Part shown: piece by piece, positions 1 to 58,063 of the stretch
How positions within the stretch are numbered: the first letter of the stretch is position 1
Layout of the letters: the number at the start of each line of letters is the position of its first letter
The notes under the pieces: generated by a model
Database searches by the model: none
Told to the model about the DNA's origin: nothing
The model's input: the letters and a program-made list of their open reading frames with translations, nothing else
Position numbers and translations under genes: made by a program
Source of the DNA: Bacteroidota bacterium
GTDB taxonomy: Bacteria; Bacteroidota; Bacteroidia; Flavobacteriales; Flavobacteriaceae
Direction: 5' to 3'
NCBI GenBank assembly: GCA_027593245.1
Contig: JAQCJC010000002.1
Location: forward strand, 1-58,063
Length of the DNA: 58,063 bases

Positions 1-1
1 A

Positions 2-343
2 GGGCTTACTGTTGCTATCCTCATGATGAACTTTATTATGATTGAGGATTGGCCACAAAATATTGGTGGGAAACCAAGTTTTAGCTACATCGAAAACATG
101 CCAGCTTTTGTACCGATTATGTTTGAACTTACTGTATTTTTTGCGGCGCATTTAATGGTGATTACATTTTATTTAAGAAGTCGAATGTGGCCATTCAAAA
201 ATGCTGAAAATCCAGATCCGAGAACAACAGATGACCACTTTTTGATGGAAATCTCTGTTCATGACAATGAGAAACAATTAAAAACGCTATTAACCAAAAC
301 AGGTGCAGTAGAAGTGCATGTTATTGAAAAAGAAGCACATTAG
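2..343 (+). CDS. actD: Alternative complex III subunit ActD, C-terminal part (5' truncated by window edge)
   Basis: The reading frame is open from the first bases of the window, so this is the end of a gene that begins upstream; the ATG at 23 is internal. About 113 residues are visible. They hold one strongly hydrophobic membrane segment (FELTVFFAAHLMVITFYL) and then a soluble tail ending in acidic and histidine residues. The product resembles the DUF3341/ActD subunit of alternative complex III, the quinol:electron acceptor oxidoreductase used instead of cytochrome bc1 in Bacteroidota. ActD is an integral membrane subunit that helps hold the complex together. The call rests mainly on the next genes: actE begins 4 bases after this stop, then actF, coxB and coxA on the same strand, which is the standard ACIII-oxidase order. 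Seen: frame, membrane segment, neighbours. Inferred: subunit identity. Confidence 0.85.
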   Translation, partial: GLTVAILMMNFIMIEDWPQNIGGKPSFSYIENMPAFVPIMFELTVFFAAHLMVITFYLRSRMWPFKNAENPDPRTTDDHFLMEISVHDNEKQLKTLLTKTGAVEVHVIEKEAH

Positions 344-347
344 ACCT

Positions 348-899
348 ATGAAAAGTGTATCAAAAATATTCATTTTAGTATTGATTGGTTCAACTCTTTG
401 GTCTTGCCAAGACAACAGCAGACCGAACTATCAATTTTTCCCAAACATGTATGCGCCCGTTGGCTACGAAGCTTATGGTGAATACGAGGTTTTTCCAAAT
501 AGCCAAGAAGCATTAATCCCTGTTGAAGGGACTATTGCCAGAGGATATTCGCTATATGATTTTGAAAACACCAACGAGGGTTACGAAACCGCATTGAAAA
601 CCTTAAAATCTCCTTTAGAAGTGTCTGAAATTGATACTAAAAGAGGTAAGGAGCTCTATGATATTTACTGTGGAATTTGTCATGGGAATAAAGGAGCTGG
701 ACAAGGAAAATTGGTAAAGCGTGAAAAAATATTAGGTGTTCCTAGTTATGCTGATCGTGCGATTACCACAGGAAGTATTTATCACGTCATTTATTACGGT
801 AAAAACTCAATGGGTTCTTATGCCAATCTTTTAAATGAAGAAGAGCGTTGGCAAGTTACGGCCTATGTTGAAGCCTTAAGAGCAGAATTATTAAAATAA
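348..899 (+). CDS. actE: Alternative complex III monoheme cytochrome c lipoprotein ActE
   Basis: A 183-residue protein. I start it at the ATG at 348 and not at an upstream in-frame TTG at 318, because only the shorter form begins with a lipoprotein signal (MKSVSKIFILVLIGSTLWSC, lipobox LWSC). The cytochrome c motif CGICH lies at residues 108-112 and a later GKNSMGSY segment offers the probable distal methionine ligand. ActE is the mono-heme cytochrome c of alternative complex III; it sits on the outer face of the inner membrane and passes electrons from the iron-sulfur/heme subunits toward the terminal oxidase. The gene follows actD by 4 bases and precedes actF by 23, so the three are almost certainly co-transcribed. 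Heme binding is directly supported by the motif; subunit assignment relies on context. Confidence 0.92.
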   Translation: MKSVSKIFILVLIGSTLWSCQDNSRPNYQFFPNMYAPVGYEAYGEYEVFPNSQEALIPVEGTIARGYSLYDFENTNEGYETALKTLKSPLEVSEIDTKRGKELYDIYCGICHGNKGAGQGKLVKREKILGVPSYADRAITTGSIYHVIYYGKNSMGSYANLLNEEERWQVTAYVEALRAELLK

Positions 900-922
900 A
901 GAAAAACAAAACATAAATTAAA

Positions 923-2269
923 ATGTACACGTTTTCAAAAAGATTAAAAATTACATCCCTTGTGCTCATCATTATTGGCGCAATTGGATGGGTTTCAAGT
1001 TATAATTCATCACATCACCTAACTTTGGAGGATGTGAAAGTTCTCTTGGCAGAAGAAGATGCACACCACGGTGCTGCTGCAACCCACGATATTGAGGACA
1101 ATCATGGTTCTACGGTTCATGCAGCTCAGGAAGGTGAACATCATCAAGAAGAAGCACATCATGGTGATGAACACGCAGAACACGTCTTGCATCAAATGCA
1201 CAATAGACCCTATGCCGCATTATACGTTGCTGCATTTTTCTTTATGATGATTTCTCTAGGTGTTCTTGCCTTTTACGGCATTCAGTATGCAGCTCAAGCA
1301 GGGTGGTCACCAGTACTTTTTAGAGTCATGGAAGCCATTACTTATTATCTATTGCCTGGTGCGCTTATCGTTTTGGGCATTGGTCTTTGGGCTGGAGATC
1401 ATCTTTTTATATGGATGGATCCGGAGGTTGTTGCCCATGATGAACTTATTCAAGGAAAATCGGGTTGGCTGAACAAATCATGGTTTGCTATTAGAGGTTT
1501 AATTTTTATTACAGGATGGAGTTTGTACCGTTATTTTTCCAGAAAATTCTCATTAGCACAAGATTTGGCTGATGTGAATGATAACAGCAACTTCAAGAAA
1601 AATTTTAGAATTTCAGCAGCGTTTCTTGTGTTCTATATCTACACAGAATCTATGATGTCTTGGGATTGGATTATGAGTGTTGATCCACACTGGTTCAGCA
1701 CATTGTTTGGGTGGTATGTTTTCGCAAGTATGTTTGTTAGCGGAATTACAGTAATCGCACTCATTACAATTTATTTAAAGGCAAAGGGCCTTATGGAATT
1801 TGTAAACGATAGTCACTTGCATGACTTGGCAAAATTCATGTTTGCTATAAGTGTATTTTGGACCTATTTATGGTTCTCCCAATTCATGTTGATTTGGTAT
1901 GCTAATATTCCAGAAGAAGTAACTTATTTTATCACAAGGATTGAAGATTACAAACTTCCATTTTTTGGTATGCTAATCCTAAATTTCATTTTTCCATTCT
2001 TGGTGCTTATGAACAGTGACTACAAGCGTGTGCCATGGTTTATTGTTATGGCAGGGGTTGTGATTTTGTTTGGGCATTATATAGATGTATTCAATATGAT
2101 TATGCCCGCTACTGTTGGTGACCGTTGGTTTATTGGTGTGCCGGAAATCAGTGCCGTTTTATTTTTCCTTGGATTGTTTCTATTGGTCGTATTTTACGCC
2201 CTTTCAAAAGCACCACTATTGCCAAAAGGCAATCCATTTATTAAGGAAAGCGAACAGTTTCATTATTAA
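923..2269 (+). CDS. actF: Alternative complex III membrane subunit ActF
   Basis: A 448-residue polytopic membrane protein with about ten hydrophobic segments, matching the length and shape of ActF (NrfD-like/DUF3042-like quinol:cytochrome c oxidoreductase subunit 2). ActF and ActC are the two paralogous membrane subunits of alternative complex III; they carry quinol-interaction and proposed proton-translocation paths. A first membrane segment (residues about 10-25) is followed by an unusual loop, residues 48-93, with 13 histidines mixed with acidic residues, before the second segment near residue 97. The rest of the protein is conventional. The gene lies between actE and coxB with short gaps, in the usual operon order. 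What is seen: topology, His-rich loop, position. Subunit identity follows from the family and the neighbours. Confidence 0.93.
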   Translation: MYTFSKRLKITSLVLIIIGAIGWVSSYNSSHHLTLEDVKVLLAEEDAHHGAAATHDIEDNHGSTVHAAQEGEHHQEEAHHGDEHAEHVLHQMHNRPYAALYVAAFFFMMISLGVLAFYGIQYAAQAGWSPVLFRVMEAITYYLLPGALIVLGIGLWAGDHLFIWMDPEVVAHDELIQGKSGWLNKSWFAIRGLIFITGWSLYRYFSRKFSLAQDLADVNDNSNFKKNFRISAAFLVFYIYTESMMSWDWIMSVDPHWFSTLFGWYVFASMFVSGITVIALITIYLKAKGLMEFVNDSHLHDLAKFMFAISVFWTYLWFSQFMLIWYANIPEEVTYFITRIEDYKLPFFGMLILNFIFPFLVLMNSDYKRVPWFIVMAGVVILFGHYIDVFNMIMPATVGDRWFIGVPEISAVLFFLGLFLLVVFYALSKAPLLPKGNPFIKESEQFHY

Positions 2270-2292
2270 TTTTTTAAAGATAGTATAGTACA

Positions 2293-3363
2293 ATGACTGG
2301 CTTATTAACAATATTAATTTTATTAGGAATCACCATCGCGATATGGCAAATGGTCAAGATATTTGATTTAGCACAAGCTAATCGAGACACATCTCAAGTG
2401 GCTAATAACAAAGATAATTCTGTAAATGCATACCTTATGTTGGCATTTTTAGGGTTTATTTATTTCATTACAATAATATCATTTGCCCTTTGGGGTGATT
2501 TACCTCTTGTATCTAATTCTGCTTCAGAACACGGACCAGAAATCGACCGATTAATGGTTATTTCTATGGTTGTTATTTTTATTGTACAGACAATTACCCA
2601 GTTTTTACTGCACTATTTTGCATTTAAGTACAAGGGAGAAAAAGGGAGAAAGGCCCTTTTTTATGCCGATAATGATAAGCTGGAATTTATATGGACTATT
2701 ATTCCAGTTATAGTGCTAGCAGGACTTATCATGTATGGATTGTTTACATGGAACGATATTATGAATATTAATGAGGACGATGACCCACTTGTGGTCGAAC
2801 TATATGCCCAGCAATTTAACTGGAAAGCACGTTATGCAGGGGCGGATAATGTCCTTGGAATGGCGAATGTGCGTTTGATAAATCTAGACAATGCTAATAT
2901 TTTAGGATTAGATGAATCTGACCCCAATGCTCAAGATGATATCATCACTACTGAGCTTCACTTGCCAGTAGGACGGCCAGTGTTATTTAAAATGCGTTCT
3001 CAAGACGTTTTACACTCTGCGTACATGCCACATTTCAGAGCTCAAATGAATTGTGTCCCTGGGATGATTACTCAATTTGCTTTTACACCCACTGTAACTA
3101 CTGCAGAGATGCGTCTGAATCCAGATATTTATCAAAAGGTAAAAAACATCAATAAAATTCGAAATGAGAATAGTAAAAAACTTCAAGCTGAAGGCGAAGA
3201 ACCACTTGACCGTTACGAATTTGATTATCTATTGCTGTGTAACAAAATTTGCGGCAAGTCGCATTACAACATGCAAATGAAAATCATTGTTGAAACGCAA
3301 GAGGAGTACAATGAATGGATCAGCGAGCAAAAACAATTTAAAAACTCATTAGTTCAAAACTAA
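2293..3363 (+). CDS. coxB: Cytochrome c oxidase subunit II
   Basis: A 356-residue subunit II of a heme-copper oxidase. An N-terminal hydrophobic segment is followed by the two transmembrane helices (around residues 50-70 and 85-110, then a second pair member near 135-155) and a periplasmic cupredoxin domain. The CuA ligands are visible: His241 (in VLHSAYMP) and the cluster Cys316-x3-Cys320-x3-His324-x2-Met327. The residue that is usually glutamate between the two cysteines (CxExC) is lysine here (CNKIC); that position contributes a backbone carbonyl, so the site should still form. The protein receives electrons from cytochrome c, here most likely ActE of the adjacent complex, and passes them to heme a in CoxA. 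There is no fused cytochrome c domain. It is 24 bases after actF and 28 before coxA. Confidence 0.96.
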   Translation: MTGLLTILILLGITIAIWQMVKIFDLAQANRDTSQVANNKDNSVNAYLMLAFLGFIYFITIISFALWGDLPLVSNSASEHGPEIDRLMVISMVVIFIVQTITQFLLHYFAFKYKGEKGRKALFYADNDKLEFIWTIIPVIVLAGLIMYGLFTWNDIMNINEDDDPLVVELYAQQFNWKARYAGADNVLGMANVRLINLDNANILGLDESDPNAQDDIITTELHLPVGRPVLFKMRSQDVLHSAYMPHFRAQMNCVPGMITQFAFTPTVTTAEMRLNPDIYQKVKNINKIRNENSKKLQAEGEEPLDRYEFDYLLLCNKICGKSHYNMQMKIIVETQEEYNEWISEQKQFKNSLVQN

Positions 3364-3390
3364 TTTACTAATAAGCAACACTAAAAGATT

Positions 3391-5184
3391 ATGTCAGCAC
3401 ATGTAGATAACCATACTCACGAAGACGATCACGGCCACCACCACAAAGAAACCTTTGTGACAAAGTATATTTTTAGTCAAGATCATAAAATGATTGCAAA
3501 ACAATACTTGATCACCGGGATCATCATGGGAATTATTGGGATTTTGATGTCTTTATTGATGCGTATGCAAATTGCTTGGCCAGAAAAACCGAATGCAATT
3601 TTCGAAGCTTTGCTTGGAAAGTGGGCGCCAGGTGGAGTAATGGATGCCGATATTTATTTGGCTTTAGTTACAATTCACGGTACTATTATGGTCTTTTTTG
3701 TTTTAACCGCAGGGCTTAGTGGAACTTTTAGTAACCTATTGATTCCATTGCAGATAGGCGCAAGAGACATGGCCTCAGGGTTTTTAAATATGATTTCTTA
3801 CTGGCTATTTTTTCTATCTAGTGTTATTATGGTTATTTCTTTCTTTGTCGAAACTGGACCTGCCGCTGCTGGATGGACTGTATACCCACCCTTAAGCGCA
3901 CTGCCATTGGCTCAAGGTGGCTCAGGGGCAGGGATGACTTTGTGGCTTGTTTCGATGGCTATTTTTATTGCCTCTTCACTTCTTGGGTCACTAAACTATA
4001 TTGTTACTGTTTTGAACCTTAGAACTAAGGGAATGTCAATGACAAGACTGCCTCTAACCATTTGGGCGTTCTTTATCACTGCCGTCATCGGTGTGGTTTC
4101 TTTTCCCGTTTTGTTATCAGCAGCATTGTTGCTTATTATGGACCGAAGTTTTGGAACCTCTTTCTTCCTGTCGGATATTTTTATTCAAGGTGAGGTGCTG
4201 CATTATCAAGGAGGATCACCTGTTTTATTTGAGCATTTATTTTGGTTCCTTGGGCATCCAGAAGTTTATATTGTATTGCTTCCTGCTTTAGGGATCACTT
4301 CTGAAGTGATTGCTACAAATGCGCGTAAACCAATTTTTGGATATAGAGCGATGGTAGCATCAATTATTGCAATTGCATTTTTATCAACAATAGTGTGGGG
4401 TCACCACATGTTCATTTCAGGGATGAATCCATTTTTAGGTTCAGTCTTTACTTTTACAACATTACTTATTGCCATACCATCGGCAGTAAAAGCATTTAAT
4501 TACATAACTACTCTTTGGAAAGGAAATCTGCAGTTGAATCCAGCAATGCTTTTTTCAATTGGTCTGGTATCAACATTCATAACAGGTGGACTAACAGGAA
4601 TTATTCTTGGCGACAGTGCTTTAGACATCAATGTTCACGACACTTATTTTGTAGTGGCTCACTTCCATTTGGTAATGGGGATTTCTGCATTGTATGGTCT
4701 TTTTGCTGGGGTATATCATTGGTTCCCAAAAATGTTTGGACGTATGCTTAATAAAAATTTAGGATACATTCATTTTTGGGTAACTGCAGTATGTGCCTAT
4801 GGTGTGTTTTTCCCAATGCATTTTATAGGAATGGCAGGTCTTCCAAGACGATACTATACAAACAGTAACTTTCCGCTTTTTGATGATACTCAAAATGTAC
4901 AGATTTTGATTACAATTTTTGCTTTAGTAGCAGGATTGGTACAATTGGTATTTTTATACAATTTCATCCACAGCATGTTCTATGGAAAGAAAACAGTAAA
5001 GAACCCATGGCGATCTAATACCTTAGAATGGACCGCTCCTATTGAGCATTTCCATGGCAACTGGGAAGGTGAAATCCCACATGTTCATCGTTGGGCTTAT
5101 GACTACAGTAAACCAGGACATGATGATGATTTCGTGCCTCAAAATATTCCTTTCAAAAAAGGAGAAGAAGAACTACAACACTAA
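3391..5184 (+). CDS. coxA: Cytochrome c oxidase subunit I
   Basis: A 597-residue, roughly 12-helix catalytic subunit that reduces oxygen to water and pumps protons. Metal ligands are visible: His96 (heme a), His289 in HPEVY together with the cross-linking Tyr293, His338-His339 (CuB), and His424/His426 in HFHLVMG (heme a3 and heme a). The GHPEVY motif with the glutamate marks an A-type oxidase. The first 20 residues are rich in histidine (HTHEDDHGHHH), unlike most CoxA proteins from other phyla, echoing the His-rich loop of ActF. The gene is the last of the actDEF-coxBA run; a 10-bp perfect hairpin with a T-run follows 28 bases after the stop. Function and family assignment are secure; the meaning of the His-rich tail is unknown. 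Confidence 0.97.
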   Translation: MSAHVDNHTHEDDHGHHHKETFVTKYIFSQDHKMIAKQYLITGIIMGIIGILMSLLMRMQIAWPEKPNAIFEALLGKWAPGGVMDADIYLALVTIHGTIMVFFVLTAGLSGTFSNLLIPLQIGARDMASGFLNMISYWLFFLSSVIMVISFFVETGPAAAGWTVYPPLSALPLAQGGSGAGMTLWLVSMAIFIASSLLGSLNYIVTVLNLRTKGMSMTRLPLTIWAFFITAVIGVVSFPVLLSAALLLIMDRSFGTSFFLSDIFIQGEVLHYQGGSPVLFEHLFWFLGHPEVYIVLLPALGITSEVIATNARKPIFGYRAMVASIIAIAFLSTIVWGHHMFISGMNPFLGSVFTFTTLLIAIPSAVKAFNYITTLWKGNLQLNPAMLFSIGLVSTFITGGLTGIILGDSALDINVHDTYFVVAHFHLVMGISALYGLFAGVYHWFPKMFGRMLNKNLGYIHFWVTAVCAYGVFFPMHFIGMAGLPRRYYTNSNFPLFDDTQNVQILITIFALVAGLVQLVFLYNFIHSMFYGKKTVKNPWRSNTLEWTAPIEHFHGNWEGEIPHVHRWAYDYSKPGHDDDFVPQNIPFKKGEEELQH

Positions 5185-5211
5185 TTGTTAGTTACTTACT
5201 AATATATTTAG

Positions 5212-5245
5212 AAAGCCTTTCTTACACGAGAAAGGCTTTTTCTTT
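5212..5245 (+). terminator. Rho-independent terminator of the ACIII-oxidase operon
   Basis: A perfect 10-bp stem (AAAGCCTTTC / GAAAGGCTTT) with an 8-base loop is followed by a T-rich tract. It sits between the coxA stop and the ruvB start, so it should end the respiratory operon. The ruvB promoter box begins inside its T-tract. Confidence 0.9.
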
Positions 5246-5252
5246 ATATTTG
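5245..5252 (+). promoter_or_regulatory. Bacteroidota -7 promoter box for ruvB
   Basis: TATATTTG matches the Bacteroidota -7 consensus TAnnTTTG exactly. Only 5 bases separate it from the ruvB ATG at 5258, so the transcript is predicted to start at or next to the start codon. No clear -33 TTTG element is visible; the upstream DNA is occupied by the coxA terminator. Confidence 0.6.
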
Positions 5253-5257
5253 TTATT

Positions 5258-6280
5258 ATGAATGAACACCTTGACCCATCAGACGAGAATTTATCATCTG
5301 AGGAACACGATATCGAAAAAGCGTTGAGGCCATTAACTTTTTCCGATTTTTCGGGACAGGAACAAGTACTTGAAAATCTACAGATATTTGTAAAGGCTGC
5401 AGTAGAACGAGATGAAGCACTGGACCACACTCTTTTTCACGGACCTCCAGGGTTAGGAAAAACTACTCTTGCTCACATCTTAGCTAATGAACTAGGTGTG
5501 GGTATCAAGGTTACTTCAGGGCCTGTTTTGGACAAACCAGGAGATTTAGCAGGCTTACTTACTAACCTAGAAGATCGAGATGTTTTGTTCATTGATGAAA
5601 TTCATCGGCTAAGCCCTATAGTTGAAGAGTATTTATATTCCGCTATGGAGGATTATAAAATTGACATCATGATCGAATCGGGACCAAATGCACGCACTGT
5701 TCAAATTAATTTAAATCCATTTACCTTGATAGGTGCTACCACCAGATCTGGCTTACTGACAGCGCCAATGCGTGCTCGTTTTGGCATCAGCAGCCGCTTA
5801 GAATATTATTCTACCGAGCTGCTTTCAACAATTCTTCAGCGAAGTGCCCAAATCCTGAACGTACCAATTAGCTTTGAAGCTGCCATTGAAATTGCTGGAC
5901 GTAGTCGAGGTACTCCTAGAATTGCCAACGCATTACTTAGACGAGTTAGAGATTTTGCTCAAATTAAAGGCAATGGAAAAATAGATATTGAAATAGCAAA
6001 ATTTGGCCTCAAGGCACTCAATGTTGATGCCCATGGATTAGACGACATGGACAATAAAATTTTGACAACAATAATTGATAAGTTTAAAGGCGGTCCAGTT
6101 GGAATAACTACTATTGCCACGGCGGTTAGTGAAAGCCCAGAAACCATTGAAGAGGTTTATGAGCCCTTCTTGATTCAACAAGGATTTATCATGCGTACCC
6201 CCAGAGGAAGAGAAGTTACTGAACTTGCCTATAAGCACCTTGGTCGTCAAAAGGGAGATTATCAAACAGGACTGTTTTAG
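5258..6280 (+). CDS. ruvB: Holliday junction branch migration helicase RuvB
   Basis: A 340-residue AAA+ ATPase, the hexameric motor that drives Holliday-junction branch migration together with RuvA during recombinational repair. The Walker A motif GPPGLGKT is at residues 62-69, Walker B with DEIH at 113-116, sensor 1 is the GATTR segment, and the C-terminal winged-helix domain ends with TPRGRE. Length is as expected. RuvA is encoded about 3.3 kb downstream (9625) and not next to ruvB, as is common in this phylum. queG starts 4 bases after the stop and is probably co-transcribed. The promoter box lies immediately upstream, suggesting a leaderless message. Confidence 0.98.
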
Positions 6281-6283
6281 ACC

Positions 6284-7210
6284 ATGTCAAAAAAGACACA
6301 GTACACTAACCTTATTAAAACCGAAGCCAAACGCCTCGGTTTTTTATCTTGTGGCGTCAGTAAGGCTGAATTTTTAGAAGAAGAGGCACCTAAATTAGAG
6401 TCTTGGTTAAACCAAAATAAGCATGGAAAAATGCACTACATGGAAAACCACTTTGATAAGCGTTTGGATCCCACCCTATTAGTTGAGGGGTCAAAGAGTG
6501 TGGTTTCGCTTACGTACAATTATTTTTCGGAGCAGCTTCAACACGATTCAGAAGCCCCAAAAATAAGCACCTATGCTTATGGTATGGATTATCATTATGT
6601 TATAAAAAATAAGCTGAATCAACTTTTAGAATTTATAAAACAAGAGATTGGAGATGTTCACGGCCGTGCTTTTGTAGATTCTGCTCCAATATTAGAAAAA
6701 GCTTGGGCTAAAAAATCTGGCTTAGGCTGGATTGGGAAACACAGTAATATGTTGACCCAAAAAGTGGGCTCTTTTTACTTTATTGCTGAACTTATAATTG
6801 ATTTGGAATTAGAACCAGATCATGCTGTGACCGATCATTGTGGAAGCTGCACTGCTTGTATTGATGCCTGCCCAACAGATGCAATCACTGAGCCTTACAA
6901 AGTGGATGGCAGCAAGTGTATTTCGTATTTTACAATCGAATTAAAAGAAAATATTCCAACAGATATGGTGGGTAAACTAGATAACTGGATGTTTGGATGT
7001 GATGTGTGTCAGGATGTTTGCCCATGGAATCGTTTCTCTAAACAACACAATGAACCACTGTTTAACCCCAAGCCAGAATTGCTTTCTATGACCAAAAAAG
7101 ATTGGGAAGAAATTACACAAGAAACATTCAATAAAGTCTTTAAAAATTCTGCAGTAAAACGCACCAAATATAGCGGACTTACACGGAATATAAGATTTCT
7201 AGACCAGTAA
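6284..7210 (+). CDS. queG: Epoxyqueuosine reductase QueG
   Basis: A 308-residue cytosolic cobalamin- and iron-sulfur-dependent enzyme that reduces epoxyqueuosine to queuosine in tRNA, the last step of queuosine biosynthesis. Two ferredoxin-like cluster motifs are visible: [12 protein letters not shown] and the later [10 protein letters not shown]. The N-terminal domain contains the [20 protein letters not shown] region typical of the family. It lacks the C-terminal HEAT-repeat extension found in some Gram-positive QueG proteins. It begins 4 bases after ruvB, so it is likely in the same transcript although the functions are unrelated. Assignment is secure from the motifs and length. Confidence 0.96.
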
Positions 7211-7275
7211 GTAATCTATATTTTTATGAGTCAATTGCGTCTAACTTTGTATCTTTAACCCTTTAAATTTATTTT

Positions 7276-9552
7276 ATGTCAAAACGCACAAGACACGACT
7301 TAGAAGCTTTAGCTTATCATGCCAAGCCAAACCCTGGGAAAATACAAGTAGTTCCTACTAAAAAGTATGCCACCCAGCGTGATTTAGCTCTTGCGTATTC
7401 TCCTGGAGTTGCAGCGCCTTGTCTGGAAATTCAACAAAATCCAGCTGAAGCTTATAAATATACATCTAAAGGAAATTTAGTTGCAGTTATTTCAAATGGA
7501 ACAGCAGTTTTAGGTCTTGGAAATATTGGCCCAGAAGCGTCTAAACCTGTTATGGAGGGCAAAGGCCTTTTGTTTAAAATTTTTGCTGATATTGATGTTT
7601 TTGACATTGAAGTTGATACTGAAAATATTGATGAATTCATCAACACAGTTAAAAATATTGCACCCACTTTTGGAGGGATAAATCTTGAAGATATAAAAGC
7701 TCCTGAGGCTTTTGAAATTGAAAAACGTCTCAAAGAAGAATTGAATATTCCAGTGATGCATGATGACCAACATGGCACTGCTATTATCTCTGCTGCAGCT
7801 TTAATTAATGCTTTAGAGTTGGCAGAAAAACAAATCGAAGATGTTCTGATTGTAGTCAGTGGCGCGGGAGCTGCAGCGATTTCTTGCACCAGATTATACA
7901 TGTCTTTTGGTGCCAAGCGCGAAAATATCGTTATGCTCGACAGCAAAGGTGTTATTCGTCAAGATCGCCCTTCACTTACTTCTCAAAAAGCTGAATTTGC
8001 AACGACTAAAAAGATAGATACTTTGGATGATGCAATGCATGATGCCGATGTATTTATTGGTCTTTCTACATCCGATATTGTCACGCCTAAAATGCTAAAT
8101 TCTATGGCCAAAAACCCTATTGTTTTTGCTATGGCTAATCCTGATCCAGAAATCACTTACGACTTAGCTATAAAAACAAGAGAGGATATAATTATGGCTA
8201 CAGGAAGAAGTGATACTCCGAATCAAGTCAACAATGTTCTTGGATTCCCGTTTATATTTAGAGGTGCGCTAGACGTTCGCGCCACCACCATCAATGAAGC
8301 TATGAAAAAGGCTGCTGTAGTTGCCTTGGCAGAATTGGCCAAAGAGCCGGTACCTGAGCAGGTTAATATAGCCTACGGAGAAACTCGTCTAACCTTTGGA
8401 AGTGATTATATTATTCCTAAACCCTTTGATCCTAGATTGATTGCCAAAATCCCCCCTGCTGTAGCCAAGGCTGCAATGGATAGTGGTGTAGCCCAATTTC
8501 CTATTCAAGATTGGGAAAAGTACGAAGAAACCTTATTGGATCGAATGGGCGCGGATAACAAAATTGTTCGCTTATTGTTTGATAGAGCACGACTGAAGCC
8601 TAAACGTGTTGTTTTTGCAGAAGCTGATCAATTGGATGTGTTGAAAGCAGCACAAATTGTATATGAAGAAGGAATTGCACACCCTATTCTTTTGGGCAAT
8701 AAAAAGCAAATAGAACGGCTTAAAGAACAGCTTGAATTTGAAGCAGATGTTCCAATTATAGATCCAAAAGACGAAGATCATATCGAACAGAAGAACAAGT
8801 ATAGTGAGGTGTTTTGGAAACAACAAGAACGCAGTGGTCAAACACTTTTGTCAGCTCAGAAACTCATGCGCGAGCGAAATTATTATGCAGCAATGATGGT
8901 TAATGAAGGAGACGCCGATGCGTTAATAACGGGCTATTCAAGAAGCTATCCATCAATCGTAAAACCAATGTTAGATTTGATCGGATTAGCACCAGGATCA
9001 ACCCGTATTGCAACCACCAATGTTATGATTACGCGCAGAGGGCCATTATTTTTAAGCGACACCGCAATCAATATTAACCCAACTGCTCATGATTTGATCA
9101 AAATTACTCAAATGACTTCAGGAGTCATGAAAATGTTTGGAATTACACCTGTAATGGCGATGCTTTCATATTCTAATTTTGGCTCATCTAAAGACCAGAC
9201 AGCGACCAAGGTCCGTGAAGCAGTTTCTTATTTACACCGTCGTCATCCTGACTTGTCGGTCGATGGTGAACTCCAGACAGATTTTGCGCTTAATAGCGAT
9301 ATGTTGAGAGCTAATTTTCCATTTTCAAAACTCGCCAATAAAAAAGTAAATGCACTTATATTCCCCAATTTAGAATCGGCAAACATCACTTATAAATTGC
9401 TGAAAGAACTCAATAAGGCGGAGTCAATAGGGCCTATTATGATGGGGCTAAGAAAACCAGTCCATATTATACAATTTGGCGCTAGTGTAGATGAAATTGT
9501 CAACATGACGGCGGTAGCAGTGATTGATGCACAACAAAAAGAAAAGAAGTAA
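7276..9552 (+). CDS. maeB: NADP-dependent malic enzyme fused to a phosphotransacetylase-like domain
   Basis: A 758-residue protein of the MaeB type. Residues about 1-420 form the malic enzyme: a malic N-terminal domain (SPGVAAPCLEI, KGNLVAVISNGTAVLGLGNIG) and an NAD(P)-binding domain with VVSGAGAAA. Residues about 430-755 form a phosphate acetyl/butyryl transferase-like domain (RVVFAEA..., NVMITRRGPLFLSDTAIN), which in this family is regulatory: it senses acetyl-CoA rather than acting as a full enzyme. The reaction is malate to pyruvate plus CO2, giving NADPH and linking the TCA cycle to biosynthesis. A near-consensus promoter box (TATCTTTA at 7250-7257) lies 18 bases upstream. The fusion is the normal state of the family and not a frameshift. 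Confidence 0.96.
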   Translation: MSKRTRHDLEALAYHAKPNPGKIQVVPTKKYATQRDLALAYSPGVAAPCLEIQQNPAEAYKYTSKGNLVAVISNGTAVLGLGNIGPEASKPVMEGKGLLFKIFADIDVFDIEVDTENIDEFINTVKNIAPTFGGINLEDIKAPEAFEIEKRLKEELNIPVMHDDQHGTAIISAAALINALELAEKQIEDVLIVVSGAGAAAISCTRLYMSFGAKRENIVMLDSKGVIRQDRPSLTSQKAEFATTKKIDTLDDAMHDADVFIGLSTSDIVTPKMLNSMAKNPIVFAMANPDPEITYDLAIKTREDIIMATGRSDTPNQVNNVLGFPFIFRGALDVRATTINEAMKKAAVVALAELAKEPVPEQVNIAYGETRLTFGSDYIIPKPFDPRLIAKIPPAVAKAAMDSGVAQFPIQDWEKYEETLLDRMGADNKIVRLLFDRARLKPKRVVFAEADQLDVLKAAQIVYEEGIAHPILLGNKKQIERLKEQLEFEADVPIIDPKDEDHIEQKNKYSEVFWKQQERSGQTLLSAQKLMRERNYYAAMMVNEGDADALITGYSRSYPSIVKPMLDLIGLAPGSTRIATTNVMITRRGPLFLSDTAININPTAHDLIKITQMTSGVMKMFGITPVMAMLSYSNFGSSKDQTATKVREAVSYLHRRHPDLSVDGELQTDFALNSDMLRANFPFSKLANKKVNALIFPNLESANITYKLLKELNKAESIGPIMMGLRKPVHIIQFGASVDEIVNMTAVAVIDAQQKEKK

Positions 9553-9597
9553 TTTTAAGTCCCTCTAAATTCCACTTAGAATATACTATAATTTTAG

Positions 9598-9605
9598 TAC
9601 ATTTG
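9598..9605 (+). promoter_or_regulatory. -7 promoter box for ruvA-sprA
   Basis: TACATTTG matches TAnnTTTG exactly, 19 bases before the ruvA ATG. Because sprA starts 7 bases after ruvA, this box may drive the whole ruvA-sprA-gcvH run. No convincing -33 element is seen. Confidence 0.5.
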
Positions 9606-9624
9606 AAATTCTAAGTTTTAAAAT

Positions 9625-10206
9625 ATGATCACTCACATAAGTGGAAAGCTAGTTGAAAAATCTCCAACAAATGTTGTGGTTGATTGTAACGGGATAGGCT
9701 ATTTTATTCACATTTCACTTCATACATTTTCACAGCTAACAAACGAGGAGCATGTTAAGTTACTTACCCATTTTCAGGTTAAAGAAGACGCACAGCAATT
9801 GTATGGTTTTGCAACATCAGCTGAGCGTGAAATATTTAGACTTTTAATCTCTGTCAGTGGGATTGGTACAAATACAGCACGAACTATGTTGTCTTCATTG
9901 ACGCCCAAACAAGTACGTGAAGGGATTGCCTGCGAGGACGTCGCATTGATTCAATCGGTCAAAGGGATCGGCCTTAAAACAGCCCAGCGTGTTATTATTG
10001 ATCTAAAAGATAAAGTCCTTAAAATTTACGACATTGACGAATCTGTTGCTGTTTCAAACAATACAAATAAAGATGAAGCGTTATCAGCACTAGAGGTTTT
10101 GGGATTTGCTAAAAAGCAATCGAACAGAGTTGTTGCGAAAATTATAGCGCAACAGCCTGATGCTACTGTAGAAATAATCATCAAAGATGCTCTAAAAAAT
10201 TTATAA
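9625..10206 (+). CDS. ruvA: Holliday junction DNA-binding protein RuvA
   Basis: A 193-residue protein that binds four-way DNA junctions as a tetramer and loads the RuvB motor. The N-terminal OB-fold begins MITHISGKLVEKSPTNVVVDC. Two helix-hairpin-helix segments follow (SVSGIGTNTAR and SVKGIGLKTAQR), and a C-terminal RuvB-contact domain contains EALSALEVLGF. Length and domain order are canonical. sprA begins 6 bases after the stop codon, an arrangement commonly seen in Flavobacteriia where ruvA, sprA and gcvH are neighbours. Confidence 0.98.
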   Translation: MITHISGKLVEKSPTNVVVDCNGIGYFIHISLHTFSQLTNEEHVKLLTHFQVKEDAQQLYGFATSAEREIFRLLISVSGIGTNTARTMLSSLTPKQVREGIACEDVALIQSVKGIGLKTAQRVIIDLKDKVLKIYDIDESVAVSNNTNKDEALSALEVLGFAKKQSNRVVAKIIAQQPDATVEIIIKDALKNL

Positions 10207-10212
10207 AAAATA

Positions 10213-13200
10213 TTGAAAATTTTCAATCTTAAAATAAATCTCAACAGCTACGCTGTTTTAGCTTTTCTCAGCTTAAGTAGTGTTTTATGGGCACAACAAA
10301 CCCCTGTTGTTCGTGATTCTACATCGACCACATTTTCATTTAGAGATCTTAGTACACCAGACCCAAGTAGTGTTGTCTCTAAATACACTTATGATCCGAT
10401 TACAGACCGCTATTACTACACCTCAAAAGTTGGTGATTTCAATATAAAATATCCGGTAATTCTCACACCCGAAGAATTTCAAGCCTTGGTTCAAAGGGAG
10501 AATTTGAAGAGTTATTACAAGGAGAAGCTAGATGCTTTTGATGGCAAAAAGGAAGGATCAGAAGCTGCCAAAAGGAATTTAATTCCAGATTTGTACGTGA
10601 ATTCCAAAGTTTTCGAAACAATTTTTGGCGGAAATGTCATATCAGTTGTTCCTCAGGGATCTGTAGAGATGGATCTTGGGGTAATGTATACCAAACAAGA
10701 AAACCCTGCTTTTTCACCAAGAAATCAAAGTAATTTTACTTTTGATTTTGATCAACGTATTAGCCTTAGCTTGATGGGGAAGGTTGGGACTCGACTACAG
10801 GTCAATGCGAATTATGATACTCAATCAACCTTTGACTTTCAAAATTTATTTAAAATTGAATTTGACCCAACTGCAGCAGCAGAAGAAGAGCTCTCTAAAA
10901 ATAATACAATTGGTGGGGGAGTAGCTAAGGCATCTGATTTAAAAAATAAAACTAATAACGGCAAATCTTACAGCGGCAATGAGGATACGATTTTAAAGAA
11001 GCTAGAAGTTGGTAATGTGAGTATGCCGCTCAACAGTTCCCTTATTAGGGGTGCTCAGAGTTTATTTGGGGTTAAGTCACAGTTACAATTTGGTAAAACA
11101 ACAGTTACGGGGGTATTCTCAGAACAGCAATCCGAAACACGAAGTATTGTAGCTCAAGGAGGAGGCGCACTTCAAGAGTTCGATTTTTTTGGATTGGATT
11201 ACGATGAAAACAGACATTTCTTTTTAGCTCAATATTTTAGAGATCATTACGATGAAGCTCTTGAAAATTATCCGTTTATAAACTCTCAAGTTCAAATCAC
11301 CAGAATAGAAGTTTGGGTAACTAACAGAACTAACCAGACACAAAATGTTCGTAATATTTTAGCTCTTCAAGACTTAGGAGAATCCTCAAGAATTGGGTTA
11401 ACTGTCCCGCCAGTTGACTTTATCAATGTTGGGCCTAATGCATATCCAGACAATGCAAATAATGATTTTGACCCTACCACTATTGGCGAACCAGGATCAC
11501 AACTTACAGAATCCATTCGCGATATAGCAACTGCACAATCTGGATTTTTAACATCAGGAGTCAATGAAGGATTTGACTACGGAAAATTAGAAAATGCAAG
11601 AAAATTAATTGAAGGAAACGAGTACAGGGTCAATACACAGCTGGGTTATATTTCACTTAACCAACGCCTTCAAAATGATGAGGTCTTGGCCGTCGCTTTT
11701 CAGTTTACCGTTGGAGGCGAAGTTTATCAAGTGGGTGAGTTTGCTAATGATGGTTTGAATGCTACTGAAGTCAGCACTGATTTAAATACGGGGAATGAGA
11801 TTGTAAACAACCAAAGTCTTGTCCTTAAAATGCTTAAAAGTGCAGTGACCAATGTAGAACTACCTATTTGGGATTTGATGATGAAAAACGTCTATGACAC
11901 TGGCGCATACCAATTGTCCCAAGAAGACTTTAAGTTAAATATTTTTTATAATGAAACCTCATCCTTAAATTTCATTTCACCTGTAGATGGAACACCATTC
12001 CCCAATCCGGTTGCTAATCAGGACCCTATCAACGACATCCCATTGATTCGCCTTTTTAATTTTGACCGACTGAATTTTAATAATGATCCGCAGAACAATG
12101 GGGACGGTTTTTTCGATTTTGTGCCTGGGATAACAGTGATTCCACAAAACGGGAAAATTATTTTCACTAAAGCGGAGCCTTTTGGTGCTTATTTATTTGA
12201 AACTTTGAGGTTAAATCCTTCCGAAAACTACCAGGCAGACGAAACGCTTCCTGGTGCGTACAATGCGAATCAGACCAAATATGTATATAGATCTTTATAT
12301 ACGAGTACAAAAACAGCGGCCCTTCAAGATAGCGAAAAAAATAAGTTTCAAATTCGAGGACGTTACAAATCTAGTGGAGGCTCTGGGATTCCTATCGGAG
12401 CATTTAATGTGCCAAGAGGCTCGGTTAAAGTCACTGCAGGGGGGCGTGTGCTGGTTGAAGGGGTCGACTACACCGTGAATTATCAAATAGGAACGGTTCA
12501 AATATTAGACCCATCCCTTCAGTCGTCCAATACTCCAATTCAAGTCTCTGTTGAAAATAATTCTGTTTTTGGGCAACAAACAAGACGTTTTACAGGGTTT
12601 AACGTAGAACACCAATTCAATGAAAATTTCGTATTAGGTGCAACACTTTTAAATTTAAATGAACGCCCAATAACTCAGAAAGCAAATTACGGTACCGAGC
12701 CGATCAACAACACCGTTATAGGCTTTAATGGAAACTATTCTACAGAACTGCCCTTTATGACACGAATGGCAAATAAACTCCCTAATATTGACACTGACGC
12801 GACTTCTAATTTATCACTGCGCGGAGAATTTGCTTACTTAAAGCCAGGCGCACCTAAAGGCACTGATTTTAATAATGAGGTAACTTCTTATATTGACGAT
12901 TTCGAAGGCACCCAAAATGGGATTAGCTTACTCACACCACAATCTTGGTTTTTGTCAAGTCGACCAAAAGGATTAGGACGGTTATATGCACAAGGAAACG
13001 AAGACGATAACGGTTATCAAAATGGTTTTGACAGAGCTCTTTTGAATTGGTATACTATAGACCCAATTTTCTATAGTTCCCAACGCCCTGGAGAAATTTC
13101 AGATGACGATGTTTCAGACCTTTACACACGACGTATTTTTATTGATGAGCTATTTCCAGAAATTGATTTGGTAACAGGTCAATATACGGTAATTAACTCT

Positions 13201-16200
13201 TTAGATTTGGTTTATAGACCCAGCGAGCGTGGGCCATACAATTACCAACAAGGCGCTGAAGACGGCATTTTAGATAACCCACAGAATAGTTGGGCTGGGA
13301 TTTCAAGACAATTAACCTCTACTGATTTTGAACAAGCTAATGTAGAATATGTTGAGTTTTGGTTGATGGATCCCTTTTTAAATAATCCGTCAAACCCTGG
13401 AGGTAAATTGGTTCTTAACTTAGGGAATATCTCTGAGGACGTTATTAAGGACGGGAAAAAGCAATACGAAAATGGGCTGCCAAGTGATGGTGATGTAAGT
13501 TTGCTGCCTCCCTCTGTTTGGGGGACTGTATCCCCTCAAAATCAGTCGTTGATTTATGCTTTTTCGACTCAAGGGCAGGAGCGTAACAACCAAGATGTTG
13601 GGCTTGACGGTTATGATGATACTGAAGAGCGAAATACTACAGATGCTCGATTTACTTCGTTTTCGAATCTTGCCGATCCTGCAAATGACAATTATACCTA
13701 TTACCTAAACTCAAGTGGTGATATTTTTGAACGTTACAAGCGATACAATGGGCTTGAAGGAAACTCACCAGATATATTTACTGAAACTAACAGAGGATCC
13801 ACCACACAACCCGACGTAGAAGATATCAATAGAGATAACACAATGAATACCATTGATAGTTATTACGAATACGAATTAGACATCACATTTTCGGCTCTAA
13901 ATAACCCAAATAGCCCATACATTGTTGACCGAAAATCGATTACAAATATCACGCTTCCAAATGGTTCTCAGTCGGGTGACATCAATTGGTATCAGTTTAG
14001 AATTCCACTTACTGAATTTACCAATGCTGTAGGAGGAATATCAGATTTTAGATCGATCCGCTTCACAAGGATGTATCTTAAAGAATTTACAGAAACAACA
14101 GTGTTGAGGTTTGGTACTTTTGATTTGGTGCGAAGCGACTGGCGACGATTTTTACAGTCTTTGGACAATGATTCAGATGCTGCTACTGCTTTGGAACCAA
14201 CAGACTTTAGTGTCGGAATAGTTGGCATTCAAGAAAACGATGGCAGTTATGTTTCACCCCCAAATGTTCAACGCGAGCAGCTTAATAACAACAACACTAT
14301 TGTACGTCAAAATGAGCAGTCTCTTGTAGTAGATGTTTGTGAATTGGAGCCTCAGGACTCAAGAGCTGTTTTTAAGAACATCAATGTCGATATGCGTCAG
14401 TACAAAAAACTTAAGATGTTTATCCACGCGGAGGATGGTGAAGCGGATAGTTTTGAACAAGGCCAATTAGTTGCTTTTGTGCGTATGGGTAATGATTTTA
14501 CACAAAATTATTATCAATTAGAATTGCCACTTAGAAAATCATCCGGTGCGACTGGCGCCTCTGAATCTGAAGTCTGGCCTGAATACAACGAACTCAACAT
14601 CCCTTTGGAATTTTTAGAAAAAATTAAAGCATTAGGGATTAGTCAAGGGACTCTAGTAAATGAAGAACCTACATTTTATGATATAATTGATGGGGAATTG
14701 CAAGAGACACCTGTTGGGGAGTTTACTCCATTTTCTCTTAGCATTAACTCCACCCAATCTGAAGCGCCTTATGAGCAACGTATTGCAATTAAAGGAAATC
14801 CAAACTTTGGTGATATCCGCTCGCTTATGGTGGGGATAAAAAATATTGGTTCTGCCGACCAATGCGCTGAGGTATGGTTTAATGAACTGCGCATCGCTGA
14901 TATGGATAATGAAGGCGGCTGGGCAGCCATTATGAGTATGGATACTAATATTGCAGATTTCATGAATGTCAATGCCACAGCAAAACGAAGCACCACGGGC
15001 TTTGGAAACATCGATCAAGGACCAAACGAACGCAGTAGGGAAGATTTAAAACAATACGATTTTGTAACCAACATGAATGTTGGCCAATTATTACCTAAAA
15101 AATGGGGGCTTCAAATTCCGTTTAATTACGGACAAAGTGAAACTTTAATTACTCCTGAATATGATCAACAGTACAAAGATTTAAAGCTCCAAAACCGCAT
15201 AGATGCTGCCGAGACAAATGAAGAGCGAGATCGAATTCGAATGCAGTCAGAGGATTACACTAAGCGCAAAAGCATCAACTTTATTGGGGTTAAAAAACAA
15301 CGGACTGGAGATGCAAAACCTAGAATTTACGACGTTGAAAACCTAACCCTAAATTACTCATACAATGAAATGAAACATCGTGATTTTGAAATTGAAAACT
15401 CTCTTGATCAGAATGTTCGCGTTGGGGCAAATTACGCCTATAGTTTCCAACCATTAAATTTTGAACCATTTAAGGAAAATGATTCATTGTTTACTGGAAA
15501 ATACTGGAAAATTATTAAAGATTTTAATCTTAACTTATTGCCGTCAAACCTGACGATCAATTCCGATATTATTCGTCAATTCAATAGTCAAAAGTTTAGA
15601 GATGCTGATCTAGGAGCAAGTAATATTACGGTGGATGAGTTGATCCGAAGAAACTACACTTTTGATCTGGAATATACGTTAAACTATCAGCTCACAAATG
15701 CCTTAAGTTTTAATTTTACATCATCCAACAATCACATTGTTCGGAACTATTTTATAAACGATGATTTGAACGGAGATCAGGACCCTAGCTTAGGAGTATG
15801 GGACCGTTTTTTCGACTTTGGGGACCCAAACCGGCATTCGCAACAATTGGGAATAAATTATGAATTACCGCTTTACAAAATTCCAACATTGAGTTTCTTG
15901 ACTGCAAATTATTCGTACACAGGAGATTTTCTCTGGAACAAGGGATCAGACCTCTTTGGTCAACTAAACATTAACGGGCAGACTTATGATTTAGGAAATT
16001 CGATATCTAATGCCAATCAGCACAATCTCAATACCTCTTTTGATATGCGTAAGCTTTACCGTTATTTGGGATTAAAAACCTCTAGATCTTCGCGCCCATC
16101 ACGTGTTCGGAACAATTCCAGCACCAATTCTGGACGCACTGCATCTAAAAAGAAATTTAACATCAAAGACTTTGGGCTAGGATTACTCACGGCTATCAAT

Positions 16201-17553
16201 AGAATGCAAGTCAACTATTCTGAAAGCAACAGCTCTTTTTTGCCGGGCTATTTACCAACGCCTGGATTTGTTGGGACCATGAAGCCTACATTGGGCTACA
16301 CTTTAGGGAGTCAGCGGGATGTTCGAATTGTTGCTGCTCAGAACGGCTGGCTCACAACATTCGATCAATTTAATCAGCAGTATTCAGAAACACATAATGA
16401 AAACTTGGATTACGCCATAAATACCGAGCCTATATCAGACTTAAAAATCGATTTTACAGGGGGTAAAACTTATGCTACAAACTTTACAGAAAACTTTAAC
16501 ACCTCCGACACAAATGGGGATGGTTTAAGCAACACCTATAATTCACTTATTCAAAATACATTTGGTAATTTTAACATATCAACAGCATTGATTCGAACAG
16601 CCTTTAGTCAAAGCGATGAATTCAATTCCGCCCCTTTTGAAGATTTCAAAAACAACAGATTGGTGATTGCCAACAGATTGGCTCAGGATTTTTACGGGAA
16701 CACAGCTTATGCTACGGATGCTGAGGGATACCCCTTAGGTTTTGGTAAAAACAGCCAGTCTGTTTTGCTGCCTGCATTCTTGTCGGCTTATTCTGGTAAA
16801 AAAGCAAATAAAATTAGCCTAGATGCTTTCCGCGACATCCCAATTCCGAATTGGACTTTGAAATACACAGGGTTAATGAAAAATAAATGGTTTAAAAAAC
16901 ATTTCAGGCGATTTTCCATTACGCATGGCTATAGATCTTCTTATACAATAAACCAGTTCCGTACGAATTTAGATTACAAAGCTGCTGATCCTAATTTGGA
17001 TTATGCCTCTCAAAATTCCAATGTTTTAGACCAGTCTGGCAATTTCAAAGTTAAGACCCTGTTTAGTAATGTTAATTTGGTTGAACAATTTAGCCCCTTA
17101 ATAAAAGTGGATTTCGAAATGAAAAACTCCATTAAGCTATCTACAGAAATCAAAAAAGACCGAAGCTTATCCATGAGCTTTGACAATAACTTGTTGACAG
17201 AAATCCAAGGTTATGAATATATTTTTGGATTAGGTTACCGTATAAAAGATCTACGTATCAGGTCGAAATTGGCGGGACCTCGAAAAATCATAAAGAGTGA
17301 TTTGAATATGAAAGCCGATTTGTCTGTACGGAATAACAAGACAATAATAAGATATTTAGATTTAGACAATAATCAAGTGAGTGCTGGCCAAACAATATGG
17401 AGTTTAAAATACGCGGCTGATTATGCTTTTAGCAGTAATTTGACTGCAATATTTTATTTTGATTACGCATTCTCAGAATATGCAATATCTACAGCCTTTC
17501 CACAAACCACCATAAGGTCTGGATTTACTCTGCGATATAATTTTGGAAACTAA
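10213..17553 (+). CDS. sprA: SprA/Sov family type IX secretion outer-membrane translocon
   Basis: A 2446-residue protein, the size of SprA (Sov in Porphyromonas), the very large beta-barrel that forms the export channel of the type IX secretion system and is needed for gliding in Flavobacterium. The only usable start is a TTG at 10213; an in-frame stop lies 6 bases upstream and the TTG gives a signal peptide ending LSSVLWAQQ. The sequence has long aromatic/asparagine-rich beta-strand patterns throughout, an N-terminal SprA segment with SVVPQGSVEMDLG, a middle region with YIDDFEGTQ, and a C-terminal barrel strand ending FTLRYNFGN. It lies between ruvA and gcvH. The reading frame is intact over 7.3 kb. 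Identity rests on length, architecture and synteny. Confidence 0.95.
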   Translation: MKIFNLKINLNSYAVLAFLSLSSVLWAQQTPVVRDSTSTTFSFRDLSTPDPSSVVSKYTYDPITDRYYYTSKVGDFNIKYPVILTPEEFQALVQRENLKSYYKEKLDAFDGKKEGSEAAKRNLIPDLYVNSKVFETIFGGNVISVVPQGSVEMDLGVMYTKQENPAFSPRNQSNFTFDFDQRISLSLMGKVGTRLQVNANYDTQSTFDFQNLFKIEFDPTAAAEEELSKNNTIGGGVAKASDLKNKTNNGKSYSGNEDTILKKLEVGNVSMPLNSSLIRGAQSLFGVKSQLQFGKTTVTGVFSEQQSETRSIVAQGGGALQEFDFFGLDYDENRHFFLAQYFRDHYDEALENYPFINSQVQITRIEVWVTNRTNQTQNVRNILALQDLGESSRIGLTVPPVDFINVGPNAYPDNANNDFDPTTIGEPGSQLTESIRDIATAQSGFLTSGVNEGFDYGKLENARKLIEGNEYRVNTQLGYISLNQRLQNDEVLAVAFQFTVGGEVYQVGEFANDGLNATEVSTDLNTGNEIVNNQSLVLKMLKSAVTNVELPIWDLMMKNVYDTGAYQLSQEDFKLNIFYNETSSLNFISPVDGTPFPNPVANQDPINDIPLIRLFNFDRLNFNNDPQNNGDGFFDFVPGITVIPQNGKIIFTKAEPFGAYLFETLRLNPSENYQADETLPGAYNANQTKYVYRSLYTSTKTAALQDSEKNKFQIRGRYKSSGGSGIPIGAFNVPRGSVKVTAGGRVLVEGVDYTVNYQIGTVQILDPSLQSSNTPIQVSVENNSVFGQQTRRFTGFNVEHQFNENFVLGATLLNLNERPITQKANYGTEPINNTVIGFNGNYSTELPFMTRMANKLPNIDTDATSNLSLRGEFAYLKPGAPKGTDFNNEVTSYIDDFEGTQNGISLLTPQSWFLSSRPKGLGRLYAQGNEDDNGYQNGFDRALLNWYTIDPIFYSSQRPGEISDDDVSDLYTRRIFIDELFPEIDLVTGQYTVINSLDLVYRPSERGPYNYQQGAEDGILDNPQNSWAGISRQLTSTDFEQANVEYVEFWLMDPFLNNPSNPGGKLVLNLGNISEDVIKDGKKQYENGLPSDGDVSLLPPSVWGTVSPQNQSLIYAFSTQGQERNNQDVGLDGYDDTEERNTTDARFTSFSNLADPANDNYTYYLNSSGDIFERYKRYNGLEGNSPDIFTETNRGSTTQPDVEDINRDNTMNTIDSYYEYELDITFSALNNPNSPYIVDRKSITNITLPNGSQSGDINWYQFRIPLTEFTNAVGGISDFRSIRFTRMYLKEFTETTVLRFGTFDLVRSDWRRFLQSLDNDSDAATALEPTDFSVGIVGIQENDGSYVSPPNVQREQLNNNNTIVRQNEQSLVVDVCELEPQDSRAVFKNINVDMRQYKKLKMFIHAEDGEADSFEQGQLVAFVRMGNDFTQNYYQLELPLRKSSGATGASESEVWPEYNELNIPLEFLEKIKALGISQGTLVNEEPTFYDIIDGELQETPVGEFTPFSLSINSTQSEAPYEQRIAIKGNPNFGDIRSLMVGIKNIGSADQCAEVWFNELRIADMDNEGGWAAIMSMDTNIADFMNVNATAKRSTTGFGNIDQGPNERSREDLKQYDFVTNMNVGQLLPKKWGLQIPFNYGQSETLITPEYDQQYKDLKLQNRIDAAETNEERDRIRMQSEDYTKRKSINFIGVKKQRTGDAKPRIYDVENLTLNYSYNEMKHRDFEIENSLDQNVRVGANYAYSFQPLNFEPFKENDSLFTGKYWKIIKDFNLNLLPSNLTINSDIIRQFNSQKFRDADLGASNITVDELIRRNYTFDLEYTLNYQLTNALSFNFTSSNNHIVRNYFINDDLNGDQDPSLGVWDRFFDFGDPNRHSQQLGINYELPLYKIPTLSFLTANYSYTGDFLWNKGSDLFGQLNINGQTYDLGNSISNANQHNLNTSFDMRKLYRYLGLKTSRSSRPSRVRNNSSTNSGRTASKKKFNIKDFGLGLLTAINRMQVNYSESNSSFLPGYLPTPGFVGTMKPTLGYTLGSQRDVRIVAAQNGWLTTFDQFNQQYSETHNENLDYAINTEPISDLKIDFTGGKTYATNFTENFNTSDTNGDGLSNTYNSLIQNTFGNFNISTALIRTAFSQSDEFNSAPFEDFKNNRLVIANRLAQDFYGNTAYATDAEGYPLGFGKNSQSVLLPAFLSAYSGKKANKISLDAFRDIPIPNWTLKYTGLMKNKWFKKHFRRFSITHGYRSSYTINQFRTNLDYKAADPNLDYASQNSNVLDQSGNFKVKTLFSNVNLVEQFSPLIKVDFEMKNSIKLSTEIKKDRSLSMSFDNNLLTEIQGYEYIFGLGYRIKDLRIRSKLAGPRKIIKSDLNMKADLSVRNNKTIIRYLDLDNNQVSAGQTIWSLKYAADYAFSSNLTAIFYFDYAFSEYAISTAFPQTTIRSGFTLRYNFGN

Positions 17554-17576
17554 TTTATACAATAACAACAAATAAA

Positions 17577-17957
17577 ATGAATGTACCTGAAGAATTAAAA
17601 TATACCAAAGACCATGAGTGGGTTAGTGCCAAGGGCGATATACTCACGATTGGGATTACTGATTTTGCTCAAGGCGAACTAGGAGATATCGTTTATGTTG
17701 AAGTGGATACATTGGACGAGACCCTCGAAGCTGAAGAAGTTTTTGGTACGGTTGAAGCCGTAAAAACTGTATCCGATTTGTTCCTTCCAGTTGCTGGAGA
17801 AATTATTGAATTTAACGATTCGCTAGAAGATGAACCAGAAAAAGTCAATGATGACCCTTACGGAGCTGGCTGGATGATAAAGCTTAAATGTTCTAATTTA
17901 GCCGATCTCGAGGAGTTGATGTCTGCCGATGATTATAAAGCTTTAATCGGTGTTTAA
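17577..17957 (+). CDS. gcvH: Glycine cleavage system H protein
   Basis: A 126-residue lipoyl carrier protein. It shuttles the aminomethyl group between the P, T and L proteins of the glycine cleavage system. The lipoylation site is Lys63 in GTVEAVKTVSDL; the opening PEELKYTKDHEWV and the closing GWMIKLK are typical. None of the other cleavage-system genes is in the window; the gene's place here, directly after sprA, reflects flavobacterial synteny and not function. The VanZ-like gene overlaps its end by 8 bases. Confidence 0.98.
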   Translation: MNVPEELKYTKDHEWVSAKGDILTIGITDFAQGELGDIVYVEVDTLDETLEAEEVFGTVEAVKTVSDLFLPVAGEIIEFNDSLEDEPEKVNDDPYGAGWMIKLKCSNLADLEELMSADDYKALIGV

Positions 17958-18333
17958 AAAATCGCTGATCCACCTGTTGTCTATTGGTTATGCACTTTGC
18001 TTAGCCGTTGCGAGTTTGGTAGAAATAAACACTGAAGTCACGTTCAGTATAAAGCATCAAGACAAAATTTTTCATTTTGTAGCCTACGCAGTGCTTTGTT
18101 TTTTGTTTTTTTTATCATTTTATAAGCTAGCACTAAACAAAAATCTATTATATGCAGCCCTATTGGCCTTCACATTTGGCACAATTATTGAAATTTTTCA
18201 AAGTATAACAGCATACTCAAGAGAGTCTGATGTAAAAGATCTCTTTGCAAACACGCTTGGAATTTTGACAATGGTTATCATTTTGCGATGGAAAAAACAA
18301 ACTGTTGTTAAAAAGCTCCAAACGTTTATGTAG
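17950..18333 (+). CDS. VanZ-like family membrane protein
   Basis: A 127-residue protein with about four hydrophobic helices, starting at a GTG that overlaps the last 8 bases of gcvH. The segment HQDKIFHFVAYAVLCFLF followed by a helix and FGTIIEIFQSITAYSRESDVKDLFANTLG matches the VanZ-like family signature (a conserved His/Asp before a helix, and the RxxDxxDxxxNxxG-like stretch). VanZ itself gives low-level teicoplanin resistance, but most family members, including this type next to gcvH in Flavobacteriia, have no known role. There is no reason to call it a resistance gene. The overlap with gcvH suggests translational coupling. Confidence 0.8.
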   Translation: MFKKSLIHLLSIGYALCLAVASLVEINTEVTFSIKHQDKIFHFVAYAVLCFLFFLSFYKLALNKNLLYAALLAFTFGTIIEIFQSITAYSRESDVKDLFANTLGILTMVIILRWKKQTVVKKLQTFM

Positions 18334-18377
18334 TTTTATTTTTTTTAATTAATTTAACCCCCTTATTATAATATACA

Positions 18378-19094
18378 ATGGAATCAAAGAAAAACCCAAA
18401 AGCAGATGTCAGTAGAAATGGCTCAATCTATTTCGCTGTTGGCTTGGCATTGATGTTGTTTTTAACGTACTCTACTCTTAATTACAAAACGTACGACAAA
18501 TCTAATATCGACATTGGAAAACTTAATCTAGACGATGAACTTGACGAGGAAATCCCAATCATTGAACAAATTATTCCACCACCACCACCACCTCCTCCTG
18601 CGGCTCCTGAAGTCATTGAAGTAGTAGAAGATGAGGAAGAAGTAGAAGAAACAGTGATCGATTCAACAGAAACTGATCAAGAGGAAGAGATCATGGAAGT
18701 CGAAGACGTTGAAGTCGAGGAGGTTATTGAAGATGTTGAGGTTCCTTTTGCTGTTATTGAAAATGTTCCAGAATATCCCGGATGCGAGCGCGGTTCAAAC
18801 GCTGATAAAAGAAAATGCATGTCCGACAAAATCGCGAAGTTTGTTCAACGTAAGTTCAACACAGATTTAGCAGGCGACTTAGGGCTTTCTGGGCGCCAGC
18901 GAATAAGTGTCATTTTTAAAATTGATAAAAACGGAAATGTCACCGGTGTACGTTCAAGGGCACCACACCCCAGGTTAGAAAAAGAAGCAGCTAGAGTAAT
19001 CAACATGCTGCCAAAAATGAAACCTGGTCGACAAAGAGGAAAGCCAGTAATTGTGCCTTATTCTTTACCGATTACTTTCCAAGTACAAGACTAG
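18378..19094 (+). CDS. TonB-family energy transducer
   Basis: A 238-residue protein with the TonB plan: a short cytoplasmic N-terminus, one transmembrane helix (residues about 16-31), a run of eight prolines near residue 67, a long Glu/Val-rich periplasmic spacer (about 75-125) and a C-terminal TonB domain (about 130-236, with ISVIFKIDKNGNVTGVRSRA and PVIVPYSLPITFQV). TonB proteins span the periplasm and transfer energy from ExbB/ExbD to outer-membrane receptors. Two cysteines (in YPGCERG and KRKCMSD) flank the start of the C-terminal domain and may form a disulfide, as in related Bacteroidota transducers. The transducer lies about 3 kb before the exbB-exbD cluster, which could be its motor. 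A terminator follows. Confidence 0.9.
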   Translation: MESKKNPKADVSRNGSIYFAVGLALMLFLTYSTLNYKTYDKSNIDIGKLNLDDELDEEIPIIEQIIPPPPPPPPAAPEVIEVVEDEEEVEETVIDSTETDQEEEIMEVEDVEVEEVIEDVEVPFAVIENVPEYPGCERGSNADKRKCMSDKIAKFVQRKFNTDLAGDLGLSGRQRISVIFKIDKNGNVTGVRSRAPHPRLEKEAARVINMLPKMKPGRQRGKPVIVPYSLPITFQVQD

Positions 19095-19115
19095 TCTTTA
19101 CAAATAGTATAAATT

Positions 19116-19145
19116 AAAATCCCGCCATTGGTGGGATTTTTTATT
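19116..19145 (+). terminator. Terminator after the TonB-family gene (probably bidirectional)
   Basis: An 11-bp stem (AAAATCCCGCC / GGTGGGATTTT, one G-T wobble) with a 3-base loop is followed by Ts. A-run and T-run flank both arms and the minus-strand protease gene ends at 19141, so it can serve converging transcripts. Confidence 0.85.
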
Positions 19146-19587
19146 TCATGTATAGATAATTCTTGTCGTAATCGATTACCGCCCTTCCTTTCTTCAATAC
19201 ATCAGCCCCAATGATGCCATCCACTGCAGTTAGATTTACAGTTTCAAATGCCGCATTGATTGGAGTCAAATCTATCAATGCGATGATGCAGTGTCTCCAT
19301 TGCCATTTGCCTAAATTTATTTGATTATTTTTAGATAGATTAGCATCAATATGTTCAGGACCAGCGCCCTTAGCTTTAATTGTTGTTTCTTTATAATCAA
19401 GCTTGTATTTTTTTGATAAATTTTTAGCCACAAAGGTTGTAGAAGCACCAGTATCTAAAATAAACCATCCTTTTACGCCATTAATTTTTGCAATAAGCTT
19501 GTAGTGGTTGCTTGAAGTAAAGTGAAGTTTTGTCTTGTGAAAATTATTTTCAGTTAAAATCTTCTCAATTGAGTGTTTATTTGTCAA
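19141..19587 (-). CDS. Retropepsin-like aspartyl protease
   Basis: A 148-residue single-domain aspartyl protease. The active-site motif LDTGAS has its aspartate at residue 45, and a second hydrophobic-glycine segment (VDGIIGADVLKKG) near residues 121-133 matches the flap/ILG portion of retropepsin folds. Such single-lobe proteins work as homodimers. No signal peptide or membrane helix is evident, so it may be cytoplasmic. The start is a TTG at 19587, the only start codon before the conserved domain; a perfect -7 box lies on the minus strand 19 bases upstream. The substrate is unknown. It is transcribed divergently from tatD. Confidence 0.75.
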   Translation of the reverse strand: MTNKHSIEKILTENNFHKTKLHFTSSNHYKLIAKINGVKGWFILDTGASTTFVAKNLSKKYKLDYKETTIKAKGAGPEHIDANLSKNNQINLGKWQWRHCIIALIDLTPINAAFETVNLTAVDGIIGADVLKKGRAVIDYDKNYLYMK

Positions 19588-19606
19588 GGCTGCTAAATAT
19601 TTTAAA

Positions 19607-19614
19607 CAAATATA
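19607..19614 (-). promoter_or_regulatory. -7 promoter box for the aspartyl protease gene
   Basis: On the minus strand this reads TATATTTG, an exact TAnnTTTG match, 19 bases before the TTG start. It supports the TTG start choice. It is back to back with the tatD box in a 52-base divergent intergenic region. Confidence 0.5.
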
Positions 19615-19627
19615 CTATACAAATCTG

Positions 19628-19635
19628 TACTTTTG
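19628..19635 (+). promoter_or_regulatory. -7 promoter box for tatD
   Basis: TACTTTTG matches TAnnTTTG exactly. Only 4 bases separate it from the tatD ATG at 19640, so a leaderless transcript is predicted. Confidence 0.6.
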
Positions 19636-19639
19636 TAGT

Positions 19640-20407
19640 ATGATAATAACGGACACTCATACACATTTGTATAGCGAATCATTTGAAGTAGACCAAGAAC
19701 AGATGATTTCAAGGGCACTTCAAGTAGGGGTATCTCGTTTTTTTGTACCAGCCATTGACTCTACTTATTCAGAGGCAATGTATGCCTTGGAGCGCAACTA
19801 TCCAAAACTTGTCTTTTTGATGACAGGGGTACACCCAACTCATGTAAAAGAAGATTATGAGGACGAGCTAGAGCATGTAAAAAAAGCTCTGGAATCTCGA
19901 ACATTTGTAGCTATTGGCGAGATTGGAATTGATTTGTATTGGGATAGGACAACTTTAAAACAGCAACAGGATGCTTTTCGTACTCAAATCCAATTGGCGA
20001 AACACTATCAACTCCCAATAGTAATCCATTGTAGAGAAGCATTTGATGAAGTTTTTGAAATTTTAGAAGAAGAAAAATCAGAAGATTTATTCGGTATTTT
20101 TCATTGTTTTACAGGAACAATTGAGCAGGCACACCAAGCTATTTCTTACAATATGAAACTAGGAATCGGAGGAGTTGTGACTTTTAAAAACGGAAAAATA
20201 GATCAGTTTTTATCACAAATCGATCTTAAGCACATTGTTTTGGAAACCGATGCTCCTTATTTGGCCCCTGTTCCTTACAGAGGTAAACGAAACGAAAGTG
20301 CTTACATTATAGAGGTTTTAAAAAAACTATCTTTTATTTATGAAGAAAGTGAGGAGAACATTGCCAAAATAACTACTCAAAACTCAAGGGATATTTTTAA
20401 AGTATAA
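19640..20407 (+). CDS. tatD: TatD-family metal-dependent hydrolase/DNase
   Basis: A 255-residue TIM-barrel metallohydrolase. All metal-binding segments are visible: DTHTHL at the N-terminus, IGEIGIDLYW, IVIHCREA, FHCFTG, and LETDAPYLAP followed by RGKRNE. TatD enzymes act as 3'-5' nucleases in DNA repair and fragmentation and in RNA turnover, in the cytoplasm. Length is normal. The asparaginase gene starts 4 bases after its stop, so the two are probably one transcript. Its promoter box lies 4 bases before the ATG. Confidence 0.95.
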   Translation: MIITDTHTHLYSESFEVDQEQMISRALQVGVSRFFVPAIDSTYSEAMYALERNYPKLVFLMTGVHPTHVKEDYEDELEHVKKALESRTFVAIGEIGIDLYWDRTTLKQQQDAFRTQIQLAKHYQLPIVIHCREAFDEVFEILEEEKSEDLFGIFHCFTGTIEQAHQAISYNMKLGIGGVVTFKNGKIDQFLSQIDLKHIVLETDAPYLAPVPYRGKRNESAYIIEVLKKLSFIYEESEENIAKITTQNSRDIFKV

Positions 20408-20411
20408 TATC

Positions 20412-21440
20412 ATGCGCGCAAACATATTATTGATCTATACAGGAGGTACCATAGGGATGATTAAAAATGCACAGTCCGAGGCGCTTCAAGCGTTCAATTT
20501 TGAGCATTTATTAAAAAGTATTCCTGAGCTCAAGCTACTAAACTGTTCAATTGATACCGTATCTTTTGATACTCCAATCGATTCGTCTAATATGAATCCT
20601 TTACATTGGATACATTTGGCTAAAACTATTGAAAATAAGTACACAGAATATGATGGGTTTGTGGTGCTTCACGGGAGTGACACTATGAGTTATTCGGCAT
20701 CAGCCTTGAGTTTTATGCTTGAACATTTGAACAAGCCCGTGATTTTTACAGGGTCCCAATTACCTATTGGGGATTTGCGCACAGATGCCAAAGAAAACCT
20801 AATCACCTCTATTCAGTTGGCCAGTTTACAACAAAATAACACGCCCGTAATAAAAGAAGTTGGGCTTTATTTTGAGTATAAATTATACAGGGGCAATAGA
20901 ACTACAAAAATAAATGCTGACCACTTCGAAGCCTTTGCTTCCTATAATTTCCCACCCCTAGTCACATCGGGATTAAAGCTTCAGGTACAATACGATTTAT
21001 TGTTAAAAAATTTCACACAGGACAAATTAAAAGTTCATACGTCTTTAGACACTAATATTGCTTTAATTAAACTTTTCCCTGGAATTCAGCAGACAGTATT
21101 AAAATCTATTTTAGAAACCCCAAATCTAAAAGGGGTAGTTTTGGAAACCTATGGCTCGGGCAATGCCACTACTGAAGAGTGGTTTTTAGATCTGTTAAGT
21201 AGTGCAATTTCTAAGGACATTCACATCATTAATGTAACTCAGTGCTCAGGTGGAATGGTGCAGCTGGGGCATTATGAAACCAGCAAGCAGATGCGCGATA
21301 TTGGGGTGATTTCGGCTAAAGATATGACTACCGAGGCCACCATCACAAAGCTGATGTATTTGCTTGGTAAAAGAGACGTAAAGGGAATGTTTCAATTGGT
21401 TTTTGAAACATCTTTACGTGGAGAATTATCCGAAAATTAA
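20412..21440 (+). CDS. Type I (cytoplasmic) L-asparaginase
   Basis: A 342-residue asparaginase that converts L-asparagine to aspartate and ammonia. The first threonine motif is YTGGTIGM near residues 9-16. The second is HGSDTMSYSASALSF (about residues 85-99) with TGSQLPIGDLRTDAKEN following. There is no signal peptide, which favours the cytoplasmic type I enzyme. It forms an apparent two-gene unit with tatD, an arrangement that is common in Flavobacteriia without an obvious functional reason. A weak hairpin with a T-run follows at 21447. Confidence 0.94.
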   Translation: MRANILLIYTGGTIGMIKNAQSEALQAFNFEHLLKSIPELKLLNCSIDTVSFDTPIDSSNMNPLHWIHLAKTIENKYTEYDGFVVLHGSDTMSYSASALSFMLEHLNKPVIFTGSQLPIGDLRTDAKENLITSIQLASLQQNNTPVIKEVGLYFEYKLYRGNRTTKINADHFEAFASYNFPPLVTSGLKLQVQYDLLLKNFTQDKLKVHTSLDTNIALIKLFPGIQQTVLKSILETPNLKGVVLETYGSGNATTEEWFLDLLSSAISKDIHIINVTQCSGGMVQLGHYETSKQMRDIGVISAKDMTTEATITKLMYLLGKRDVKGMFQLVFETSLRGELSEN

Positions 21441-21446
21441 GATAGT

Positions 21447-21474
21447 TTTACTTTCACAAGTAAACATTTTTTTA
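21447..21474 (+). terminator. Possible terminator after L-asparaginase
   Basis: A 7-bp stem (TTTACTT / AAGTAAA) with a 4-base loop is followed by a T-run after two bases. The stem is A/T-rich and so weak, but it is well placed between the asparaginase stop and the tRNA. Confidence 0.5.
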
Positions 21475-21504
21475 TTTATTTGATCTCTTTTAAAAAAAGA
21501 AACT

Positions 21505-21592
21505 AGAGAGGTGGCCGAGTGGTCGAAGGCGCACGCCTGGAAAGTGTGTATACGCCAAAAGCGTATCGAGGGTTCGAATCCCTTCCTCTCTG
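21505..21592 (+). tRNA. tRNA-Ser (anticodon GGA)
   Basis: An 88-base class II tRNA. The 7-bp acceptor stem AGAGAGG/CCTCTCT is perfect. The D-arm holds GCC...GGC. The anticodon stem CACGC/GTGTG encloses CTGGAAA, giving anticodon GGA for TCC/TCT serine codons. A long variable arm (TACGC/GCGTA) and a T-arm with TTCGAAT follow. The 3' CCA is not encoded (GCAA follows the acceptor stem). The long variable arm and the anticodon fix the serine identity. Confidence 0.97.
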
Positions 21593-21674
21593 CAATGCTT
21601 AAGATGCAAATCTCTGTTATTCAAAAGGTAAGACTAACGAGGTTTTTAAAATAGATTCACTGTTAAATTTTATT

Positions 21675-21703
21675 TTTGTAGTGTATTTTTTTTTATATCT
21701 TTA
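21675..21703 (+). promoter_or_regulatory. Probable promoter of the exbB-exbD cluster
   Basis: TTTG at 21675-21678 and TATCTTTA at 21696-21703 (one base off TAnnTTTG) are 17 bases apart, within the usual Bacteroidota spacing. The box is 46 bases before the exbB ATG. The 158-base gap between tRNA-Ser and exbB holds nothing else I recognise. Confidence 0.5.
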
Positions 21704-21749
21704 GCAACCTATTACAAACACTAATATTTATAAATTTAAGAATAGAACA

Positions 21750-22526
21750 ATGAAAAAATTATTTCCAATTCTAGCTATCGCCCTAACGATGGCAATCGGG
21801 TCTGTAAACGCAAGTACAAACACGAACATGAACACCATAACAACAACAATTGTTAGTCCAGTTCAAGATGATGCTTCTGCTGAACAAGTAGAGTCTTTAG
21901 GATTTCATCAAGAACTTAAGAAACGATTTATTGAAGGTGGTCCTGGATTCATGGGCATCGTTTTGTTGTGTCTTATTTTAGGATTAGCCATAGCTATCGA
22001 AAGAATTATTTTCTTGAATCTTTCAACAACAAACACAAAAAAGTTAACTGAAGATGTAGAAGAAGCACTTTCTTCTGGGGGTGTGGAAGCCGCTAAAGAA
22101 GTATGTAGAAATACTAAAGGGCCAATTGCATCAATTTTTTATCAAGGTCTTGATCGGTCCAATGAAGATTTAGACGCAGCTGAAAAAGCCGTTGTTGCTT
22201 ATGGTGGTGTTCAAATGGGACAATTAGAAAAGAACGTTTCCTGGATTTCATTGTTTATCGCTTTGGCGCCAATGCTTGGTTTTATGGGAACTGTAATTGG
22301 GATGATTCAAGCATTCGATAAAATTGAAGCTGCTGGAGATATGCAGCCATCGCTTGTTGCTGGAGGGATTAAAGTAGCACTTCTAACAACGGTATTTGGT
22401 CTTATTGTTGCAATTATATTACAGATTTTTTACAACTATATTATAGCAAAAATTGATAGCATTGTAAATAACATGGAAGACGCTTCTATATCATTGATGG
22501 ATATACTTGTAAAGAACAAAAAATAA
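21750..22526 (+). CDS. exbB: MotA/TolQ/ExbB-family proton channel protein
   Basis: A 258-residue inner-membrane protein with an N-terminal signal-like helix (residues 1-22), a Thr/Asn-rich linker, one helix at about residues 65-85, then a long cytoplasmic stretch and two closing helices (about 155-180 with IALAPMLGFMGTVIGMIQAF and about 200-225). The GFMGTVIGM segment is the ExbB/TolQ signature. With ExbD it forms the proton-driven motor that energises TonB-dependent transport. The extra N-terminal helix is typical of Bacteroidota ExbB proteins. It opens a four-gene cluster with two exbD genes, and the TonB-family gene is 2.7 kb upstream. Confidence 0.93.
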   Translation: MKKLFPILAIALTMAIGSVNASTNTNMNTITTTIVSPVQDDASAEQVESLGFHQELKKRFIEGGPGFMGIVLLCLILGLAIAIERIIFLNLSTTNTKKLTEDVEEALSSGGVEAAKEVCRNTKGPIASIFYQGLDRSNEDLDAAEKAVVAYGGVQMGQLEKNVSWISLFIALAPMLGFMGTVIGMIQAFDKIEAAGDMQPSLVAGGIKVALLTTVFGLIVAIILQIFYNYIIAKIDSIVNNMEDASISLMDILVKNKK

Positions 22527-22561
22527 CTCTACATAACTCATACTAAATCAAATAAATAATT

Positions 22562-23002
22562 ATGGATTTACAAAAATTATTAAAGATTGTAGCTGCAGTT
22601 ATAGGAGTCTTGTCTATCGTTTTTCTCATAAGTATTATCTCTACAGGTGATGATGCTATTAAAGCTGGAGAAGCCTCAACAAGTGTAAGTACTTTTATGT
22701 ATGTAGCTTATTTTATTTTAGCTGTTGCTGTTTTGGCCGTAGTGATTTTTACTGTACTCAACTTGGTATCAAATTCAGTAGAATTAAGAAATACATTAAT
22801 CTCAGTTGGTGCTTTTTTAGTGGTGGCTTTAATTTGTTATTTCATTGCTTCTGGAGCAGAAACGGTTCTAAAAGACGGCTCTATCCTTACTGAAGGACAA
22901 TCAAAGCTTGTTGGAGCGGGACTATATTTGTTCTATACTTTAGGGTTTGTTGCAGCTCTAACAATGCTGGTCTTCGGCATTAAAAAAACTCTTAATAAGT
23001 AA
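22562..23002 (+). CDS. Four-helix membrane protein of unknown function within the exbB-exbD cluster
   Basis: I do not recognise a characterised family. The 146-residue protein has four clear hydrophobic helices at about residues 8-27, 43-66, 76-95 and 118-140, with short loops and a lysine-rich C-terminus. It has no cysteine motif or enzymatic signature. It lies 35 bases after exbB and 2 bases before the first exbD, so it is surely co-expressed with them. A role as an accessory subunit or assembly factor for the ExbB-ExbD motor is plausible, but this is only inferred from location. Confidence 0.8.
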   Translation: MDLQKLLKIVAAVIGVLSIVFLISIISTGDDAIKAGEASTSVSTFMYVAYFILAVAVLAVVIFTVLNLVSNSVELRNTLISVGAFLVVALICYFIASGAETVLKDGSILTEGQSKLVGAGLYLFYTLGFVAALTMLVFGIKKTLNK

Positions 23003-23004
23003 TT

Positions 23005-23607
23005 ATGGCTAAACGATCTGCACCAGAAGTTAATGCAGGCTCAATGGCCGACATTGCTTTTTTATTGTTAATATTTTTCTTGGTAACAACGACCATTGAA
23101 AAGGATTCGGGTATCAACCGAAAACTTCCACCAATGGAAGAAATAGAACCACCAATTATTAAGCAGAAAAATATATTCACGGTATTATTAAACGGAAAAG
23201 ATCAATTGCTCGTTGAAGATGAACTCATGGAAATAGAGGACTTGCGCGTTGCTGCCGTAGAGTTTTTGGATAATAATGGCGATAAAACATGCGATTATTG
23301 TCAAGGTAAAAAAGATCCCTCTTCTTCTGACAACCCTGATAAAGCAATTATATCTTTGAAAAACGAACGCGAAACATCATATGCTGCATATATTTCAGTG
23401 CAAAATGAATTGGTTGCTGCTTACAATGTTTTAAGAAACAGACGCGCATTAGAGATTGGTCCAGGGCGAGGATTCAGAGATATGAATTTTGTAGAAATGG
23501 AAAAAAATTATAAAGATGCTCGATTTGTTGGAAACAAAGAGAAACTCAAGGCAGTGATTGATCAAATCAAGTTAGAGTTTCCTCAAAAACTATCGGAGGT
23601 ACAGTAG
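23005..23607 (+). CDS. exbD: ExbD/TolR-family protein, first copy
   Basis: A 200-residue ExbD protein: a short cytoplasmic N-terminus, one membrane helix (about residues 15-33, ADIAFLLLIFFLVTT) with the proton-carrying Asp16, and a periplasmic domain. The periplasmic part is longer than in E. coli ExbD (141 residues) and contains an insertion with a CDYC motif at residues 96-99 and a region rich in Ser/Asp/Pro. The protein should pair with ExbB in the membrane. It follows the unknown four-helix gene by 2 bases and precedes a second exbD by 26. Confidence 0.93.
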   Translation: MAKRSAPEVNAGSMADIAFLLLIFFLVTTTIEKDSGINRKLPPMEEIEPPIIKQKNIFTVLLNGKDQLLVEDELMEIEDLRVAAVEFLDNNGDKTCDYCQGKKDPSSSDNPDKAIISLKNERETSYAAYISVQNELVAAYNVLRNRRALEIGPGRGFRDMNFVEMEKNYKDARFVGNKEKLKAVIDQIKLEFPQKLSEVQ

Positions 23608-23633
23608 TAGTTTCACTATTTAAATAAAACAAA

Positions 23634-24113
23634 ATGTCAAAATTTAAAAAGAAAAAAGACGGAGGACTTCCTGCAATTTCTACAGCTTCTCTTCCAGATA
23701 TTGTATTCATGTTGCTGTTCTTCTTTATGGTTGCTACTGTGATGCGTGAGAATTCATTAAAAATACAAAATTCACTTCCCGTAGCCAATCAAGTTGAAAA
23801 ACTAGACAAGAAAAATCCAGTGAGTTATATATACATGGGTAAACCAAGTTCAGGTTACGAAAAATTTGGATCAGAAGCCCGTATACAACTCAACGATCAA
23901 TTTGCCTCTCTATCTGAGGTTAGTACATTTGTAAGCTCTGAAAGAGCTGCTTTGCGTGAGGAATTAATCCCTTTTTTAACGATAGCACTTAAGGTAGATC
24001 GAGAAGCAAATATGGGTATTGTTGGTGATGTTAAGCAAGAACTTAGAAAAGTTAATGCATTAAAAATAAACTATACAACTGGTGTTGGAGACGTTTCCTC
24101 TAATATGAATTAA
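23634..24113 (+). CDS. exbD: ExbD/TolR-family protein, second copy
   Basis: A 159-residue ExbD paralogue with a lysine-rich N-terminus, a membrane helix at about residues 20-38 (LPDIVFMLLFFFMVATVM) carrying Asp22, and a short periplasmic domain (about 45-155). It lacks the CxxC insertion of the first copy. Two different ExbD subunits next to one ExbB are a regular Bacteroidota arrangement; they may form a mixed dimer inside one ExbB pentamer, or serve different TonB partners. A terminator follows. Confidence 0.92.
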   Translation: MSKFKKKKDGGLPAISTASLPDIVFMLLFFFMVATVMRENSLKIQNSLPVANQVEKLDKKNPVSYIYMGKPSSGYEKFGSEARIQLNDQFASLSEVSTFVSSERAALREELIPFLTIALKVDREANMGIVGDVKQELRKVNALKINYTTGVGDVSSNMN

Positions 24114-24139
24114 ATTTCATCAACTATTTTAGTCAAATA

Positions 24140-24172
24140 AAAAAAGGTATTCATGATTGAGTGCCTTTTTTT
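24140..24172 (+). terminator. Terminator of the exbB-exbD cluster
   Basis: A 14-bp stem (AAAAAAGGTATTCA / TGAGTGCCTTTTTT, two G-T wobbles) with a 4-base loop runs into a T-tract just after the second exbD. It separates the motor genes from the porT-like gene. Confidence 0.8.
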
Positions 24173-24200
24173 GTACATTTAATTTTTGAACCTTTTCCTT

Positions 24201-24878
24201 ATGAAAAACATAATCATTACGGGCTTTTTTTTAATTCATTTTATAAGTCTTTGGGCACAAACAACTGTAGACGACTCTGACGCACTATACAGAGAAGATC
24301 AATTTTATTTTGGGCTTACCTATAATACATTTTTAGATACACCAAATGGTTTCAGTCAATCCGGATTTTCACCAGGACTTAAATTGGGGTTCATTCGAGA
24401 TTTTCCCATCAATTCCAAACGTACAATTGCAGTTGCCCTTGGATTAGGCTATGCGTTCAATACACATTCTGAAAACATTAAGATTATTAAATCGGCTGAT
24501 GTCTTTCAGTATGAAATTGTAAATGCCAACTCGTTCAAGAAAAATAGATTTTCTCATCACGGGATTGAGATTCCAATCGAGTTTCGTTGGCGTACATCAA
24601 GTCCTCAAGAATATAAATTTTGGAGAATATATGCCGGGTTTAAGGCCAGCTATCTTTTTGCGTCGAATTATCTTTTTGAAAACAGTGCGGGGAGAACAAG
24701 ATTAGACCATATAAATCTTAATCCTTGGCAATATGGTTTGACACTTAGTTTAGGATATAACAATTGGAATGGATACTTGTATTATGGGTTAAATCCTATG
24801 TTTAGAGATGCCTTTGTTGATCAAGATGAATTGGAATTAAAATCCGTTAAAATCGGTTTAATGTTTTACTTTTTGTAA
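24201..24878 (+). CDS. porT: PorT-family outer-membrane beta-barrel protein (type IX secretion/gliding)
   Basis: A 225-residue protein starting at ATG 24201 (an upstream in-frame codon at 24186 would spoil the signal peptide). The signal peptide ends near SLWAQ. The mature part alternates hydrophobic and polar residues as in an eight-stranded barrel (YFGLTYNTF, FSPGLKLGFIRDF, TIAVALGLGYAF, YGLTLSLGYN) and ends with an aromatic strand MFYFL. This fits PorT/SprT, an outer-membrane component needed for type IX secretion. General outer-membrane protein assembly domains look similar, so the exact PorT role is inferred from length, pattern and its place after exbD. Confidence 0.72.
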   Translation: MKNIIITGFFLIHFISLWAQTTVDDSDALYREDQFYFGLTYNTFLDTPNGFSQSGFSPGLKLGFIRDFPINSKRTIAVALGLGYAFNTHSENIKIIKSADVFQYEIVNANSFKKNRFSHHGIEIPIEFRWRTSSPQEYKFWRIYAGFKASYLFASNYLFENSAGRTRLDHINLNPWQYGLTLSLGYNNWNGYLYYGLNPMFRDAFVDQDELELKSVKIGLMFYFL

Positions 24879-24973
24879 TGTAATATTAGACCCAAATCTA
24901 TTTATACACGCTAGTGAACTGGGACTCAATCAAATTACACATTTTAACACATAACAATTAGGCTAAAATTTAG

Positions 24974-24981
24974 TAATTTTG
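24974..24981 (+). promoter_or_regulatory. -7 promoter box for ileS
   Basis: TAATTTTG is an exact TAnnTTTG match, 18 bases before the ileS ATG. The 121-base gap between the porT-like gene and ileS contains no T-box-like specifier structure that I can recognise. Confidence 0.5.
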
Positions 24982-24999
24982 CGGACTAATTGTATAAGC

Positions 25000-27900
25000 A
25001 TGAGCGTTATATTTCCGGAGCACAAAGGATTAAACCTACCTAAGCTAGCAGAGGATCTGTTGGGCTATTGGAAAAAACACCAAATTTTTGAGGAAAGTAT
25101 TTCATCTCGAGAAGGCCAAAAACCGTATGTATTTTTTGAAGGCCCGCCATCTGCTAATGGGCTGCCTGGTGTTCACCATGTTCTGGCACGTGCTATAAAA
25201 GATATTTTTCCGCGCTACAAAACCATGAAAGGATTTCAAGTCAAACGAAAAGCTGGCTGGGATACACATGGGCTTCCAATAGAGTTGGGCGTAGAAAAAG
25301 AGCTAGGTATAACAAAAGAAGATATCGGCAATACGATATCTGTTGAAGACTACAATGCTGCATGTAGAAAAGCGGTGATGCGTTATACTGACGTTTGGAA
25401 TGACCTTACCGAAAAAATGGGGTATTGGGTGAATATGGACGATCCTTATGTAACTTATGACCCTAAATACATGGAAAGTGTTTGGTGGTTATTGAAAGAA
25501 ATCTACTCCAAAAATTTATTATACAAAGGCTATACCATTCAGCCGTATTCTCCCAAAGCCGGAACAGGGCTTAGCTCGCATGAGCTGAATCAACCAGGAA
25601 CTTACCAAGATGTTACAGACACCACTGTTGTTGCTCAATTTAAAGCGCTACAGGAATCTCTTCCTGAATGCTTACAAAACCAAGGAGAAATTCATTTTTT
25701 GGCCTGGACAACAACTCCGTGGACACTTCCTAGCAATACAGCTCTAACCGTTGGTTTAAAAATTGAATATGTTCTTGTAAAAACGTATAATCAATATACA
25801 TTTGAGCCTATAACAGTAGTTTTGGCGAAAGCCTTAATTGGGAAACAATTTTCTGGAAAATTCTGTCAAGTTGAATCTTTAGAGGAATTAGAGAACTACA
25901 ATAAAGAAGACAAAACAATTCCTTTTTTAGAGATAAAATCTTTTCTTGGTGCGGATTTAGTAGGAGTTAAATACGAGCAACTGCTTCAGTATGCTTTACC
26001 TAACGACAATCCAGAACATGCATTTCGTATTATAGCAGGCGATTTTGTAACAACAGAAGACGGAACAGGGATTGTACATACAGCGCCTACATTTGGGGCT
26101 GATGACGCCATAGCTGCAAAGCAAGCAACACCTGAAATTCCTCCTCTTTTAGTTAAAGATGAAAGCGATAATTTGGTTCCTTTAGTGGATTTGCAAGGGC
26201 GTTTTCGAAAAGAAGTCAAAGACTTTGCTGGTCGTTATGTCAAGAACGAATATTATCAGAAAGGTGAAGCGCCACAAAAATCTGTAGATGTAGAATTGGC
26301 GATCAAGCTTAAGACTGAAAATAAAGCTTTTAAAGTTGAAAAATACAAACACAGTTATCCAAATTGTTGGCGTACCGATAAGCCAATTTTATATTACCCT
26401 TTAGATTCTTGGTTTATAAAAATCAGTCAAGTTAAAAAACGCATGTTTGATTTAAATCAAACCATCAATTGGAAGCCAAAAAGTACGGGTGAAGGGCGTT
26501 TTGGTAATTGGCTTGCCAATGCCAATGATTGGAATCTTTCACGTTCGCGTTATTGGGGTATTCCATTGCCTATCTGGCGTTCTGAAGACGGTAAAGAAGA
26601 AATTTGTATCGGATCTGTAAAAGAACTAAAGGGCGAAATGCAAAAATCTGTGGCGGCTGGATTAATGACTAAGGATATTTTTGATGATTTTATAGTCGAT
26701 GACTATTCCGACAAAAATTATTCTAAAATAGATTTGCATAAAAATATTGTGGATCCTATCGTCTTAGTGTCCGCATCTGGACAGCCAATGTACCGGGAAA
26801 GTGATCTCATAGACGTTTGGTTTGACTCAGGGAGCATGCCTTACGCTCAGTGGCATTACCCATTTGAGAATAAAAATCTTATAGATGAAAACAAGACCTT
26901 CCCAGCGGATTTTATTGCTGAAGGAGTTGACCAAACACGTGGTTGGTTTTACACATTACATGCTATTGGCACTATGGTTTTTGACTCTGTGGCGTATAAA
27001 AATGTTGTCTCAAACGGATTAGTTTTAGATAAAAATGGTCAAAAAATGTCGAAACGTCTAGGCAATGCGACTGATCCTTTTGAAACCTTGGCCACCTATG
27101 GACCAGATGCTACTCGTTGGTACATGATTAGCAATGCTAATCCGTGGGATAACCTGAAGTTCGATATTGAAGGAATTGAGGAAGTCAAGCGAAAGTTTTT
27201 TGGCACCTTGTTCAATACCTATTCCTTTTTCACCCTCTACGCAAACATAGATCAATTTAAATATACGGAAACTGATATACCACTAGCTGAACGTCCTGAG
27301 ATAGACCGCTGGATCTTATCTGAGCTTAACACCCTCATTACAAAAGTTGATGAATATTATGCAGATTATGAACCTACAAAAGCCGCAAGAATAATATCAG
27401 AATTTACACAGGAATACCTCAGTAATTGGTTTGTCAGACTCAGTAGGAGGCGTTTTTGGAAAGGAGATTATCAAAGGGACAAAATCTCTGCCTACCAGAC
27501 GTTATTCACTTGCATGCTTACTATTTCAAAACTGGGTGCGCCAATTGCTCCTTTTTATATGGATCGTTTGTATTTGGATCTTATTCAGCATACCGGCAAA
27601 GAAGCCTTTAAGAGTGTTCATTTAGCAGAATTTCCTAAGGCCAATACTGTAATGATCGACAAAGCCCTTGAAAGTAAAATGGCCCAAGCTCAATTGATAT
27701 CTTCATTAGTTTTATCCCTTAGGGCAAAAGAGAAAATAAAAGTACGTCAGCCCCTGCAAAAAATTATGATCCCTGTAGCGTCTGCTACACAAAAGGAAGA
27801 AATATTGGCAATTTCTAACCTCATTAAGCATGAGGTTAATATTAAAGAAATCGAACTTCTAGAAGATGCCTCAGATATTTTAGTTAAACAAATTAAACCC

Positions 27901-28407
27901 AATTTTAAAGTATTAGGGCCTAGATTTGGTAAGGACATGAGGTTTGTAGCAACTGTAGTACAGAACTTGGATGCAGATGCGATAAAAGAAATTGAAAAAC
28001 AAGGCCATTTAGAGGTTGAAATTAACGGAAAATTTAGTACATTGAAACTCAGTGATGTTGAAATTACATCACAAGATATTGAAGGTTGGCTTGTGGCTAA
28101 TCAAGGTGCAGTGACCGTAGCACTGGATGTCACTATCACTGAATCTTTAAGAGAGGAAGGTATAGCTCGTGAGCTGGTGAATCGAATTCAGAATTTAAGA
28201 AAAGATTCAGGGTTTGAACTCACAGACCACATAGATGTATTTTTAGTGCATGAAACGAGCATGCACAAAGCCATCCAAACCAATTTAGATTATATTAAGG
28301 CAGAAACACTAACACATACATTACACGAAGTTAATCAACTTGATGAGGGAATAGAGATAGATTTTGATGATATTTCCACCAAGTTATTTATTAAAAAACA
28401 CAATTAA
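25000..28407 (+). CDS. ileS: Isoleucyl-tRNA synthetase, type 2, with swapped GxHH signature
   Basis: A 1135-residue class I synthetase that charges tRNA-Ile. The start is ATG 25000; an in-frame TTG at 24979 would overlap the promoter. Catalytic, editing (CP1) and anticodon-binding domains are in normal order, and the length fits the eukaryote-like IleRS2 group. The HIGH motif reads G57-V58-H59-H60 instead of HxGH. The second signature is KMSKR (682-686). Type 2 IleRS enzymes tolerate mupirocin, and a GxHH variant of IleRS2 has been described as hyper-resistant while remaining active. No second ileS is in the window. Aminoacylation is secure; resistance is an inference from the motif. dksA-like and lspA genes follow closely. 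Confidence 0.97.
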   Translation: MSVIFPEHKGLNLPKLAEDLLGYWKKHQIFEESISSREGQKPYVFFEGPPSANGLPGVHHVLARAIKDIFPRYKTMKGFQVKRKAGWDTHGLPIELGVEKELGITKEDIGNTISVEDYNAACRKAVMRYTDVWNDLTEKMGYWVNMDDPYVTYDPKYMESVWWLLKEIYSKNLLYKGYTIQPYSPKAGTGLSSHELNQPGTYQDVTDTTVVAQFKALQESLPECLQNQGEIHFLAWTTTPWTLPSNTALTVGLKIEYVLVKTYNQYTFEPITVVLAKALIGKQFSGKFCQVESLEELENYNKEDKTIPFLEIKSFLGADLVGVKYEQLLQYALPNDNPEHAFRIIAGDFVTTEDGTGIVHTAPTFGADDAIAAKQATPEIPPLLVKDESDNLVPLVDLQGRFRKEVKDFAGRYVKNEYYQKGEAPQKSVDVELAIKLKTENKAFKVEKYKHSYPNCWRTDKPILYYPLDSWFIKISQVKKRMFDLNQTINWKPKSTGEGRFGNWLANANDWNLSRSRYWGIPLPIWRSEDGKEEICIGSVKELKGEMQKSVAAGLMTKDIFDDFIVDDYSDKNYSKIDLHKNIVDPIVLVSASGQPMYRESDLIDVWFDSGSMPYAQWHYPFENKNLIDENKTFPADFIAEGVDQTRGWFYTLHAIGTMVFDSVAYKNVVSNGLVLDKNGQKMSKRLGNATDPFETLATYGPDATRWYMISNANPWDNLKFDIEGIEEVKRKFFGTLFNTYSFFTLYANIDQFKYTETDIPLAERPEIDRWILSELNTLITKVDEYYADYEPTKAARIISEFTQEYLSNWFVRLSRRRFWKGDYQRDKISAYQTLFTCMLTISKLGAPIAPFYMDRLYLDLIQHTGKEAFKSVHLAEFPKANTVMIDKALESKMAQAQLISSLVLSLRAKEKIKVRQPLQKIMIPVASATQKEEILAISNLIKHEVNIKEIELLEDASDILVKQIKPNFKVLGPRFGKDMRFVATVVQNLDADAIKEIEKQGHLEVEINGKFSTLKLSDVEITSQDIEGWLVANQGAVTVALDVTITESLREEGIARELVNRIQNLRKDSGFELTDHIDVFLVHETSMHKAIQTNLDYIKAETLTHTLHEVNQLDEGIEIDFDDISTKLFIKKHN

Positions 28408-28418
28408 ATACGCTGATT

Positions 28419-28796
28419 ATGGAAAAAACTAACCGATATTCAGACAATGAACTTGGAGAATTCAAAGCCCTAATTCAAAAGAAAATTGAAAAGGCTCAGC
28501 ATGATTTAGAACTTATTAAAAGCGCCTATATGAATGATTTAAATAATGGGACAGAGGATACCTCGCCAACATTTAAAGCATTTGATGAAGGAAGTCAAGT
28601 CATGAGTAAAGAATCTAATGCACAATTGGCTATTCGTCAGGAAAAATTCATTCGTGACTTAAGGAATGCACTTATAAGAATTCAAAATAAAACATACGGA
28701 GTTTGCCGGGTTACAGGTAAACTCATCAATAAAAAGCGTTTGGAACTAGTTCCTCATGCGACTTTAAGTATTGAAGCGAAGAATATGCAGCGATAG
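28419..28796 (+). CDS. DksA/TraR-family protein with a degenerate zinc finger
   Basis: A 125-residue protein with an N-terminal coiled coil (about residues 10-90) and a C-terminal DksA/TraR segment. Normal DksA has four zinc-binding cysteines. Here only Cys96 (YGVCRVTGK) remains; the other positions are Thr99, Ser117 and Ala120 (HATLSIEAK). This cysteine-poor form is common in Flavobacteriia. DksA-type proteins enter the RNA polymerase secondary channel and adjust transcription with ppGpp. Whether this form does so is not proved. It lies 11 bases after ileS and 1 base before lspA, suggesting co-transcription. Confidence 0.88.
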   Translation: MEKTNRYSDNELGEFKALIQKKIEKAQHDLELIKSAYMNDLNNGTEDTSPTFKAFDEGSQVMSKESNAQLAIRQEKFIRDLRNALIRIQNKTYGVCRVTGKLINKKRLELVPHATLSIEAKNMQR

Positions 28797-28797
28797 T

Positions 28798-29451
28798 ATG
28801 CCAAAAAAGAATGCCCTTATTGTTATTCTTTTAGTTTTATTTGTAGACCAAGTCACGAAAATATACATCAAAACCCATTTTGAGCTTGGGCAGGAGTTTG
28901 TGGTTTTTGACTGGTTTAAAATTCTTTTTGTTGAAAATGACGGCATGGCATGGGGCGCTAAGCTCAGCGACTTTTCTGCTCATATTTCCGACAAAACAGC
29001 TAAATTAGTTCTCACATTATTTAGATTAGTTGCCGTTGTAGGAATTGGTTGTTGGCTGTATACAACTATTAAAAAAAAATCAGCTCATCACTTAATTTAT
29101 GCTTTGGCATTGATTTTTTCGGGAGCACTTGGAAATATTATTGACTCTGTTTTTTATGGAGTTGTTTTTGATGATAGTTTAGGTCAAAAAGCCTCTCTTT
29201 TTAGCGAAAACCCTTACGGTTCTCTTTTTTATGGAAAAGTAGTTGATATGCTGCACTTCCCTGTGCTTAAAGGATATTTACCAAATTGGATGCCTTTCGT
29301 TGGTGGAGAATATTTTACATTTTTTAATCCTGTTTTTAATTTTGCTGATGTAGCTATTAGTACAGGAGTTGGTCTTTTGTTGGTGTACAATCACAGAAAT
29401 TCAAGTTCAAAGCAAAACCCTAATCAAACTGATAAATCTGATTTGGCGTAA
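28798..29451 (+). CDS. lspA: Lipoprotein signal peptidase (signal peptidase II)
   Basis: A 217-residue inner-membrane aspartyl protease that removes signal peptides from lipidated prolipoproteins. The start is ATG 28798, one base after the preceding stop; a longer in-frame form would overlap the dksA-like gene. Four helices are visible. The catalytic aspartates lie in GNIIDS (mid-protein) and FNFADVAI (near residue 185), with NDGMAWG upstream. The protein is about 50 residues longer than E. coli LspA, with insertions before helix 2 and between the catalytic motifs, as usual for Bacteroidota. It would process ActE, the DUF5689 lipoprotein and others. Its end overlaps the convergent cyclo-ligase gene by 32 bases. 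Confidence 0.95.
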   Translation: MPKKNALIVILLVLFVDQVTKIYIKTHFELGQEFVVFDWFKILFVENDGMAWGAKLSDFSAHISDKTAKLVLTLFRLVAVVGIGCWLYTTIKKKSAHHLIYALALIFSGALGNIIDSVFYGVVFDDSLGQKASLFSENPYGSLFYGKVVDMLHFPVLKGYLPNWMPFVGGEYFTFFNPVFNFADVAISTGVGLLLVYNHRNSSSKQNPNQTDKSDLA

Positions 29452-29983
29452 TACAGTAGTCAAGTGGAATATCTTGTGTGCTTTTATCTTCAATTTCATC
29501 CACAGCATCAAAAAATGAAAGCCCAATCTTAATAGCTTCGGGACAAGACTTCAAAAACAAATCATAAAACCCTTTACCATATCCAACTCGTTGTCCTTTT
29601 TGATCGAAAGCCAAAAGGGGTACAAATATGACTTGAAGTTGTGAATGTTGGATTTGAATGCCATTCTGAGGCTCTGGAATATTCCAAATACTTGGCTTAA
29701 TGATAGTATTGTCGCTTAGTAAAAAATGTGTCATTTCACAGCTTGAAATATCACTTTTTGAAACGACAATATGTTTGTCTTTGCCAAATAAAATACTCAT
29801 GAGTGGCTCAGTTTCAACCTCTTTTAGTGGTTTGATTGTCAAAAATAGATGATAAAAAGAAGCTTCCCATATTGGTAATTTTAGGGTTTGATTGGCAATT
29901 TTCAAACTCAGGGTATCAATATCAGATTGGGTTAATGATTTTCGTTTGTGTTTGTAGGTTGTTCTTAGATCTTTCTTGTTCAT
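29420..29983 (-). CDS. 5-formyltetrahydrofolate cyclo-ligase
   Basis: A 187-residue cytosolic enzyme of folate metabolism that converts 5-formyl-THF to 5,10-methenyl-THF using ATP. The N-terminal basic motif (MNKKDLRTTYKHKRKSL) and the C-terminal loop VPLLAFDQKGQRVGYGKGFYD are typical. It is the last of three minus-strand genes; its ATG overlaps the stop of the aspartoacylase-like gene as ATGA. Its 3' end overlaps the 3' end of lspA by 32 bases in convergent orientation. Confidence 0.93.
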   Translation of the reverse strand: MNKKDLRTTYKHKRKSLTQSDIDTLSLKIANQTLKLPIWEASFYHLFLTIKPLKEVETEPLMSILFGKDKHIVVSKSDISSCEMTHFLLSDNTIIKPSIWNIPEPQNGIQIQHSQLQVIFVPLLAFDQKGQRVGYGKGFYDLFLKSCPEAIKIGLSFFDAVDEIEDKSTQDIPLDYCITPNQIYQFD

Positions 29984-30951
29984 AAACTAAATTTTGTGGA
30001 GTAATGAAAAAGAGCATCCCCTTTGTAAACAATTGGATCTTCGTTAATATTAATAATATAACCCTCACAGTCAGCTTTTATCGATTGATTGAATTTGCCG
30101 TAGGCATCTGTTATATATCCCAATACAGATTCTTTTTCAACTTTGGAATTTAGCTTAATTGTGGGACGGAACATCCCAGACGCTTTTGCTCTAATCCACT
30201 TACTGTCTTTGATGAAAACAATTTCTTTTTTAGGAGCTGAAACCTTAAATTTTGCACCTAACATGCCAAGGTGATTTAAAATGCGCTTAGCGCCATTTAC
30301 TCCCGTATTGGTTACTCTAGAATCGATATGGTACGATTTTCCGCCTTCGAAAAGTAAAATTGGTATATTTAGCTCATCGCATGCACTCCTAAAAGATTTC
30401 GGTATTTTTTTTGAGTAAACAACAAAAGGAGCTCCATATGCTTTTGCCCATTTTTTAAGTTTAGGAACGCCTGCTACGATTCTGACTTGTGGGGCATTGA
30501 ATCGTCCAGCGCCTCCAGTGTGATGATCTATAATAAAATCAACTTGTGGGACAATTTCGTTCATGAGTTTATAAGCGACTTGACTAGCAAGTGAGCCTGT
30601 CTTTGAACCAGGGAAAACACGATTCAAATCACGTCCATCCGGGAGTTCTCGTGTTTTGTTCAAAAACCCAAAAATATTTAGTACAGGAATACAGATGATT
30701 GTTCCTTTTTTTGGTTTATTGATGCCCTTTGCTATGAGTTGCCTTAAAATTTCAACTCCGTTAACTTCATCGCCATGTATCCCAGCAGTGAACAATACAA
30801 CTGGACCAGGCTTTTTGGATCGATTAATAATGACGGGGACATCGACTCGAGTTCGCGTGTGCAATTTTGCTACATGGAAATTAATCTCTTTGGATTCACC
30901 AGCAGATACAGCCTCACCCAAAATATGCAGTACAGAGTTATGTTGATTCAT
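29980..30951 (-). CDS. Succinylglutamate desuccinylase/aspartoacylase-family zinc hydrolase
   Basis: A 323-residue M14-like metallohydrolase. The first zinc ligands are in GIHGDEVNG (His and Glu), RDLNRVFPG provides substrate-binding residues, and DHHTGG gives the third ligand region. A C-terminal beta-rich domain follows (about residues 230-323). Family members cleave amide bonds to acidic groups, such as N-acetylaspartate or N-succinylglutamate. No arginine succinyltransferase genes are nearby. The gene is coupled to a RimK-type glutamate ligase: the ligase stop and this start share one base (TGATG). This hints that it trims a product of the ligase; the true substrate is unknown. Confidence 0.88.
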   Translation of the reverse strand: MNQHNSVLHILGEAVSAGESKEINFHVAKLHTRTRVDVPVIINRSKKPGPVVLFTAGIHGDEVNGVEILRQLIAKGINKPKKGTIICIPVLNIFGFLNKTRELPDGRDLNRVFPGSKTGSLASQVAYKLMNEIVPQVDFIIDHHTGGAGRFNAPQVRIVAGVPKLKKWAKAYGAPFVVYSKKIPKSFRSACDELNIPILLFEGGKSYHIDSRVTNTGVNGAKRILNHLGMLGAKFKVSAPKKEIVFIKDSKWIRAKASGMFRPTIKLNSKVEKESVLGYITDAYGKFNQSIKADCEGYIININEDPIVYKGDALFHYSTKFSL

Positions 30952-31826
30952 CAGCGTCTATTTCGTTCAATAAATGTAATGATGGCTTTTGCAATATTTT
31001 TTTCTGAGGCGCCTTCTATACCCTCAAGACCAGGAGTAGAGTTGATTTCCATTATCAATGGTCCACGATTGGACTGCAAAAGATCAACACCACATATAGG
31101 AAGCTTTAGTTGCCGAGCAGATTTGATGGCAATTTTTAGTTCGGGCTCTGTCATTCGGTAATATTCAAAAGTCCCTCCGCGGTGTAAATTCGATCGAAAT
31201 TCTCCGGGTTTACCTATTCTTTTCATCGCGCCTACAACTTGTCCATCAACAATAAGTGCTCGAATATCTACTCCTTTAGCTTCAGCTATATATTCTTGTA
31301 CCAACGCTCTAGCTTGTATCCCATTAAAAGCCTCTAATACCGACTCAGCAGCATTTTTGCTTTCGGCCAAAACAACACCAAGACCTTGAGTCCCTTCAAG
31401 TAGTTTTATAACTACTGGAGTACCCCCAACATGTTCAATAACCTCCTCCACATCTTTAGAATAATTTGTAAAAACTGTCTTTGGCATATCAATGCCACCC
31501 TTGGAGAGGTGTTGAAAACTTCTGAGTTTATCTCTTGAACGAATAATAGCATCAGAAGAAACTGTAGAAAATACGTTCATCATTTCAAATTGACGTACAA
31601 CAGCACATCCATAAAAAGTGACCGATGCACCTATTCTTGGAATAATAGCGTCTACGTAATCTAAATACTTGTCTTTATAGTAAATTGTGGGTTTTTCTTT
31701 TTCAATAATCAAATCACAATTCAATGGATCAATCACCTCAACGACATGTCCTCTGTTTTCAGCTTCCTCAACTAATCGACTGGTGGAATATAAATTTTTA
31801 TTTCTTGATAAAATGACAATATTCAT
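30951..31826 (-). CDS. rimK: RimK-family ATP-grasp alpha-L-glutamate ligase
   Basis: A 291-residue ATP-grasp ligase close to E. coli RimK (300 residues), which adds glutamate residues to the C-terminus of ribosomal protein S6 and makes poly-alpha-glutamate. The segments [16 protein letters not shown] (ATP binding) and [18 protein letters not shown] (Mg2+-binding Asn/Glu) are clear. It is the first gene of a minus-strand three-gene unit and is transcribed divergently from uvrC. The usual proteobacterial partner, a RimB-type protease, is absent here; an aspartoacylase-like hydrolase takes its place. The substrate in this organism is inferred, not shown. Confidence 0.9.
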
Positions 31827-31900
31827 GAACTAAATATTACTAATTTTTGGACAAGATACTAAAAATGTGGAATCGATTTTTACTATAATTAGAATTAGTA

Positions 31901-31908
31901 TACCTTTG
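31901..31908 (+). promoter_or_regulatory. -7 promoter box for uvrC
   Basis: TACCTTTG is an exact TAnnTTTG match ending 5 bases before the uvrC ATG at 31914, which again predicts a leaderless or nearly leaderless transcript. A TTTT run about 20 bases upstream is the only -33 candidate. Confidence 0.6.
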
Positions 31909-31913
31909 GAATA

Positions 31914-33710
31914 ATGACAAGCTCGAAGATTGAAATACAACTACAAACACTCCCAGATACAGCAGGAGTATATCAATTTTTTGATGCCAAGGATACTATT
32001 CTGTATATTGGAAAGGCCAAAAACTTAAAAAAGAGAGTTCGCTCTTATTTTAATAAAGAGCATGAGTATGGCAAGACCAATGTATTGGTTAAGAAAATTC
32101 GTGCAATTAAACACATAGTTGTAGCCTCAGAGACAGACGCATTGTTGTTGGAAAATAATTTAATTAAAAAATACCAACCGAGATATAACGTACTTTTAAA
32201 GGATGACAAGTCTTACCCTTGGATTTGCATTAAAAAAGAACGTTTCCCTAGAGTCTTTTCAACTCGGCGAGTCATAAAAGATGGGTCTGAATACTTTGGG
32301 CCATATACAAGTATTAAAACGGTATACACTTTATTAGATCTTATCAAAGGTCTTTTTTCTTTGAGAACATGCAACTATGATTTGGCTGAGGATAAGATAG
32401 CAAACCAAAAATTTAAAGTTTGTTTAGAATTTCATTTAGGGAATTGCAAAGGAGCTTGCGAGGGGAAAGAATTTGAAGCGGACTATTTGCAAAACCTTGC
32501 TTCTGTAAGAGAGATTTTAAAAGGGAATTTCAAGAACTCACTTTCTGTTTTTAAAAACCAAATGAAAGCTTTGTCAGCAGACTTGAAGTTTGAAGAAGCC
32601 CAAATTCTTAAAGAAAAGATTTCAATTTTAGAAAACTATCAATCAAAGTCAACTATTGTAAATCCAAAAATTAGCGATGTTGAGGTCTATAGTATTGTAA
32701 GTGATGAGCATTATGCATATGTTAATTTTTTACAAGTTTCCCATGGTGCTATCATTCGTGCCCATACTATGGAATTAAAGAAAAAACTGGACGAACCAGA
32801 CCCCGAACTTTTGAGTCTAGCCATTACAGAAATTAGACATCGCTTCAAACTTCAGTCTGATGAAATTTATGTGCCTTTTAAGGTTGAGCTGTCTACGAAT
32901 TTAAAAGTAACCATTCCGAAGCTTGGCGATAAAAAACATCTTTTAGACTTGTCTTTACGTAATGCAAAGTATCAGCGTTTAGAACAGCTAAAACAGGTTA
33001 AAATCACAGATCCTGATCGGCACACCAAACGTATTATGACCCAAATGAAGTCCGATCTTCGTCTTGACAAAGCGCCAACACACATTGAGTGTTTTGACAA
33101 TTCAAACATTCAGGGAACACACCCTGTGGCAGCTTGCGTGGTTTTTAAAAATGGAAAACCAAGCAAGAAAGAATACCGCCATTTTAATATAAAAACTGTT
33201 GAGGGACCTGATGACTTTGCGTCAATGAGTGAGGTTGTATACCGAAGATATAAGCGTCTTTTAGATGAAGATCAGCCTCTTCCGCAGCTTATCATTATTG
33301 ATGGGGGTAAAGGACAGCTATCCACAGCTTTAAAAAGCTTAGATGAGCTAGGGCTTAGAGATAAAATCGCAATTATTGGAATTGCTAAAAGATTAGAGGA
33401 ATTATTTTATCCAAATGACCCAATTCCTTTATATTTAGACAAGAAAAGTGAAACATTGAAAATCATACAGCAGTTAAGGAATGAAGCCCACCGTTTCGGT
33501 ATAGAACATCACCGCAACAGGCGCAGCAAGTCCGCATTGAAATCGGAGTTAGAGTCAATTCCAGGAATTGGGGATAAAACACGTATACAGTTGCTCCAAG
33601 CGTTCAAATCGGCACAAAGAGTTTCTTTTGCAAAGTTAGACGAACTAGAACACATTGTAGGCAAATCAAAAGCCCAAAAAATTTATAATTTTTATAATAA
33701 TAAAAAATGA
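31914..33710 (+). CDS. uvrC: Excinuclease ABC subunit C
   Basis: A 598-residue nucleotide excision repair endonuclease that makes the incisions on both sides of a lesion bound by UvrA/UvrB. The N-terminal GIY-YIG domain is visible (AGVYQF...ILYIGKAKNLKKRV). A cysteine-containing segment follows (CNYDLA...GNCKGACEG), then a UvrB-contact UVR motif (ADLKFEEAQILKEKI), the RNase H-like C-terminal nuclease (HIECFDNSNIQGTHPVA and IIIDGGKGQL) and helix-hairpin-helix repeats (ESIPGIGDKTR, HIVGKSKAQ). The stop overlaps the start of the patatin gene as ATGA. The promoter box lies next to the start codon. Confidence 0.98.
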   Translation: MTSSKIEIQLQTLPDTAGVYQFFDAKDTILYIGKAKNLKKRVRSYFNKEHEYGKTNVLVKKIRAIKHIVVASETDALLLENNLIKKYQPRYNVLLKDDKSYPWICIKKERFPRVFSTRRVIKDGSEYFGPYTSIKTVYTLLDLIKGLFSLRTCNYDLAEDKIANQKFKVCLEFHLGNCKGACEGKEFEADYLQNLASVREILKGNFKNSLSVFKNQMKALSADLKFEEAQILKEKISILENYQSKSTIVNPKISDVEVYSIVSDEHYAYVNFLQVSHGAIIRAHTMELKKKLDEPDPELLSLAITEIRHRFKLQSDEIYVPFKVELSTNLKVTIPKLGDKKHLLDLSLRNAKYQRLEQLKQVKITDPDRHTKRIMTQMKSDLRLDKAPTHIECFDNSNIQGTHPVAACVVFKNGKPSKKEYRHFNIKTVEGPDDFASMSEVVYRRYKRLLDEDQPLPQLIIIDGGKGQLSTALKSLDELGLRDKIAIIGIAKRLEELFYPNDPIPLYLDKKSETLKIIQQLRNEAHRFGIEHHRNRRSKSALKSELESIPGIGDKTRIQLLQAFKSAQRVSFAKLDELEHIVGKSKAQKIYNFYNNKK

Positions 33711-35935
33711 AATTTGCATCCAAATTTTATATTATTCTTTCACTTTGTTGCTGCCTAGGCTTTGCTCAAGAACCTTTGACAGACAATCCCAAAGTTGGTT
33801 TAGTTTTGAGTGGTGGCGGCGCCAAAGGCTTGGCACATATAGGGGTGTTGAAAGTTATAGATAGTTTGGGGGTGCGTATTGATTACATCGCTGGAACAAG
33901 TATGGGTGCAATTGTTGGTGGATTATATGCATCCGGCTATTCCGCAATGCAGTTGGACTCTATTTTTAGTGAAGTTGATATAGATGTTCTATTGGGGGAT
34001 AAAGTACCACGAGCATCAAAGACTTTTCAGGAACGAAGAAACTCAGAAAAGTACGCCGCATCTTTACCATTAAATAATTTTAAAATTAAACTGCCTTCTT
34101 CTATTTCTAGAGGGCAAAACGTATTTAATTTGTTTACCAAATTGACAATGAATGAACGAGAAATAACGGACTTCAGTCAACTTCCAATTCCGTTTTATTG
34201 CATAGCTACAAATATGGAAACTGGGGGAGCTGTTCTGTTAGATAAAGGCAATCTTGCTGAAGCAATTTCAATTAGTAGTGCGCTGCCAACGCTATTTCAA
34301 CCAGTGGAACATGATGGCGAATTGCTTATGGATGGTGGAATTGCTAATAATTACCCTATCGAGATTTTAAAGACAAAAGACGTAGATCTGATTATTGGAG
34401 TGAATGTTCAAGATGATTTATTGACCAAAGAAGAAATCAAATCGGTTTCTGAAATCTTGACTCAAATCAGTAATTTTAGATCTATTGAGTCTATGCAAAA
34501 AAAGATTCAATTGACTGATATTTACATTGAACCTGATGTTGACGATTACTCAATTATTTCATTTAATAAAGGAGCAGAAATTATTCAAATAGGAGAACGT
34601 ACTGTTGCACCATTCTTAGACAATTTAAGCGCTATTGCAAGCAAACAAAATTTTAGAAAACCGTATTATCACCCCCCTGTTTTGGACAGCTTGAAAATAA
34701 ATAGTATAGAAATCACTGGCAATGAAAAGTACACAAAAGCATACATTGCTGGGAAACTGCGTTTTCGTCCAAATGAGGTGTTGAGTTTTGATGATATTAA
34801 TAACGGCGTAAACAACTTATTGGCAACAAATAATTTTGACCGCTTTCGTTACGACTTTTCTTTATCAAAAGAGTTTGGGTATGACTTTAGAGGGACAATA
34901 AAAGAAACCACCAATACAAGTTTTTTAAAATTCGGAATACATTATGATCAAGTTCTCAAAAGCTCCGTTCTTTTAAACTTTACAAAAAAACAATTTATAA
35001 TCAAAAATGATGTATTGTCTATAGATTTTGTTTTAGGCGATAATTCGCGCATCAATTTTGACTATTACATTGACAAAGGGTTTTATTGGAGCATAGGTCT
35101 TAATGCCAAATATATGGGGTTTAGGTATGATATAAATCCCTTGTTTTTTGACAACGCTCTACCTGAGTCAATGAGCAACAGAATTCCCACAACCTTTTCT
35201 GATTTCAGCGGAAGTTTTTTTGTAGAAACACTCATTAAAAAAGATTTTTCCTTCAAACTAGGTTTAACGTTCAAACGCTTAAACATATATTCCAGTAGTC
35301 CTTCGCTGGTTCCAACTTTTCAAAGTGATAGATATCAATTAGTTGATTCAAACCTTTCTTTTTTTAATACCCGTTTAAAATTTGATACTATTGACGACCC
35401 GTTTTTTCCATCAACAGGGTTTTTGTTTGAAAGCGGTATGGATTTATATTTAAGCGCATCAAATTTTAATGACTTCAGTCAATTCTCTGTTTTAAAAGCA
35501 AATGTTTTAAAAGCATTTGCTGTTACTGAAGACTTATCTATTTCTATTGGTTCAGAAGGCGGTTTTATGATTGGTAACGAACAATTTCCTTCACTTAATT
35601 TTGGATTAGGAGGGTATACACATCAAAAAATTAATTACAACAGAACCTTCTACGGATACGACTTTTTTAGTCTATCAGGGAATAATTATTTGAAAGCTCA
35701 TTTTAATATTGATTATGAGTTTTATAAGCGCCACCATATTAATATTTCTGGTAACTTTACTAACATAGGGAATGATATTTTTTTAACTAAAGAATGGCTT
35801 TCAATACCAGACTATAGTGGTTATGCTATAGGCTATGGTCTAGAGACTATTTTTGGTCCGATTGAACTCAAATTTCATTGGTCTCCAGAAAACGACTACA
35901 GCGGCGCTCTAGTGAATTTAGGCTACTGGTTTTAA
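33707..35935 (+). CDS. Patatin-like phospholipase with POTRA and outer-membrane barrel domains
   Basis: A 742-residue protein with a signal peptide (residues 1-20, ending GFAQ), a patatin lipase domain (about 28-300), a POTRA-like segment (about 325-400, NSIEITGNEKYTKAYIAGKL) and an Omp85-type barrel (about 400-742, ending YSGALVNLGYWF). The lipase has the oxyanion loop SGGGAKGLAHIG, the nucleophile Ser65 in GTSMG and Asp209 in DGG, so it looks active. The plan resembles PlpD, the type Vd secretion group in which a patatin passenger is carried by its own barrel. Whether the passenger is exposed or cleaved here is unknown. It overlaps uvrC by 4 bases (ATGA), but the functions look unrelated. 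Confidence 0.9.
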   Translation: MKFASKFYIILSLCCCLGFAQEPLTDNPKVGLVLSGGGAKGLAHIGVLKVIDSLGVRIDYIAGTSMGAIVGGLYASGYSAMQLDSIFSEVDIDVLLGDKVPRASKTFQERRNSEKYAASLPLNNFKIKLPSSISRGQNVFNLFTKLTMNEREITDFSQLPIPFYCIATNMETGGAVLLDKGNLAEAISISSALPTLFQPVEHDGELLMDGGIANNYPIEILKTKDVDLIIGVNVQDDLLTKEEIKSVSEILTQISNFRSIESMQKKIQLTDIYIEPDVDDYSIISFNKGAEIIQIGERTVAPFLDNLSAIASKQNFRKPYYHPPVLDSLKINSIEITGNEKYTKAYIAGKLRFRPNEVLSFDDINNGVNNLLATNNFDRFRYDFSLSKEFGYDFRGTIKETTNTSFLKFGIHYDQVLKSSVLLNFTKKQFIIKNDVLSIDFVLGDNSRINFDYYIDKGFYWSIGLNAKYMGFRYDINPLFFDNALPESMSNRIPTTFSDFSGSFFVETLIKKDFSFKLGLTFKRLNIYSSSPSLVPTFQSDRYQLVDSNLSFFNTRLKFDTIDDPFFPSTGFLFESGMDLYLSASNFNDFSQFSVLKANVLKAFAVTEDLSISIGSEGGFMIGNEQFPSLNFGLGGYTHQKINYNRTFYGYDFFSLSGNNYLKAHFNIDYEFYKRHHINISGNFTNIGNDIFLTKEWLSIPDYSGYAIGYGLETIFGPIELKFHWSPENDYSGALVNLGYWF

Positions 35936-35954
35936 CTCGTATCATTTTTTTTAT

Positions 35955-35962
35955 TAAATTTG
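35955..35962 (+). promoter_or_regulatory. Possible -7 promoter box for the tyrosine-degradation genes
   Basis: TAAATTTG matches TAnnTTTG in the 164-base gap between the patatin gene and hmgA, which would give a leader of about 130 bases. I see no clear operator; nothing else in the gap is recognisable. Confidence 0.4.
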
Positions 35963-36099
35963 TGTATGACTCTTTTTTGGAATGATCTTTTATTGTTACT
36001 TCACTTTCTTATCAAAAGAAATCCTGAATAAGCCATTTCTTGCGCCCTGCAAAACAATTCTCCTTTTTAGCTTATTTGTTTAACAAAAAAAAATTTAAA

Positions 36100-37260
36100 A
36101 TGCCATTTTATCACAAACTTGGAAAAATTCCGCCTAAAAGACATACTCAATTTAAAAAACCAAATGGTGGTTTTTATTATGAACAATTATTTGGCACCAT
36201 AGGATTTGATGGAATGTCTACCAACTCCTACCACGAGCAACGCCCAACACAAGTCAAATCTATAGGCAAGCAATACAGTATTGCCCCAAAAGTCTCTAAA
36301 TCCAATAACATTCAATCCTACCGTTTACGTGGATTTGAAATCACCCCAAAAGCAGATTATTTGGACAGCAGAACAGTTATACTCACCAATTCCGATTGCA
36401 ATATTATTTTAGCAGCGCCAGAATCATCACTCACGGATTACTTTTATAAGAACACGGATGCAGATGAGCTTATTTTTGTACACAAAGGAAGTGGTAAGCT
36501 GCGTACAATGTATGGGAATTTAGAATTTAAATACGGGGACTATTTATTAATTCCTAGAGGGATTATTTATCAAATTCAATTTGATTCTGCAGATAATAGA
36601 CTTTTTATTGTTGAGTCTTTCAGTCCGATGTATACCCCAAAACGTTACCGCAATTGGTTTGGCCAAATGTTGGAACACTCTCCTTTTTGCGAACGAGACA
36701 TTCGCAGGCCAGAGGAGTTAGAGACTTACAATCAAAGTGGTGAATTTACTATCAAATTGAAGAAGCAAAATGAAATTATTGAAATGATTTATGCTTCACA
36801 TCCTTTTGATGTGGTTGGCTACGACGGTTATAATTATCCATACGCCTTTTCAATTCACGATTTTGAACCCATTACAGGTAGAATTCATCAACCGCCTCCT
36901 GTGCATCAAACTTTTGAAACTAATGCATTTGTGGTGTGTAGCTTTGTGCCCCGCATGTACGATTACCACCCCGACTCAATTCCTGCGCCCTACAACCACA
37001 GCAATATTGATAGTGATGAGGTTTTGTATTATGTGGATGGAGATTTTATGAGTCGAAATGATATTAAAGCAGGTCATATTTCTCTACATCCAGCAGGGAT
37101 TCCACATGGACCACATCCAGGAGCTATGGAACGAAGTATTGGTCAAAAAGACACTCAAGAATTAGCTGTAATGGTTGACACTTTTAACCCCCTTCAAGTT
37201 ACTGACGAAGCCCTCAAAATCGCTGACGATGATTACCATAAATCATGGTTAGAAAATTAA
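36100..37260 (+). CDS. hmgA: Homogentisate 1,2-dioxygenase
   Basis: A 386-residue non-heme iron dioxygenase that opens the ring of homogentisate to maleylacetoacetate in tyrosine and phenylalanine breakdown. The start is ATG 36100 (MPFYHKLGKIPPKRH); an upstream in-frame TTG at 36040 would add an unrelated 20 residues. The iron-binding region shows NSDEV-like HSNIDSDEVLYY (Glu) and the two histidine segments around LHPAGIPHGPHPG. Length is a little shorter than the human enzyme. hppD, which makes its substrate, follows 21 bases later. The next enzymes (maleylacetoacetate isomerase, fumarylacetoacetase) are not in the window. Confidence 0.95.
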   Translation: MPFYHKLGKIPPKRHTQFKKPNGGFYYEQLFGTIGFDGMSTNSYHEQRPTQVKSIGKQYSIAPKVSKSNNIQSYRLRGFEITPKADYLDSRTVILTNSDCNIILAAPESSLTDYFYKNTDADELIFVHKGSGKLRTMYGNLEFKYGDYLLIPRGIIYQIQFDSADNRLFIVESFSPMYTPKRYRNWFGQMLEHSPFCERDIRRPEELETYNQSGEFTIKLKKQNEIIEMIYASHPFDVVGYDGYNYPYAFSIHDFEPITGRIHQPPPVHQTFETNAFVVCSFVPRMYDYHPDSIPAPYNHSNIDSDEVLYYVDGDFMSRNDIKAGHISLHPAGIPHGPHPGAMERSIGQKDTQELAVMVDTFNPLQVTDEALKIADDDYHKSWLEN

Positions 37261-37281
37261 TATTTAACCCAAAATTTAGTT

Positions 37282-38442
37282 ATGAAAAAAGCATTAAAAT
37301 CTGTAGACTATGGTCTTGAAAAAATATTTGAAGGGGCGCAAGACTTTTTGCCTCTTTTAGGAACCGATCATGTAGAGTTTTATGTCGGCAATGCCAAACA
37401 AGCAGCTCACTTTTACAAAACCGCTTTTGGTTTTCAGTCTCTAGCCTATAAAGGCTTGGAAACAGGGTCAAAAGATAAAGTGAGTTATGTTCTTCAGCAA
37501 GGAAAAATTAGATTAGTACTCACCACCCCGCTTAACAGCAAGTCCGCAATAAATGATCATTTGCGAACTCATGGCGATGGCGTTAAAGTAATTGCCCTTT
37601 GGGTTGATGATGCTCGCAAGGCCTACGAAGAAACCACTGAGCGTGGAGCAAAATCCTATTTTGAGCCTAAAATTCAATCTGATGAATTTGGCGAAATCAT
37701 TAGCTCAGGCATTTATACTTATGGCGAAACTGTCCATGTTTTTGTGGAGCGCAAGAACTACAAGGGTGTGTTTTTCCCAGGTTATGTTGCAATGGAATCG
37801 GATTATAATCCGCCCAGCGCAGGCCTCAAATTTATTGACCATATAGTTGGCAATGTGGGTTGGGGTGAAATGGATACTTGGGTGAAATGGTATGAAGAGG
37901 TGATGGGTTTTGTTAATTTTTTATCATTTGATGATAAGCAAATTCATACCGAATATTCTGCCTTAATGAGTAAAGTGATGAGTAATGGTAATGGACGCAT
38001 TAAATTTCCAATTAATGAGCCTGCTGAAGCCGAAAAACGCTCACAGATTGAAGAGTATCTCGATTTTTATGAAGGATGTGGTGTTCAGCACTTGGCGGTT
38101 GCAACAGACGATATTATAGCTACAGTAAAACATCTGCGTACCAATGGGGTAGAGTTTTTACCACCCCCTCCTCAGGCTTACTACGATGCGATTCCAAAGC
38201 GTCTTGGTAAGCACATGAAACTTATGAAGGAAGATATTTCAAAACTTCAGGAGTTTTCTGTTTTGGTTGATGCAGATGAAGAAGGGTATTTATTACAGAT
38301 TTTTACTAAACCGCTACAAGATCGACCAACCTTATTTTTTGAGATTATACAACGTATGGGTGCAAAGGGCTTTGGTGCTGGAAATTTTAAAGCGTTGTTT
38401 GAATCAATTGAACGTGAACAAGCAAATCGAGGAACACTTTAA
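37282..38442 (+). CDS. hppD: 4-hydroxyphenylpyruvate dioxygenase
   Basis: A 386-residue Fe(II) dioxygenase that turns 4-hydroxyphenylpyruvate into homogentisate. It has two VOC (glyoxalase-fold) domains: the first near residues 25-165 (HVEFYVGNAKQAAHFY) and the second near 185-345. The iron ligands fall in FIDHIVGNV (His), VQHLAVATDDI (His) and GYLLQIFTKP with the nearby glutamate region in the C-terminal FFEIIQR segment. hmgA lies just upstream, so the pair carries out two consecutive steps of tyrosine catabolism. The family also contains hydroxymandelate synthase, but the hmgA linkage favours HppD. Confidence 0.95.
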   Translation: MKKALKSVDYGLEKIFEGAQDFLPLLGTDHVEFYVGNAKQAAHFYKTAFGFQSLAYKGLETGSKDKVSYVLQQGKIRLVLTTPLNSKSAINDHLRTHGDGVKVIALWVDDARKAYEETTERGAKSYFEPKIQSDEFGEIISSGIYTYGETVHVFVERKNYKGVFFPGYVAMESDYNPPSAGLKFIDHIVGNVGWGEMDTWVKWYEEVMGFVNFLSFDDKQIHTEYSALMSKVMSNGNGRIKFPINEPAEAEKRSQIEEYLDFYEGCGVQHLAVATDDIIATVKHLRTNGVEFLPPPPQAYYDAIPKRLGKHMKLMKEDISKLQEFSVLVDADEEGYLLQIFTKPLQDRPTLFFEIIQRMGAKGFGAGNFKALFESIEREQANRGTL

Positions 38443-38474
38443 TAAAACTGTTCATAATGATTTTCAATTGTTTT

Positions 38475-38482
38475 TAGATTTG
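38475..38482 (+). promoter_or_regulatory. Possible -7 promoter box for the DUF3108-tdo-M23-pgi run
   Basis: TAGATTTG is an exact TAnnTTTG match, 43 bases before the start at 38526. A 12-base palindrome TGCAAATTTGCA follows at 38493-38504 inside the presumed leader and could be an operator, though nothing confirms it. Confidence 0.4.
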
Positions 38483-38525
38483 GAATAATAATTGCAAATT
38501 TGCATCTACATCATTAAAAGATGGT

Positions 38526-39305
38526 ATGATGCGTATAGTATTAATTTGCTTCCTTTTTCTTGCGTGCGGAAAGTTTGGTTCAGCCCAAAGCGAATCTTCT
38601 TTTCAAGCTGGAGAATGGCTTAAGTTTAAGCTCAGCTACAGCGGCTGGGTAAAAGCCGGAAACGCAACATTGCATATAAAAAATGCAACCTACAATGGCT
38701 TACCCGTTTATCATGTTGTTGGCAAGGGCGAAACCACAGGCGCACTCAAATGGTTTTTTAAAGTCAAAGACCGTTACGAAAGCTATTTTGATAAATCAAC
38801 GGGAGTGCCCTACAAATTTGTAAGAGACATTTACGAGGGCGGTCATGTTAAAAACAGAATTGTTGAATTTGATTATAATAAGAAAGTTGCAAACGTAAAC
38901 GACCTTAAAAGAGGAACGAAAAAATCGGTGCCCATACAGGACAATATTCAAGATATGATTTCTGCTTATTATTATTTACGAAATCACTATGACACCAACA
39001 CTATCAAAAAAGGGGATATTGTTAAATTAAATATGTTTTTTGATGATGAAATCTTTGGATTCAAATTAAAGTTTTTAGGCCGTCAAACAATAAAAACCAA
39101 TTTTGGTAAGGTAAAATGTTTGAAATTTCGCCCTTATGTAATGGCAGGTCGCGTATTTCAGGAAGAAGAAAGTGTTACACTTTGGGTTAGTGCAGATAAA
39201 AATAAAATACCTTTGAAAATCCAAGCCGACCTTCGAGTGGGATCTATACGATCTGATTTGATAGCGTTCAAAGGTCTTAAATTCCCCTTTGAATTACAAC
39301 TCTAA
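38526..39305 (+). CDS. DUF3108-like exported protein
   Basis: A 259-residue protein with a signal peptide (residues 1-20, ending KFGSAQ) and a body rich in beta strands (GEWLKFKLSYSGWVKAGNATLHI, VWRK-like YHVVGKGETTG, DRYESYFDKSTGVPYKFVRDI). This pattern matches DUF3108 proteins, which are periplasmic or outer-membrane associated and of unknown function. It begins at one of two adjacent ATGs (38526 or 38529). It lies between hppD and the tryptophan dioxygenase gene, with 9 bases to the latter, but no functional tie to aromatic breakdown is evident. Confidence 0.8.
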   Translation: MMRIVLICFLFLACGKFGSAQSESSFQAGEWLKFKLSYSGWVKAGNATLHIKNATYNGLPVYHVVGKGETTGALKWFFKVKDRYESYFDKSTGVPYKFVRDIYEGGHVKNRIVEFDYNKKVANVNDLKRGTKKSVPIQDNIQDMISAYYYLRNHYDTNTIKKGDIVKLNMFFDDEIFGFKLKFLGRQTIKTNFGKVKCLKFRPYVMAGRVFQEEESVTLWVSADKNKIPLKIQADLRVGSIRSDLIAFKGLKFPFELQL

Positions 39306-39314
39306 CATATTCCT

Positions 39315-40244
39315 ATGAAAAATAACGCAACAAAAAACTTAATTCAATCCCTTGAAGATAAATACAGCGCTATAAATCAGGACAAGAATGTATATTTAGA
39401 AGGTCTTTTACACAGTAAAACGATTAATTATTGGGATTATATTCATACCGATGCGCTTCTAAACTTGCAAATTCAACGAACTACACTCCCTGACGAAATG
39501 GTTTTTATTGGTTATCATCAAATCAATGAATTAATCTTTAAGATGATTTTGTGGGAGCTGCAGCAGCTTGCTGAAATGCCCGTCCTAAATGTTGACATTT
39601 TCTCTGATAAGCTCATGCGTGTTAGCCGTTATTTTGACATGTTGACCTCCTCATTTGCAATTATGCAGGATGGTATGGATCTAGCGCAATACAATAAATT
39701 TAGACACACACTAACACCGGCCAGCGGATTTCAAAGTGCACAATACAGAAAAATAGAGTTTGCTTCAACGGAGCTTATCAATCTAATTGATCCTCGATTT
39801 CGCGACACTATCGATAGAGATACAGCATTTGAGCATGCTTTCGAACACCTTTATTGGCAAGCTGCTGGAAAAGATTTCAAAACCGGTAAAAAATCGATTT
39901 TACTCACAAATTTCGAAGGGCGATATAAGGAAGAGTTTATTACATTCATGAAAGTGTACAACACCAAAAACCTTTGGACCCGTTATAAAGAATTATCTGT
40001 TGACGATCAAAAAAACAACACCCTTGTAAAGGCCATGCGTCATTACGATTACACAGTCAATATCACGTGGGTGATGGCTCATTTTAACGCTGCAAAGCAC
40101 TATATATTAACAAGCTCTGGTGACGGTGAAGCAACCGGCGGAAGTAACTGGCAAAAATATATGCACCCGAAATACCAAAAAAGAATATTTTTTCCTGAAC
40201 TTTGGAGCGCCAAAGAAAAAGACAATTGGGGGCATGAAGTTTAG
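39315..40244 (+). CDS. Tryptophan 2,3-dioxygenase
   Basis: A 309-residue heme enzyme that oxidises L-tryptophan to N-formylkynurenine, the first step of the kynurenine pathway. The N-terminal YWDYIHTDALLNLQ and FIGYHQINELIFKMILWELQQL (with the substrate-side His and Arg region), the mid RHTLTPASGFQSAQYRKIEF and the late TGGSNWQKYMHP are hallmarks. The remaining kynurenine genes are not in the window. The M23 peptidase gene starts inside its last 11 bases. Confidence 0.95.
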   Translation: MKNNATKNLIQSLEDKYSAINQDKNVYLEGLLHSKTINYWDYIHTDALLNLQIQRTTLPDEMVFIGYHQINELIFKMILWELQQLAEMPVLNVDIFSDKLMRVSRYFDMLTSSFAIMQDGMDLAQYNKFRHTLTPASGFQSAQYRKIEFASTELINLIDPRFRDTIDRDTAFEHAFEHLYWQAAGKDFKTGKKSILLTNFEGRYKEEFITFMKVYNTKNLWTRYKELSVDDQKNNTLVKAMRHYDYTVNITWVMAHFNAAKHYILTSSGDGEATGGSNWQKYMHPKYQKRIFFPELWSAKEKDNWGHEV

Positions 40245-41493
40245 TATTAATCCAGCACTATTTAATTTAAAATTTTTCCTTTACGGATTTATCTTGTTTA
40301 TTGGATTTTATACTTTTAAAAGTTGTTCAAATGATGAGCCTAAACCCCTTTTAAACGAATCAACATTCCTTTCTGATAATTATAAATTTGGTTATAATTT
40401 TAATAATTTTAATATAGTTTATGATACCATACAGAAAGGCGATAGTTTTGGTGAGATTTTAGAAAAAAATAAACTCGTATACCCAAAAATCCATTACATT
40501 GCTGAAGCTACTAAAGAAGTTTTTGACATCCGTCAGTTAAGAATAGGTAAGCCCTATATAATGCTTTTTTCAAAAGATGGCTCTGATCAACCTTTGGTTT
40601 TTATTTATCAACAGAACAAAATTGAATACTTAGTCGTTGAGTTTTGTGACACCATCAAGGCTTATCAACAACGAAAGCCTATTAAAATTGTTGAAAAAGA
40701 AGCTTTTGGAGTCATTGAAAGCTCATTATCAGAAACGATGGAAGCACAAGGATTGCCAGTTCAATTAATCTACGAAATGTCTGATGATATTTATGCCTGG
40801 ACTATTGACTTTTTTAGGCTACAAAAAGGGGATAGTTTTAAAGTAATTTACAAACAGCGCTTTGTGGAGGATAGTATTTATGCTGGAATTGAGCGAATAG
40901 ATGCTGCCTATTTTGAACACAAAGGCGAACCAATATATGCTTTTGATTTCATTACTCCTGAGTCTAAAACCAGTACTGATTATTATGATCTGAGTGGGAA
41001 AAGTCTTCAAAAAGCATTTTTGAAGAGTCCTATAAAATTTAGTCGAATTTCATCCAGGTACAATCTCAATCGTCGTATTGCTTTGTATGGGAATAGAGTT
41101 CGTCCGCACAAAGGTACTGATTTTGCTGCACCTGTTGGCACACCAATCTTGGCTACTGCTAATGGTACAGTTGTGGAATCTACACGGCGTGGAGGAAATG
41201 GCAAGTATGTTAAAATCCGGCACAATGCCACTTATTCTACACAGTACCTTCATATGAGTAGGCGCTTGGTAAATGTCGGCGATTTTGTTAAACAAGGAGA
41301 TGTAATAGGAAAAGTCGGAATGACAGGTAATACTAGTGGACCGCATGTGTGCTATCGTTTTTGGAAAAATGGACGTCAAGTCGATCCATTTCTTCAAAAA
41401 CTTCCGGATGCAAAAGCACTGCCAGATAAATATAAAACCGAATTTCTAGCCTATATTGCACCGCTCAAACAAAGACTTGATTCAATAAATTAA
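40234..41493 (+). CDS. M23-family peptidoglycan endopeptidase, membrane-anchored, with HxC variant site
   Basis: A 419-residue protein. The start is ATG 40234, which overlaps the end of the tryptophan dioxygenase gene by 11 bases; a longer in-frame form lacks sense. The N-terminus holds a hydrophobic stretch and a possible lipobox (FKSC, Cys31). A LysM/OapA-like segment (DTIQKGDSFGEIL) precedes the LytM-type metallopeptidase domain (about 285-385). Zinc and catalytic residues: His292 and Asp296 (HKGTD), His340, His371. The usual third zinc ligand (second His of HxH) is Cys373 (PHVCYRF). Such proteins cut peptide cross-links in the cell wall during growth. pgi follows 18 bases later. Confidence 0.9.
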   Translation: MKFSINPALFNLKFFLYGFILFIGFYTFKSCSNDEPKPLLNESTFLSDNYKFGYNFNNFNIVYDTIQKGDSFGEILEKNKLVYPKIHYIAEATKEVFDIRQLRIGKPYIMLFSKDGSDQPLVFIYQQNKIEYLVVEFCDTIKAYQQRKPIKIVEKEAFGVIESSLSETMEAQGLPVQLIYEMSDDIYAWTIDFFRLQKGDSFKVIYKQRFVEDSIYAGIERIDAAYFEHKGEPIYAFDFITPESKTSTDYYDLSGKSLQKAFLKSPIKFSRISSRYNLNRRIALYGNRVRPHKGTDFAAPVGTPILATANGTVVESTRRGGNGKYVKIRHNATYSTQYLHMSRRLVNVGDFVKQGDVIGKVGMTGNTSGPHVCYRFWKNGRQVDPFLQKLPDAKALPDKYKTEFLAYIAPLKQRLDSIN

Positions 41494-41511
41494 CCAAATT
41501 TTAAAAATATT

Positions 41512-43131
41512 ATGAGCTTAAAATCCATAAACCCCACACAAACTACCGCTTGGGAAAATTTACAACATCATTTTGAATCCATTAAGGATGAACATATGGT
41601 TTCTTGGTTTAATGATGATTCAAATCGCACATCCAAAATGAGTGTAAAATGGGAGGATTTTTTCCTTGATTTTTCTAAAAACAGAATCACTTCTGAAACA
41701 CTAAAATTATTGAAAAATTTAGCAGAGGAAGTACAATTAGACGATGCGATTTCTAAATATTTTGGTGGTGAAAAAATCAACAAAACAGAAGGACGAGCAG
41801 TATTGCACACTGCACTGCGTGCGCCAGAAGATGCAGAGGTTTTATATGAGGGGAACAATGTTATTCCAGAAATTTACCAAGTAAAGGACAAAATAAAGCA
41901 ATTCTCACAGGAAGTTATTGAAGGGGATAGAAAAGGGTTTACCAACAAGGCCTTTACAGACATTGTGAACATTGGGATTGGAGGTTCTGATCTTGGCCCA
42001 GCGATGGTTGTTGATGCTTTATCGTATTATAAAAACCACTTAAACGTACACTTTGTAAGTAATGTTGATGGCGATCATGTGCATGAAGTCCTCAAAAAAT
42101 TAGACCCACAAACTACTCTTTTCGTTATTGTTTCAAAAACATTTACGACACAAGAGACGTTATCAAATGCCACAACCATCAAACAATGGTTTTTGCAACA
42201 CGCAACCCAAGACGACATTGCAAAACAATTTGTTGCTGTTTCTACCAATATCGAAAACGTAAAAGCATTTGGCATTGATTCTCAAAACATATTCCCTATG
42301 TGGGATTGGGTAGGCGGTCGCTTTTCATTGTGGAGTGCAGTTGGACTAAGTATAAGTTTAGCAATAGGATTTGATCAGTTTGAGGCTATGCTCAAGGGTG
42401 CGCACAAAATGGATGTTCATTTTAAAGAAGAAAAGTTTGAACAAAACATTCCAACGCTATTAGCGTTCTTAAGTATTTGGTACAACAACTTTTTCAAAGC
42501 AGAAAGTGAAGCAATTATCCCTTACACACAATATTTAAATCAGTTTGCGACCTATCTTCAGCAAGCTATTATGGAAAGTAATGGTAAGAGTATTGATAGA
42601 GCGGGCAACAATGTAAATTATCAAACAGGGAACCTAATTTGGGGGGAGCCGGGTACCAATTCACAACACGCTTTTTTTCAATTAATTCATCAAGGCACAA
42701 AATTAATTCCTGCTGACTTTATAGGATTTGGGACATCATTGCACGGCAATCAAGACCATCAAGACAAGTTGATGTCCAACTTTTTTGCACAAACAGAAGC
42801 TCTGCTCAATGGCAAAACAAAAGCTGAGGTGAAAGCCGAAGGAACCAATGAATCTATAATCTCATATAAAATTTTTGAAGGAAACCGCCCTACCAACACC
42901 ATTTTTATAGATAAACTTACGCCAGAAAGTCTTGGAAAACTGATAGCAATGTACGAGCACAAAATTTTTGTTCAAGGGGTAGTTTGGAATGTATTTAGCT
43001 ACGATCAATTTGGGGTTGAACTGGGCAAGCAATTGGCAGGAAAAATACTTAATGAATTTACGGACAGTTATTCTGCGCATCACGATGCATCAACAGCCAA
43101 TCTTATCAGCATGTACAAATCTATGCGTTGA
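41512..43131 (+). CDS. pgi: Glucose-6-phosphate isomerase
   Basis: A 539-residue cytosolic isomerase that interconverts glucose 6-phosphate and fructose 6-phosphate. The sugar-phosphate binding motifs [12 protein letters not shown] and [13 protein letters not shown] are present. The catalytic glutamate lies in MESNGKS, the catalytic histidine in [15 protein letters not shown], and the C-terminal signature is [13 protein letters not shown]. Length is normal. No glycolysis gene is next to it; it ends the hppD-side run, and a 146-base A/T-rich gap follows before the first TonB-dependent receptor. Confidence 0.97.
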
Positions 43132-43277
43132 GGGTTAAACATTACGTATTTGTTAATTATTAACATTATTTCCGCTCTTGTGTTAACAAATCATCAAATA
43201 TAAATCTATATTTTTTTAATTCTGTATAACATTCTTATTTTTATAGTAAATCAACATAAAATCATTAGACAAAAAAA

Positions 43278-45881
43278 ATGAAAAAATTATTAATTTTAGT
43301 AGTGGGATTTCTCCTTAGTGTGGCTCCTACTTTTGCTCAAAGTGTCATTACAGGAACTGTAATGGATGCAGAGCTTAAAGCACCTTTATCTGGTGCAAAT
43401 GTTATTGAGTCAGGGACTTCAAATGGTACCATGACTGATTTCGATGGAAAGTTTTCTATCGAAACAACCGCAAATAGCGGATCGGTAGTAGTTTCTTACG
43501 TAGGGTATAAATCTATGACAGTCAGCTTTGACGGGTCTACAGATTTAGGGACATTAACTTTGGTTGCAGACAATTCGCTCGGTGAAATTGTGATCGTTGG
43601 ATCAGGGGTTATTGATTTAGCTGAAGACAGAAAAACACCCGTAGCGGTATCTACTATTCGCTCTGCAGAAATTCAGGCACGTGCCGTAGGTAACGTAGAA
43701 TTCGGAGAAGCGTTAAAGAACACACCATCTATCTATGTGTCTAACCAAGCAGGTGGATTTGGAGACAGCCAAGTTTTTACGCGTGGTTTTTCTCAATCTA
43801 ACACGGCCTTCCTTTTGAATGGTCAACCAATCAATGGTATGGAAGACGGTAAAATGTATTGGTCTAACTGGTCCGGTATGTCCGACGTAGCTAATGCTGT
43901 TCAAGTGCAAAGAGGTCTTGGATCCTCCAAGCTTGCAATTTCATCTGTTGGAGGTACAGTCAACATTGTATCCAAAACGACAAACAGAACAAAAGGAGGT
44001 TTCGTTCGATTCCTTACGGGTAATGACAGTTATTTCAAAACTACAGCATCCTACGATTCTGGCTTGGATGAAAATGGATGGGCATTTTCCATTTTGATGG
44101 ACCACTGGCAAGGACACAGAAAATATGCAGTAGGAACTGCAGGTCAAGGCCAAAACTATTTTTTTTCTGTTGGATATAAAGCAAGTGAAAGAAGTACATT
44201 CAACTTTTTAGTTACTGGAGCGCCACAATGGCATGATCAAAATTTTTCAAAACGATTAGATGAATTTGAGCAATACGGCAATAAGTACAATGATAATAGC
44301 GGATTTTACAACGGTAGCCGTTTCACTGAAAGACGTAATTATTACCACAAACCAATTGCAAATATTAACTGGGATTTCAATATCAATGAAACTTTAGACC
44401 TTTCTACAGTACTGTATGCCTCTTGGGGCCGTGGAGGAGGTACCGGTGGATGGGGCCGTGGAAGAATACGTTATGACGACCCTGAATCAACAAGCTCTGG
44501 TAATGGCGAAGAAATTGACTTTGATGCGATTGAAGCTCAAAATACTGCAATTCCAGGTGGTATTGGTTATTCAGACAGTGATGATCCAAATTATTCCCCT
44601 GCGTATGCGCGGAGAGCTTCTGTAAACAACCATAACTGGTATGGGGTTGTATCAAACTTAAACATTGATAATGGTGGTCCATTTAATTATAATATCGGGT
44701 TTGATGGTAGAACATACACTGGAGACCACTTTAGACAATTAACACATATGTTTGGTTTAGATGCTTGGAATGATAATGGTAATTTGATTACTCAAACATT
44801 TGATGCAAACCCTTGGGCATCTTTATCAAACTATGCTGATGAAGATCAAAGAATTGCTTATGATTATTCAGAAACAATCAATTATTTAGGTGGTTTTGCT
44901 CAAGCAGAATATGCTACCGACAACCTTTCTGCGTTCTTACAAGGGTCTGTATCGACTCAGTCTTATCAAAGAGACGGGGGAAATGTTGCTGGTGATGCTG
45001 GAAAATCGGAAAAGATTGATAAATCGGGGTACAACCTGAAAGGTGGTTTAGGGTACACAAGTAACGATGGCCAACATAAATTATTTGCAAACGCTGGAAT
45101 TTATTCCAGACAACCTTTCTTGGATAATATTTTTGATAATGTTCGTTACAGCAACGATTTAATCAATAACGGTGATGTAGAAAATGAAGAAGTAATTGGC
45201 TTTGAAGCTGGATACCGTTTTCAGTCCGATGAAATCCGTTTAAACATTGATGCATACAGCACTGAGTGGGGTAATCGCTACCTTTCTTTCGGTGGTCAAG
45301 ACGACGCAGGCGATGATATTTTCTATAACTTCAACGATGTAACACAAATACATACTGGTATAGAATTTGACTTTCAATACAAGCCAATGGCTGCAAACGG
45401 ATTAGCTTTTAATGTATTTGGTTCTATTGGAGACTGGAAATATAAAGATACCACTCCTTATAGAAGATTTGATGGCGAAACCAATCAATTAGAGGAGTCT
45501 GGAGAAGTTAACCTCTCTGACGTGAAAGTTGGCGAAGCACCACAGACTTCATTTGGCCTTGGTTTGGATTGGGACGCTACCGACCGCTTGACTCTTTATT
45601 CTTCATTCAATTATTTTGATGATTTTTACGGCTTTGTAGACGTAGAAGATGTTATCCAAGCTGGTGTTGATGGTGAGGTCTATGAAGCAGAAGAATTAAA
45701 TAGCTACGGTCTACTTGATTTGGGTCTGTCTTATGATTTCACCCTTGGTGGTAAAAACGTACTATTTAGAGCTAACGTCTATAACCTTCTCGATAAAGAT
45801 TACGTAAACCAAAAAGATGCATACGGGTATTTTAAAGGTAATGGAACAACATGGAACGCAAGTTTTCAATACAGATTCTGA
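43278..45881 (+). CDS. TonB-dependent receptor with carboxypeptidase-regulatory-like N-terminal domain (first copy)
   Basis: An 867-residue outer-membrane receptor. Signal peptide about residues 1-20 (ending APTFAQ), a carboxypeptidase-regulatory-like domain (about 22-105, ITGTVMDAELKAPLSGANV), a TonB plug (about 110-240) and a 22-strand barrel that ends with the aromatic strand SFQYRF. There is no SusD partner gene and no cysteine-rich ligand clue, so the substrate cannot be told. It shares a WSNW plug segment (MYWSNWSGM) and overall plan with the receptor at 47600, so the two are probable paralogues. A Gly/Arg-rich stretch (RGGGTGGWGRGRIR, about residues 382-395) is unusual. A strong terminator follows. 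Confidence 0.92.
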   Translation: MKKLLILVVGFLLSVAPTFAQSVITGTVMDAELKAPLSGANVIESGTSNGTMTDFDGKFSIETTANSGSVVVSYVGYKSMTVSFDGSTDLGTLTLVADNSLGEIVIVGSGVIDLAEDRKTPVAVSTIRSAEIQARAVGNVEFGEALKNTPSIYVSNQAGGFGDSQVFTRGFSQSNTAFLLNGQPINGMEDGKMYWSNWSGMSDVANAVQVQRGLGSSKLAISSVGGTVNIVSKTTNRTKGGFVRFLTGNDSYFKTTASYDSGLDENGWAFSILMDHWQGHRKYAVGTAGQGQNYFFSVGYKASERSTFNFLVTGAPQWHDQNFSKRLDEFEQYGNKYNDNSGFYNGSRFTERRNYYHKPIANINWDFNINETLDLSTVLYASWGRGGGTGGWGRGRIRYDDPESTSSGNGEEIDFDAIEAQNTAIPGGIGYSDSDDPNYSPAYARRASVNNHNWYGVVSNLNIDNGGPFNYNIGFDGRTYTGDHFRQLTHMFGLDAWNDNGNLITQTFDANPWASLSNYADEDQRIAYDYSETINYLGGFAQAEYATDNLSAFLQGSVSTQSYQRDGGNVAGDAGKSEKIDKSGYNLKGGLGYTSNDGQHKLFANAGIYSRQPFLDNIFDNVRYSNDLINNGDVENEEVIGFEAGYRFQSDEIRLNIDAYSTEWGNRYLSFGGQDDAGDDIFYNFNDVTQIHTGIEFDFQYKPMAANGLAFNVFGSIGDWKYKDTTPYRRFDGETNQLEESGEVNLSDVKVGEAPQTSFGLGLDWDATDRLTLYSSFNYFDDFYGFVDVEDVIQAGVDGEVYEAEELNSYGLLDLGLSYDFTLGGKNVLFRANVYNLLDKDYVNQKDAYGYFKGNGTTWNASFQYRF

Positions 45882-45913
45882 TTCACACGTTTAAATAAAA
45901 TAACGAATTTAAG

Positions 45914-45938
45914 CCCCCACATGTGTGGGGGTTTTTTT
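45914..45938 (+). terminator. Terminator after the first TonB-dependent receptor
   Basis: A 7-bp G/C-rich stem (CCCCCAC / GTGGGGG) with a 4-base loop is followed by seven Ts, 32 bases after the receptor stop codon. Confidence 0.9.
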
Positions 45939-45954
45939 ATGGCTAGAAATCTTG

Positions 45955-45962
45955 TACTTTTG
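45955..45962 (+). promoter_or_regulatory. -7 promoter box for the small membrane protein gene
   Basis: TACTTTTG matches TAnnTTTG exactly and lies 24 bases before the ATG at 45987. It directly follows the receptor's terminator, so the small gene has its own promoter. Confidence 0.5.
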
Positions 45963-45986
45963 TAGAGAAAACTAAACTTTATCACA

Positions 45987-46418
45987 ATGATCAAATCTGT
46001 ACATTCCTATTGGGCCTATTTAGTCTTAGTCGTTTTGCTTTTAGCTGTATTCAAAGCAATCTTAGGAGTAATTTTAAAAAAAGAATACGACCCAAAAACA
46101 TTTCGTGTGGCTTTGTTTACACTAATTGTTTCCCATATTCAACTACTTATTGGTCTTGTTTTGTATTTTACTTCTAGCCGTTTTTCTTTGTGGGCTGATT
46201 TGGGCGTTGGTGAGGTTATGAAGACGGCTGTTCACCGACTTTACTTAGTAGAGCACCCCACCATTAATATTTTGGCGGTAGCCTTAATAACAATAGGCTA
46301 TTCGAAACACAAAAAGAAAAGATTATCTGCTCCAAAATTCAAAACATTGGCAATTTTTTACACCATTGCATTGTTGCTCATACTGTCTAGGATACCGTGG
46401 GATGTATGGCCCAATTAG
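45987..46418 (+). CDS. Four-helix membrane protein of unknown function (cytochrome b-like pattern)
   Basis: A 143-residue protein with four hydrophobic helices (about residues 10-28, 43-61, 88-104 and 117-135). Histidines fall in or next to helices: His6, the one in VSHIQLL, and those in VHRLYLVEHPTINI. That layout could hold a heme, as in small cytochrome b-like proteins, but no known motif proves it. It is widespread in Bacteroidota as a hypothetical protein. It has its own promoter box and ends 3 bases from the convergent nuclease gene. Confidence 0.75.
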   Translation: MIKSVHSYWAYLVLVVLLLAVFKAILGVILKKEYDPKTFRVALFTLIVSHIQLLIGLVLYFTSSRFSLWADLGVGEVMKTAVHRLYLVEHPTINILAVALITIGYSKHKKKRLSAPKFKTLAIFYTIALLLILSRIPWDVWPN

Positions 46419-46421
46419 AAA

Positions 46422-47477
46422 TTAGTTGACTTCTTTTATGATATGCACATAAACGGGGAAATGATCGCTGTAACCGTTTGTAAACCCTCCCCAAGAAAAG
46501 CTTCGGAAAGGGTACCCCTTGAATTGCCCCTTTTTGGTGATTAAAAATTGTGCATTATAAACACCCGCTTTATAAAATCTGAACGATGAATAATCCTCTT
46601 CAAGTAAAGGCTTTGTAATTAGAATTTGATCAAACAAACTCCAAGCGTCTCTATATGCATTTGAGCCAATTCCACTTTTAAAAAACGGCTCCATGGGGTT
46701 GTAAATTCCCTTAAAGCCAACTTTCTTTTTATTGCCTTTGGCCTTGAGTATTTTTTTGAGGCTACTGTTGTTTGGGTTATCATTTAGGTCACCCATACTA
46801 AACACCTTAGCATAAGGATCATTGCTTTGAAGCGAATCAATAAGTCGTTTATTCAAGGCAGCCGCAGCTTCACGTTTAGATCTACTTCTTGCTTCTCCTC
46901 CACTGCGTGATGGCCAGTGATTGACGATAAGGTGAATTAAATCACCTTCCAAATACCCACTGACCAAAAGTTGATCTCTAGTATAATCCCGATCCCCATC
47001 GCTATCTCTTAATTTTAATTCATGTGAGCTTGTGCTTATTGGCACAAATAATGCCTTTTGATACATCAGTGCTACATCAATTCCGCGTTCATCTGGTGAT
47101 TCATAATGAACAATTCCATAATCTTTTTCTAGTAATGCAGGATCGTTGGCTAAATCTTCAATAACCGCTCTGTTTTCAACTTCAGAGAGGCCGATAATCG
47201 CAGGAGTGTTTTTTGCCATATCCGCACCAATTCGTGCAATCACACTAGCCATATTTTGGACTTTTTTTTGATAAACTTCGGCACGCGCTGTTTTGAGCTC
47301 CATTATTGGACTTGCCTCATCGTATTTGTTGGGGTCATTAATGGTGTCAAAAAGGTTTTCAACATTATAAAAAGCGATGGTATGTACTTTAAATTTTCGT
47401 TTGTTCTGCGCTTCTATTTTCAGTGCGAAAAGAGCGAAAAACAAGATGATAACAACTTTGAAGTATTTATTTAACAT
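46422..47477 (-). CDS. Secreted endonuclease/exonuclease/phosphatase-family nuclease
   Basis: A 351-residue protein with a signal peptide (residues 1-23, ending IEAQ) and a DNase-I-like EEP fold. The catalytic motifs appear in order: FYNVENLFD, GLSEVENR (metal-binding Glu), ERGIDVALMY, VNHWPSR (catalytic His), GDLNDNP (Asp/Asn) and SDHFPVYV (final Asp-His). The ENLFD/EVEN/NHWPSR set is the pattern of secreted DNases related to NucH/ExeM and MnuA, not of sphingomyelinases. It should be periplasmic or exported and cut DNA or other phosphodiesters. It is transcribed divergently from the second TonB receptor across a short gap with paired promoter boxes. Confidence 0.88.
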   Translation of the reverse strand: MLNKYFKVVIILFFALFALKIEAQNKRKFKVHTIAFYNVENLFDTINDPNKYDEASPIMELKTARAEVYQKKVQNMASVIARIGADMAKNTPAIIGLSEVENRAVIEDLANDPALLEKDYGIVHYESPDERGIDVALMYQKALFVPISTSSHELKLRDSDGDRDYTRDQLLVSGYLEGDLIHLIVNHWPSRSGGEARSRSKREAAAALNKRLIDSLQSNDPYAKVFSMGDLNDNPNNSSLKKILKAKGNKKKVGFKGIYNPMEPFFKSGIGSNAYRDAWSLFDQILITKPLLEEDYSSFRFYKAGVYNAQFLITKKGQFKGYPFRSFSWGGFTNGYSDHFPVYVHIIKEVN

Positions 47478-47519
47478 ATGAGAAAAAATGGATCTTTGAT
47501 TTGTAATTAATTATTAATC

Positions 47520-47527
47520 CAAAAGTA
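47520..47527 (-). promoter_or_regulatory. -7 promoter box for the secreted nuclease gene
   Basis: On the minus strand it reads TACTTTTG, an exact TAnnTTTG match, 42 bases before the ATG. It is the same 8-mer as the box of the divergent receptor gene. Confidence 0.55.
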
Positions 47528-47548
47528 TAAATTTTAAAATAAGAAACG

Positions 47549-47556
47549 TACTTTTG
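47549..47556 (+). promoter_or_regulatory. -7 promoter box for the second TonB-dependent receptor
   Basis: TACTTTTG on the plus strand, 43 bases before the chosen ATG at 47600. Its distance from the minus-strand box is 21 bases, so two identical divergent boxes face away from a short shared A/T-rich core. Confidence 0.55.
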
Positions 47557-47599
47557 TTTAATATATATGTATATATACTTCAACAAAATCAATCGTAAT

Positions 47600-50356
47600 A
47601 TGAAAAAACAATTTTTTAGTTTTTTGTTTGTATGTTTTAATTTATATTTTGTCTTTGCACAACAAACGGTTGTCAAGGGTATAGTGAAAGACATGCTTAC
47701 CGACCAACCTATTATTGGCGTTTTGGTCAATTTTGAAGGAACTCAATTAACTACTTACACTAACGAATTGGGTGTGTTTGAGTTTTCCTCGGGCTTGCCC
47801 TTAGGTGAGCAAATACTTACGCTAAGTAAAGTAGGTTACCTCAAAGCGCGATACCCCATTATCGTTTCGGAGGGCCAAACGTTAAGTATTCAAGACATGA
47901 TGTTATCGTTAGACAACTCGGATGATGATTTATTCACTATCACACTTTCTGATGATGAACTTAATGATGACACTAGTGGCGCTGATAACATTTCTGGACT
48001 ACTGTCTGCTTCTCAAGATATTTTTCAAAGAGCCGCCGCCTTTGAGTTCAGTTCATCATTTTTTCGTGTACGAGGGTTAAATTCAGAGAATGGAAACGTT
48101 TTGATGAATGGTATTGAAATGAATAAAATGTTTGATGGCAGGCCTCAGTGGAGCAACTGGGGAGGACTGAATGATGTTTTAAGAGGTCAAGAACTGAGTA
48201 TGGGATTGGCGCCATCTTCATATAATTTTGGAGGCCTACTAGGGTCAACTAACATTAATTTGAGAGCATCTAGTTACAGAGCTGGAGGTAGAATTACATA
48301 TTCCTCATCCAATAGAAGCTACACAAATCGTTTGATGGCAACATATGCCTCAGGAATGGTTGATGGTGGATGGGCCTATGCTTTTTCAATCGGTAGGCGT
48401 TGGGGTAATGAAGGGTTTCAAGATGGAACTTTCTACGATGCCAATTCATTTTTCGCATCTATTGAAAAGAAAATTAATGATAAACATAGTTTAAATTTTG
48501 TTGGAATTTACACGCCTAACCGCCGTGGTAAATCTTCGCCCAACACTCAAGAGGTTTTTGACCTAAAGGGGATTACTTACAATGAATACTGGGGATGGCA
48601 TGATGGCGAAAAACGCAACTCTCGTGTTAGACGTATTGCGGAACCTGTACTAATGTTGAATCATTATTGGGATATGTCTGAAAAGACATCATTGAACACG
48701 AATGTTGCTTATCAATTTGGCGAACTTGGAAATAGTCGTTTGGATTATGCAGGAGGAGCCAATCCAAGTCCAGCCTACTACCAAGGTTTACCGAGTTACT
48801 TTTTGGCGGATACTGATGGTCCAGATTATGCAGGGGCTTATTTAGCCGATCAATCCTTTAGAAATGGTGGTCAAGTCAACTGGAACCGTATTTATGATGC
48901 TAACCTAACCAATAACATCAATGGCGATTATGCCGCTTATGTATTGTATGAAGACCGTAGCGATGATGAGCAATTAACAGTCAATACTATTTTAGAATCT
49001 CAATTATCCGAACATACAACGCTTAATGCAGCGATAAACTACAAACGTTTAAAGTCACATAACTTTGCTGAAATAGTTGATATGCTAGGCAGCAATACAG
49101 GCTATCTTAATGTAGATTCTTTTGATCAAGTACAATTTGATCTGCAAAATCCAAATCAAGTTGTTGGTGAGGGTGACACCTTTCGATACAATTACAATAT
49201 TGATGCTAATGTTTTAAGTAGTTTTCTTCAAGCACAGTTCAAATACAACAAAGTAGACTTCTTTGTTTCGGGGAGCTATACAGCTACCGAGTATCAGCGT
49301 GAAGGGCTGTATCAAACAGAAACATATGCCGATTATTCTTTAGGCAAAGGGCGTAAACTTTCTTTCACCGGATTAGGAGCAAAAGGAGGGTTTACTTACA
49401 AATTTTCTGGTAAGCATATTTTTAATGTCAATGCAGGATATCTTTCTAAAGCGCCAACCATTAGAAATACATTCACTAATTCTCGCGAAAATCACGCGAT
49501 TGTTGGCGATAAATCAGGGATAAACATCACAGAAGAAAAAATCACCTCTTTTGACGCCAACTATATTTTCAGATCCTCAACGGTTAAAGCTAGATTGACA
49601 GGGTACTATACACAAATGCAAGATGCTAATGAGGTTTCATTTTATTTTGCTGATGGTATTAGTGGAGTTGATCAAGGGACTGCTTTTGTTCAAGAAATAC
49701 TTCAAGGGATAGATAAAAGTCATTTGGGAATGGAATTTGGGATTGAAGCCCAAGTCACGCCAAGCATTAAGTTGACCGGTGTTGCTTCTGTTGGTCAATT
49801 TACTTATGATAACAATCCAAATTTGGTATTAACATCCAGTGACTTTGTTGAAGGGCTTAACTTTGGTGAAGCTCAGCTAGAGAACTATAAAATAGCAGGA
49901 GGACCTCAACAGGCAGCCTCTATTGGGTTTGAATACAGAGACCCAAATTATTGGTGGTTTGGTGCAACAACCAACTTCTTCGCCAATACCTATGTGGATG
50001 TTTCTCCATTGACTAGAACAGAAAACTTTTATTTAGACACGGATGGACTTCCTTTTTCAGATTATGATCCGAACTTGGCGAGGGAACTATTACGTCAAGA
50101 GCGATTTGAAGACTATATGGTAGTAAATGCCGTGGGCGGAAAATCTTGGAAAATAGGTGACTATTATGTTAGCTTATTTGTAAGCCTAAACAATATTTTT
50201 AATCAGAAATATAAATCTGGCGGATTTGAGCAAGGGCGAAGTGCCAATTACCAATCTTTAAAAGAAGATGCAGCCAACCCCAAGCGCGTCTTTGGACCAA
50301 AATATTGGTATGGTCGAGGCCCAACCTATTTCTTAAACCTAAATTTCAGATTCTAA
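47600..50356 (+). CDS. TonB-dependent receptor with carboxypeptidase-regulatory-like domain (second copy)
   Basis: A 918-residue outer-membrane receptor. I start it at ATG 47600 (MKKQFFSFLFVCFNLYFVFAQ signal peptide); an in-frame ATG at 47567 would add 11 charged residues. The N-terminal regulatory-like domain is about residues 22-105, the plug about 125-250 and the barrel runs to the final strand LNLNFRF. The plug carries PQWSNWGGL, similar to the first receptor. No SusD gene follows; instead a DUF5689 lipoprotein starts 12 bases later and a secreted nuclease lies upstream in the other direction. Uptake of a nuclease product, such as nucleotides or oligonucleotides, is one idea, untested. 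Confidence 0.92.
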   Translation: MKKQFFSFLFVCFNLYFVFAQQTVVKGIVKDMLTDQPIIGVLVNFEGTQLTTYTNELGVFEFSSGLPLGEQILTLSKVGYLKARYPIIVSEGQTLSIQDMMLSLDNSDDDLFTITLSDDELNDDTSGADNISGLLSASQDIFQRAAAFEFSSSFFRVRGLNSENGNVLMNGIEMNKMFDGRPQWSNWGGLNDVLRGQELSMGLAPSSYNFGGLLGSTNINLRASSYRAGGRITYSSSNRSYTNRLMATYASGMVDGGWAYAFSIGRRWGNEGFQDGTFYDANSFFASIEKKINDKHSLNFVGIYTPNRRGKSSPNTQEVFDLKGITYNEYWGWHDGEKRNSRVRRIAEPVLMLNHYWDMSEKTSLNTNVAYQFGELGNSRLDYAGGANPSPAYYQGLPSYFLADTDGPDYAGAYLADQSFRNGGQVNWNRIYDANLTNNINGDYAAYVLYEDRSDDEQLTVNTILESQLSEHTTLNAAINYKRLKSHNFAEIVDMLGSNTGYLNVDSFDQVQFDLQNPNQVVGEGDTFRYNYNIDANVLSSFLQAQFKYNKVDFFVSGSYTATEYQREGLYQTETYADYSLGKGRKLSFTGLGAKGGFTYKFSGKHIFNVNAGYLSKAPTIRNTFTNSRENHAIVGDKSGINITEEKITSFDANYIFRSSTVKARLTGYYTQMQDANEVSFYFADGISGVDQGTAFVQEILQGIDKSHLGMEFGIEAQVTPSIKLTGVASVGQFTYDNNPNLVLTSSDFVEGLNFGEAQLENYKIAGGPQQAASIGFEYRDPNYWWFGATTNFFANTYVDVSPLTRTENFYLDTDGLPFSDYDPNLARELLRQERFEDYMVVNAVGGKSWKIGDYYVSLFVSLNNIFNQKYKSGGFEQGRSANYQSLKEDAANPKRVFGPKYWYGRGPTYFLNLNFRF

Positions 50357-50367
50357 AAAAACTAAAA

Positions 50368-51813
50368 ATGAACATTAATTTTAAACTAATGAAAACAATA
50401 AACTTTAAAACAATAGCCCTATCCTTAATCACATGTTTAGCTATGGTAGGATGTATAGAGGACGACGAATTTGAGGTACCATCTAGCCTTGGTACTGAAG
50501 AGAATCAAAACCTTAATAATTTACTATCAAGAATAGATTCTGGAGAGGTTCAATTAATTACCATAGAACAGTTGAAAGCTCAATTTGAATCGGACGAAGA
50601 AGCCACAGAGATTACTTCTGAAATTGCTGTTAAAGGTTATGTATCTTCATCCGATGCGAGCGGAAATTTTTATAAAGAATTTTTTATTCAAAATGCTTCT
50701 GAAAACCCAACTGATGCTGTAAAAATAGCACTAAACCAAGTGGACTCGTACAATCAATTCAATATTGGTCGTGAGGTTTATATTTATTTAAAAGATATCT
50801 TTATAGGCGAAGTAAGAAGTGGCGACGGTGTGTTTACCCTTGGGAGTTCTATGAATGGTGATGGTGAGGTAGAAGAATTTACAGCGAACGAGGTTCCTTT
50901 GTATATCTTTCGCTCTGCAACAACAAACAACTTAGTCCCTAAAGAGGTTCCATCTTTATCAGCAAGTGATATTGGAATTTATGTAACTATTGAGTCTACA
51001 GAATTCCCTACAAACGATGTAGGTTTACCTTTTGTATCCCCAACAGATGATTACGATACACAGCGTACTGTTCAGCGTTGTACAGGTTTTGATTATTCAA
51101 CCTTCAAATTAGAAACCAGCTCATTTGCAAGTTTTAAAAATGAAGTTCTCCCTGCAGGAGGTGGTTCTATTTCTGGAATTGTTTCAAAAACATACAATGG
51201 AAGTGAATTAGTTCTTGCATTGAACACATCAGATGATGTTCAAATGGATGGAAGCCGCTGTGAACTTCTAGACATTAATGATTTTTCACCAATTTTTGAG
51301 GATGATTTTGAATCTTATCCAAATTTTAGTTCTTTAAGTGGAAATGGTTGGACCAATTATACAGAGGCTGGGAGTAGAGACTGGTTTATTAAAGTTACAA
51401 ATGACTCTCAAAATTCTGGAAGTAAAATGGTTTCATTAGGATCCTATAACACAGGAGATGCTAGTACGATTGCTTGGTTGATTACACCTGTTATTGATCT
51501 AGATGCTCAAGGAGTAGAGTTTGTGAAGTTTATCTCCTCAAATAGTTTTTCTGATGGTAGTGAATTGGAGTTACTTATATCCACGGATTGGGATGGTACA
51601 GAAGCCACAATTGAGTCATCATCTTGGAGTTCTCTAAATGCAAATATTGTATCTGACAGTGAATACTATCAAAACTGGGTAGATTCTGGACTTGTAGATT
51701 TGAGTTCTTTTTCTGGGAATGGGTACGTTGCTTTCAAATATATTGGTAGTGGACAGGCCTCAACAGATGGAACTTACGAAATTGACGATTTTAAAATTTT
51801 AGTGCAAGACTAG
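50368..51813 (+). CDS. DUF5689-type lipoprotein
   Basis: A 481-residue exported lipoprotein; the signal ends at the lipobox MVGC. The start may be ATG 50368 or ATG 50389; both keep the signal and I use the first. Residues about 45-300 fit the DUF5689 pattern (an OB-like domain with ITSEIAVKGYVSSSDASGNFYK and FIQNAS). Residues about 320-480 form a jelly-roll like the cleaved-adhesin/choice-of-anchor group (DDFESYPNFSSLSGNGW and GTYEIDDFKILV). It starts 12 bases after the receptor, so it probably works with it at the outer surface, in the way SusD-like proteins serve SusC. The ligand is unknown. Confidence 0.85.
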   Translation: MNINFKLMKTINFKTIALSLITCLAMVGCIEDDEFEVPSSLGTEENQNLNNLLSRIDSGEVQLITIEQLKAQFESDEEATEITSEIAVKGYVSSSDASGNFYKEFFIQNASENPTDAVKIALNQVDSYNQFNIGREVYIYLKDIFIGEVRSGDGVFTLGSSMNGDGEVEEFTANEVPLYIFRSATTNNLVPKEVPSLSASDIGIYVTIESTEFPTNDVGLPFVSPTDDYDTQRTVQRCTGFDYSTFKLETSSFASFKNEVLPAGGGSISGIVSKTYNGSELVLALNTSDDVQMDGSRCELLDINDFSPIFEDDFESYPNFSSLSGNGWTNYTEAGSRDWFIKVTNDSQNSGSKMVSLGSYNTGDASTIAWLITPVIDLDAQGVEFVKFISSNSFSDGSELELLISTDWDGTEATIESSSWSSLNANIVSDSEYYQNWVDSGLVDLSSFSGNGYVAFKYIGSGQASTDGTYEIDDFKILVQD

Positions 51814-51833
51814 AAAGCATTAAAAAAAAACTT

Positions 51834-51868
51834 AAAGCCTGTGGGTCTCTCACAGGCTTTTTTTTACA
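51834..51868 (+). terminator. Terminator after the DUF5689 lipoprotein
   Basis: A perfect 10-bp stem (AAAGCCTGTG / CACAGGCTTT) with a 7-base loop is followed by eight or more Ts. It ends the receptor-lipoprotein unit. Confidence 0.92.
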
Positions 51869-51876
51869 TTTTTCTA

Positions 51877-52251
51877 ATGGATTTTTTTGATTCCTTATAC
51901 CTTTCTGTTTTTCAACATATAAAACAACGCAAGCCAAAGCTTGCTGTGCGATGGTCAAGTTTGTATGTTTCTTTAGTTCAAATAGCTTTGAGCCTTGTTT
52001 TAGGTATATTTTTCATAAAGTTTGCAATGCAAATCAAACTCAATATTTTAGACGATACAAGTTTATGGATTTTATCCATAGGCATTGTTGGTTTTATCTT
52101 ATTTAAAAACTGGATGAGTTATAATGGGAAAAAGCGCGCGGTTCTCATGTCAAAACGCTTAAAACATTCCAAAACACACTCTATTTTGGTTTTAATTCTT
52201 ATTCCAATTTCTCTTTTCTCTTTAGCTTTTATATTGTCTAAGGCTGCATAA
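51877..52251 (+). CDS. Small three-helix membrane protein of unknown function
   Basis: A 124-residue protein starting at ATG 51877; an in-frame GTG at 51841 lies inside the terminator hairpin and is not credible. The N-terminal 25 residues are amphipathic (DFFDSLYLSVFQHIKQRKPK), then three hydrophobic helices follow at about residues 32-50, 60-78 and 101-120. No motif is recognised. The upstream sequence TACATTTT (51865-51872) is one base off the promoter consensus and only 4 bases from the ATG, so its message may be leaderless too. It converges on the OmpA-type gene. Confidence 0.65.
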   Translation: MDFFDSLYLSVFQHIKQRKPKLAVRWSSLYVSLVQIALSLVLGIFFIKFAMQIKLNILDDTSLWILSIGIVGFILFKNWMSYNGKKRAVLMSKRLKHSKTHSILVLILIPISLFSLAFILSKAA

Positions 52252-52278
52252 AAAAACCCCCACTAATAGAGTGGAGGT
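52249..52278 (-). terminator. Terminator of the minus-strand surface-protein operon
   Basis: Read on the minus strand: a 9-bp stem (ACCTCCACT / AGTGGGGGT, one U-G wobble) with a 5-base loop, then seven Ts. It lies just past the OmpA-type stop codon, whose gene is the last of three. Confidence 0.88.
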
Positions 52279-52305
52279 CTTTCCAAATTTGAATTTAACT
52301 ATTAA

Positions 52306-54216
52306 CTATTCGTTGTTTGGATTGCCTTCAAGAATAATAAATTCTGAACGTCTATTCATTTGATGTTCGTCCTCGTTACATCCAGTTCCACAATCATTTA
52401 CTGGGGTAGTCTCGCCCATACCAACTCCTGTAATTCTATCAGCGGCAATGCCTTTAGAAACTACATATTGTGCTGTAGTTAGTGCGCGCCTTTCTGATAA
52501 ATCTTGATTGTAGGACGCGCTACCTCTAGAATCTGTATGCGATTCTGCTCGAATTACAATAGATTCGTACTTATTCATGAGTTGCACCAATTTGTCCAGC
52601 TCAAAAGCAGCTTTAGCTGTAATATTCGATTTATCAAAATCAAAATAAATTGGATTTAGTATGACTTTATTAGCAAGTATAATTTCATCAATAGGATCCA
52701 ACAGAATTTCTGTTGAAACTTCTTCTTCGCTTGTGCCTTCAATAGTTCCTGAAGCACTTTCATATTCATCCATTGAAGCCGTTAGGTAAAGCGCTGTTTC
52801 ACATTCGATAATGTAACTCACTTCACCCTTTTCTGATGTAATTTTTGTCCCTATCACATTGCCTTCAGTGTCAGTAACATTAACAGTTGCTTCAGCCAAT
52901 ACAAGACCACTTTCGCTGTCTTTAACAGTCACATTAACCAAAACGTCACAGATAGGCTGTAATACTTTTACAGTATAAATATCATCACTTCCTGCACCAC
53001 CTTCGCGATTAGAGGATACAAACCCTTCTCCGGATTCATTATTGATGGTGAATGCAAAATCATCTGCATTTCCATTTACAGGAATACCTACATTACGTAT
53101 AGGCCCCACTTTTCCATCAACCAATTTAGCAAAAAACACATCCATACCACCAAGGCCTAAGTGGCCGTCAGAGGAGAAGTAAAGTGTGTTATCTGCGCTT
53201 ACAAAAGGAAACATTTCTTGACCTTCAGTGTTTAGTTTTTGGCCTAAATTGGTGGCTTCACCTATGCTACCATCGTCATTGATTGGTGCTGAATATATAT
53301 CAAATTGTCCCATTCCTCCGGCCATATCCGATGCGAAAAATAAGGTTTTTCCATCTGGGCTCACAGCTGGATTTTTTACGGAGTAGTTTTCTGAATTTAA
53401 AGACAGCGCTTCTCCTTCTGACCAACTTCCTAATTCTTTTGTTGATTTATAAAGATTGAGCACACTGAATTTATTTCTAGACAGTGAATCTCTTTCAAAA
53501 ATATTGTCATAATAGCTTTCTCTAGAGAAATATAAAGTATTTCCATCAGAAGAGAAAGAAACTACTCCCTCATGGTATTTAGTATTTAGTGTATTGACTG
53601 CAGTTGGAGCTTGGAAAGACCCATCCTTGTTTTTATTTGCCACATAAATATCTAAGAAAGGCTCTTCGTTCCATCCGTAGCTCTTACCGTCTTCATTTCT
53701 AGCGGTAGCGATGTACAACTTGCCGTCTTGTACCGTACCTCCAAAATCTGAATAAGCAGAGTTGACACCCGCGTCTTGAACATTGAATTTTTTTCCTTTT
53801 TCAAGGATTTTTGGCAAATAGTTTGGGTTATTAACAAAAGCAATTGCTCTGTGGTCTGCAGGGCGCATAGAAGCAAATTTTGCCATCTGCGTATTAGACT
53901 CGTCGTATTTACCATTGGCTTTTAGCATTTGTGCATACTTGTAAATCGTTTCTGGAGCTTCAGAGGATTTAAGTGTTTTTGCGTACCATTTTTCTGCTTC
54001 AACAGTATTGAAAACATTATAATAAGCATCTGCAAGTTTTCCGTAAACATAGGCATTGGTTTCGCCCTTCGCGATCAGTGCTTCATAAGCCTTTGCCGCA
54101 TCAACAAATTCAAACTTTGAAAAGAGTTTGTCTGCTTTTTTAGTAGCTTTTGATTGTGCATTGGCAAATAAACCAGTGACTAATATGATAATTAAAATTG
54201 AACTGTATTTTTTCAT
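52306..54216 (-). CDS. OmpA-family protein with PD40 repeats (PorE-like)
   Basis: A 636-residue protein. Signal peptide about residues 1-20 (ending LFANAQ), TPR-like helices (about 25-125), a run of PD40/WD40-like beta-propeller blades (about 150-410, with SFSSDGNTLYFS and SPDGKTLFFASD), a carboxypeptidase-regulatory/CNA-like domain (about 420-500) and a C-terminal OmpA peptidoglycan-binding domain (about 530-632, IVIRAESHTDSRGS and NRRSEFIIL). This is the plan of PorE-type proteins that anchor the type IX machinery to the cell wall. Here it is next to PorP/SprF and a type-B-sorted protein, so it probably anchors that surface system. Confidence 0.9.
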   Translation of the reverse strand: MKKYSSILIIILVTGLFANAQSKATKKADKLFSKFEFVDAAKAYEALIAKGETNAYVYGKLADAYYNVFNTVEAEKWYAKTLKSSEAPETIYKYAQMLKANGKYDESNTQMAKFASMRPADHRAIAFVNNPNYLPKILEKGKKFNVQDAGVNSAYSDFGGTVQDGKLYIATARNEDGKSYGWNEEPFLDIYVANKNKDGSFQAPTAVNTLNTKYHEGVVSFSSDGNTLYFSRESYYDNIFERDSLSRNKFSVLNLYKSTKELGSWSEGEALSLNSENYSVKNPAVSPDGKTLFFASDMAGGMGQFDIYSAPINDDGSIGEATNLGQKLNTEGQEMFPFVSADNTLYFSSDGHLGLGGMDVFFAKLVDGKVGPIRNVGIPVNGNADDFAFTINNESGEGFVSSNREGGAGSDDIYTVKVLQPICDVLVNVTVKDSESGLVLAEATVNVTDTEGNVIGTKITSEKGEVSYIIECETALYLTASMDEYESASGTIEGTSEEEVSTEILLDPIDEIILANKVILNPIYFDFDKSNITAKAAFELDKLVQLMNKYESIVIRAESHTDSRGSASYNQDLSERRALTTAQYVVSKGIAADRITGVGMGETTPVNDCGTGCNEDEHQMNRRSEFIILEGNPNNE

Positions 54217-54237
54217 GATAATGTACTTAGCTTAAAT

Positions 54238-55155
54238 TTAGAAATAACGAGGTGATCGAGAAACTTTTGAAGAAAATCTGAAATCAAAATTTATGAATAT
54301 TTCGTGGGATGAATTTGTTACAATATCCAAATCCGATCGGATAGCATCGTAAGCATATCCTACACGAAGGTTTTCCATAACTTGAAAGTTAATCATACCA
54401 CTAAATGAATCTTCAAGTCGATATCCGACTCCGACTTCAATTAAATCATACATAAATAAATTAGCATTGATATCATAACTTATTGGTGCATCAAATGCAT
54501 ATTTCAATAAAGCATGTGGCTTAAGTTTAAAATTTTCTGACAGGTCAAAAACGTAACCAGCAGCAGCAAACATATGCTCTGATTCTGAACCAATTTTAGT
54601 TCCATTGGCATCTAAATGTACACCGTTGAGAATATTTGGCACAGAAACAGAGACGTAATATTTGTTTGGTTTGTAAAAATACACACCTGCTCCTATATTT
54701 GGCGTTGTTTCATTAATGGCGCTTGCAAAAAACGGATCCCCCATATCAACTAGGTTAATTTGTGATTCTGCAATACCAATATCGTGAAACGTAAACCCGC
54801 CTTTTACTCCGAAAGCAAGGCGTGTTTCCATACCCGTAGGAATTGTGTAAGAAACATCTACATAGGCATTTGTTTCTTGGACAGGCCCAATTTGGTCTGA
54901 AATTACAGAAAGTCCCATTGCTAATTGTTTCCCAACAGGTGAATGAATATTAAACGTATAGGTTTCTGGTCCGCCATCTAGACCCACCCATTGACTACGA
55001 TATAGCGCGCCGATGGATAGACCTTCAGAAATTCCAGCATATGCTGGGTTTATAATATTCATATTGTACATGTATTGCGTATACTGAGGATCCTGCTGAG
55101 CAGAAATCTGCTGTGCAATGAGTACGGTTAAAAATATTAGAATTAATTTTTTCAT
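54238..55155 (-). CDS. PorP/SprF-family type IX secretion outer-membrane protein
   Basis: A 305-residue protein starting at ATG 55155 (MKKLILIFLTVLIAQQISAQ signal peptide); a longer in-frame form to 55302 would overlap the upstream gene and lack a signal. The QDPQYTQYMYNMNIINPAYAG segment is the PorP/SprF hallmark. The rest shows barrel strands and ends with the phrase FRFSSKVSRSPRYF. PorP/SprF proteins attach specific type-B-sorted partners, such as SprB in Flavobacterium, to the cell surface. The next gene upstream encodes such a partner and the next downstream an OmpA-type anchor, the expected three-gene set. Confidence 0.94.
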   Translation of the reverse strand: MKKLILIFLTVLIAQQISAQQDPQYTQYMYNMNIINPAYAGISEGLSIGALYRSQWVGLDGGPETYTFNIHSPVGKQLAMGLSVISDQIGPVQETNAYVDVSYTIPTGMETRLAFGVKGGFTFHDIGIAESQINLVDMGDPFFASAINETTPNIGAGVYFYKPNKYYVSVSVPNILNGVHLDANGTKIGSESEHMFAAAGYVFDLSENFKLKPHALLKYAFDAPISYDINANLFMYDLIEVGVGYRLEDSFSGMINFQVMENLRVGYAYDAIRSDLDIVTNSSHEIFINFDFRFSSKVSRSPRYF

Positions 55156-55178
55156 TTTTATTTTGTTAGTTGTTTTGG

Positions 55179-58063
55179 TTAGTAATTTAGATAAATCCAG
55201 CTGATTGTTGGTTCGCGACCAGAAGCATATTGAATGACATAGAAATAGGTCCCTACAGGCAATAATTCGTCTGAAGACCCACTGCTTGCGTCCTGACCAC
55301 ACCAGTGGTCAACATAGTCATTAAGTTCAAAGACCTTAACGCCATATCTGTTGTAAATTTCAGCTTTCACAATATCTTCCTGCTCTTCTAAATGGTCAAG
55401 AACCAAACAGTCATTGAGGCCATCTCCATTGGGTGATATACCTTGGGGTATATCCACACAATTTTGATTTTGGAAGTAATTTACATTAATTATTGTTTCC
55501 GACGCACAGCTTGTAGTTAAATTAGTTACCATTACAACAACAGGGCCATTTGTCAAATCTGCCCCATGAATAAAACTTCCACTAGTGTCCTCTGCGATGA
55601 GCTGATTATCAACGTACCATGCATAGTTGTATTCGGATGTCATATCAGGGTCGTTAATGATATTAACGCTAAGTTCAACTTCACCATTAACACATTTATT
55701 AAATGACGTGTCCTCTTCTAATTCAGGCACAATCCCTGGTAAAACAGTGATTACGGTGCTTGCATAACAGGCTGTTTCTTCATTATAAGCAGTGACAAGA
55801 TATTCGCCATATGCTTGAGCTCCTTCTGCGAAGACAAACGTATTTTCAGGGCCAGATTGAATATCCACGTTGTCATAAGTCCAATAATAAATAACATCTG
55901 GTGATTGTGCCGATGCATCAATATTAACTTCAAGAACAGCCTCTTCTCCTGCACAGATAAATACGTCGTTTTCTACAGCAACAGGAATTGGCGTGGGTGT
56001 GATTTCAACAAGTACTGTATCGGTTACCGTTGCGGTCTCACCATTACATAAGTTGTATGTTACCGCAGCTGTATATGTGGTAGTTTCTTCGGGGTAAACA
56101 GTGATGGTATCCTCAGTCCCAACAACAGTATCTCCGTCGTACCATTCAAATATATAGTCTGCCTCTCCAACTGATGGAGAAAAGCGCCAAGACTCGTTTG
56201 ATGCTTCCCAGGCACTTGTATTTCTATCTTCTGGTGTAAATGCAATGGTATCATCAATATTTTGAATACCTACTACGGCGAGGCCATCATTCCATTCTGT
56301 ACAGATTGGCTTGTCTATAATATTTACATCTATAAAATTTGAGGATTCATAAAGAATAATCTGAAATGTAGAGGTGTAATCTGAACAGCTTAAGCCAAAA
56401 TGGCAGACATCATTATAATTAACTACAAATTGTCGTGCAGGAGCAGTTCCCAAAACCATATAATTAATCTCACCACAATCTGAAGGATCAATATCGTGGC
56501 CAACACCAAAGATATTAGCTTCAGAAATTGTTGTGTTAGAACTGTTTGGGAGTTGATCAGGAGTTGAACTTCCAAATCCTTGTAAATCCCATCCATTTCC
56601 AGTTCCAGCATTTTCAAGCTCAAAAGATAAAACACCATTTGAACCGATCAGTATTTGGCTGTAGGTTTCTCCAAAAAAACAAAAGTCAAAACCAAGGTCA
56701 ATAGCATCTGACCAAATGTCATCCGTATCAATACTTGTTGGCGTTCCACCTTCTAATATTGGTGCTGGGCATTCATCTAGCGATGTGACATCATAAGATG
56801 TAGTATCCTGGCCAGCTATATGGTAGGACGCTGTTAGTACCGTAGCTGGATCATTATCACTACAAAATGTTGTGTCTTCACCAGCATAAACAATTGAACA
56901 TTCATTTGGAGGTGGAGGGCACAAGAATGTGAGGGTGTCACTTTCCAATAGACAGCTTGTATCGTCTGTGTTTAACACAGAAATGACCACTTGGGTATTG
57001 GCAGCATATGGACCAAAAGTCACTACACTTGCTGCTGTTGCTGTTTGAGCAGCACTTCCTTGATTATCAGTCAACTCAAGGTTCACAGCACCTCCCATGT
57101 CGGTGATGTTGGCTTCAACATAAAATTCTTGATTGGGTTCGCAACTACCTACTATATCAAATTCAACGGTTTGCGTAATACAAGTTTTACAAGTGACATC
57201 AAAATCCCAAGGGGAGTATGTAGTTGAAGATGAGCAACTTACTGATGAATCAGAGTCAACTTCGATATAAATTGATGTAGAAGTAGATTCTACAACAACT
57301 CCAGTTAAATCATTGATACCAGCAGAGTTATTGTTGAACAAAATAGCCCCCGAATTATCTGAACCATCATAAATTGTTAAATCATCCCAATTTGCTTCAA
57401 TAGTTCCAGCGTTAAACGTGATTTCTAAAGGGAATCCATCAGTCGATGTAAACACCCAGAATGTTGTATCATTGTTGGTGTAACAATATTCAATATTTAC
57501 GGGTTGGCCAGAGGCGCAATCTACTGTATAATTAGTTTGTTGCGTCGTGGTAAAGGTTTCGGGTCCTGACCAAATAGAATAGCCATCATCGGTTCCACAA
57601 TATGCACGAACATAGACATCATAAGTTGTTAGAAAATCTAAATCAGTAAACGTTGTGGAGTTGACTGCTGTAAAGACACCAGCTCCAGTTGGAGCAGGAT
57701 CTCCAGTAGGGACAATGACATATTCCCATGATTCATTACCATTTTGCGCTACCCAGTCAAAATCTGCTGTAGTCCCAGTAATATTTGAAATGTTTAGACC
57801 TGATGGATAACCACAAGCTGGAATAGTTTCAACAATAAAATTATCAATGTATAACCTCCAACCATCTAGTCCACCGTCAGGAACATGGAAAGCAATATAC
57901 GAGATGCCAGAATATGCAGATAGATCAAATACGTACTCAATATAGTCTGTATTATCATATTCTGCCAATGGAGAAATGACGTTAGTGAAGTCACCAGGGG
58001 CTATTCCTGTGGTTGACAATAATACTTCAAAATCATTTGGTTCAAATGATGATTGTACGCGTT
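55179..58063 (-). CDS. Large surface protein with type-B (gliding motility-associated) C-terminal domain, N-terminus beyond window
   Basis: The frame is open to the window edge, so about 960 residues of a longer protein are seen. In order: a choice-of-anchor/cleaved-adhesin jelly-roll (ending GLDGWRLYIDNFIVE), a fibronectin type III domain (ISNITGTTADFDWVAQN ... YVRAYCG), a CUB-like domain (YTNNDTTFWVF ... LTIYDGSDNSG), a nidogen-like beta domain (DLGFDFCFFGETY), several Ig/PKD-like domains, and a C-terminal type-B sorting domain (PQGISPNGDGLNDCLVL, YNRYGVKVFE, PVGTYFYVIQY). Such proteins leave by the type IX system and are held by PorP/SprF. Cysteines are frequent, so disulfides are likely. 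It may be an adhesin; the target is unknown. Confidence 0.93.
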   Translation of the reverse strand, partial: RVQSSFEPNDFEVLLSTTGIAPGDFTNVISPLAEYDNTDYIEYVFDLSAYSGISYIAFHVPDGGLDGWRLYIDNFIVETIPACGYPSGLNISNITGTTADFDWVAQNGNESWEYVIVPTGDPAPTGAGVFTAVNSTTFTDLDFLTTYDVYVRAYCGTDDGYSIWSGPETFTTTQQTNYTVDCASGQPVNIEYCYTNNDTTFWVFTSTDGFPLEITFNAGTIEANWDDLTIYDGSDNSGAILFNNNSAGINDLTGVVVESTSTSIYIEVDSDSSVSCSSSTTYSPWDFDVTCKTCITQTVEFDIVGSCEPNQEFYVEANITDMGGAVNLELTDNQGSAAQTATAASVVTFGPYAANTQVVISVLNTDDTSCLLESDTLTFLCPPPPNECSIVYAGEDTTFCSDNDPATVLTASYHIAGQDTTSYDVTSLDECPAPILEGGTPTSIDTDDIWSDAIDLGFDFCFFGETYSQILIGSNGVLSFELENAGTGNGWDLQGFGSSTPDQLPNSSNTTISEANIFGVGHDIDPSDCGEINYMVLGTAPARQFVVNYNDVCHFGLSCSDYTSTFQIILYESSNFIDVNIIDKPICTEWNDGLAVVGIQNIDDTIAFTPEDRNTSAWEASNESWRFSPSVGEADYIFEWYDGDTVVGTEDTITVYPEETTTYTAAVTYNLCNGETATVTDTVLVEITPTPIPVAVENDVFICAGEEAVLEVNIDASAQSPDVIYYWTYDNVDIQSGPENTFVFAEGAQAYGEYLVTAYNEETACYASTVITVLPGIVPELEEDTSFNKCVNGEVELSVNIINDPDMTSEYNYAWYVDNQLIAEDTSGSFIHGADLTNGPVVVMVTNLTTSCASETIINVNYFQNQNCVDIPQGISPNGDGLNDCLVLDHLEEQEDIVKAEIYNRYGVKVFELNDYVDHWCGQDASSGSSDELLPVGTYFYVIQYASGREPTISWIYLNY

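Follow-up and report, generated by a model that had tools for sequence, protein, structure and literature searches.

Type 2 isoleucyl-tRNA synthetases (IleRS2) that have the class I HXGH signature with its first and third residues swapped, known as the G/AXHH class, were described in 2023 as hyper-resistant to mupirocin, in a study that provides kinetics, motif exchanges, structures, and a model of the clash with the antibiotic (Brkic et al. 2023, PMC10485003). Its tree of 379 sequences contained 86 G/AXHH and 77 HXGH type 2 enzymes, with the swap absent from type 1. The study also placed the swap in a functional context and reported that swapping the motif keeps type 2 enzymes active and inactivates type 1 enzymes. 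The natural ALHH enzyme of D. radiodurans (DrIleRS2) has a mupirocin Ki of 6.6 mM, which a change to HVGH lowers 823-fold, and an engineered GVHH motif raises the Ki from 0.20 to 35 µM in T. thermophilus IleRS2 (TtIleRS2) and from 1.08 to 460 µM in P. megaterium IleRS2 (PmIleRS2; PMC10485003). The main text of that paper, as distinct from its figures, source data, and supplements, contains no occurrence of Bacteroidota. At the level of titles and opening parts of abstracts, our literature search returned no other work on the GxHH motif, and it yielded no Bacteroidota IleRS with a measured mupirocin Ki.

Here, we analyze an ileS gene of a Flavobacteriaceae bacterium, located in a stretch of 58,063 nucleotides that we refer to as the window. 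Like the IleRS2 enzymes of S. griseus and D. radiodurans, the window enzyme is of type 2 and has residues 1 and 3 of the signature exchanged; very weak mupirocin binding has been measured for those two enzymes and is predicted for the window enzyme. Its best match among solved structures is P. megaterium IleRS2, with the engineered GVHH form (8C8W) at the top (774 bits). The wild-type P. megaterium enzyme (8C8U, 8C8V), however, reads HVGH, and that species also has an IleRS1, in contrast to the single GVHH ileS found in the window's genome. We estimate at roughly 95% the probability that this gene encodes the single housekeeping IleRS2 of the bacterium and that the enzyme, carrying GVHH, is active and binds mupirocin weakly.

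Assignment and signature motifs of the window IleRS

The ileS frame runs for 1135 codons from its ATG to a stop at 28405-28407. The mechanical open reading frame opens at an upstream TTG (24979), and the start in L007, the nearest relative, lines up with the ATG that we adopt (Table 1). The protein scores 977.6 bits against the ileS profile TIGR00392, above the cut-off of 621.4, and is therefore a member of that family; Pfam recognizes a class I catalytic domain, an anticodon-binding domain, and a C-terminal DUF5915. The GVHH motif lies inside EGPPSANGLPGVHHVLARAIKD.

Table 1. Coordinates of ileS, its motifs, and the two genes that follow it in the window
Feature	Position	Strand	Basis
ileS, type 2 isoleucyl-tRNA synthetase, 1135 aa	25000..28407 (stop included)	+	Reading frame, profile and structure-sequence matches
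GVHH codons (ggt gtt cac cat), residues 57-60, instead of HxGH	25168..25179	+	
KMSKR codons, residues 682-686, second class I signature	27043..27057	+	From residue position
DUF5915 (PF19302), C-terminal domain, residues 940-1133	27817..28398	+	Pfam match
Small DksA/TraR-type C4 zinc-finger protein, 125 aa	28419..28796	+	PF01258
lspA, signal peptidase II	28798..29451	+	PF01252 on 28801-29448; start is ATG 28798, mechanical ORF opens at TTG 28771

We assign the window enzyme to type 2 by score, because four P. megaterium IleRS2 sequences match it at 760-774 bits, compared with 277 bits for wild-type P. megaterium IleRS1 and 285 bits for its GMHH mutant (8C9F). Ranked after P. megaterium IleRS2 is 1ILE, which we take to be the T. 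thermophilus enzyme, at 686 bits; 1FFY, presumably the type 1 enzyme of S. aureus, scores 280 bits. A search of the stretch around KMSKR against solved structures gained nothing further. With a glycine at position 1 and a histidine at position 3, GVHH falls within the G/AXHH class, which is defined by G or A at the first position and H at the third. The original prediction had read GVHH and KMSKR as the two signature motifs of a type 2 enzyme and had equated the swap with the hyper-resistant form already described; the frame translation, the structure-sequence scores, and the class definition bear out these readings.

Distribution of the motif and number of ileS genes

A scan of named genomes returned at least 590 relatives, from which the best 80 (70-89% identity) were kept. 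Their record titles give either named genera, which we take to be Flavobacteriaceae, or designations as a Flavobacteriaceae, Flavobacteriales, Flavobacteriia, or Bacteroidetes bacterium. A number of the genera also appear in a list that assigns the family to Bacteroidota, and these named relatives identify the surveyed phylum as Bacteroidota. All of these best 80 carry GxHH, 55 as GIHH and 25 as GVHH. For a wider reading, 125 genomes were picked to cover every family label (f1 to f50), with 25 mostly lower-scoring ones among them; 101 came from a 198-genome draw over the phylum, of which G205 and the window's own genome were also retrieved, and 24 only from a 31-genome draw of relatives, from whose motif reading G005, G016, G017, and G018 were left out. 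Dropped before the count were L109 and L110 (the same genes as L113 and L114), L112 (a C-terminal piece of the L111 gene), and L115, a match in genome G224 that lies below the ileS cut-off and contains PPPNITGILHFGH. GxHH was present in 125 of 125 genomes across the 50 family labels (99 GIHH, 24 GVHH, 1 GMHH, and 1 GLHH); since L209 and L212 repeat the DNA of the named loci L007 and L065, 123 of these are additional to the named set. Locus L091 reads GVHH, as does L007.

No HxGH-bearing ileS appeared in any locus retrieved, whether from the phylum and relatives draws, the best 80 named genomes, or G205, although the same motif script does pick up HxGH where it is present, in frames of ValRS type from the window's genome, G224, G205, and G005. 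Chance is not at issue, because GxHH occurs in every readable relative while a 910-aa frame of the window's own genome, a putative ValRS that carries PPPNVTGILHMGH, keeps HMGH. That GVHH might be a sequencing or assembly error has a negligible probability in the face of the same pattern in the 80 best named relatives, in all 125 genomes, and in one further fragment, with GVHH also in the nearest relative. GxHH is thus the uniform state in all relatives with a readable motif and, contrary to what the original prediction implied, it is no peculiarity of this gene or organism; the swap itself had, moreover, been published in 2023. A broader reading, which includes the fixation of GxHH throughout Bacteroidota and thereby an entire major phylum without a mupirocin-sensitive IleRS, is unlikely when taken as a whole.

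For the second signature motif, KMSKR is found in 79 and KMSKS in 1 of the best 80 of at least 590 named relatives, and in 26 loci from more distant genomes, including 2 repeats, the motif ends in S in 17, R in 6, T in 2, and K in 1. Given this variation at the final position, we reject the idea that KMSKR is a further anomaly.

In the window's assembly (2,020,132 bases in 142 contigs), a protein search and a search with the ileS profile alike yield one ileS. The remaining matches are frames of 910, 985, and 708 aa, all below the ileS cut-off, which on size and relationship are putatively ValRS, LeuRS, and MetRS. A second, canonical ileS with HxGH was sought with both the protein and the profile, and nothing besides these three frames emerged, although an assembly that is 90.88% complete cannot by itself exclude one. 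Across the phylum draw, for which a completeness filter of 90% was applied, a single ileS match (E <= 1e-120) was obtained in 197 of 198 genomes, the window's own included; because 4 of 6-16 candidates per genome were scored, this count leaves some room for a weaker second copy. The one genome without a match (G205) has part of an ileS at the edge of a contig, and this fragment reads GIHH. A type 1 enzyme should be visible to the ileS model used, since it detects ileS in all 14 named control genomes, which include E. coli and B. subtilis. With all candidates scored, ileS exceeded the cut-off in 29 of the 31 genomes of the relatives draw and in no case twice; the two others are G010, with an N-terminal part only, and G005, in which the match is confined to a C-terminal part where a contig begins and the motif is therefore unreadable. 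A further set, likewise with all candidates scored, gave one ileS over the cut-off in 25 of 26 genomes and two in none.

With exactly one ileS match in all but one of the 198 phylum genomes, the GVHH enzyme is most likely the housekeeping IleRS, as the original prediction had proposed for the case of a sole ileS. Between the window gene and L007, 1005 of 1135 residues are identical, with a Nei-Gojobori dN of 0.067 and dS of 1.84; the resulting ratio of 0.036 is rough because dS is near saturation, and ileS is plainly under purifying selection. A housekeeping role is in keeping with this low ratio (about 0.04) and with the arrangement in which ileS is followed by the zinc-finger gene and then by lspA. 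An alternative would make the window gene an acquired copy that confers resistance, resembling MupA or MupB or serving the self-protection of a producer, beside a canonical ileS elsewhere. MupA and MupB (NCBIfam NF000257, NF000258) are related type 2 sequences and, as the window enzyme is expected to be, belong to a mupirocin-resistant class, and the window protein reaches 730 bits with the MupA model and 743 bits with the MupB model. These scores nevertheless fall far below the curated cut-offs of 1900 bits, which rules out a MupA/MupB-type gene, and, unlike MupA and MupB, the window ileS sits in a gene order conserved downstream in named relatives, in an assembly that yields no other ileS, and 197 of the 198 genomes of the phylum draw give one match each. 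We therefore consider an acquired copy very improbable.

Expected consequences for mupirocin binding

In the housekeeping GVHH enzyme, whose lineage has positions 1 and 3 of the class I HxGH signature swapped, His59 at the third position would take the transition-state role of the canonical first histidine, by analogy with the crystallized P. megaterium mutant. It could do so because the helix tip of type 2 enzymes is shifted enough to accommodate it, and the same histidine would be predicted to clash with mupirocin. The window enzyme should thus stay active, with a mupirocin Ki anywhere from tens of micromolar to millimolar; GVHH by itself is no guarantee of a millimolar value, because in the T. 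thermophilus enzyme the GVHH motif brings the Ki to no more than 35 µM (PMC10485003). We infer the catalytic role of His59, the Ki, and any resistance of the cell by analogy with these described enzymes.

The original prediction went further and held that the organism is naturally highly resistant to mupirocin. For the enzyme, resistance at the level of the target appears sound by analogy with D. radiodurans, S. griseus, and the engineered enzymes; resistance of the cell would be a further prediction, and in Gram-negative cells the envelope and efflux also count towards resistance. Our literature search found nothing decisive on mupirocin MICs in Bacteroidota. A model predicts that mupirocin in plates raised Bacteroidaceae diversity (PMC13085705), which fits weakly with insensitivity to the antibiotic.

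It is also possible that the swap is an old, nearly neutral trait of the lineage rather than an adaptation to mupirocin, and that cell resistance is owed as much to the envelope and efflux. This account is compatible with a weakly binding housekeeping enzyme and differs on why the motif is present. GxHH in every phylum genome read would suit it, as would the at least two gains and one reversion inferred for the swap and its little cost in natural enzymes (PMC10485003), and efflux can give mupirocin resistance without a target change in Pseudomonas (PMC13188873). The authors of the 2023 study, however, argue for environmental antibiotics as the selection on the swap, and engineering GVHH into two canonical type 2 enzymes cost up to tenfold in kcat or KM (PMC10485003); in addition, a correlation between mupirocin MIC and the type of IleRS spans a number of species (PMC4861432). 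On balance, we hold this account to be somewhat less likely than not.

Whichever origin applies, the swap in this housekeeping IleRS2 is in itself ordinary and was already explained in print in 2023, and the GVHH finding opens no new mechanism. Relative to the main text of the 2023 study, our analysis adds a small extension in breadth, namely the occurrence of GxHH in every genome of the phylum where the motif was read. The enzyme illustrates how residues of a catalytic signature can trade places with function retained. The survey points to insensitivity to mupirocin at the level of the target as the phylum's usual condition and not as an acquired trait, a point of relevance to the listing of ileS from Bacteroidota genomes in resistance catalogues. 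In this respect, a Flavobacteriaceae genome paper tabulates isoleucyl-tRNA synthetase under mupirocin (PMC10835994).

Neighboring genes and the rest of the window

Among the best 80 of at least 590 named relatives, 78 have at least 1100 bases downstream of ileS, and in all 78 the zinc-finger gene lies directly 3' of it; lspA comes next in 64 of the same 78. The zinc-finger gene is thus linked to ileS more constantly than lspA is. A T-box-type regulatory RNA is ruled out for the window, since Rfam at the gathering threshold gives no T-box or other regulatory RNA across its whole length and has a tRNA-Ser (21505-21592) as its sole match.

Upstream of ileS, positions 21750-24878 hold an ExbB-type gene, a 146-aa open reading frame for which Pfam gives no match at E <= 1e-5, an open reading frame at 23005-23607, an ExbD-type gene, and an outer-membrane barrel gene. 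Few of these genes recur upstream of ileS in the relatives: the ExbD gene and the barrel gene are each matched in 1 of the 80 loci (the best 80 of at least 590). Of these loci, 77 extend at least 1500 bases upstream, and divergence could hide some barrel genes. Elsewhere in the window, a giant open reading frame of 2446 aa (10213-17553) contains two SprA_N stretches, characteristic of a motility/secretion protein, and is flanked by ruvA (9625-10206) before it and by the gene for the glycine cleavage H protein (17577-17957) after it. A 758-aa protein encoded at 7276-9552 combines malic enzyme and phosphate acetyltransferase domains.
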